From a virus, in the IMG/VR virus record IMGVR_UViG_3300020020_000126, positions 1-30,531 of that record: a stretch of 30,531 nt of DNA, one strand, 5' to 3'. The stretch's first letter is position 1, and each line of letters opens with the position of its first letter. The translations under genes were made by a program, and so were the position numbers. This document shows, piece after piece, positions 1 to 30,531 of this stretch. The notes beneath the pieces are model-generated. The model had not been told where the DNA came from. It worked only from the letters and a program-made list of their open reading frames with translations, and made no database searches.

Positions 1-577
1 CGGGCCGTCCCGGCATCCCATCGGATATCGGTTCACCAATGGACGCGAAGCCGAGGATTTGCAGCTCCTCGGAAACCCAGGGCTTGACGTGACCAAAAGG
101 ACTACGCTGGGACTTCGTCTCCGCGATGTCACGTAGTACGGAAAGCGACTGGACTCTAATGTAGGCAGAGAGCAAAATCGCCTCAGGGCGGAACACGTCC
201 TTCGGCGTTTTTGGAATTCTCTCTAGGAGCCCACCCTGGTAGAGCATGTCTAGCACAGCGAAAATTCCACTATCAGGGTCCAGCTTCCCATCCACAACCG
301 GTGCAATTCGCTCATCTACTGGTCCCCGAGGAATTGTCATTCCTGAGAAGATTCGGAGCTCCTCATCGGAGAGCAACGCCACGTTCCCGCCGCCGGTGGC
401 AAGTTTCCATGCTACATGTACTACCGGAGTAGTCAGCATAAGAGTAGAACACAGGCGAGCGAGGTAATTGTCTGAGGCCAGTTTGTCAAACCAGGCGAAC
501 CCACCATTCATTTGAGGACCGCCTGGATTGCTCTTTTCGTTTCGCCACGCCCAGTGGTCGTTATCACTGTGGTGCAT
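1..577 (-). CDS. Partial hypothetical protein, runs off the left edge
   Basis: I read an uninterrupted minus-strand frame from an ATG at 577 to base 1, so the 3' end lies outside the window and at least 192 residues are visible. The protein begins MHHSDNDHWAWRNEKSNPGG and is a mixed, soluble-looking sequence with no signal peptide or membrane segment. I do not recognise a family. The same frame stays open upstream only to a stop near 632 and has no other ATG or GTG there. An internal ATG at 511 is an alternative start. No Shine-Dalgarno sequence precedes the ATG, but a promoter-like pair ends exactly where transcription would begin on the A of the ATG, which suggests a leaderless message. Existence is supported by frame length and composition; function is unknown. 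Confidence 0.7.
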   Translation of the reverse strand, partial: MHHSDNDHWAWRNEKSNPGGPQMNGGFAWFDKLASDNYLARLCSTLMLTTPVVHVAWKLATGGGNVALLSDEELRIFSGMTIPRGPVDERIAPVVDGKLDPDSGIFAVLDMLYQGGLLERIPKTPKDVFRPEAILLSAYIRVQSLSVLRDIAETKSQRSPFGHVKPWVSEELQILGFASIGEPISDGMPGRP

Positions 578-583
578 GGAGCA

Positions 584-612
584 ATAATACCACTGGTGGC
601 ACCAGGAGTAAA
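584..612 (-). promoter_or_regulatory. Candidate leaderless promoter for the partial gene
   Basis: On the minus strand TTTACT (607-612) is followed after 17 bases by TATTAT (584-589). Six bases later comes the ATG at 577, so the predicted +1 falls on the start codon. Leaderless mRNAs are common in actinobacteria. The match to consensus is good at -10 and moderate at -35. Confidence 0.5.
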
Positions 613-648
613 GTATAGGAACTGTTAGCGGTTACCGAATGGTAACTT

Positions 649-686
649 TACATTGACAAGCGTACACACAAATGCCGGTCAATGTA
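649..686. repeat. Inverted repeat, 9-bp arms, possible operator
   Basis: TACATTGAC (649-657) and GTCAATGTA (678-686) are perfect inverted arms around a 20-base spacer. A second small palindrome, GTTACC-GAAT-GGTAAC, lies beside it at 631-646. Both sit just upstream of the candidate leaderless promoter, a reasonable place for regulator binding. No regulator is known. Confidence 0.4.
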
Positions 687-1067
687 GCATCCTAGGCTGC
701 CCGTTTTGTGACGCTAACCAGTCGTATATTTCGCATGATCAGCACTGTAGAGCTTACACAGAGCGTACAAGATCCGCTACAGGGAGTCCTATTTACTGGC
801 TAATTACCTAAAAGGGGGAAAAATAATTAGAGTATGAGACCGTAGTGTTCACTCCTGGGCAAGGTAGAGCATGATCGTCGTCCACTTTGGACGGGTGTCC
901 ACGTTGTCCGCATTTTTTAGCGTGATCTTGGGGTCCTGTTTTCTTTGGCAGGAGAGAAGGCACCAGTCTCATATCGTATATACAGACCGTATACGTGTGC
1001 TCACGCGCCCTCAAAAAACCCACTTACGGACGCTATTCTTCGTTTGGCATTACGTATGGCAGAGTTT

Positions 1068-1082
1068 CCGACTTTTTGCAAA
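1068..1082. repeat. Dispersed repeat CCGACTTTTTGCAAA, copy 1
   Basis: A 15-base exact match to the repeat seen at 1741 and 5775. This copy lies about 50 bases downstream of the stop of the gene ending at 1131, in non-coding DNA. Confidence 0.6.
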
Positions 1083-1130
1083 GAGGCCAACCAATTCGGG
1101 TTAGCCTGCTTGCGAAGCTCCGGAAAAGTC

Positions 1131-1334
1131 TCAGAGGTACATGACGGTTTCTTCGGTTACGGTGGTTGTAGTGATCACTAGGTGGGCTACATGAGAATTT
1201 TCTACCCTTGCGGGATAGGCTTTGAATTGTTCGATGGCCTCTTCTTCGGTGGGCATCTTTTTCCAGTCCCACCACTCGTCTAGGCCGTTAGGCTTGTAAC
1301 GGACGTGATAGGTAATGTTCTCATCCGTTTTCAT
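1131..1334 (-). CDS. Small hypothetical protein, 67 aa
   Basis: ATG at 1334, preceded on the minus strand by CGAGGAAAA, a good ribosome binding site. The protein MKTDENITYHVRYKPNGLDE... is polar and Trp-rich near residues 20-24, with a Thr/Val-rich end. There is no signal or membrane segment and I know no family. The ATG overlaps the stop of the upstream gene as ATGA, so it is translationally coupled in a three-gene leftward operon (1683 to 1131). Function unknown. Confidence 0.7.
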   Translation of the reverse strand: MKTDENITYHVRYKPNGLDEWWDWKKMPTEEEAIEQFKAYPARVENSHVAHLVITTTTVTEETVMYL

Positions 1335-1486
1335 TTTTCCTCGATGTAATTCCGGAAAGAGATGGGATCGAAGTTTGGGTACTTACGCTGGAGACTTTCG
1401 ATTGCTACTTGCATTAGTGGGGTACGAATGTTTTTGGGCATCGCCTTGATGATGTCTGCTATTACTACAAAATCCTTCTTTGTCAT
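1331..1486 (-). CDS. Small hypothetical protein, 51 aa
   Basis: ATG at 1486 with an excellent ribosome binding site, AAGGAGGTAGG, directly upstream. The 51-residue product starts MTKKDFVVIADIIKAMPKNI and looks like a small helical domain. Its start overlaps the stop of the gene ending at 1483 as ATGA, and its own stop overlaps the start at 1334 in the same way, so the three genes form one coupled unit. No family recognised. The strong ribosome binding site and the coupling on both sides make this a confident small gene. Confidence 0.75.
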   Translation of the reverse strand: MTKKDFVVIADIIKAMPKNIRTPLMQVAIESLQRKYPNFDPISFRNYIEEK

Positions 1487-1683
1487 CCTACCTCCTTATA
1501 ATCGTGGCATTTGGTGCACCAGATAATTTCTCCTTGCTTAGGCTTCGTTTTGCTACGAAAGTACGTGGAGTGAGAACATACCATGCTCACCGATACTAGT
1601 ATTCCCCATGATGGCTTACGCGGATCGGACCTGGACACACTCCCTACCCTTGTTCCCTTACGGGTACTAAATACCTTACCCAT
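1483..1683 (-). CDS. Small basic protein with a possible zinc-binding end, 66 aa
   Basis: I chose the ATG at 1683 because GAGGTGG lies eight bases upstream; a GTG three codons earlier is the alternative. The protein MGKVFSTRKGTRVGSVSRSD... is basic. It carries CSH in the middle and WCTKCHDYK near the C terminus, a spacing that could bind one zinc ion. It is the first gene of the 1683-1131 leftward operon. The region upstream holds the palindrome at 1716-1734 and a CCGACTTTTTGCAAA copy, likely its control region. Function unknown. Confidence 0.65.
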   Translation of the reverse strand: MGKVFSTRKGTRVGSVSRSDPRKPSWGILVSVSMVCSHSTYFRSKTKPKQGEIIWCTKCHDYKEVG

Positions 1684-1715
1684 ACCCCCCACCTCATTGA
1701 TGGAAATCGATTTCT

Positions 1716-1734
1716 CATGATCAAGTTGATCATG
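1716..1734. promoter_or_regulatory. 19-bp palindromic operator candidate
   Basis: CATGATCAAGTTGATCATG is a perfect inverted repeat with 9-bp arms around a single central base. It lies 33 bases upstream of the ATG at 1683. Its half-site TTGATC(A/T)TG recurs at 7743, 7945, 8500, 8551 and, on the other strand, 8658. This is what a repressor operator looks like; the protein is not identified. Confidence 0.6.
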
Positions 1735-1739
1735 GGGCC

Positions 1740-1758
1740 ACCGACTTTTTGCAAAATT
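1740..1758. repeat. Dispersed repeat CCGACTTTTTGCAAA, copy 2
   Basis: Nineteen bases (ACCGACTTTTTGCAAAATT) are identical to the copy at 5774. On the minus strand it reads TTGCAAAAAGTCGG about 58 bases upstream of the ATG at 1683, nearly the same distance as the 5775 copy from its ATG at 5714. It may be a promoter element or a protein binding site. Confidence 0.6.
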
Positions 1759-1808
1759 GTAACCGATTGATCGTCCCTTACCCCCTGTGGGGTGTTCCCC
1801 GAATGGGT

Positions 1809-1858
1809 ATGAAAAAACCCGAGAGACTTCCGGAAAGGAAATCCTCGGGTTTTTTCAT
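1809..1858. terminator. Bidirectional intrinsic terminator
   Basis: Arms 1809-1823 and 1844-1858 pair perfectly over 15 bp, with the core AACCCGAG / CTCGGGTT bounded by A and T runs on the two sides and a 20-base loop. It follows the leftward gene ending at 1936 and would stop transcription in both directions. A CCCC-CTGT-GGGG mini-hairpin lies just before it at 1781-1792. Confidence 0.8.
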
Positions 1859-1935
1859 TTCCATTATATTCTGCCGGGGATTTCCCGACCTTATGCACGT
1901 ACCTCCCACCTGTTTTCAGAATGGGGATACGGCGT

Positions 1936-2232
1936 CTATTCTGTAAACAGTCCGTGATAGTCGGGTTTCCAAAACGGTGGAGGATCATCACAGCTGTGAC
2001 CATCACAGCTTGCGCAGTGAATTCCCAATTGGATAATGGCTAGGGCGGTGGCTTCCCATGCTTGTCTGTCCGCTTCCCTGACGTGTTCCCAAGAAAACGG
2101 ACCATCCCCGTGTGCTTGATGGTACGCGTCGTGCGCGATTTGTCCAGGGGTCTTCTCCGCATGCGCTTCCTGCCCCATATGGGGAGTGGCCTTGACATAC
2201 CGTTCGACAAAGGTCATGTGGCTTTCATCCAT
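1936..2232 (-). CDS. Small phage protein with AY...W...AW motif and C-terminal cysteines, 98 aa
   Basis: Starts considered are ATG 2232 (MDESHMTF...) and ATG 2217 (MTFVERYV...). The latter overlaps the preceding stop as ATGA. The longer version is given. The middle reads AHDAYHQAHGDGPFSWEHV and then READRQAWEATA, a pattern typical of a short helical domain found in many actinophage hypothetical proteins. The C-terminal CASCDGHSC could bind a metal. It is the last gene of the leftward operon 3006-1936 and is followed by the terminator at 1809-1858. Function unknown. Confidence 0.7.
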   Translation of the reverse strand: MDESHMTFVERYVKATPHMGQEAHAEKTPGQIAHDAYHQAHGDGPFSWEHVREADRQAWEATALAIIQLGIHCASCDGHSCDDPPPFWKPDYHGLFTE

Positions 2233-2447
2233 TTTTCTTGGTGTGTTGGACAGGTGAGAATGTCTGTCCAAAGAGGTATGGAAGAGTCGCCAAAGCTCAG
2301 GGACATTCCGTTGCGGACCGTCATGATCAATCGACCTTTGAACGCATCGGGGTTTGTCTCTAAAAGTTTGGCTACCGATGGTTGATTGTTGGGGTCCCAC
2401 ACTCGACAATGGGAACAAGCGATTGTCTCTTGCTCTAAGTCAGTCAT
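2214..2447 (-). CDS. Small zinc-ribbon-like hypothetical protein, 77 aa
   Basis: ATG at 2447; the ribosome binding site is modest (GGGA eight bases upstream). Residues 10-13 (CSHC) and the later CPTH (around residue 67) could form a split zinc ribbon. The rest has no recognised domain. The C terminus overlaps the start of the next leftward gene. The protein is a plausible DNA- or protein-binding accessory factor, but nothing in the sequence fixes a role. Confidence 0.65.
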   Translation of the reverse strand: MTDLEQETIACSHCRVWDPNNQPSVAKLLETNPDAFKGRLIMTVRNGMSLSFGDSSIPLWTDILTCPTHQEKWMKAT

Positions 2448-2527
2448 TGAAGAATCCCAAAATCCTTCCTTAATGTAAAAAGGTCATTCCGGTATTAAGG
2501 CGATCCGTTGTGGCCGGCATCACCTCT

Positions 2528-2821
2528 TTAAGGTTTTTGATGGGGCCATTGGACAGTCGTGGTCGGCGCTTTAACTTTCGACGCTTGATGGCTCGCCTTG
2601 TGTTGACCTGGTTTGAATCTACTTGCCTGTTTGATTCTCCAGATGGTTTCGCCAAGGACGTGTCTTTCTAGAAGATCGGCAGCATCGGGGTAATCGTTAT
2701 CCCTGAGGACTTGAATAGCCCATTGCAGATTTTCACGTTTACCCTGATCCCACCCGGTACGGTGAGCGATTTGTTGTAGAGCAAGGATTTGGTGTTCGAT
2801 GGGAAATTGATAGTGTTTCAC
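2528..2821 (-). CDS. Hypothetical protein, 97 aa, basic C terminus
   Basis: I prefer GTG 2821 because it overlaps the upstream stop as GTGA and has GGAAAGAG at the right distance; TTG 2833 would add four residues. The N-terminal two thirds look helical (MKHYQFPIEHQILALQQIAH), with a DYPDAADLLERH segment. The last 35 residues are rich in Lys, Gln, His and Pro and probably disordered. No known family. Confidence 0.7.
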   Translation of the reverse strand: MKHYQFPIEHQILALQQIAHRTGWDQGKRENLQWAIQVLRDNDYPDAADLLERHVLGETIWRIKQASRFKPGQHKASHQASKVKAPTTTVQWPHQKP

Positions 2822-3006
2822 AACTCTTTCCAACCCATTTTATTGGCGATCCATCGTGCTCGGAATCGATATGATTCCTTAACTGAATCACTCATTTGGT
2901 TGAAATAGAGGATTTCGGATTCTCCATCGTTCATGTCCCAACCGTATAGCACCTCTGCAAGTCTTTCAATGTCGATGGCCATTCCGCTAGACATTCCTTT
3001 GGCCAT
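2818..3006 (-). CDS. Small hypothetical protein, 62 aa
   Basis: ATG at 3006 preceded by GAGGGGTGAAAGA, a good ribosome binding site. The protein has IERLAEVLYGWDM and then ESYRFRARWIANKMGW, the two-helix pattern of small actinophage proteins that share a 'YR.RAR.IA' segment. It is the first gene of a coupled leftward operon. Its upstream region contains inverted repeats at 3054-3073. Function unknown. Confidence 0.75.
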   Translation of the reverse strand: MAKGMSSGMAIDIERLAEVLYGWDMNDGESEILYFNQMSDSVKESYRFRARWIANKMGWKEL

Positions 3007-3053
3007 TCTTTCACCCCTCTGTGGCGTAGTGGTGAAAGAGGGTACCCCATTTC

Positions 3054-3073
3054 CTACTAAGTTAAGTTAGTAG
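3054..3073. repeat. Inverted repeat upstream of the 3006 operon
   Basis: CTACTAA (3054-3060) and TTAGTAG (3067-3073) are perfect 7-bp arms around six bases. A TATTCT-like -10 element lies beside it on the minus strand but without a clear -35. It may be an operator. A further CTTTCACC/GGTGAAAG pair closer to the gene could fold in the leader. Confidence 0.4.
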
Positions 3074-3110
3074 AATATGGATAGCTCGCTTTCTTGGTTG
3101 TACCATGAAA

Positions 3111-3138
3111 GCAGGCGTTTCCTTAGGGAAACGCCTGC
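3111..3138 (-). terminator. Hairpin terminator after the amidotransferase gene
   Basis: GCAGGCGTTTCC and GGAAACGCCTGC form a perfect 12-bp stem with a TTAG loop, 15 bases past the stop at 3153. Only a short T run follows on the minus strand (TTTCAT), so it may be a weak or partial terminator or an RNA-stabilising hairpin. Confidence 0.65.
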
Positions 3139-3152
3139 CAACAAAGTTCAAC

Positions 3153-4031
3153 CTATAGATCTTCGCAGGTGCATTTGAACTGGGATTTTCCGCAGGTCGT
3201 ACAGTCCTTGAGCTGGTCTAGGTGCTCGGTAATAGCTCCTCGGGATTTGATGTAACAAAGGCACTCGCCTTTGCCCCAATCGCTGAGACAGTCGACACAC
3301 GAGCTGCACGACCAGCAAACCCGGTAGTCTGGGTCTACTGCATTTTCCTGACCGCAAACGGGGCACGTTCGATCTGCTTTTTCGTCTGCTTTGTCGGTGA
3401 CATAGGAATACTCTCCGATGACGTATGCCCCGGTGTATTTCTTGGTGTTGTAGTACGGGAGATAGCTGTCGTTACTCCACCACGAATCGTGATACCAGTG
3501 TCCCTTGTCCTGATTGAACATCAGAGAAGAGTATGGGTAACGCGGGTTTGCGGTGAGAATGACGACCTTGTTGTATGCTCCAAGCCACCTTTCGAAAGCG
3601 TCACGCGCTAGCTGCGAGTGGAAGAATCCGAAAGGCTTCTCCGCGAGCAAATCCTCGGCGAGAATCCTGGTGTCCGAGCGTGGGTCGTGCTTTTCAGCAG
3701 GTTGGGCCAGTTCGGGGAGAATCCCGTTGTGCGCCAACACCGTTTTCTGATCTTTGCCGATGTAGAACGGGTGACAATTGCTTTCGTCTACCAGTCCCCC
3801 GGTACCGATTCGGCTGTGGAACAGGGCCGGGCCTTCGGGAAAGGTCATTCGATCGATAGTGAATTGATCGATGACCTTGTCCGCGTTCATGCCTTTTTGC
3901 ACCAGGATCTGTCCCTCCGTGACTATGGCATAGCCAAAGCCGTCGGAGTTGTATTCCGCACCCCTGTGTAGTCCCTCGATGGCCTGCTGATCTGGTACTA
4001 CGCTGTCGGGAAAGAATGTCAGGAGACACAT
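3153..4031 (-). CDS. Class II glutamine amidotransferase with zinc-ribbon tail
   Basis: The 292-aa protein begins MCLLTFFPD, so Cys2 becomes the N-terminal nucleophile after Met removal, as in the Ntn-hydrolase amidotransferases. Visible family motifs are NSDGFGY (28-34), HSRIGTGG (72-79), HNG (101-103) and SDT (119-121). Such domains hydrolyse glutamine and pass ammonia to a partner synthetase. After residue 220 there is an extra cysteine-rich region with about five CxxC or CxC knuckles, not part of the standard domain. The start has GGAGGAG upstream and overlaps the amidoligase stop by 13 bases, so the two are coupled and probably work together. A hairpin follows the stop. The family is confident; the substrate is unknown. 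Confidence 0.88.
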   Translation of the reverse strand: MCLLTFFPDSVVPDQQAIEGLHRGAEYNSDGFGYAIVTEGQILVQKGMNADKVIDQFTIDRMTFPEGPALFHSRIGTGGLVDESNCHPFYIGKDQKTVLAHNGILPELAQPAEKHDPRSDTRILAEDLLAEKPFGFFHSQLARDAFERWLGAYNKVVILTANPRYPYSSLMFNQDKGHWYHDSWWSNDSYLPYYNTKKYTGAYVIGEYSYVTDKADEKADRTCPVCGQENAVDPDYRVCWSCSSCVDCLSDWGKGECLCYIKSRGAITEHLDQLKDCTTCGKSQFKCTCEDL

Positions 4032-5344
4032 GACAGCTCCTCCATTCTCATCCGCAGATTGTTGTATTCCGGCTTATCAGCTAGCCATGCGTAGAAAGCG
4101 GACCAATCCCATCCGCCGTGCAGAACTTCGGAAGTAGACAGTTGTTCCGTATATTTCACCGAAGCGTGAGCAAATCCGAGTGAAGCCTTTACCTGGTGTG
4201 GATCAAGCGAACTCCGGAAAATCCGAAGTTCGAAGGTGTCCGTGTTGGCCACGTTGATCGCACGGTATCGGCTTGCGCTGTATCCATTTCCTTTGCAATA
4301 GTGCTTGATGTTGGCGCGGTCATCGGGATCGAAACTGGCCCACTCGTAAGAGTCCCGTCCCGCCACGACGGTCACCTTTTCACTGTTTCGATAGATGAAC
4401 TTCATCCACTTATACACGTGGGTAGGCGAGACGAACCCTTTTCGACTGAGGTGAACGTGGATGCCGACAGCGTCGTGCGTGCGGGCACCCGCGTCATGAA
4501 GTGCGGTCAGCATTTCCCAGGGAAAATTGTCCAACGCCCAGGTGTAACTCATCGGGTGCGTGACAATTTCGAATCCCATGTTGATCGAGCCATCCGACTT
4601 GAGATAACACACGTCGGTTGTCGTGTGATCCTTGATCACTGATTGGCACTGGATGTAGTGTTCACCGGTTTCGACTTCCAGTTCCATGCCGAGGAACAAA
4701 GGTCCATCGCCATGGAACTGAGGGGTCGGTCGGTAGTTCCACTCATTGACGTATTCGGGCGATATCCGATATGCTTGTCGCTGTCGGTTGGTGCGACAAC
4801 CGCTACAGCTACACTGATTGGTGTCTTCTCCGCAGCTACACGGCGAGTGGCGATTGCGCCACGCGCCACATCCGTCACATCGCACCACGCGTGATCCCTG
4901 ACACGATTCACAGTATTCTTCGTCATCGGTGCCGTTATAAATTGTGACCATCGGCGTTTGTGTGCGTATTCCACACCCGTAGCATTCCGGGTATTCCGAA
5001 ACGCATCGTCCGCACACAGAGGAACGGCGACCCGTCGACGTTGTTACCGATTGGAGATAGGACGAATACAACAGGCAGGTAGCGCACTGCTGATATCCGT
5101 TTGCGGTGAGGCAGTCGATGCACAGATTGGTTACCGTGAACTGATCCGTCAATGCAGTTACTGCATTGTGGCTTTCCTGCTCACAGGGTCGCCATGTGGT
5201 ATAGCAGTTTTGGCATTCCAGACTGGCCCCTCCCCAATAGTAGCTCTGTCGGACTTGGTGCACATTGCTACCACAGGCGAGACAGCGGTATCGCGTTTGG
5301 TCTGCGGGCATCGATTCCGGTGGAGGCGGTTGGTAAGTAGGCAT
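4019..5344 (-). CDS. Amidoligase (COOH-NH2 ligase) with N-terminal zinc knuckles
   Basis: I chose ATG 5344 (441 aa) because AGGAGAGG stands directly upstream; GTG 5410 would add 22 residues without a good site. Residues 20-185 hold about ten CxxC-type knuckles, probably zinc ribbons. Residues 215-400 match the amidoligase family of the glutamine-synthetase-like fold: LGMELEVE (218-225), KSDGSI (249-254), FEIVTHP (258-264), GIHVHLS (294-300) and FELRIFRSS (371-379). Family members form amide or peptide-like bonds using ATP. Pairing with a class II amidotransferase is known in phages and bacteria from comparative genomics; the product is not known. The genes overlap by 13 bases and form a two-gene cassette. 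Confidence 0.85.
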   Translation of the reverse strand: MPTYQPPPPESMPADQTRYRCLACGSNVHQVRQSYYWGGASLECQNCYTTWRPCEQESHNAVTALTDQFTVTNLCIDCLTANGYQQCATCLLYSSYLQSVTTSTGRRSSVCGRCVSEYPECYGCGIRTQTPMVTIYNGTDDEEYCESCQGSRVVRCDGCGAWRNRHSPCSCGEDTNQCSCSGCRTNRQRQAYRISPEYVNEWNYRPTPQFHGDGPLFLGMELEVETGEHYIQCQSVIKDHTTTDVCYLKSDGSINMGFEIVTHPMSYTWALDNFPWEMLTALHDAGARTHDAVGIHVHLSRKGFVSPTHVYKWMKFIYRNSEKVTVVAGRDSYEWASFDPDDRANIKHYCKGNGYSASRYRAINVANTDTFELRIFRSSLDPHQVKASLGFAHASVKYTEQLSTSEVLHGGWDWSAFYAWLADKPEYNNLRMRMEELSCVS

Positions 5345-5429
5345 TGCCTCTCCTGATCTGAGGACCATTGTGGAGTCCGACCAAGGACTCATTACGTATG
5401 AAGTTGTCACTGGCCGTTGAGACCATGAC

Positions 5430-5451
5430 AGTGTTTACCGTGGTAAACACT
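5430..5451. promoter_or_regulatory. 22-bp palindrome between membrane gene and amidoligase
   Basis: AGTGTTTACC and GGTAAACACT are perfect 10-bp arms separated by GT. It lies 9 bases past the stop at 5460 and about 86 bases before the amidoligase ATG. No T run follows, so an operator or processing hairpin is more likely than a terminator. Confidence 0.5.
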
Positions 5452-5459
5452 CTCAAAAC

Positions 5460-5714
5460 TCAACGGAGTGGGCCGAATTTCTCCCTGAGAAGTACCAGGT
5501 AGAACAGTCCGGGGTTTTTCTTTTGGAAGCGCTTGATTCTGATGTATTGCCATAACCAATCGATGAATCCGATTACTCCCAGGGCGATGAGATACCACGT
5601 TAGGGCGTGCGCCATGTTTTCGGTGGTTTGAATCCATCCGTGTCTTGAGACACCCCACAGGGTGAGCGTGGCGATCGCACCCCAAATGAGGGTTTTCTTT
5701 ACCCAGGGCTTCAT
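5460..5714 (-). CDS. Small membrane protein, 84 aa, two transmembrane segments
   Basis: ATG at 5714 follows AAAGGGGTAAGGGA, a good ribosome binding site; a TTG ten codons earlier is the alternative. The sequence MKPWVKKTLIWGAIATLTLW starts with positive charges and a hydrophobic helix (about 7-22). A second helix (about 43-63) is followed by a very basic segment (IRIKRFQKKN). By the positive-inside rule both ends are probably cytoplasmic. It is upstream of the amidoligase pair and could share transcription, though the palindrome at 5430 lies between. No known family. Confidence 0.7.
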   Translation of the reverse strand: MKPWVKKTLIWGAIATLTLWGVSRHGWIQTTENMAHALTWYLIALGVIGFIDWLWQYIRIKRFQKKNPGLFYLVLLREKFGPLR

Positions 5715-5773
5715 TCCCTTACCCCTTTCCTTGGACCATGACAATACCCGTTAGGTATTCTCATTACCCAAGG

Positions 5774-5835
5774 ACCGACTTTTTGCAAAATTCCGATCGA
5801 CCGACTTTTTGAGATTCCCTGACCGACTTTCCGTG
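5774..5835. repeat. Three tandem copies of the ACCGACTTT repeat
   Basis: ACCGACTTTTTGCAAA at 5774, ACCGACTTTTTGAGA at 5800 and ACCGACTTTCCGTGAG at 5822 recur at 26- and 22-base spacing. The first is a 19-base match to the copy at 1740. They lie about 60 to 110 bases upstream of the ATG at 5714. Iterated binding sites or promoter elements on the minus strand are both possible. Confidence 0.6.
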
Positions 5836-5936
5836 AGAATTAAACCGGGCCTGATTCCTTTTACCGAGAAACCCGATTCTCTGGAATGTCCCGATGGGGA
5901 GTAATGTCCGAATCAGGTGGGATGGCAGGGATAGGC

Positions 5937-5969
5937 GAAACGCCTAGACCGTGGTGGCCTAGGCGTTTC
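5937..5969. terminator. Terminator-like hairpin downstream of lsr2
   Basis: GAAACGCCTAG (5937-5947) and CTAGGCGTTTC (5959-5969) pair perfectly over 11 bp with an 11-base loop; GGGAT/ATCCC flanks extend the pairing with a small bulge. It is about 130 bases past the lsr2 stop. A T-rich stretch follows only on the plus strand. Confidence 0.55.
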
Positions 5970-6097
5970 ATCCCTTTTCCCACGTCACATCCGCCCACCG
6001 TTGTCTCGCTCGCGCGTGGGAGTGGCGCCCCCTGAGTGGGAATGGTGCCCGGTCGGAAAGGGCCGCTGTGACCCTCTCCGGCCGGCTAGTGCGGGTG

Positions 6098-6526
6098 CTA
6101 CGCGGAGGAGTTGGCAAGCTCGCGACTCCCGTTGTCCGCGTCGGACTCGGCGTCGAGTCCATCGGCCGTGTCGGGGTTCGGCTCGACGTTGCCGTCGGAA
6201 GGGGTCTGAGTGGGCGCCTGAGTGCTTTTCAGGTACTCCCGGTAGGCGTCGGTCACGTCCTTGGAAAGCCGGCCACGCGCGGACACGTCGTGCCCGTTCT
6301 TGCGTGCCCACTCCCTGATCACGGTGTTTTCGTCGTTGCCGGTTTCGCGAGCTGTCCACTCGCCTTTGTCGATGAACGGCTGTAGCGCGTCCATGAGTAG
6401 GCCGTAGTTGTCAGCGGACATGTCGATGGTGAGCGTGCCCTCTTCCAACTTCACAGAGCGGGTGGCAACGGTGTCGTCAACCGTCGTACCGTCGAAGTCA
6501 TCGCGGAAGTAAACGATTTTCGCCAT
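6098..6526 (-). CDS. lsr2: Lsr2-like nucleoid-associated DNA-bridging protein
   Basis: The 142-aa product starts MAKIVYFRDDFDGTTVDDTV, as in the Lsr2 N-terminal oligomerisation domain (about 1-58). The C-terminal DNA-binding domain (66-98) reads IREWARKNGHDVSARGRLSK, with the RGR AT-hook-like motif at 84-86 that inserts into the minor groove of AT-rich DNA. Two features are unusual: the linker between the domains lacks the usual Arg/Gly-rich stretch, and residues 101-142 form an extra acidic, Pro/Asp-rich tail. Lsr2 silences foreign AT-rich genes in actinobacteria; phage copies could manage phage transcription or interfere with the host protein. AAAGG precedes the ATG, and a promoter-like pair lies at 6551-6579. 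Confidence 0.92.
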   Translation of the reverse strand: MAKIVYFRDDFDGTTVDDTVATRSVKLEEGTLTIDMSADNYGLLMDALQPFIDKGEWTARETGNDENTVIREWARKNGHDVSARGRLSKDVTDAYREYLKSTQAPTQTPSDGNVEPNPDTADGLDAESDADNGSRELANSSA

Positions 6527-6550
6527 TGTTATGGCCTTTCTCTTTCAGCT

Positions 6551-6579
6551 ATTCGACAGGACCATTGTCGAACAGTCAA
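6551..6579 (-). promoter_or_regulatory. Candidate lsr2 promoter with TTCGACAA boxes
   Basis: On the minus strand TTGACT (6574-6579), a 17-base spacer and TCGAAT (6551-6556) precede the lsr2 ATG by about 25 bases. TTCGACAA occurs inside the spacer (6565-6572) and again 20 bases upstream (6585-6592), positions suited to repression or autoregulation. Confidence 0.55.
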
Positions 6580-6869
6580 TGCGATTGTCGAATCATTAAT
6601 GGCCTCACGTTTGTTTACACGTGGAATCTCGATGGAATGTACGTCTGTACGATTTCGAAACTGTTTCCAAACATGAGGCGACCCATGTTGGTCCATGATG
6701 AGTAGGCATGGATGGAATCGAATTGCGATTGGCCTATTAGCCATTCGTCATTCGATCCTATTTCGCGGAATACGTATGTGGCGGTTATGTATTCCTGCAT
6801 TTCTCAAGTCCTTAGTGGCTAAGGGTGAGGCCACAAATGATTCGACAATCACATTCACTATTTCGACAA
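6565..6869. repeat. Inverted repeat (about 45-bp arms) enclosing a 61-aa ORF
   Basis: The left arm 6565-6608 and right arm 6825-6869 are inverted copies, about 39 of 45 positions identical with one indel by my hand alignment. Each arm contains two TTCGACAA/TTGTCGAA boxes about 20 bases apart. Between them lies a 216-base unit with one minus-strand ORF and its ribosome binding site. The layout is that of an invertible segment, a small non-autonomous element or an inverted duplication; no recombinase is present in the window. Confidence 0.65.
6615..6800 (-). CDS. Small hypothetical protein inside the inverted repeat, 61 aa
   Basis: ATG at 6800 with AAGGA nine bases upstream. The protein begins MQEYITATYVFREIGSNDEW and ends YIPSRFHV. 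It is soluble-looking with alternating hydrophobic residues that suggest beta strands, and has no known motif. It is the only ORF with a ribosome binding site in the segment bounded by the inverted repeat, upstream of lsr2. Base composition is AT-richer than in the virion genes. The gene call is moderate; function unknown. Confidence 0.5.
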   Translation of the reverse strand: MQEYITATYVFREIGSNDEWLIGQSQFDSIHAYSSWTNMGRLMFGNSFEIVQTYIPSRFHV

Positions 6870-7331
6870 CTGATTTCGCAAAAGTCCTTGCGAAAACAAT
6901 AGCCGAATACCCATTGGGATATATCCATAAATTCTATGAATACGTATTCATGGGTAAATGGTCCTTATGAATTGCATTGGAATCCACAATGAGAGATTGC
7001 ACGTTATCTCGTTTTATTACCAATCGAGGAACAGAATGGCAATTTCGGACACGGCTCCGCAATGTGATTGCGAATTCGGAAACGCTATTCAATTACCAAA
7101 AGACATGTGCGTATTCCCTATCGCGACTCCGAAATCGCGACAGCATGGTAATAAGACCATGGTTACCCCACGGGACGGGGATAGGGAGAGCACACTCCAA
7201 TCGAGGTCATGAGAGGCCATTTGCGGCCTGAGAGTCAAGCCTAGCGCACATCAGCACCTGTGCACGATCATGACGATGGTTTTTCACTATCTGAAAACAC
7301 ATGTCGTGTGTCCGTTGGGCCGGACATGGGA
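6870..7331. other. Repeat-rich intergenic stretch without a supported gene
   Basis: About 460 bases. Contents include a TTTCGCAA/TTGCGAAA hairpin (6874-6895), the 16-bp palindrome ATGAATACGTATTCAT (6936-6951), two TCGCGA palindromes near 7122-7140, and a TGTCCG/CGGACA hairpin near 7310-7327. Overlapping frames exist on the plus strand (6815-6970 and 6977-7231) but lack ribosome binding sites. It is AT-rich at its left end and adjoins lsr2, so a regulatory, Lsr2-bound or origin-like role is possible. Confidence 0.45.
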
Positions 7332-7355
7332 GGGATGGGCACTATGTCCCATCCC
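7332..7355 (-). terminator. Hairpin after the three-gene micro-operon
   Basis: GGGATGGG and CCCATCCC form an 8-bp GC-rich stem with an 8-base loop, beginning 7 bases past the stop at 7363. There is no T run, so efficiency as an intrinsic terminator is doubtful. A second hairpin lies just beyond at 7310-7327. Confidence 0.5.
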
Positions 7356-7362
7356 AGCCAAA

Positions 7363-7527
7363 TCAGGCCGAATCGTCCGAAAAGTGAATTTCCTGCCTCA
7401 CTGCGGTCGGCGTCGAGCGCCAGTGATCATCTTCGTCCCATAGGTCGCGGATGTCCAGCTCACGCAGGATGTCGGCAAAGTCCTGCGTTACGTTGATATC
7501 GTTGGTTCGTAGCCAATTGCGCTGCAT
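7363..7527 (-). CDS. Small acidic hypothetical protein, 54 aa
   Basis: ATG at 7527 follows AAGGGG eleven bases upstream and AGGAC immediately before. The product starts MQRNWLRTNDINVTQDFADI and continues through an acidic, Trp-containing middle (LRELDIRDLWDEDDHW). It looks like a folded small domain rather than random translation. It starts 7 bases after the stop of the 22-aa gene and belongs to the micro-operon driven from 7792-7820. Small acidic phage proteins are often inhibitors of host enzymes, but here that is only a guess. Confidence 0.65.
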   Translation of the reverse strand: MQRNWLRTNDINVTQDFADILRELDIRDLWDEDDHWRSTPTAVRQEIHFSDDSA

Positions 7528-7534
7528 GTCCTAT

Positions 7535-7603
7535 TCAGCCCCTTCTACGGCCAACGTAGCGGTAACGACGGATAAGGGTGGCTATGGTGCGGATGTACGT
7601 CAT
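7535..7603 (-). CDS. Very small basic peptide, 22 aa
   Basis: ATG at 7603 with TAGGAGCAGGAC directly upstream. The peptide MTYIRTIATLIRRYRYVGRR ends in a further Arg and Gly and is strongly cationic and amphipathic-looking. It lies between the 45-aa membrane gene (9 bases upstream) and the 54-aa gene (7 bases downstream). The tight spacing and good ribosome binding site argue that it is translated, but a 22-codon frame alone is weak evidence. Confidence 0.5.
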   Translation of the reverse strand: MTYIRTIATLIRRYRYVGRRRG

Positions 7604-7612
7604 GTCCTGCTC

Positions 7613-7750
7613 CTACCTGATATGGGTGGTTACTGCCGGTACGTGCCAGATGTACGCAAAGAGCAGTAGGTACCACATGATGGAGGTCTGTACCAGTGTG
7701 AGGTAGAGTGTCCTCGTTACCCCATATGTCCGATTGGATGTGTTGATCAT
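7613..7750 (-). CDS. Small membrane protein, 45 aa, one transmembrane helix
   Basis: ATG at 7750 with AGGAG eight bases upstream. Residues 15-36 (LYLTLVQTSIMWYLLLFAYI and onward) form one hydrophobic helix; the N terminus is polar. It is the first gene of the micro-operon. A TTGATCATG site lies on the opposite strand across its first codons (7743-7751). A single-helix phage membrane peptide might act in superinfection exclusion or membrane perturbation, but nothing in the sequence decides this. Confidence 0.65.
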   Translation of the reverse strand: MINTSNRTYGVTRTLYLTLVQTSIMWYLLLFAYIWHVPAVTTHIR

Positions 7751-7791
7751 GGGGTGTGCTCCTGATCATGAGGCGTGGCGACCTAAGATCA

Positions 7792-7820
7792 ACTGTAGCG
7801 TAAGGGGTGGCCCTTGTCAA
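7792..7820 (-). promoter_or_regulatory. Strong sigma70-type promoter of the micro-operon
   Basis: Perfect TTGACA (7815-7820) followed after 17 bases by TACAGT (7792-7797) on the minus strand, about 40 bases before the ATG at 7750. TGATCTTG-like sites abut both ends: one overlaps the -35 edge (7818-7826) and TTGATCTTA begins just after the -10 (7786). This is the best promoter match in the window. Confidence 0.75.
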
Positions 7821-7910
7821 GATCATTTCACTCAGGGTGACAAGCGACAAAGTGGACATAGGTAAGGGTAACTATATTAGATCATCTATGTGTCAGTGGC
7901 TAGATGGCGG

Positions 7911-8561
7911 TAGGTCTCAAAATGAATAAGGAGAATTTTGGAAGTTGATCATGATTGTAACGGCTTATCTAGTGACGTCCAACTCCATCCCCAAGTAGGA
8001 GCAATTGCAGACAATGTTACAGTCATTCGCCTTTCTAACTCGTTTGCTTTGGATTTCGTATGACAGGGAACGGTAGATAAAAGCCGATCAACACCATAGC
8101 GCTTTGTAACGCGGCTTCCCCCTCCATAAACGTGTTGAACAAGTCGAGTTTGAATATCCGCAGTTTGCCCCACGTAGAAGCCATAGACATTCTTGAGTCT
8201 GAGTACATACACACGAAACGGCGGCTCTACCTGTAAGGCCAGATCGCAAATATCCTCCAAAGCGATTCTTACACTAGAGCATCTTCTACAACACGAGTTG
8301 AATTTATCCTCACTATTCATATCTACATAGAAGTAATCTTGAGTTAAAGGATACGCAGAATTACACGCTAAACAAAATTTATGCTGTGTTGGTTGATCAA
8401 CATCAAAAATGTATTTTCTAGGTCTTCCGGGCACGCGTTCCATAAGGACAATCCTATCACAACAGGTCTTAATCAAAATCTGTAAAGGGAATTTAGAATT
8501 TGATCTTGACAATTATAGGTCTGAAAAAGAATAAAGAGATTTTTTGAAAGTTGATCTTGAT
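7911..8561. repeat. Imperfect direct repeat flanking the GIY-YIG gene
   Basis: Copy A (7911-7955) and copy B (8516-8561) share about 38 of 46 positions, starting TAGGTCT and ending in TTGATC(A/T)TGAT. Copy A touches the last codon of the endonuclease gene; copy B lies upstream of its start. Such flanking repeats can mark insertion or duplication of a mobile gene, or two copies of one control site. Confidence 0.65.
7949..8443 (-). CDS. GIY-YIG endonuclease with N-terminal zinc ribbon, 164 aa
   Basis: I chose ATG 8443 because AGGA lies eight bases upstream; a TTG at 8512 would extend into the repeat. The N-terminal part has CLAC (about 25-28) and CCRRC (about 50-54), a zinc ribbon. The second half has YVLRLKNVYGFYVGQT (about 79-94), the YVL and FYVGQT strands of the GIY-YIG nuclease fold, then a conserved Arg in DIQTRL, a His in QHVYGG and a late Glu in ANELERR as candidate catalytic residues. 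Such proteins cut DNA and often act as free-standing homing endonucleases. The gene is AT-rich compared with its neighbours and flanked by direct repeats, consistent with mobility. Its exact target is unknown. Confidence 0.82.
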   Translation of the reverse strand: MERVPGRPRKYIFDVDQPTQHKFCLACNSAYPLTQDYFYVDMNSEDKFNSCCRRCSSVRIALEDICDLALQVEPPFRVYVLRLKNVYGFYVGQTADIQTRLVQHVYGGGSRVTKRYGVDRLLSTVPCHTKSKANELERRMTVTLSAIAPTWGWSWTSLDKPLQS

Positions 8562-8782
8562 AATAGTTTTGGGGTTTTGGGTAGTTGATGTCGGGTACCC
8601 ACCCGAATTGTGGTTGATGATGTTAGGAATCAGAAAAAGGGACATTATAGACACACACAAGATCAAGTTAATTTTCCGAGAGTTACAACCATACTTTCTT
8701 TTTTCTGTTTGTTTGAGTTTATTTGCTCTTGATCTGGGGTAGCTATCTGCTATTCTGGGTGCATCGAAGGGAGGTGATTTAA
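8444..8782. other. AT-rich intergenic region before the virion operon
   Basis: About 340 bases with direct repeat copy B, three exact TTGATCTTG-type sites, and two plus-strand promoter candidates: TTGACA (8506-8511) with a weak AATAAA 18 bases on, and the better pair at 8729-8756. A hydrophobic frame from TTG 8551 to 8742 has no ribosome binding site and is not called. Confidence 0.5.
8729..8756 (+). promoter_or_regulatory. Candidate promoter of the virion operon
   Basis: TTGATC (8729-8734) and TATTCT (8751-8756) are separated by 16 bases. The predicted transcript would begin near 8763, with a 20-base leader carrying GGGAGGTGATTTAA before the ATG at 8783. The -35 coincides with a TTGATCTGG variant of the operator-like motif, so the same regulator could act here. 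Confidence 0.5.
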
Positions 8783-9127
8783 ATGGGTGATCGTGACGAC
8801 GAGGCTCCTCAGCTCGCCTGGTGGATTCCCGAGAAGGCAGTCAAGGACCTGGAGATGGAAAAGGTCCTGCACGGCAACGAGTCGCACGTGGAGATGGCCA
8901 AGCGCCTGCTGCAAGAGAACCTTCCGATGGCCGCGATGAGCATCAACCACTTGGCACTGTATTCGCCAAGAGAAGAAATTCGGCTCGCCGCTTCCAGGTA
9001 CATCGTAGAACACACTTTGGGTGCTCCCGGTAAGGCTAGTGATTTGCCGACGGGAAAGCACGCTTGGGAGCGTGTTCACGACGCAGTGCTGGTCAAGTCG
9101 GCTCGGATTAACAAGGGCCGCGAGTGA
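8783..9127 (+). CDS. Probable small terminase subunit, 114 aa
   Basis: ATG at 8783 with an excellent GGGAGGTGATTTAA upstream. It is the first gene of the rightward operon, the usual place for the small terminase. Residues 39-80 form helices (AKRLLQENLPMAAMSINHLA, then EEIRLAASRYIVEHTLG), a pattern common in actinophage proteins annotated as small terminase subunits. These recognise phage DNA for packaging and feed it to the large subunit encoded 1.3 kb downstream. No helix-turn-helix can be proved by eye, so the call rests on position and pattern. Confidence 0.6.
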   Translation: MGDRDDEAPQLAWWIPEKAVKDLEMEKVLHGNESHVEMAKRLLQENLPMAAMSINHLALYSPREEIRLAASRYIVEHTLGAPGKASDLPTGKHAWERVHDAVLVKSARINKGRE

Positions 9128-9131
9128 CAAA

Positions 9132-9533
9132 GTGGACAACGTATGGATTGCTGTATTGGCAGCGGTCTTCGCCGCTGTAGCTACTGTGGTTGGTCCAGTT
9201 GTTCTCGCAATCACTAATGGACGACAAAGAACTAGGGAAAAGCGAGAGGATTGGGCAAGGCAAGACGAAGTCGCGGCGCGCCTGTTGAGGGCCAACGCTG
9301 TTACGGACAAGAAGTTGGACATTATTCACGGACTGGTTAATTCGTCACTTACGTCCGCGATGCGCAGCGAACTCGAGGCTTCAGAGCGTGTGGTGGTGCT
9401 GATGGAAGAAGTGATTCGGCTCAACCGTGAAGGCGGGCGGGAGCCGTCTGATATCAGCGTGGTAACGCTGCACACCATGAAAGCCAAGATTAAAGAATTG
9501 CGGGCAAATCTGAATGATCGGATCGAGGCATGA
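9132..9533 (+). CDS. Membrane-anchored hypothetical protein, 133 aa
   Basis: The start is taken as GTG 9132, four bases after the previous stop. Residues 4-28 (VWIAVLAAVFAAVATVVGPV and onward) are a transmembrane helix, followed by a charged helical region (REKREDWARQDEVAARLL) and KLDIIHGLVNSSLTSAMRSE. Similar one-helix proteins with an 'IH.LVNS.LT' segment occur in actinophages, often near lysis or tail genes. Here it lies between the terminase genes. It may be a holin-like or membrane accessory protein; I am not certain. Confidence 0.65.
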   Translation: MDNVWIAVLAAVFAAVATVVGPVVLAITNGRQRTREKREDWARQDEVAARLLRANAVTDKKLDIIHGLVNSSLTSAMRSELEASERVVVLMEEVIRLNREGGREPSDISVVTLHTMKAKIKELRANLNDRIEA

Positions 9534-9943
9534 AGGAGATTGTGGATTGGGTTCTTAAGGTAGTAATTGTCATTGCGTTGGGAATTGGCGTATGGAACGC
9601 GTGGGACGTTCAACGTGGTCAGGCAGCCGAGGAAAAGCGAAATGATTGTCAGGCCGCGTACAACGAGGCGACAAATCGGAGATCGACATTGCTACAGTTG
9701 TACGTCGACCAGGAACGAACTCTTACCCGTGCTGCTGAAGCAGCCGAAGACGATTTGTCTTTAGATCCTGCGATAAATAAAGAACCTCGAACTACCGCAG
9801 AACAAGCAAGAATTAGCCAGAAATTTGCCACGTACCAGGCAGCCCGACGCCAAAAGATTATCGGCCAGACGAAGGCAGATGAGGCGCGAAGGGCTAATAA
9901 GCTACCGCCGCCGCCTAGTGTGGCATGTGAGGCGAGTTCGTGA
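9530..9943 (+). CDS. Membrane-anchored coiled-coil protein, spanin-like, 137 aa
   Basis: ATG at 9530 overlaps the upstream stop as ATGA. Residues 5-26 form one N-terminal helix (IVDWVLKVVIVIALGIGVW), followed by a long charged helical region with Cys at 40 and 133 and a Pro-rich end (KLPPPPSVACEASS). A single N-terminal anchor plus an extracytoplasmic helix is the topology of i-spanin-like or other lysis accessory proteins. The pair 9132-9943 may be a lysis-related module in an unusual place. This is inference from topology alone. Confidence 0.65.
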   Translation: MKEIVDWVLKVVIVIALGIGVWNAWDVQRGQAAEEKRNDCQAAYNEATNRRSTLLQLYVDQERTLTRAAEAAEDDLSLDPAINKEPRTTAEQARISQKFATYQAARRQKIIGQTKADEARRANKLPPPPSVACEASS

Positions 9944-9995
9944 AGCAGAGATGATGAAGAGTGCTCGCGGCGGCGAAGAGGAGGGTAACGATTCG

Positions 9996-10196
9996 ATGGG
10001 GTACTCAGTAATCGTGGTCGGGCTAAACGCGTCGTGTGAGACGGAAGTCCAAGCTACCAAGACAGTGGAAATCTTCGGACGTATTATGGCGGGCTTAGCG
10101 CTTGACGGAATCATGGTAAGTATGAGCATGCAGACGGTTGAGATTGACGAAACCACCCCCTCTGTGGGGGCTGAGGATCTGGAAGGGCCGAGTTGA
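9996..10196 (+). CDS. Small hypothetical protein, 66 aa
   Basis: The same frame is open from further upstream, but ATG 9996 has GAGGAGGG ten bases before it; ATG 9951 is the alternative. The protein begins MGYSVIVVGLNASCETEVQA and looks like a small alpha/beta fold with an acidic tail. The tail contains a CCCCC-TCTGT-GGGGG mini-hairpin in its DNA (10156-10170), encoding PSVGA. Function unknown. Confidence 0.6.
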   Translation: MGYSVIVVGLNASCETEVQATKTVEIFGRIMAGLALDGIMVSMSMQTVEIDETTPSVGAEDLEGPS

Positions 10197-10198
10197 CC

Positions 10199-10381
10199 AT
10201 GATCTATCGGCTAGTTATTAACGATGGCATTAAGCTGTCCGAGAAGCACACTTCCAGTACGACACCCATTCGCATTATGCAGGAAGAGAACGGATTCTTC
10301 CGAATTACCAATGAAGGGCACGGGTTTGAGTGGTGGGTGAAGGACCCGGTGAGTATTAAGATGACCACGCATGAAGAGTGA
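10199..10381 (+). CDS. Small hypothetical protein, 60 aa
   Basis: ATG 10199 follows GGAAGGG eleven bases upstream; TTG 10193 overlaps the previous stop and is an alternative. The sequence MIYRLVINDGIKLSEKHTSS is probably all-beta, with a Trp pair (EWWVKDP) in the last third. It ends three bases before the large terminase start. No family recognised. Confidence 0.6.
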   Translation: MIYRLVINDGIKLSEKHTSSTTPIRIMQEENGFFRITNEGHGFEWWVKDPVSIKMTTHEE

Positions 10382-10384
10382 CCT

Positions 10385-11860
10385 ATGACCGATCCAGCAG
10401 AGGAATTTGACGTCCCGGTAGGTTCCGAAGAACCTCCCGAGGAAGAACTCGGTCCCACCTTCTCGGTCGATAAGAAGAAGTACTTTGAACTCATCAAGTA
10501 CCGACCGCACGGACGGCAGTGGCTTTACCACGAAAGCAATGCCCGATTCAAGATTCCTGTTGCTGGTCGGCGATTTGGTAAGTCGCTGATGACCGGAAAG
10601 GACATCGAGCCGCTGTTGATGGTGCCCAATAAGCGGATCTGGGTCATCGGGCCGACGTACGACCTGGGAGAAAAAGAGTTCCGAGTCATCTGGGACGACA
10701 TGATCGTCCGGTTGGCGTTTGGCCGAGAGCCATCGGTGAAAAAGGCGTACTCGAAAAAGCAAGGGAATATGTTCATCGAGTTTCCGTGGAACACCCGGAT
10801 CGAGGTGAGGTCGGCTGAACGGCCAGACACGTTGGTGGGTGAAGCGCTCGATTACGCTGTTCTATCCGAGGCCGCGAAACACGGTCAGGAGACTTGGGAC
10901 CGTTATGTTCGTCCTGCGCTGTCAGACAAACGCGGTGGAGCCACGTTCGGTACGACACCGGAGGGAATGAACTGGCTGTACCAGATGTGGCAGCTAGGGC
11001 AGAACCCAGAGTTTCCGGATTACGAATCGTGGCGTTACCCGTCGTGGGAGAATTTGCACGTTTATCCGGGTGGCCGTGAAGATCCGGAGATTAAGCTTCT
11101 TGAACGGACAATGCCGAAAGACTGGTTTGACCAGGAGATCGCGGCGCTGTTCACGGCGTTCGTGGGAAAGATTTACGACGAATGGCAAGAAGAAACTCAC
11201 GTTCGTACGGTTAAGTACAATCCGGCGTGGCCGAACTATATGTGTTTCGACTGGGGTTTTGTTAATCCACTGGCTGCCATTGAGTTCCAGGTCGACCCTT
11301 GGGGCCGAGTTTACGTGTGGCGGGAACACTACAAGGAACGGATGATCCTCCGCGATCACCTGATCTATCTGAAGAACCGTCCGCAGCCGGAGGGTTATAA
11401 AATCGACTTGTCTTTTGGCGACGCGGCTGATCCCGAGGCGATCGCGCAGGTGTGCGCGGACTTCGGCCCCTGCTGGGGTGATCCGAAATCCAAGGATATT
11501 TGGATGGACGGCGTTCAGCTCGTCAAGCAATTCCTCCAACTCCAGCAAGTCGGGGACGCGGACGAGTACGGCACGCCGTTGGAAGAGCCTTGGTTGTTTG
11601 TCGATCACGGCTGTGTTAACCTCATTCGTGAATTCAACAATTACCGATCTGCGCCTCCGACATCGGGCAAAACGGACAAAAACCTCAGGGAACGGGCGCA
11701 GGACTGGGACGACCACGCACTTGACGCTCTTCGATACGGCATGATGCACGTTTTCCGACTGGGTGCCAATGTTAGACTGAGTTCCATTTATTCTGCGGAA
11801 GACTTTAAAAAGGTTGATGGTAACGCTGGATTCTTTACAAGCGGAGCAAAGTTCTCGTGA
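10385..11860 (+). CDS. terL: Large terminase subunit (ATPase and nuclease)
   Basis: The 491-aa protein has the expected motor motifs: a Walker A variant AGRRFGKS (60-67), Walker B LDYAVLSE (155-162) and the coupling motif GTTPEG (189-194). The C-terminal RNase H-like nuclease shows CFDWGFVNP (D289), SFGDAADPEA (D346) and WDDHALDALRYG (D442, D443, D447), which can hold two metal ions. It cuts concatemers and pumps DNA through the portal encoded just downstream. Length is normal for the family. ATG 10385 lies three bases after the previous stop. Residues 1-30 are acidic and probably disordered. Confidence 0.95.
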   Translation: MTDPAEEFDVPVGSEEPPEEELGPTFSVDKKKYFELIKYRPHGRQWLYHESNARFKIPVAGRRFGKSLMTGKDIEPLLMVPNKRIWVIGPTYDLGEKEFRVIWDDMIVRLAFGREPSVKKAYSKKQGNMFIEFPWNTRIEVRSAERPDTLVGEALDYAVLSEAAKHGQETWDRYVRPALSDKRGGATFGTTPEGMNWLYQMWQLGQNPEFPDYESWRYPSWENLHVYPGGREDPEIKLLERTMPKDWFDQEIAALFTAFVGKIYDEWQEETHVRTVKYNPAWPNYMCFDWGFVNPLAAIEFQVDPWGRVYVWREHYKERMILRDHLIYLKNRPQPEGYKIDLSFGDAADPEAIAQVCADFGPCWGDPKSKDIWMDGVQLVKQFLQLQQVGDADEYGTPLEEPWLFVDHGCVNLIREFNNYRSAPPTSGKTDKNLRERAQDWDDHALDALRYGMMHVFRLGANVRLSSIYSAEDFKKVDGNAGFFTSGAKFS

Positions 11861-12021
11861 AGCCGGAAGAGATTCCGCAGGAACTCATTGATATCCTCGA
11901 TCTACGTGCGAATAAAAAACACCGTCGCAACGGATCTGTTGTAGAATGTCTGGCGGAAATTCTCACGAGATACGAGGAAATCAGGAGTGACATCAGCCGA
12001 AGAAGCAATTGCGATTATTGA
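11857..12021 (+). CDS. Small helical hypothetical protein, 54 aa
   Basis: GTG 11857 overlaps the terminase stop as GTGA, with GGAG nine bases upstream. The product MKPEEIPQELIDILDLRANK... followed by SVVECLAEILTRYEEI has the two-helix pattern of small proteins often found after actinophage terminases. Its last 35 bases overlap the portal gene in another frame, an unusually long overlap for this operon. Function unknown. Confidence 0.65.
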   Translation: MKPEEIPQELIDILDLRANKKHRRNGSVVECLAEILTRYEEIRSDISRRSNCDY

Positions 12022-13486
12022 ACAGCACCAGGAGGAAAAGACCATTAGCCTCCGTGAGGCGATGGATAAGTACGACCTGGTAAACGCAGTTCATGATCCT
12101 GTCAATGGGTCGTTCGTGATTTTAGCCGAACGGCCTATGAGTGTTGGTGATGCAGTTCCCCAAGACAACATTTGGGGACTGGTTGCGCGGTCGCCGTCAC
12201 CCTGGACGTCGTGGACTCGCGATGAGCGAGTTTCTGAGCTTCGCGATAAGATCGGAACACGCACTTATTACGATATGAAGCGTGCGGACGGCACTGTACG
12301 CGGTGCTCTGCGGACGTTGAAGACGCCTGTTTTGGCTGCTCGATGGTTCGTCCAGGCAATGGGGAAGAACGGCGACGAGCCGACTACTATTGATAAAAAC
12401 ATAGCCAGATTTGTGGAGCACAACCTTTTCGAATGCTTGAACGTGCCCTGGTCTCGGGTTATCGAAGAAGCTCTGATCATGTGTGAGTACGGATATTCCA
12501 TGATGGAGCTGGTCTGGGACGTCGATCCGTCCGACGCCAATCGTTTGATTATCTCTAAGTTGGCTCCTCGGCACCCGCTTGACGTGCGTGAATTCCTCTT
12601 CGATGAGTTCGGCGGCCCTCATGGGGTCGTCATGGAGGGCACCGAAGCCAACGGTTTCGTTCCAACGTTCATTCCGATCGAGAAGCTTGTTATTTTCACA
12701 CTCGAACAAGAAGGCGGTGACCTACGCGGTACATCGGTCCTTCGATCTGCGTACAAGCACTATTACTATAAAGACACGCTCTACAAGATCGACGCCATTC
12801 AGAAAGAACGGCACGGCATTGGTGTTCCGATCATTAAGTTGCCGATGGGCTTCACGACGCAAGACAAAAACCTTGCAGAAGAACTCGGGCGGAACCTCCG
12901 GACCAACGAACGGGCGCACATCACAATCCCGATGAACTGGGAAATTATGTTTGCGAAGCTCGAAGGTCAACCAGTTGACTGTATTGCTTCGATTGATCAC
13001 CACGACAAGAAGATTCTTTCTAACGTTCTCGCACCATTCCTTGACGACTCCGATGCCAAGACCGACTCGATGGACATGTTCCTCAAGTCTACTCGCTATA
13101 TCGCGAACACCATTGCTGACACGTTCAACAAGTTTGTCCTTCCAAAATTGGTTCGCGTCAACTTCATTCGAGGTAACTTTCCATTGCTGAACGCACGACG
13201 TATTGGTGAATGGGAAGACATGCGGACAATGTCGTTCACGCTGCGGAACTTGGTTGGCGCGAAGCTGATCACGCCTGATGACAAGATCGAAGAGCAGCTC
13301 CGTCGAGAAATTGACATGCCGGCTATGGACATGGCCACGTTGCGCGAGGTGGACACCCCACAGATGCCGGGTGGCAATGGTCCTGAGACACCCGAACCCT
13401 CACCTGCCGATATGCCGCGTCAATCTCCTAAGCCCCCTGTGGGGTCTCCAGCGAAGAACGCCGGGAAGGACCAGTCCGGTGGATAA
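11987..13486 (+). CDS. Portal protein (DUF935/Mu gp29-like)
   Basis: The 499-aa protein starts at GTG 11987 with AGGA upstream. It follows the terminase and precedes the capsid genes, as portals do. Segments such as RMTLKTPVL-type helices near 105, ALIMCEYGYSMMELVWDVD (about 163-181) and IDHHDKKILSNVLAPFL (about 331-347) fit the DUF935 type of portal. Twelve copies form the head vertex through which DNA enters and to which the tail attaches. The last 50 residues are Pro-rich and probably flexible, and contain one CCCC-CTGT-GGGG element encoding PPVG. Family assignment is by pattern and context. Confidence 0.85.
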   Translation: MTSAEEAIAIIEQHQEEKTISLREAMDKYDLVNAVHDPVNGSFVILAERPMSVGDAVPQDNIWGLVARSPSPWTSWTRDERVSELRDKIGTRTYYDMKRADGTVRGALRTLKTPVLAARWFVQAMGKNGDEPTTIDKNIARFVEHNLFECLNVPWSRVIEEALIMCEYGYSMMELVWDVDPSDANRLIISKLAPRHPLDVREFLFDEFGGPHGVVMEGTEANGFVPTFIPIEKLVIFTLEQEGGDLRGTSVLRSAYKHYYYKDTLYKIDAIQKERHGIGVPIIKLPMGFTTQDKNLAEELGRNLRTNERAHITIPMNWEIMFAKLEGQPVDCIASIDHHDKKILSNVLAPFLDDSDAKTDSMDMFLKSTRYIANTIADTFNKFVLPKLVRVNFIRGNFPLLNARRIGEWEDMRTMSFTLRNLVGAKLITPDDKIEEQLRREIDMPAMDMATLREVDTPQMPGGNGPETPEPSPADMPRQSPKPPVGSPAKNAGKDQSGG

Positions 13487-13670
13487 CGATGAAAACTACA
13501 AGCTGGCCAGAATGGCGTACGCGGCCTACGGAAGCAAGGTAGGTTGGAAAAACTACCTTGGTGAACGAATGCCGTATTTTGAAGATTTGACGTCCGTTAT
13601 CAAAGAGGCATGGCAGTCGGCTGCGGAAATGGTGGTTAAGTACGTGAGAAAAGTTGAGGAGGGCGAATAG
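13479..13670 (+). CDS. Small hypothetical protein, 63 aa
   Basis: GTG 13479 overlaps the portal end by 8 bases, with AAGGA eight bases upstream. The protein MDNDENYKLARMAYAAYGSK... with FEDLTSVIKEAWQSAAEMVV has the AY...W...L...AW pattern seen also in the leftward 98-aa protein (1936-2232). That domain is common in phage hypothetical proteins. Function unknown. Confidence 0.7.
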   Translation: MDNDENYKLARMAYAAYGSKVGWKNYLGERMPYFEDLTSVIKEAWQSAAEMVVKYVRKVEEGE

Positions 13671-13939
13671 TGGCAGCGTACATTTCCGTCCCATCAGATC
13701 CAATGGCGCGAAAAATGAAGAAAAAGGCTACCGTTTCCAAGCGTCAGCGGGCACAGATGGAGTTGGCGGAGAAGAAGACGAAGGGCTTCAAGGCCAACGC
13801 CAAGAAGATTGCTGCCAAGCAGGATGTACCTCTGGAGCGCGCGCAGGCTATTCTGGCTGCGGGGACGCGCAAGGCGAGCCCGGCGGCGAAGAAGGCGAAC
13901 CCAGCCCTGAAGAAGGTCAAGGGAAAGGCTAAGAAATGA
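13670..13939 (+). CDS. Lysine-rich basic protein, 89 aa
   Basis: GTG 13670 overlaps the previous stop as TAGTG, with GAGGAGGG upstream. The protein has Lys and Arg throughout and a C-terminal tail of Ala/Pro/Lys (RKASPAAKKANPALKKVKGK), like histone H1 or HU tails. A middle segment (QDVPLERAQAILAAGTRK) may fold. It sits between portal and protease/scaffold genes. It could bind DNA or scaffold during head assembly, or be packaged; this is inference from charge and position. Confidence 0.7.
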   Translation: MAAYISVPSDPMARKMKKKATVSKRQRAQMELAEKKTKGFKANAKKIAAKQDVPLERAQAILAAGTRKASPAAKKANPALKKVKGKAKK

Positions 13940-15060
13940 CCTACCACACTACGTTTCTCGTAGACGTGGGTGGTCTTTCTTTTTCGGAAGAAAATGGAAA
14001 GTCCACCTCGTGGGTGCACGTTTTGCCCATCGGCTCGTACAAGCACCCCACGTACGGCACAATCGACGTAAGTACCACTCGTGTTTCACGGTTTGCGGAA
14101 AACGTGAAGAAGCGAGTTCGTGGGATTGACCCCAGTGTTACTTACTTTCACGTCGGTGATGGTGAGGCTGCGGGTTGGATCAAGGACGCGGAACCACGCA
14201 CCGATGGTCTGTGGGCTCTTGTCGAATGGACAACTTCGGCTGCTCAGAAGATCAAGGAGAAGGCTTTCAAGTACTTCTCGGCGGAAATCTTCGAGGAGTG
14301 GGAAGACGCGCAGGGGCAGAAGCACAGTGATGTGCTCTTCGGTGGTACCCTGACTAACCGGCCGTTCATGAAGAACATGGTTCCGCTGAATCTTTCCGAG
14401 GCTACTGTCGACACGGCTTTCGACCTCGTTTCGATTATCACTGGAACCGACAAGGATTCCCTGAAGGGAGGGAAAATGGAACTAACTGAAGAGCAGCTCG
14501 ACCAGATTGCCACGAAGCTTGCGGAAAAGATGACTCAGCCGCCAAAGCCAGAAGACCGAAAGCCTGTCCCGGACGCGCTGAAGCTGGCCGAAATTGACGA
14601 GTTGAAGAAGCTGGCTGAAGACAACCCGCTGGTTGCTGGTTTGGTCAAGCACCTGGAAGGCCAGGGCGTTTCTCTCGCGGAGACTTCGCAGAAGCTCCGG
14701 GAGACTCAGGTCGAACAGCGGATGTCGGAATTCAACCGCTCCTCCAAGCTGGTTCTGACCCCGGCTGCCCAGAAGGTTATGCAGGAACTCCTGATGGACC
14801 TTCCAATCGCGCTTTCTGAGAAGTTCTGGGACGTCATGAACCAGATGCGGACTTCTCAGGGCTTCCTTGTGGAGCTGGGCGAGCGTACCGGCGCGTCGGT
14901 GAAGTTCGGCGAGAAGAAGTCTGCTTCGCAGCGCTTCTCCGAACTGGTCAACGAGCAGATGGCTACTAACAAGATGAGTTTCGCGGATGCTTCCGAAGCT
15001 GTTGGTCGTGAAGACCCAGCCCTTTGGGAAGCGTACCGCCAGGAAACGTTCATTAACTAA
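13936..15060 (+). CDS. Prohead protease/scaffold, Mu gpI-like
   Basis: The 374-aa protein begins at ATG 13936, overlapping the previous stop as ATGA. The first 180 residues resemble the Mu I-type prohead protease: AENVKKRVRGIDPSVTYFHV, then a GWIKD segment and FKYFSAEIFEEWED followed by LFGGTLTNRPFMKNMVPLNL. Catalytic residues cannot be fixed by eye. The C-terminal half is charged and helical (MELTEEQLDQIATKLAEKMT onward), as in capsid scaffolds. A separate in-frame start at 14476 would make the scaffold alone. The protease is expected to clear the scaffold after procapsid assembly. Confidence 0.8.
   Translation: MTYHTTFLVDVGGLSFSEENGKSTSWVHVLPIGSYKHPTYGTIDVSTTRVSRFAENVKKRVRGIDPSVTYFHVGDGEAAGWIKDAEPRTDGLWALVEWTTSAAQKIKEKAFKYFSAEIFEEWEDAQGQKHSDVLFGGTLTNRPFMKNMVPLNLSEATVDTAFDLVSIITGTDKDSLKGGKMELTEEQLDQIATKLAEKMTQPPKPEDRKPVPDALKLAEIDELKKLAEDNPLVAGLVKHLEGQGVSLAETSQKLRETQVEQRMSEFNRSSKLVLTPAAQKVMQELLMDLPIALSEKFWDVMNQMRTSQGFLVELGERTGASVKFGEKKSASQRFSELVNEQMATNKMSFADASEAVGREDPALWEAYRQETFIN
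14476..15060 (+). CDS. Nested scaffold product from an internal start
   Basis: Inside the protease gene and in the same frame, AAGGGAGGGAAA directly precedes ATG 14476, giving a 194-aa product that starts MELTEEQLDQIATKLAEKMT. The ribosome binding site is stronger than that of the parent gene. Phages Mu (I/Z) and lambda (C/Nu3) make scaffold the same way, from an internal start in the protease gene, giving excess scaffold over protease. The sequence evidence is the internal site and the clear domain boundary. Confidence 0.7.
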   Translation: MELTEEQLDQIATKLAEKMTQPPKPEDRKPVPDALKLAEIDELKKLAEDNPLVAGLVKHLEGQGVSLAETSQKLRETQVEQRMSEFNRSSKLVLTPAAQKVMQELLMDLPIALSEKFWDVMNQMRTSQGFLVELGERTGASVKFGEKKSASQRFSELVNEQMATNKMSFADASEAVGREDPALWEAYRQETFIN

Positions 15061-15074
15061 GGGGGAGGTGAAAA

Positions 15075-15509
15075 ATGGCTGGTACTGGTGGAGCTTACGT
15101 TCTGAGTAAGGGTTTCCCTGTCCTTAGCACGTATAACTCGTCTAACGCTGCTGGTGTTACTCCGTTCCGTGTGGTTCAGCTCGCTACCACGGGCCTGATT
15201 GACCTTTCTGCCAACGCTACGGGTGTTCCCCTTGGCGTGGTTATGGAAGCGATCGACGCGGCCAAGGTAGCGACGGGTAAAGCCGTCGCCAACGTGCAGA
15301 TGTCCGGTATTGTTCCGGTCCGGGTTGGTGTGGCTACGTCCATTGTCATCGGTTCTCGTGTCATGTCCGACGCTACGGGTGGCGTTATTATCGGGGCTAC
15401 GGCGGCTAGCTTCATTCTCGGCACGGTAGTCGGCATTACCGGGACGGTTGCTACCGGCGACCTCATTGAAGTCCTGTTGGCCGGAACCGCAACCAAGTGG
15501 GCTTCTTAA
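15075..15509 (+). CDS. Probable capsid decoration protein, 144 aa
   Basis: ATG 15075 follows GGGGGAGGTGAAAA, one of the strongest ribosome binding sites in the window, as expected for a high-copy virion protein. The sequence is rich in Val, Ala, Gly and Thr with beta-strand periodicity (GKAVANVQMSGIVPVRVGVA). Its place just before the major capsid gene matches decoration or stabilisation proteins such as the DUF2190 type. It would cap the capsid lattice. Call based on context and composition. Confidence 0.7.
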   Translation: MAGTGGAYVLSKGFPVLSTYNSSNAAGVTPFRVVQLATTGLIDLSANATGVPLGVVMEAIDAAKVATGKAVANVQMSGIVPVRVGVATSIVIGSRVMSDATGGVIIGATAASFILGTVVGITGTVATGDLIEVLLAGTATKWAS

Positions 15510-15530
15510 TCCTTCTGGAGGAGGTGAATT

Positions 15531-16490
15531 ATGGCAGTTTACAGTCCAACTGGCTCTGGTAACGTCCACATCGACCAGGTGCTGACTCAGATCAGCATTG
15601 GGTACCAGAACCTTGGTGCGGTGGGAGACGTTCTCTTCCCGAGCGTTAAGGTAAACAAGCAGTCCGATAAGTACTACGTGTTCGGCCGTGAAGGCTGGTT
15701 CCCTGAGGACGACCTACGGGCGCCTGGTTCTATCGCGAACGAAATCATCGGCATGACCGTTTCCACGGACACGTACTACGCGCAGGAACACGCTCTCCAG
15801 ATTCCGGTGACGGATGAGGAGCGTTCCAACGTCGATTCTCCGCTTGCCCCAGATCGTGACGCGACAGAACTCGTTACTGACAAGATTATCCTTGGACGTG
15901 AGCGGGCTATCCAGGTTCTCGCTACTACGGCGGCGAACTACATCGCGGGCAACACAGTCACGCTGGCTGGTGGTAACCAGTGGAGCGCCTACGCGACGTC
16001 CGACCCGATTGGAAACCTGCGTACTGGCAAGTCTGCGGTTCACGCACAGATCTTCCGGGAACCTAACACTGCGGTCATTCCTTACCAGGTTATGACTGTG
16101 TTGGAAGACCACCCGGACTTCTTGGAGCGCATTAAGTACTCCGAGCGGGCGATCTTCTCGCCCGATCTGCTTGGTTCCGTGCTTGGTTTCGACAAGATTG
16201 TCGTTCCAGGTGTGGGTATCGGTACCTCAAACCCAGGTGCTACGCCGGCTTTCGGCTATCTGTGGGGTAAAGACGTCGTCTTGGCGTACGTTCCGCCCCG
16301 TCCTGGTTTGAAAATTCCTGCTTACGGTTACGAATTCACCTGGATGACTCGTGGTGTCGACCGTTGGCGGGAAGAGCCACGTAAGTCGGACCTGATCCGC
16401 TGCTCTACGTCTTACGACTTGAAGATGACTGCGGTTGACGCGTCTAACGACCAGATCGCGGGATATCTGATTAAGGCGGCGATTGCGTAA
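15531..16490 (+). CDS. Major capsid protein, 319 aa
   Basis: ATG 15531 has GGAGGAGGTGAATT upstream. The protein lies after scaffold and decoration genes and has the size and composition of a capsid subunit. It reads QVLTQISIGYQNLGAVGDVL near the N terminus, then DKIILGRERAIQVLATTAAN and YLWGKDVVLAYVPPRPGLK, features of the Mu-T-like or 'protein E'-type HK97-fold capsid proteins of actinophages. It forms the icosahedral shell. No cleavage site can be set by eye. Confidence 0.85.
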   Translation: MAVYSPTGSGNVHIDQVLTQISIGYQNLGAVGDVLFPSVKVNKQSDKYYVFGREGWFPEDDLRAPGSIANEIIGMTVSTDTYYAQEHALQIPVTDEERSNVDSPLAPDRDATELVTDKIILGRERAIQVLATTAANYIAGNTVTLAGGNQWSAYATSDPIGNLRTGKSAVHAQIFREPNTAVIPYQVMTVLEDHPDFLERIKYSERAIFSPDLLGSVLGFDKIVVPGVGIGTSNPGATPAFGYLWGKDVVLAYVPPRPGLKIPAYGYEFTWMTRGVDRWREEPRKSDLIRCSTSYDLKMTAVDASNDQIAGYLIKAAIA

Positions 16491-16753
16491 TGGTAAAGAA
16501 GATTGTCGCAAAGACCAACATCTCCTATGGTGCTAAGGATGGCGAGGTTTTCGATTTCGAGCCGGGTGATGAAGTTGACGCCAGCAAGCTTGGCATGACC
16601 AAGGCTCAGTTGGAACAGCTTTACGACGCGGGCGCGATTGAACTTCAGGAAACGACTGACGCCAAGGAAAAGAAGGAAGAGCCAGTGGTTCCTGCTTCTG
16701 ATTCTCAGGAAAACGCTCCTCCGATGAAGTCCACTCCAACGCCCAAGAAGTAG
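16490..16753 (+). CDS. Small head-region protein, 87 aa
   Basis: ATG 16490 overlaps the capsid stop as TAATG. The first 55 residues (KTNISYGAKDGEVFDFEPGD and onward to LYDAGAIEL) match a small domain found after the capsid gene in many phages, which reads 'Y.G....PGDEVD...L..AGAIE'. The last 30 residues are Lys/Pro/Glu-rich and disordered. It may be a head or connector accessory protein. Confidence 0.65.
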   Translation: MVKKIVAKTNISYGAKDGEVFDFEPGDEVDASKLGMTKAQLEQLYDAGAIELQETTDAKEKKEEPVVPASDSQENAPPMKSTPTPKK

Positions 16754-16759
16754 AAGCTG

Positions 16760-17206
16760 GTGAGAGTAACGCAACGTGAGGTCCAAAGCTGGCTGGAACT
16801 CACTAAGCTGAATTTAGCGGCACTGAACACCGATCTTCTTGACCAGCTCGAAGAGGAGGTCCTCGTTCAGTTGTCGTCGGTCTATGACACTTCGGTGTGG
16901 ACTGATGAAGTTTCTACGCCTAAAATCGTCCGAACGATTGTCGCAAAGCTGTACGCGTCGATGCACATTGACAAAATGTATAGTGAGAATCAGGACGAAG
17001 GTAATGATTACGCTGCACGACTTCTTGCCAATGCGAATATGCTTATCGCTGGCTTGGTGAGTGGTCTGTTTGAAATTCCTGGAACGCCGTCATCTAATCC
17101 TGGAACGCCTAGCTTCTACCCCACAGATGCATCTTCGGCGATGGAACCCACGATAGATGATCCTTCTTTGGGGCCGGCGCGTTTCTCTCTTGGAAAAGTC
17201 TTCTAG
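16760..17206 (+). CDS. Probable head-tail connector, 148 aa
   Basis: GTG 16760 with a weak ribosome binding site (AGAAG). The N-terminal two thirds are helical (LTKLNLAALNTDLLDQLEEE, then IVRTIVAKLYASMHIDKMY), as in gp6-type head completion or adaptor proteins that sit under the portal. The end is Pro/Ser-rich. Position between capsid and tail genes supports a connector role. The DNA near the 3' end contains CCCCACAG (17119-17126), a copy of the dispersed motif. Confidence 0.65.
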   Translation: MRVTQREVQSWLELTKLNLAALNTDLLDQLEEEVLVQLSSVYDTSVWTDEVSTPKIVRTIVAKLYASMHIDKMYSENQDEGNDYAARLLANANMLIAGLVSGLFEIPGTPSSNPGTPSFYPTDASSAMEPTIDDPSLGPARFSLGKVF

Positions 17207-17207
17207 T

Positions 17208-17705
17208 ATGACTATTCCCCTTTCGTTTCCAAGTTTTGACATCGCCGGTAACTTTCCTCGCGACGCGTTTATCCTTGCGGCTGATCTTGATAAACTCGGG
17301 TTTGACATTCGGTCCTTTAAGGAGCCGCTTACCAGATCGGTGCGACAGGTTATCATTCCATCAATTCGAAAAAACTTCGAATCGGGTGGTCGACCTGAGT
17401 GGCAGCAGTTAGCCGCTTCTACCATAGCAGCCAGATTGCGTCAGGGTTATGGAGTATGGCCACCATTGACTAAATCAGGATCGCTGAAGAAAAAAGCAAC
17501 GGCATTCGGTATTTGGACAATCAATCGGGACTCCGCTTTGATGCAGGAGCCAAGAATCAAATACGCAGGATTCCATCAAAGTGGAACATCAAGAATGCCC
17601 CAGAGGGCCTTTGCCATGGTTCAAGACGACGATCAAGACGACGTTGAGGTAATATTCCGAATTTGGCTGGAAGAGCGTATTGCGCGATATTATGCTAGGG
17701 GATAG
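17208..17705 (+). CDS. Virion morphogenesis/tail completion protein (Mu gpG-like), 165 aa
   Basis: I chose ATG 17208, one base after the upstream stop; a longer frame starts at 17157 inside the previous gene. Residues 60-100 (EWQQLAASTIAARLRQGYGV, then PLTKSGSLKKKATA) match the phage virion morphogenesis family, with its 'W..L...T...R......L..SG.L' pattern. FHQSGTSRMPQRAFA near 125-140 is also typical of this family. These proteins finish the head-tail joint or tail terminus. Confidence 0.75.
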   Translation: MTIPLSFPSFDIAGNFPRDAFILAADLDKLGFDIRSFKEPLTRSVRQVIIPSIRKNFESGGRPEWQQLAASTIAARLRQGYGVWPPLTKSGSLKKKATAFGIWTINRDSALMQEPRIKYAGFHQSGTSRMPQRAFAMVQDDDQDDVEVIFRIWLEERIARYYARG

Positions 17706-18154
17706 TGGTGGCATTCACCGATAAGTCTTCAGTGGTGGCGATGGCCATCGTAGCGTTACTGGAGACAAATAAAGACGCACTTGGTCTAGACCAAGTCTAC
17801 TACGGCGATCAGCTCAATCTTCCCAACGCTAAATGTGCAGCAGTACGAGTCGGACGTAAAACTCGAGAACGTGCAGGAGTCGCCGGTCCAGGTGGCCGAA
17901 TGATGAATTTCATGCCTATCGTTATTAACGTTTATAATTCCACTGTGGGGGATGAGGGAAGTCAACGGTTGGTCGTTGATCAACTTGCTGAAGCAATTGA
18001 GGATTTGCTACACCTAGACATTACGGTCGGTGGATTAACCCTCGATGGGTTTGTATCTGAGTTTGATCCAGATCCAACATTTCGTACAGGTTCTATGTAT
18101 CGAATGGTACAGTTAACCTATACCGCACGAAGCAAGACAAACCTCACACCATAG
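17705..18154 (+). CDS. Probable tail terminator-type protein, 149 aa
   Basis: GTG 17705 overlaps the upstream stop as TAGTG, with AGGGGA upstream. The mixed alpha/beta sequence (SVVAMAIVALLETNKDALGL, a beta region, then SQRLVVDQLAEAIEDLLHL) and the place right before the tail tube fit tail terminator or neck proteins. No specific motif proves it. Confidence 0.6.
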   Translation: MVAFTDKSSVVAMAIVALLETNKDALGLDQVYYGDQLNLPNAKCAAVRVGRKTRERAGVAGPGGRMMNFMPIVINVYNSTVGDEGSQRLVVDQLAEAIEDLLHLDITVGGLTLDGFVSEFDPDPTFRTGSMYRMVQLTYTARSKTNLTP

Positions 18155-18163
18155 GGGGGTGAA

Positions 18164-18373
18164 ATGGTTACTTTTGAGCTTGTGTCTCAGCAGGATTGCA
18201 CCGTTGGTGGAGTTGGGCTACTGACCGCAGGCGAACCGGTTCGGGTAACAGACGAACAGCTTAATGCTTTTGCGGCTGTTCATGGTTACCCACTCAAGGA
18301 GGCTCGATTTCCCTCCGGTGTGCGGGTGACCGTGGTTGTTGAACCTGACGATGAAGACGAAGGAGGTGAATAA
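18164..18373 (+). CDS. Small hypothetical protein, 69 aa
   Basis: ATG 18164 with AGGGGGGTGAA upstream. The protein MVTFELVSQQDCTVGGVGLL... is beta-rich with an acidic end (EPDDEDEGGE). The short beta-rich domain resembles in size and tone the 87-aa protein at 16490. It precedes the tail tube gene. Function unknown. Confidence 0.65.
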   Translation: MVTFELVSQQDCTVGGVGLLTAGEPVRVTDEQLNAFAAVHGYPLKEARFPSGVRVTVVVEPDDEDEGGE

Positions 18374-19632
18374 TGGCCCCAGGAATTGGTGCTGCTAGCA
18401 TTGCGGGAATGGCGCTTGAGGTGCTTGCGCCTCCGGTGCAGGCTGCGCTGGCCAAGGCTGACGTAGGTGGCACGATTACCGCTGGTACCTATCGCTATGT
18501 AGTTACCGCGATTAACGCGAATGGTGAAACCCGAGCCAGCAACGAACAAACTATTGTTGTTACTGCGGCAACTTCGACTGTCACGGTTACATGGGGTGCG
18601 GTCACCGGCGCGACCGGCTACAAGCTCTACAAGACTGCCGCCGGTGGTGGTGCGGGAACGGAACTGCTCTACAAAACAGTGGGTGTAGTCGTTTCGGATA
18701 TCGATACTTCACCGGGTGCTCCGTCAGGTGCGTTTCCCACCACGAACACGGCGTACAACCCTGGTGTCTACGTGGCGCCGACGAAATTCTTCCCGTTCAT
18801 GTCGGAATCGTTGGTGACCCCGCAGGAAACCATTTGGCGCCGTCCAATGCGTCAGTCGGCGGACATCATTGGTGCTGTTCCAGGTAACACGCACATGGAA
18901 GGCGACATGGGCATGGAAGCCCTAGAAGATGTCGTCGTCTATTTCTTGAAGGCTAGCCGCACCACGCTGGTTAAGACGGGTACGACGAACTTTACCTACG
19001 TTTTCACGCCAAACGCAGCCGGTGTGGCAGTTGCCACGCTATCCCTAACGATGGTTCGTAACGGTATTGTCTTCGGATACACCGGCGTGTGCTTGTCGTC
19101 AATGACATTCACCGTAGAAGACGGTATTCTCATGTTCAACACGAGCCTGATGGGTCGTGACGAAGCGGTTCAGACTTTGCCTACCGCGACATGGCCTATC
19201 ACCGTGCCGTTTGGCGCCGGCCAGTACTCGATGGAAATCCCTACGGGTACTCCTGTGTTGGACTCAGACGCTTTCGAGTTCACTGTCGAACATAACGCAG
19301 AACCTCAGTTCCGTTTGAAGACTCCCGGTCGCGGTGCGCAGTTCATCAAGTACGGAGAAAACAACTCTACCCTAACACTTGAGCGTGACTTCGAATCGCG
19401 TACCGATTACGACGCGTTCAAAGCACTCACTGCGCAGAGCATCACGTTGGTAGCGTCCAAGGGTGCGAACAACTCGATTTCCATGTTGATGCCGGTGGCA
19501 ATTAAAGACAGCTACGAGGTGACCGCTCCCGGTCAGGGTGACCTGGTGCGTTCCTCGGTGGCGTACCAGAACGTGATTAACGCGTCCGGTGTGGCGTGGG
19601 AGATTACGGTTAAGACGCAGGAGGACATCTAA
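18373..19632 (+). CDS. Major tail tube protein with an Ig/FnIII-like domain, 419 aa
   Basis: ATG 18373 overlaps the upstream stop as TAATG, with AAGGAGGTGAA upstream. Residues about 33-118 form an Ig/FnIII-like domain (GTYRYVVTAINANGETRASN, then TSTVTVTWGAVTGATGYKLY). The remainder (from about 130) is a beta-rich tail tube domain (FPFMSESLVTPQETIWRRPM) with the typical 'DMGMEALEDVVVYFLKA' region. It builds the tube through which DNA leaves. Extra Ig domains on tube proteins usually decorate the tail surface and may bind carbohydrates. Confidence 0.8.
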   Translation: MAPGIGAASIAGMALEVLAPPVQAALAKADVGGTITAGTYRYVVTAINANGETRASNEQTIVVTAATSTVTVTWGAVTGATGYKLYKTAAGGGAGTELLYKTVGVVVSDIDTSPGAPSGAFPTTNTAYNPGVYVAPTKFFPFMSESLVTPQETIWRRPMRQSADIIGAVPGNTHMEGDMGMEALEDVVVYFLKASRTTLVKTGTTNFTYVFTPNAAGVAVATLSLTMVRNGIVFGYTGVCLSSMTFTVEDGILMFNTSLMGRDEAVQTLPTATWPITVPFGAGQYSMEIPTGTPVLDSDAFEFTVEHNAEPQFRLKTPGRGAQFIKYGENNSTLTLERDFESRTDYDAFKALTAQSITLVASKGANNSISMLMPVAIKDSYEVTAPGQGDLVRSSVAYQNVINASGVAWEITVKTQEDI

Positions 19633-20159
19633 TGGCAATCAAGCCTCCGAAGCGATTCGAGGTGGTTTCCTACCGGGATACTAGTGGGGCCATGACGGAT
19701 GTCGTGGTGACTGGCCTCCAAGAAACCGCACCGGCTGCTGCGGATATTACCATCGCGACAAACGGAGCAGGTGGAACTCTCGCGGCGGCTACGTATTCGT
19801 ATCGAGTGAGTGCTGTCATTGACGGCATTGAAACGCAGGCAAGCACGGCAAAGACTCAGGTCACCACTGGGTCCACGTCTACGGTAACGCTGGATTGGAC
19901 AGTAGCAGCGGGAAAGCAGCCATGGATTCGCGCCTCCGCATTCAAAGTCTATGGTCGTACGGGTGGTTCTGAACTTCTTATGGGCACGGTTAACATGCCC
20001 ACCATGACGTTCACGGACACCGGTGCGGTAACACCTTCCGGTGCTCTCCCAGCAGCTTCTACGGCAGTAAGTTTCCGTAACTACGGCACGAAGGCTACGC
20101 AAACGAACGTGGCTGCCGCCACTGCCATGAAGCAGACGAACGTTTACTACAATTTCTGA
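19632..20159 (+). CDS. Tail protein with an Ig/FnIII-like domain, 175 aa
   Basis: ATG 19632 overlaps the tube stop as TAATG. Residues about 46-145 share the same layout as the domain in the tail tube protein: GGTL.AATYSYRVSAV, then TSTVTLDW, FKVYGRTGGSELL and SGALPAASTA. The two are clearly related by eye, so one domain was probably copied between adjacent genes. No other domain is visible. A second, minor tail decoration protein is likely. Confidence 0.7.
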   Translation: MAIKPPKRFEVVSYRDTSGAMTDVVVTGLQETAPAAADITIATNGAGGTLAAATYSYRVSAVIDGIETQASTAKTQVTTGSTSTVTLDWTVAAGKQPWIRASAFKVYGRTGGSELLMGTVNMPTMTFTDTGAVTPSGALPAASTAVSFRNYGTKATQTNVAAATAMKQTNVYYNF

Positions 20160-20168
20160 GGTGACTTG

Positions 20169-20390
20169 ATGGCCTGGGTGGAAAAAGTCAATCGTCACGT
20201 TGCCATGGTAGTGACCATCGGTGGAAAGACACGACGACGACCGGGAATCATTACCGGGTTTTCAATAGGTGATTCCGCGCCACTGATTCGAGTAGGTCAC
20301 GGCGGAGAAACTTACGGAAATGCCACTAACGGTGTTGTTCGACGTACTTCAACTATTGACAATACTGTACCTGTTTACACTTCTTGGTAG
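20169..20390 (+). CDS. Small hypothetical tail-region protein, 73 aa
   Basis: ATG 20169 with GAGGTGACTTG upstream; the TTG three bases before is an alternative. The protein MAWVEKVNRHVAMVVTIGGK has a basic centre (GGKTRRRPGIITG) and is predicted beta-rich. It lies between the tail decoration gene and the assembly chaperones. No known family. Confidence 0.65.
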   Translation: MAWVEKVNRHVAMVVTIGGKTRRRPGIITGFSIGDSAPLIRVGHGGETYGNATNGVVRRTSTIDNTVPVYTSW

Positions 20391-20400
20391 GAGATTAAGC

Positions 20401-20784
20401 ATGGCTGTTGCGACGATTACTCAACCTACGGAGAACTTCAAGTTGAAGAGTGCTCCACCGGACGGATACGTGACCATTCGCCGCATGACTTGGGGAGAAA
20501 AGCTCAAGCGTCAGAGCATGATGACCAAGTACCGGATGGAAATGGCAAAGACGACTAAAGACAAAGATATGGCCTTGGACGTCGATATCATGCAGGAGAA
20601 AGTTTCTCACTGGGAATTCGCGAACCTAATCGTAGAACACAATCTCACCGATGAAAAGGAAACCGCACTTAACTTCCGTAACATTGCCGATATCGATCGG
20701 CTTGGTCCGATCGTTGGTGAAGAGATTCAGAAGTACATCGACGAGATGAACTCCTTCGAGGAGGAAGAGGAAGTAAAAAACTAG
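20401..20784 (+). CDS. Tail assembly chaperone, short form (G-like), 127 aa
   Basis: I chose ATG 20401 with TAGGAGATTAAGC upstream. It lies directly before the tape measure, as lambda G does. It is a helical, charged protein ending in an acidic run (SFEEEEEVKN). The last codons contain a slippery heptamer, and the frame continues in -1 to 21038. Ribosomes that do not shift end here. G-type chaperones coat the tape measure protein until the tube forms around it. Confidence 0.8.
   Translation: MAVATITQPTENFKLKSAPPDGYVTIRRMTWGEKLKRQSMMTKYRMEMAKTTKDKDMALDVDIMQEKVSHWEFANLIVEHNLTDEKETALNFRNIADIDRLGPIVGEEIQKYIDEMNSFEEEEEVKN
20775..20781 (+). promoter_or_regulatory. Programmed -1 ribosomal frameshift site
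   Basis: A AAA AAC is an ideal slippery heptamer read in frame as GTA AAA AAC, just before TAG 20782-20784. Shifting -1 leads through LERGLYEAIVADKKEV into the downstream frame without a stop. The site is at the expected place in the tail chaperone gene. Confidence 0.85.
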
Positions 20785-21038
20785 AGCGGGGCCTCTATGA
20801 AGCTATAGTGGCCGACAAAAAAGAAGTTGATTGGGAAGTTGCCACAATCATCTCGATGGTCAATCTATCTGAAGGTCTACATGCACTTCCTCAGACCGGA
20901 GGACTGTTAGATCAAGACTCTCTATTTATACACTATTACATGCATATATCAGAGCTGCGTGAAATGCGTAGAAAATTGGACGAACACAAAGCGAGTGTGC
21001 ATAGACCCCATTCGAGGACTTCAGGAGCGCATAGGTAG
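20781..21038 (+). CDS. Tail assembly chaperone, T-like extension made by frameshift
   Basis: The -1 frame runs from the slip site to TAG 21036-21038 and adds about 85 residues, giving a fusion of about 212 aa. The extension begins LERGLYEAIVADKKEVDWEV and has helices that end in HISELREMRRKLDEH. A GTG at 20808 could start translation but has no ribosome binding site. The GT-type fusion recruits tail tube subunits to the tape measure complex. Its stop overlaps the next start as TAGTG. Confidence 0.8.
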   Translation, partial: LERGLYEAIVADKKEVDWEVATIISMVNLSEGLHALPQTGGLLDQDSLFIHYYMHISELREMRRKLDEHKASVHRPHSRTSGAHR

Positions 21039-23962
21039 TGGCTAGCACCAGGGAACTCTGGGTTATTCTGCGGGGTCGTGACGAAGCCTCTCGGATGGTT
21101 CACTCCTTTGCGCGTAACGTCCGCGATGCAAGCAATGCTGTACGGGCCGCGCAACTACAATCTCAGGCTGCTGCTGTTCGTCAGCAGGCTCAGCTTCTTC
21201 GTACTAATGGAGCAATCGCGCAGCAGGTACGCGCGATTAATAATCACGTCATTGGTCTGGACAAGCAAGCTAAGGCACTAACGCTATCCGCGGCGCAGGC
21301 ACGTGAATATAGAGATACTGTACTTAGGGCCAATGGTGCGACGAATCAACAAGTTGCAGCAATAAACGATAGTATCAGAACATTCGAACGTCGTGCTGCT
21401 GTTCTTCGTTCAGAGGCAGCGGTAGCACGAAATAGCATGGCTGCAATGACAGCCGGCTTAGACGATCAGGTTCGGGCTCTTAACACTCATGCGGCGGCAC
21501 TTGATACAGAAGCACGAAGGCTACGAGATGCAGATCGTGCGGCGGCAAACCACGCTCGTACTCTACGTCATCTGTCTGTAGGTTTTCAGCAGACTTCCGA
21601 TGTTGCGCTCGGATTTACTTTTGCTTTGGGTGCTGCTGCTGCGGCTGGTGGAATCTTCATTGCAAAGGCTGTTCAAGCAACTGTTGCGTACGAGAAGCAA
21701 GTGCGTCTTACTGCTACCCAGGTGGACAAATTTGCGGGGAATCTCGAAGAGCTAGGTGACGTTGGTATTCGCGTTGCCAATCAGATTGGCGTCGAATTCC
21801 AACAAATCCAACCCGCGTTGTTTGACATCTTCTCTTCGATGGAAGTCGGGGTTAAAGATGCCGAAAAGCTGTTGAAGGCGTTCGCCAAGGGCGCAGTTGC
21901 CGGTCAGGTTGAGATTCAAGACGTTTCGCGGGCTACAATTGGTCTGATGAACGCCTTCAACCGACCAGTTTCTGACGTAAACAAACTCCTTGACATTCAG
22001 TTCCAACTGGTTCAGGAAGGTATTGGTACATACGAAGAGTGGAATCAGCGAATTGGTCTGGTGACGCCTTCTGCGGTGCGTGCCGGCCAGTCAGTCGAAA
22101 TGATGGCTGCGGCGCTAGCGTCGGCTACTCGTATGGGCCTTTCGGCCGCGAGGTCGGGCACATCTGTGGCGCGAGCAATGGACGCCATGTCGCACCCGAA
22201 AGCTGTCAAGAACATGGAGCAGTTGGGCATCAAGGTCCGTGATGCCCGAGGCAAGTTCCTGCCGATGAACCAGGTGCTTCGAGACTTCCGAACGGTCCTA
22301 AATAAGATGCCAGAAAAAGATCGCGTGGCAGCGATTCTGGATGTCTTCAAGGGCGCTGGTGGAACTATTGAAGCTCGACGGTTCTTGCAGAACATGTTGT
22401 TGGGTAAGAAGAACATCGAGCTATTCGATCAGGTGCTCGGTGAAATGCAAAACACCTCCGGCAGCATGGAAAAAGCTTACGGAACGATGGCTGATTCCGT
22501 ATCGACCAAGACCGAGCTGTTGCGTAACAAATGGGAAATCTTGAAGATTGGCGTTGGCGAAGCGCTGGTTCCTTCGGTTCTGCGTTTGGTGGATGCCCTA
22601 AGTCGGGCGCTAGATTGGTTCAATAAGCTCCCAGACAGTACTAAAAATATCGTCACCCAATTCCTCCTGTGGGGTACTGCGGGAGCAGCGGTAGGCGCTG
22701 TCCTGTTTGGGTTGGTTGCGATTATTGGATTTGTAGCGGCAGCTCTTACCACGGCCGGTGGAACGATCCTCATCGTGTTGGGTGTGTTGGCTCTGCTTAC
22801 CGCTGGAATCGTTGGATTTGGTGCGGCTATCCTTGCCGCGTATAAAGAGAGTGAAGAGTTCCGAGGGCTTCTTAGTCAGCTTGAAGTTGTCTTTATTCGT
22901 CTAAAAGACATCATTGTAGAATTCGCCACGAACGTTTGGGAAAGCTTCAACACTAACGTGCTGCCTCCGCTGAAGGAATTCTGGCGGATTGTCAGCGAAG
23001 AAGTTATTCCCGTTGTTAATGCTACGACTAAGCAATTCTCGGAAGAGCTTATTCCCAAGATTGAAGAGGCTGCTCGAATTGTTGAAGATACGTTGGGTGG
23101 CGCATTTAGGATAGTTGGCAACCTCATTAAGAACGAACTTAACCCTGCGCTTCAGGATCTGACAAAGTGGTGGAACGAAAATCGCACTGAATTAATGCCT
23201 TTGATCACTGCGTTGGGTCAATTGGCCAAGGCCATGATTATTCTCATCGGGCTTATTGGTGCTACTGGCTTGGTTTCTGCGCTATCTTCTGCGATTATCG
23301 CCTTCAAGATGTTCTCGTCGCAGCTCAAAGTGACGGGTGACATGATTCAATTGGGCATCTTGTGGATTCGAGGTCTTTGGTCGCAGTTTCAAACGCTTAT
23401 TGGTTGGGTGGGTAGGGCGGGTCAAAAGTTCAACGAATTTAAGATTCTCGTTCCTGGTGCGTTAAAAATAGTCGTAGATAGCATTAAGCGCACATTTAGT
23501 AACGCTGGGACGTGGTTGTATAACGCCGGGCAGCAGATTATTAACGGCCTTATTCAAGGTATTAAGGATCGAGTTCCAGGACTTGATGATATTCTTGGTT
23601 GGGTTGCACAAAAGGTGCGTGACTACTGGCCGTTCAGTCCGGCTAAGACTGGTCCGTTGTCAGGTAGGGGCTCGCTGTTCTATGCAGGTCAAAACTTGAT
23701 GAAGGATCTGGGCAAGGGCATTATGCGAGAAGCAACGGGACTGCAACGAATTTCGGGTAGTATCACTGGAATGGTAACGAACCCGCTATTGCCTCCGGCG
23801 GGTTCCATCGGGTATGATTCTTTTGGCACTCCACCGCCTGACTCGATTGGCTCGGAGTCGGGTGGGAAAACTATCCATAATGAGTTCAACATTACCACCC
23901 AGGAAATTGACCCACGGAAGCACGCGGCTGACTTGGGCTGGGAACTCATGGGACGGATGTAA
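21038..23962 (+). CDS. Tape measure protein, 974 aa
   Basis: GTG 21038 overlaps the chaperone stop. It is the longest gene in the window and follows the chaperones, as tape measures do. Residues 40-165 are alpha-helical with two to three related units of about 42 residues (LRTNG at 54, LRANG at 96). Residues about 190-500 resemble the TP901-type tape measure domain (AYEKQVRLTATQVDKFAGNL). Hydrophobic stretches around 545-610 and 735-765 are the usual membrane-interacting segments. It sets tail length: at about 0.15 nm per residue the tail would be near 145 nm. Confidence 0.93.
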   Translation: MASTRELWVILRGRDEASRMVHSFARNVRDASNAVRAAQLQSQAAAVRQQAQLLRTNGAIAQQVRAINNHVIGLDKQAKALTLSAAQAREYRDTVLRANGATNQQVAAINDSIRTFERRAAVLRSEAAVARNSMAAMTAGLDDQVRALNTHAAALDTEARRLRDADRAAANHARTLRHLSVGFQQTSDVALGFTFALGAAAAAGGIFIAKAVQATVAYEKQVRLTATQVDKFAGNLEELGDVGIRVANQIGVEFQQIQPALFDIFSSMEVGVKDAEKLLKAFAKGAVAGQVEIQDVSRATIGLMNAFNRPVSDVNKLLDIQFQLVQEGIGTYEEWNQRIGLVTPSAVRAGQSVEMMAAALASATRMGLSAARSGTSVARAMDAMSHPKAVKNMEQLGIKVRDARGKFLPMNQVLRDFRTVLNKMPEKDRVAAILDVFKGAGGTIEARRFLQNMLLGKKNIELFDQVLGEMQNTSGSMEKAYGTMADSVSTKTELLRNKWEILKIGVGEALVPSVLRLVDALSRALDWFNKLPDSTKNIVTQFLLWGTAGAAVGAVLFGLVAIIGFVAAALTTAGGTILIVLGVLALLTAGIVGFGAAILAAYKESEEFRGLLSQLEVVFIRLKDIIVEFATNVWESFNTNVLPPLKEFWRIVSEEVIPVVNATTKQFSEELIPKIEEAARIVEDTLGGAFRIVGNLIKNELNPALQDLTKWWNENRTELMPLITALGQLAKAMIILIGLIGATGLVSALSSAIIAFKMFSSQLKVTGDMIQLGILWIRGLWSQFQTLIGWVGRAGQKFNEFKILVPGALKIVVDSIKRTFSNAGTWLYNAGQQIINGLIQGIKDRVPGLDDILGWVAQKVRDYWPFSPAKTGPLSGRGSLFYAGQNLMKDLGKGIMREATGLQRISGSITGMVTNPLLPPAGSIGYDSFGTPPPDSIGSESGGKTIHNEFNITTQEIDPRKHAADLGWELMGRM

Positions 23963-25962
23963 TGACGACTGTTGGCCGTGACTCATTCACGCGTTTAGCT
24001 AATGACACCTGGACTTTTGATGAGCTGGGTAATGTTTGGACGCTGAGTGGTACGGGCAGTGGTATCGAAGACATCGAAGTTAACCCACGTCTCACGCCTA
24101 TCGGGGGTACCAACTCGGGTTTTGAGCTCGGAAGCACGGCACAATGGACAGCCGGCGGCGCAGCAACGCTCGCTTTGGAAAGCATCACGTTCAAGTCCGG
24201 ATCATTTGCAGGGAAGATTACCAGTGCCGCGAGTGCGGATCCTCGGGCGGAACACGACAAAGTAGCAGTTTCCCCAGATACTACGTATCGGCTCTCTGGA
24301 TGGCTACGACCCCCAGTGGCTTTGCCTGGTAATGCTGCCATCGCGATTAACTGGTACACGTCTGGTGATGTTTTTATCTCCACATCTACGCTGACGTTTA
24401 CCGCCCCCACAGCGGGGGCGTGGACGTATAAAGAGCAGGACTTCGTTTCACCGTCTACCGCAGCCAAGGCAGCTCAGGTCTTTAGCATTGTAGGAACCCC
24501 TGGTGCGGGTGTGGTTCTACTATGTGACGACGTTGACATATTCTCCTATGACACTTCGAACTCTGTTGGGCGAATTGTCAATCGCTCTACCAGTTCGCGT
24601 ACCATGGCGACCCCGGTGGAGAAGGTTCAGGCGGACACTGTCGTGGTATACTCCACCGACAAGCTTGTTAGTGGTGCCAGTGCGCTTCAGACTCTCTACG
24701 TTGCCATGCACCGACAGGACGATGACAACCAGTATCTATTTAGTTTGACTGCCAAGTCAGATCAGAGCATGCACTGTCAGATATTCAAACGAGTCACCGC
24801 TATCCAAACGAATGTTACTTCCGAAATGCCAGCAAACATTACTCACGTGGTTAACAAATTCTATGCCATTCGTGCTCGAATTACCGGGACGAGTGCGCCA
24901 TACACGCTGTCGATGCGTGCGTGGGTGCCAACGGATCCCGGTGATCCAACACTGAATGAACCTGTTACCTGGAATGTTCAGGGAACTGATACCACGTTGA
25001 CTCTGGGTCACATTGGCATTCGAACGCTGACATCAGCTAGTCACACAATGCTACCCGTTACGTACTCGGTTAATTACTGGCTAATCGATGACCTACTAGG
25101 TGAATTTGGTCTTGACGAGTTCTCGTTTCGGTTGAAGGATGATGGTATTCTACTAAACCCATCGGATCAGATCTTCCCATTTGTTGACGTATACAAAGTT
25201 TCTGGGCTCGACAGTGCGCCCTTTCGAGAGACTGAGCGAGACCATGAAGGGGTAGATGGAGGGTTCCTCGATGCTGAATTCGAAAAGGGTCGGCCTATTG
25301 TTCTAGAAGGAGTAGCACTAGGCGACGTGGACGTGTTGCTTCCTTTGTTGGAGGATTTGAAGGTAAACTTTCGGCCTAGTCGCGACCTTATTCCGTTCTA
25401 TTACAAAGCGCCAGCAATTGGTTCCCGAGTGCTTTTCGTCAAACCACGAGGCGTCAGATACGACTGGAACCAGGCAATCCGTCATGGTGAGACGCCAATA
25501 CAATTTCAGATGTACGCGGAAGATCCACGTCAATACACGCCAATCTTAGAAACTGGTTACGTTCCATGGGCAGCCGCTCCGACAAATGGTATTGGATTCA
25601 ACCTAGGATTTAACTTTGGCTTCGGAACTGCTGCGGCGCTCGACAACGTAATCGTCTTTAATTCAGGAAACAGAGAAACGCCAGCAGTCATTACCATTAA
25701 TGGTCCGGTAACTAACCCAAGGATTGTCAACGACACACTAGGGTTGACACTACTATTCACTATTGTATTGGGCGTTACAGATACCCTTGCTATTGACTTG
25801 GGAAGCAAGACTGTTAGGCTCAACAACGTAGTTAATCAGCGTGGATCACTACAGAGCCCAAACTGGTTTCTATTACAGCCGGGGCAGAACTTCTTCAGGT
25901 ATCAGGGTGATCTAGGAACAGGGAGTTCCATGAAGATCGAGTTCCGTTCGGCTTGGAGGTAG
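23962..25962 (+). CDS. Dit-like distal tail protein with inserted carbohydrate-binding domains, 666 aa
   Basis: ATG 23962 overlaps the tape measure stop as TAATG. The last 300 residues fit a distal tail protein (FEKGRPIVLEGVALGDVDVL, then a FRPSRDLIPFYYK segment and MYAEDPRQYTPIL). The first 40 residues (RDSFTRLANDTWTFDELGNV) and a later part (about 185-330) look like the two halves of a concanavalin/LamG-like domain. A CBM-like domain (NSGFELGSTAQWTAGG to about 180) is inserted between them. Extra lectin-like domains on Dit proteins help bind cell-wall carbohydrate. The DNA for the CBM part contains a CCCCC-ACAGC-GGGGG hairpin at 24404. Confidence 0.8.
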   Translation: MTTVGRDSFTRLANDTWTFDELGNVWTLSGTGSGIEDIEVNPRLTPIGGTNSGFELGSTAQWTAGGAATLALESITFKSGSFAGKITSAASADPRAEHDKVAVSPDTTYRLSGWLRPPVALPGNAAIAINWYTSGDVFISTSTLTFTAPTAGAWTYKEQDFVSPSTAAKAAQVFSIVGTPGAGVVLLCDDVDIFSYDTSNSVGRIVNRSTSSRTMATPVEKVQADTVVVYSTDKLVSGASALQTLYVAMHRQDDDNQYLFSLTAKSDQSMHCQIFKRVTAIQTNVTSEMPANITHVVNKFYAIRARITGTSAPYTLSMRAWVPTDPGDPTLNEPVTWNVQGTDTTLTLGHIGIRTLTSASHTMLPVTYSVNYWLIDDLLGEFGLDEFSFRLKDDGILLNPSDQIFPFVDVYKVSGLDSAPFRETERDHEGVDGGFLDAEFEKGRPIVLEGVALGDVDVLLPLLEDLKVNFRPSRDLIPFYYKAPAIGSRVLFVKPRGVRYDWNQAIRHGETPIQFQMYAEDPRQYTPILETGYVPWAAAPTNGIGFNLGFNFGFGTAAALDNVIVFNSGNRETPAVITINGPVTNPRIVNDTLGLTLLFTIVLGVTDTLAIDLGSKTVRLNNVVNQRGSLQSPNWFLLQPGQNFFRYQGDLGTGSSMKIEFRSAWR

Positions 25963-25966
25963 CCAG

Positions 25967-27070
25967 ATGGCTGTATTCACAGTACCGGGCTGGCTACAAA
26001 ACGCCGGCACAGTTCACACCGCAACGCAGATGCGCAACTATATCGGCGCGCTCATTGCGGGAACTAATGGTTCTGGGTCGTCACTCATCCCCCGCTGTGG
26101 GGTCCATCGGGATCTGGGTAACCAGCTTGGTGTGGGCGCGACTGGTAGCCCAAGCATGGCGGTCACCGTTGATACTGGTGTGGCCTGGGTTCCTGGTACG
26201 GAATCTGCTACCCAGGGACCATATGGTGTCTTCAATGACGCACAAGTGACCCTTAGCATTACCACCGCACATGCAACACTACCACGGATAGACATTGTTC
26301 AGATTCGAGTACGGGACTCGTTCTATAGTGGTGTCAGCAATGACGCAGTTTTGGATGTAAAAGCAGGCACACCTAACGCGTCTCCAACTGCACCTGCTGC
26401 CGATGCTAATGCTTTGGTTCTTGCTGAAGTCTTGGTTGGGGCAGGTGTTACCACCATCGTCGGTGGCAACATCACTAGCAAGCGGAAATGGCTAACCGCT
26501 ACTGGTGGAACTATGCAGGCCAATCTGACTGCGGATATTCCAGCGTCTACGGACATTGGCACCGGTCAGCTCGTGTATAACCTTCAAACCAAAGAGTTGA
26601 CGGTATTTGACAGCTCGCACAATGTCATTTACCAGGTAAACCCTGCATCGATCACGGTTGAGGGCAAAGACAGCTCGGTTACCACTGGATCAACTACGTC
26701 CACTACGTTCACCAACACTCTGACAACTACGGGGATTCGTGGGGTGAGCTTCGTCGCGCCCCCATCGGGGAAAGCGATTGTGCATGGTTTGGCTAGCGGA
26801 TGGAACAGCCTAGCCGTGCACTCGTTCCTGTCGTTTGAAGTTCGTGTGGGTGGTTCCGTTGGATCGGGAGCAGTACACCTAGCGTCGAATGAGAACACTG
26901 CTTCAGAGTTCTTGTTAACGGCAACTGATCCAGCTCGCCACAAGGCAATGGGCGTGGTAACTGGTATGACTGCGGGAAGCACGTATAATGCTTGCCTTAC
27001 ATATCGCGTTCCTAGTGGTACTGGATCTTACGCTCGACGTCATATTCTCGTTCAGCCAATTCCTTACTAG
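25967..27070 (+). CDS. Minor tail/baseplate protein, 367 aa
   Basis: ATG 25967 with GGAGGTAGCCAG upstream. The sequence MAVFTVPGWLQNAGTVHTAT is typical of a phage tail protein family found after Dit. Residues 80-180 are beta-rich (IDIVQIRVRDSFYSGV, then ANALVLAEVLVGAG). A second beta domain (about 230-367) begins TVEGKDSSVTTGSTTST and ends in a receptor-binding-like fold (SFVAPPSGKAIVHGLASGW). A baseplate or receptor-binding role is likely. CCCC-containing mini-hairpins occur at 26090 and 26757. Confidence 0.7.
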   Translation: MAVFTVPGWLQNAGTVHTATQMRNYIGALIAGTNGSGSSLIPRCGVHRDLGNQLGVGATGSPSMAVTVDTGVAWVPGTESATQGPYGVFNDAQVTLSITTAHATLPRIDIVQIRVRDSFYSGVSNDAVLDVKAGTPNASPTAPAADANALVLAEVLVGAGVTTIVGGNITSKRKWLTATGGTMQANLTADIPASTDIGTGQLVYNLQTKELTVFDSSHNVIYQVNPASITVEGKDSSVTTGSTTSTTFTNTLTTTGIRGVSFVAPPSGKAIVHGLASGWNSLAVHSFLSFEVRVGGSVGSGAVHLASNENTASEFLLTATDPARHKAMGVVTGMTAGSTYNACLTYRVPSGTGSYARRHILVQPIPY

Positions 27071-27077
27071 GATTTCT

Positions 27078-28157
27078 ATGACCGCTATGACGTACGTCTT
27101 TGGAGATGCACTAACTGGCAAGATTATTGCCGAAATACCACTCTATGGTGTGTCAGTGCTAGAAAAGTTTGGTGGCGGAGAACTTCGAGGAACGTTCCAA
27201 TATGATCAAACAGGACGAGACAACGAGGTGCTTGATGCAGCTACTATTCCTGGGCGTTGCTTTGTCGTAGCCGAACGAAATGCTATTCCAATCTATGCTG
27301 GTTATATTCAAACGCGAACGTATCAAAGCCAGGCCAAGTCTGCGCAGTTGTTTAGTCGCGGATTTGCTGCATATCCCGAACGACGGATTCTCCGTGAGGA
27401 TGTTAATTACGCACTACAAGATCAGATTGCCATCTTTCGCGATTTGTGGGTCAAGATGCAGTCCGACTCCAAGAGCATTCGCGTTGACCTGTTTACCACA
27501 TTTACTTCTGGGGTAAACCAGGAGCTAGTTTGCGCAGCATCGGAATTCAAATCTTATGCACAACTATTCGAACAATTAGCAGATGGTGACACAGGATTCG
27601 ACTGGCGAGTTGACATAGCACGGTCAGAGGGAATCTACGTGTTCCAGTTACGCGTGGGATACCCAATGCTTGGATCCACTGATGCGTCTCGAATCACTTT
27701 CGAATATCCTGGAAACATTCTCAACTATTGGAAAAACGAAACGATGTCGGATGCAGGCACTCATGTTTACACGATTGGTGCTGGCGAAGGAACAAGCATG
27801 CTTACTTCCACGACTACACATTCTGATCTTTTGAACGGGGGATTTCCGCGATTCGATATCGAAATCAGTCGAAAAGATATAGCTAATCAAGGTCTATTGG
27901 ATGCTATCGGACGACAAGAAGGATTGAAGCATAAGGCTCCGGTACCTGCATACACGGTAGAAGTCAAGGCTGATCGAGATCCTGAGTTTGGCACATATAC
28001 GCTGGGCGATGCATGTCAACTCGTTATCACAGATCCAAAGCATCCCAATACTTTTCAGAAATACACTAGACTAGTCGGTTGGGATTATCATCCGCCATCA
28101 AGTGATGGCACGGAGGAAGCTCGACTGATGTTTGAAGGGGATGAATCCGTTGGGTAG
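27078..28157 (+). CDS. Minor tail protein, gp37/tail-hub type, 359 aa
   Basis: ATG 27078 has TAGGA five bases upstream; a longer frame from 26988 lies in the previous gene. The protein begins MTAMTYVFGDALTGKIIAEI. The pattern VLEKFGGGELRGTFQ, then IPIYAGYIQTRTYQSQA and ALVGWDYHPP-type ends are known from actinophage minor tail proteins of the gp37 type, related to the N-terminal hub region of Tal proteins. It likely forms part of the tail tip. Confidence 0.7.
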   Translation: MTAMTYVFGDALTGKIIAEIPLYGVSVLEKFGGGELRGTFQYDQTGRDNEVLDAATIPGRCFVVAERNAIPIYAGYIQTRTYQSQAKSAQLFSRGFAAYPERRILREDVNYALQDQIAIFRDLWVKMQSDSKSIRVDLFTTFTSGVNQELVCAASEFKSYAQLFEQLADGDTGFDWRVDIARSEGIYVFQLRVGYPMLGSTDASRITFEYPGNILNYWKNETMSDAGTHVYTIGAGEGTSMLTSTTTHSDLLNGGFPRFDIEISRKDIANQGLLDAIGRQEGLKHKAPVPAYTVEVKADRDPEFGTYTLGDACQLVITDPKHPNTFQKYTRLVGWDYHPPSSDGTEEARLMFEGDESVG

Positions 28158-28872
28158 ATTGCGTGAGTCGAATCCTGATCTTATTGAGAAGATCAAAAAG
28201 CTAGAACAACGAATTAAGAATCTTGAGACCAATCCTCGGGTAGGCGGTGCTAGCGTTGACGCTGGAGGATTTCGGATCAATGTTAATCCGGATAATCAAT
28301 TTGAAGTGTATATTGATGGAACACTACGATTCAAAATGGCGTCCGATGACATTCGATTCCTACGTCCTGATGGTCTCACTGCGTTCTTCTTGACCGAATT
28401 CGCGGAGCGCTATGTTGTGGGGTTCCAGGACAACAGCTTACATACTGTTATGGGCGACGACGCAATCACCGGGTTCGGTCTGTCTCGACCATTTATACCC
28501 TTCCCGTTCTACGATGATCATCAGTTTGCACCAGCTCGAACAACCACGAGTGCTACGTACGTCAACCTGCAATGGTCAACGTACAATGTTCAACATCCAT
28601 TCGTATTTGTTACCTCGCTGGTTCGAACGTCCGATGGGACCACCGGGGGTGAGCTCATTTTGAAGATTAATGGAAACGTAGTCACTTCTACGACCACCGC
28701 TATCCCATTGGGATATAATGCTCTCCTGACACAATCGATTAACTTCGCTTACCACGGTGGCATCGCGCATGGGGAAGATTGTGAACTAGTTGTTTCAGCA
28801 AGGCGAACCGCTGGAGCTGGCAACATTGGTGTCCGAACCGTACACGCTTATGGACGATCTACTCCACTATAG
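28141..28872 (+). CDS. Minor tail protein with N-terminal coiled coil, 243 aa
   Basis: The start is uncertain: ATG 28141, TTG 28132 or TTG 28150 (which has AAGGGG nine bases upstream) are possible. Residues about 10-35 form a coiled coil (IEKIKKLEQRIKNLETN), probably for trimerisation. Beta-rich domains follow (GGFRINVNPDNQFEVYIDGT) and a C-terminal region (TTSATYVNLQWSTYNV, then ELILKINGNVVTS) of a fold common in phage fibres. It overlaps the previous gene by 17 bases. A tail fibre or tip protein is likely. Confidence 0.7.
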   Translation: MNPLGRLRESNPDLIEKIKKLEQRIKNLETNPRVGGASVDAGGFRINVNPDNQFEVYIDGTLRFKMASDDIRFLRPDGLTAFFLTEFAERYVVGFQDNSLHTVMGDDAITGFGLSRPFIPFPFYDDHQFAPARTTTSATYVNLQWSTYNVQHPFVFVTSLVRTSDGTTGGELILKINGNVVTSTTTAIPLGYNALLTQSINFAYHGGIAHGEDCELVVSARRTAGAGNIGVRTVHAYGRSTPL

Positions 28873-28881
28873 GAGAATGAC

Positions 28882-29112
28882 ATGATTAAGAAATTCTGGC
28901 GAGATTTTTGGGAGCGCGTAGGGAGCACTGCCGTTCAGGCAGGTCTTGCTGTCGTGTTGACTTACCTGCAAAGTGGTACGGATCCTCTTCAGTTGGATTT
29001 TAAGACTATCGGTCTGATGGTACTCAACGGGGCTGTTCTTGCTGCACTTAAAGCGCTAGTGGCAAAGAAGGTTGGAAACAACGACAGCGCTAGCCTAGAC
29101 CCGAAGGTGTAA
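28882..29112 (+). CDS. Holin-like protein (r1t type), 76 aa
   Basis: ATG 28882 with TAGGAGAATGAC upstream. The sequence MIKKFWRDFWERVGSTAVQA has the amphipathic, Trp-containing start and two hydrophobic helices (about 18-33 and 43-63) of the r1t-type holin family. Holins form membrane lesions that release the endolysin and set the time of lysis. No endolysin is in the window; it may follow further right. Charged residues end the protein (KKVGNNDSASLDPKV). Confidence 0.75.
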   Translation: MIKKFWRDFWERVGSTAVQAGLAVVLTYLQSGTDPLQLDFKTIGLMVLNGAVLAALKALVAKKVGNNDSASLDPKV

Positions 29113-29114
29113 CT

Positions 29115-29285
29115 ATGTTTGCCTTAGCTGCTGCGATCGTCGCGTTTTTAGCGCTGATCACCGATATCAATCAAGATAAGTTGATGTGGTGGTGGCTGAT
29201 GTTTATTGCTCTCCACTTTGCTTTCGGTTGGGGACTACCTATCCCCGGTCCGCCGTGGGGGAATCGGAGGACTGATGGCGGCTAA
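29115..29285 (+). CDS. Small membrane protein, 56 aa, two helices
   Basis: ATG 29115 with GAAGGTG upstream, two bases after the holin-like gene. It begins MFALAAAIVAFLALITDINQ and has a second helix (LMWWWLMFIALHFAFGWG) and a Pro-rich end. It overlaps the next gene by 11 bases. Two membrane proteins side by side suggest a holin/antiholin or two-holin pair. The 57-codon length and lack of a known family keep this inferential. Confidence 0.7.
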   Translation: MFALAAAIVAFLALITDINQDKLMWWWLMFIALHFAFGWGLPIPGPPWGNRRTDGG

Positions 29286-29616
29286 AGACCTCGACATCAA
29301 AATTGAACAAGGTAAGAACTTCAAACTGACTGTTACCGTACGAGAGTACGGATTGGTCAAGAATTTGACTGGGTTTGCTGGTCGGATGCAAATTCGCTCA
29401 GCCCCGGGCGGAACGTTACTAGCGAACCTTACCACCGAGATAACTATACCATCTCCCGTGAACGGCCAGATTGTGGTAAACATTCCTGCTGCTACGACTG
29501 CCGCGTATACCTGGAGTCAGGGTGTGTACGACCTAGAGGCGTTCCATAGTGGAACCCTTGAAGTTGTTGGTGCATTGAAGGGCTTTGCCTCGCTTGAATT
29601 GGAGGTGACGGTGTGA
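29275..29616 (+). CDS. Beta-rich baseplate-type protein, 113 aa
   Basis: ATG 29275 with GGAGGACTG upstream. The sequence DLDIKIEQGKNFKLTVTVRE, then NLTGFAGRMQIRSAPGG and IPAATTAAYTWSQGVYDLEA matches a widespread phage domain of the BppU N-terminal/tail-module type ('QG..F...V......DLTG....MQIR'). It probably is part of a baseplate or fibre attachment. Confidence 0.7.
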   Translation: MAAKDLDIKIEQGKNFKLTVTVREYGLVKNLTGFAGRMQIRSAPGGTLLANLTTEITIPSPVNGQIVVNIPAATTAAYTWSQGVYDLEAFHSGTLEVVGALKGFASLELEVTV

Positions 29617-29816
29617 GCAATCCATATCGGGATAAGTTACTGACGATCAGTGTTGGCAATCGAACCCGAGATAAAGTTCGAGAGTGGAAGTCCGATGACG
29701 GGGAACGTCACAAAGCAACCACTGATGAATTGAACAACACGGTCACTCAGCACGCTAGAGGAGACCGTCAGGACGTAATGCTTCGACCTGAAACAGTAAG
29801 GTTGCCACATGGCTAA
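29613..29816 (+). CDS. Small hypothetical protein, 67 aa
   Basis: GTG 29613 overlaps the upstream stop as GTGA with GGAGGTGACGGT upstream. The protein MSNPYRDKLLTISVGNRTRD is charged and hydrophilic with Arg, Asp and Lys throughout; a beta hairpin and a short helix are plausible. It lies in a run of small baseplate-region genes. No known family. Confidence 0.7.
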   Translation: MSNPYRDKLLTISVGNRTRDKVREWKSDDGERHKATTDELNNTVTQHARGDRQDVMLRPETVRLPHG

Positions 29817-30018
29817 GATCAAGATTGTTGATTCGAGTCTGGAAAGGCTGAAGGGAGAGTTAGCAGCCCTTCAGCAGCAGTACGACGATGGCGAAGACGT
29901 CTACTCGGAGTACATGGATAAGATGCAGGAACTAGCCGACGCCAATCGCGCGTGGCGAGTTCAAGAGGAAGAGGCTGGACGTCGTACTCCGGGAATTATC
30001 GCGGAGGTGAATGACTGA
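29809..30018 (+). CDS. Small coiled-coil protein, 69 aa
   Basis: ATG 29809 overlaps the previous gene by 8 bases. Residues 8-56 (LERLKGELAALQQQYDDGED and onward through MDKMQELADANRAWRVQEEE) form a helical heptad pattern. It may be an assembly or structural linker. The stop overlaps the next start as TGATG. Confidence 0.7.
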   Translation: MAKIKIVDSSLERLKGELAALQQQYDDGEDVYSEYMDKMQELADANRAWRVQEEEAGRRTPGIIAEVND

Positions 30019-30527
30019 TGGCGTTTTCTGCCTCCGGGCTGTACGTCTTCACAGTACAAAGTCAGATGCTGGGTACCTCGGTTACTGGTGGTCCGATTAA
30101 TCCCGCAACCGCGACTGGGTGGAAGTTGGCATTGCACAGTGATTCCCTTACTCAGGGCACTGCGCCGATTAACTATGACGCTACGTCACCGGTATGGGCT
30201 AACACGAATGAGGTGTCTGGCACGGGTTGGACTGCCGGTGGCATTTCGCTGACGACCATCGCGGCCGGTGGTAGTGCCACCCCCACATTGACGATCTCGA
30301 CGGGCACGTTGGTCTATGACCACACAAACGACGTCTCGGTGGTGAGCACCACCTTGACGGCTGTTCGTGGTTGCATCATCTATTTCGACAATGCGACTGC
30401 GCCGGCGGCACTTGTTGATGCAATGTTTGTTGCCGTTACGTTCGGCTCAAACTACTCAACGTCGAATGGTACTTTTGGTATTACCTGGGATGCCACTGGC
30501 ATTGCTCGAATAGACTTGACCCCCTAG
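30018..30527 (+). CDS. Minor tail/fibre-type protein, 169 aa
   Basis: ATG 30018 with GGAGGTGAATGACTG upstream. The sequence MAFSASGLYVFTVQSQMLGT continues with WKLALHSDSLTQGTAPINYD and NEVSGTGWTAGGISLTTIAA, a pattern common in small actinophage tail proteins. All-beta composition is evident. It is the last complete gene; the window ends 4 bases after its stop. Confidence 0.7.
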   Translation: MAFSASGLYVFTVQSQMLGTSVTGGPINPATATGWKLALHSDSLTQGTAPINYDATSPVWANTNEVSGTGWTAGGISLTTIAAGGSATPTLTISTGTLVYDHTNDVSVVSTTLTAVRGCIIYFDNATAPAALVDAMFVAVTFGSNYSTSNGTFGITWDATGIARIDLTP

Positions 30528-30531
30528 GGAG

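Follow-up and report, generated by a model that had tools for sequence, protein, structure and literature searches.

The window analysed here is a 30,531-base IMG/VR virus fragment. On its minus strand it carries two overlapping open reading frames, which encode an Amidoligase_2 protein of 441 aa (4019..5344; Pfam PF12224, phrog_22302), hereafter the ligase, and a class II glutamine amidotransferase (GATase) of 292 aa (3153..4031; phrog_25883, and the GlmS glutaminase 1xff by profile). Two overlapping genes had been claimed in an earlier note on this DNA, and both were confirmed at these coordinates, with an overlap of 13 nt (4019..4031, minus strand). The ligase reading frame extends upstream to a GTG at 5410 that has no Shine-Dalgarno sequence, whereas the ATG at 5344 is preceded by AGGAG (5350..5354, minus strand) and is the better start. 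The GATase has its own Shine-Dalgarno sequence, GGAGGAG, before its ATG at 4031 (4037..4043, minus strand). An overlap of identical length is found in the relatives L096, L104, L110, and L118, and the two genes appear to be translationally coupled through it. Upstream of the pair is a 20-bp palindrome, GTGTTTACCGTGGTAAACAC (5431..5450), which is unique in the window when up to 3 mismatches are allowed (chance 0.02) and is a possible operator. A perfect 12-bp hairpin, GCAGGCGTTTCC/GGAAACGCCTGC (3111..3138, minus strand; inverted repeat I4), lies 3' of the GATase stop; it has no long T tract and the terminator scan made no call there, and a terminator role is possible. With the palindrome upstream and the hairpin after the GATase stop, the pair looks like a self-contained transcription unit, in which these would be the putative operator and terminator.

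Against PF12224 the ligase scores 29.7 bits, with a cut-off of 22 and E 7.5e-7, and it matches phrog_22302 at 1.2e-45. In the catalytic domain (residues 199-437; 4034..4750, minus strand), the segments GMELEVE, KSDGS..GFEIVTHP, VGIHVHLS, and ELRIF as well as R330 are invariant or nearly so. Among 49 phage lineages compared at <70% identity, G219, E221, E223, D251, S253, G257, E259, P264, G294, H296, R330, E372, and R374 are invariant, and H298 is kept in 48. All residues of the ExE, HxHxS, and ExR motifs expected of an Amidoligase_2 member of the GS-GCS superfamily are found, in the order GxExE ... HxHxS ... ExR, which is the pattern of this superfamily. Their metal and ATP roles are presumably those known from glutamine synthetase (GS). 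In an AlphaFold2 model built on 50 sequences, pLDDT is mostly >90 across the catalytic half, and the core resembles that of YbdK (Z 12.9), of plant glutamate-cysteine ligase (GCL; Z 12.2), and of glutamine synthetases (about 11). Dop and PafA are also among the structural matches of the model by Foldseek. The catalytic core is thus predicted to have the fold of glutamine synthetase and glutamate-cysteine ligase. For YbdK, GCL, and GS the common fold extends across about 170-215 residues (Z 10.6-13.0). These proteins and Dop/PafA differ from the ligase in having neither zinc fingers nor a paired GATase, and identity is only 8-15%.

The GATase of the window is more divergent. It matches phrog_25883 at 5.6e-47 and scores 17.5 bits against Pfam GATase_4, which is under the cut-off of 23. 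This weak score probably reflects divergence rather than absence of residues or fold, because a profile of the protein and its relatives matches the GlmS glutaminase 1xff in PDB at 3.5e-15. In the Ntn glutaminase domain (3462..4031, minus strand), Cys2, H72, R74, T77, G79, H87-P88, H101-N102-G103, and D120 are invariant or near-invariant. H72, R74, G79, H87, P88, H101, N102, G103, and D120 do not vary in any of the 49 lineages, and 48 have Cys2, the exception being a cut or mis-started ORF. All elements of a class II site are found: the Met-Cys nucleophile (C2), Arg (R74), Asn-Gly (N102-G103), and Asp (D120). The model of the relative L117 has the Ntn glutaminase fold, matching 1xff with E 1.9e-7. 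Its GATase half also matches EgtC (4zfk) and PurF, and GlmS and PurF are better matches than EgtC. The partner gene therefore appears to encode a class II glutaminase whose catalytic residues are kept. Fold and residues are common to GlmS, PurF, and EgtC, but the window protein stands alone, has a zinc tail, and has a GS/GCS ligase as its partner. The earlier reading of the two genes as an amide-bond former and a glutamine-hydrolysing ammonia donor agrees with family, fold, and motif residues, which are kept in homologues of both.

Both proteins carry cysteine-rich regions, and the earlier estimate of about ten knuckles in the ligase and about five in the GATase is fair, the CxxC counts being nine and five. 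In the ligase they lie in an N-terminal zinc region (residues 21-183; 4796..5284, minus strand), modeled as tandem LIM-like modules of a repeated beta-hairpin and helix. The nine CxxC of residues 1-198 compare with a shuffle mean of 2.3, and nine were reached in 1 of 20,000 shuffles. The five in the GATase tail (residues 223-289; 3165..3365, minus strand) compare with a mean of 1.65 and were reached in 190 of 20,000. The three finger pairs that lie closest to the catalytic domain (C121/C124, C145/C148, and C156/C159) are kept in 42-46 of the 49 lineages and so appear to be the family core, the other fingers being variable. CxxC have been lost in the L041-type phage clade. The zinc module thus seems to be a conserved component of most pairs, which is new here. 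CxxC tails are found in many GATase relatives and are missing from most clostridial GATases, although the clostridial ligases keep six or seven CxxC; the GATase tails are therefore apparently independent of the ligase fingers. Sequence searches of PDB with the ligase zinc region place LIM chains first (E 1.1e-4, where Cys-rich bias is possible), and the Pfam scan of the ligase gave no LIM match. Because LIM modules bind proteins, the resemblance points to protein contact over nucleic-acid binding, with its weight limited by the same bias.

Recruitment to nucleic acid, one of the roles that had been suggested for the zinc domains, is not established; a direct contact between the subunits receives modest support from a pseudo-complex model. 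In this model the natural stop of L117 was read through to give a tethered chain, with a linker of roughly 30 residues before the GATase Met-Cys, and the alignment had 66 rows, including 23 fused ones. The result has a pLDDT of 83.5 and a pTM of 0.67, and pTM speaks for docking only indirectly. For two domains of these sizes that do not dock, the estimated pTM is about 0.5, and 0.67 by estimate calls for an inter-domain error near 5-7 A. The difference modestly suggests that ligase and GATase touch. By Foldseek, the GATase half of the pseudo-complex matches GlmS and the ligase half YbdK.

Relatives of the pair were found with family alignments; scans of viral contigs with the single window proteins, and a phage search at the DNA level, gave none. 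The IMG/VR scan gave 348 relatives, from which 80 loci were kept, and in 77 of these a GATase lies directly downstream of the ligase on the same strand. When IMG/VR and GTDB genomes are taken together, a GATase partner accompanies 168 of 191 ligase ORFs. Among the other 23 are additional tandem ligases next to a pair, ligases at contig ends, six giant ORFs, and two C. difficile elements. That such pairs exist in phages was known before, as the earlier note had said, and the pairing is much stronger than that note could know. None of the three outcomes named there as refuting was seen: the amidoligase match exists, homologues keep the catalytic residues, and the two genes co-occur strongly. Since some ligases (e.g., those of C. 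difficile AR1086-1, L126, and the Pseudonocardia giants) have no GATase neighbour, the ligase may use another amine source. In neighbour clustering, which used crude ORFs so that small genes may escape, no third gene recurs beyond about 8 of the 49 phage lineages. A larger fixed operon was rejected on this ground, and the pair appears to be a two-gene cassette, a self-sufficient core unit. PADLOC gave no match, and a defence-system label for the pair was dropped for that reason. NCBIfam yielded no equivalog above its cut-off.

Among the relatives found, the hosts are mainly actinobacteria and clostridia. The closest relatives, at 38-48% identity, are in Nocardia, Actinokineospora, Actinoplanes, and others, and further pairs are in Mycobacterium plasmids and clostridial elements. 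The closest pairs are often near genes of mobile elements (transposases, ArdC, TadE, DUF4192). The window itself encodes an Lsr2-type nucleoid protein (6098-6526, minus strand; Lsr2_DNA-bd 1.3e-14, dimerization 2.6e-8). Together with the actinobacterial affinity of the closest pairs, this makes an actinomycete the probable host. Upstream of the Lsr2 gene is a 38-nt inverted repeat (6571-6608 and 6825-6862; 87% complementary, 216 nt spacing), and a GIY-YIG endonuclease-like ORF (4e-7) is found at 7949-8512 on the minus strand.

Distribution within Nocardia is sporadic: the ligase is present in 29 of 78 genomes, 28 of which have two or more copies. Loci L098, L100-L104, and L113, for example, have two, sometimes three or four. 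Most copies are tandem ligase-GATase pairs about 2 kb apart and of two apparent subtypes, an arrangement that is new here. Ligase and GATase tree distances are correlated overall (Mantel r 0.68, 0/999 permutations), and this agreement is owed in part to common vertical descent. The Nocardia tandems are the stronger evidence for joint inheritance. In each of the 14 tandem pairs looked at, ligase and GATase have their nearest relatives in the same positional class, which suggests that partners stay with their own subtype.

Pairs of this kind recur in many unrelated phages and mobile elements and have already been discussed for gp105/gp106 of mycobacteriophage Marvin, for OM43 phages, and for phiEco32-type phages; their listing in phage genomes goes back well over a decade, with no product assigned. 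The window pair belongs to the Marvin type rather than to a new kind, with the ligase followed directly by the GATase on one strand and both of these subfamilies. Marvin and its relatives have the same order and subfamilies at about 37% and 39-40% identity, and Marvin also has a Cys-rich ligase N-terminus and a Cys-rich GATase tail. It differs in that its genes are 79 nt apart as annotated, with no overlap, and its ligase carries fewer CxxC and extends much further at the C-terminus. In the OM43 (Methylophilales) phages MEP401/402, adjacent ligase and GATase genes overlap as in the window, but identity is about 27%, CxxC are few in the ligase, and the GATase has none. The OM43 pairs are reported as auxiliary metabolic genes (PMC10580990); that paper cites Mageeney 2012 for the Marvin pair and Iyer 2009 for phiEco32 and wall modification against superinfection.

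The cassette of phiEco32, PSA-HP1, and LUZ24-type phages (StenR_269) also includes an Amidoligase_2 and a class II GATase (PMC5498523, PMC3890496). It differs by its added genes for a GS-like ligase, an ATP-grasp protein, and a cyclotransferase, and the StenR_269 ligase is distant (19% identity) and lacks the zinc region. This larger cassette is described as peptidoglycan modification (PMC5498523), and the superinfection idea is repeated in PMC11318856. None of the accompanying genes was recognised among the scanned genes of the window, which is a fragment. Since only 2 of the 47 records searched have a gamma-glutamyl cyclotransferase, one of them StenR_269 with its cassette, the zinc-bearing pair seems to be a minimal version largely separate from the multi-gene peptidoglycan cassette, a distinction that is new here. 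The literature searched reported no tested activity of such pairs.

From family membership and residues, it is reasonably probable that the pair is a two-subunit carboxamide synthetase dependent on glutamine and ATP. The GATase would hydrolyse glutamine at Cys2 and pass ammonia to the ligase, which would use ATP to activate a carboxylate as acyl phosphate before releasing a primary amide. By family precedent, the acceptor would most likely be a glutamate-type side chain, since GS, GCL, GmaS, PafA, and Dop act on the gamma-carboxyl of glutamate or its amide. The LIM-like fingers would form the subunit interface, hold a macromolecular target, or both. Because no gene besides the pair is widely common across phage lineages, the acceptor is probably a host molecule rather than a phage-encoded precursor. 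A carboxylate of a host protein or peptide, peptidoglycan precursors included, would be the favoured target, and its modification could help the element to take over the cell or exclude rivals. The earlier suggestion that a host wall, protein, or small molecule is amidated is not established at this level, and each class of substrate by itself is improbable. With a self-sufficient cassette, conserved zinc modules, and cognate inheritance, the question is testable with two proteins.

One such class is protein. The zinc fingers would select a host protein, possibly Pup in actinobacteria, on which glutamate would be converted to glutamine or a C-terminal carboxyl amidated. This is rather unlikely. 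LIM-like modules are protein adaptors, and the Pup deamidase Dop and the Pup ligase PafA, which have the same fold, are among the structural matches of the ligase. The single capture of the ligase domain into giant proteins of Pseudonocardia that also have SecA-, PP2C-, and trypsin-like regions (described below) fits as well. Pup as the general target is ruled out, since the pair is also in clostridia and proteobacterial phages, which are not known to have Pup. If the target is protein, the pair would be an unfamiliar case of phage-encoded amidation of host proteins. In the most elaborate form of this idea, which we regard as quite unlikely, zinc fingers would guide a machine by which phages and mobile elements amidate selected carboxylates on host proteins (Glu to Gln) with ammonia from glutamine, the Nocardia tandems serving two sites or steps and the Pseudonocardia ligase being built into giant proteins.

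A slightly less probable target is peptidoglycan, where the pair would amidate a stem-peptide carboxyl, as proposed for phiEco32-type phages, and remodelling would block superinfection. Actinobacteria and clostridia often have amidated peptidoglycan, which speaks for this target, whereas stem-peptide amidation is not usual in the Gram-negative methylotroph whose phages also have the pair. Multi-finger zinc modules are unexpected for a small lipid-linked substrate, and the pairs mostly occur without the cyclotransferase of the larger cassette. Published proposals concern related cassettes (PMC5498523, PMC10580990, and PMC11318856, citing Aravind-group work), and the wall idea stems from the phiEco32-type multi-gene cassettes (PMC5498523). 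If the wall is nevertheless the target, the pair would be a simple two-gene superinfection factor.

It is doubtful, though not much more so, that the ligase joins glutamate to an amine as GCL, EgtA, and YbdK do, in ergothioneine-like gamma-glutamyl chemistry with no ammonia transfer, and that its class II partner acts like EgtC, removing or editing the gamma-glutamyl group. By structure the ligase does match glutamate-amine ligases best (YbdK, GCL, GmaS), and the GATase half matches EgtC (4zfk), but the true ammonia donors GlmS and PurF match it better. A cyclotransferase is found beside related amidoligases in StenR_269 and PSA-HP1 (PMC5498523) and in Arthrobacter cluster AL (PMC5513430), and yet its presence in just the two searched records mentioned above, one being StenR_269, argues against this reading. 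Tailoring of small-molecule or peptide natural products, for which amidoligases are named to judge by the title of Iyer 2009 (cited in PMC10580990), is very unlikely, as neither a precursor peptide nor a transporter nor another enzyme is conserved next to the pair.

Apart from the carboxamide synthetase proposed for the pair, the ligase domain has another setting in Pseudonocardia. Amidoligase domains there lie in giant open frames (L107/L171/L172 in G006:C44, G092, G093, G094, G104, and G116) of 7,561 to 58,239 codons, the lengths being as the search reported them and the assembly taken as is. Their zinc module is lost, the catalytic residues are kept in most domains, and the stretches examined contain no GATase. 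One giant frame examined has SecA-like, PP2C-like, and trypsin-like regions. Nine of the domains form one clade (support 0.954) within the actinobacterial paired clade (support 0.985), which suggests that the ligase domain was captured once into these proteins. This embedding is new here and, as a side finding, is worth a separate study.

Some other loci differ in their surroundings. In L005 (C. difficile phage AR1086-1) and the plasmid L091, the amidoligase lacks zinc fingers, and it adjoins a gene with a nucleotidyltransferase domain but no GATase. L132 was binned as Lokiarchaeota; terminase, SSB, and DnaB-like genes adjoin its pair and give it a tailed-phage appearance, and an archaeal host is doubted on account of these genes. 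A conserved CxxC protein of ~200 aa with no Pfam match is encoded downstream, within a few kb of the pair, at L096:9860-10447 and, as relatives, in 14 actinobacterial loci. In Actinokineospora (L094:7817-8740), the GATase gene overlaps at its end with an ArdC-type anti-restriction gene, which hints at a role in establishment of the element.
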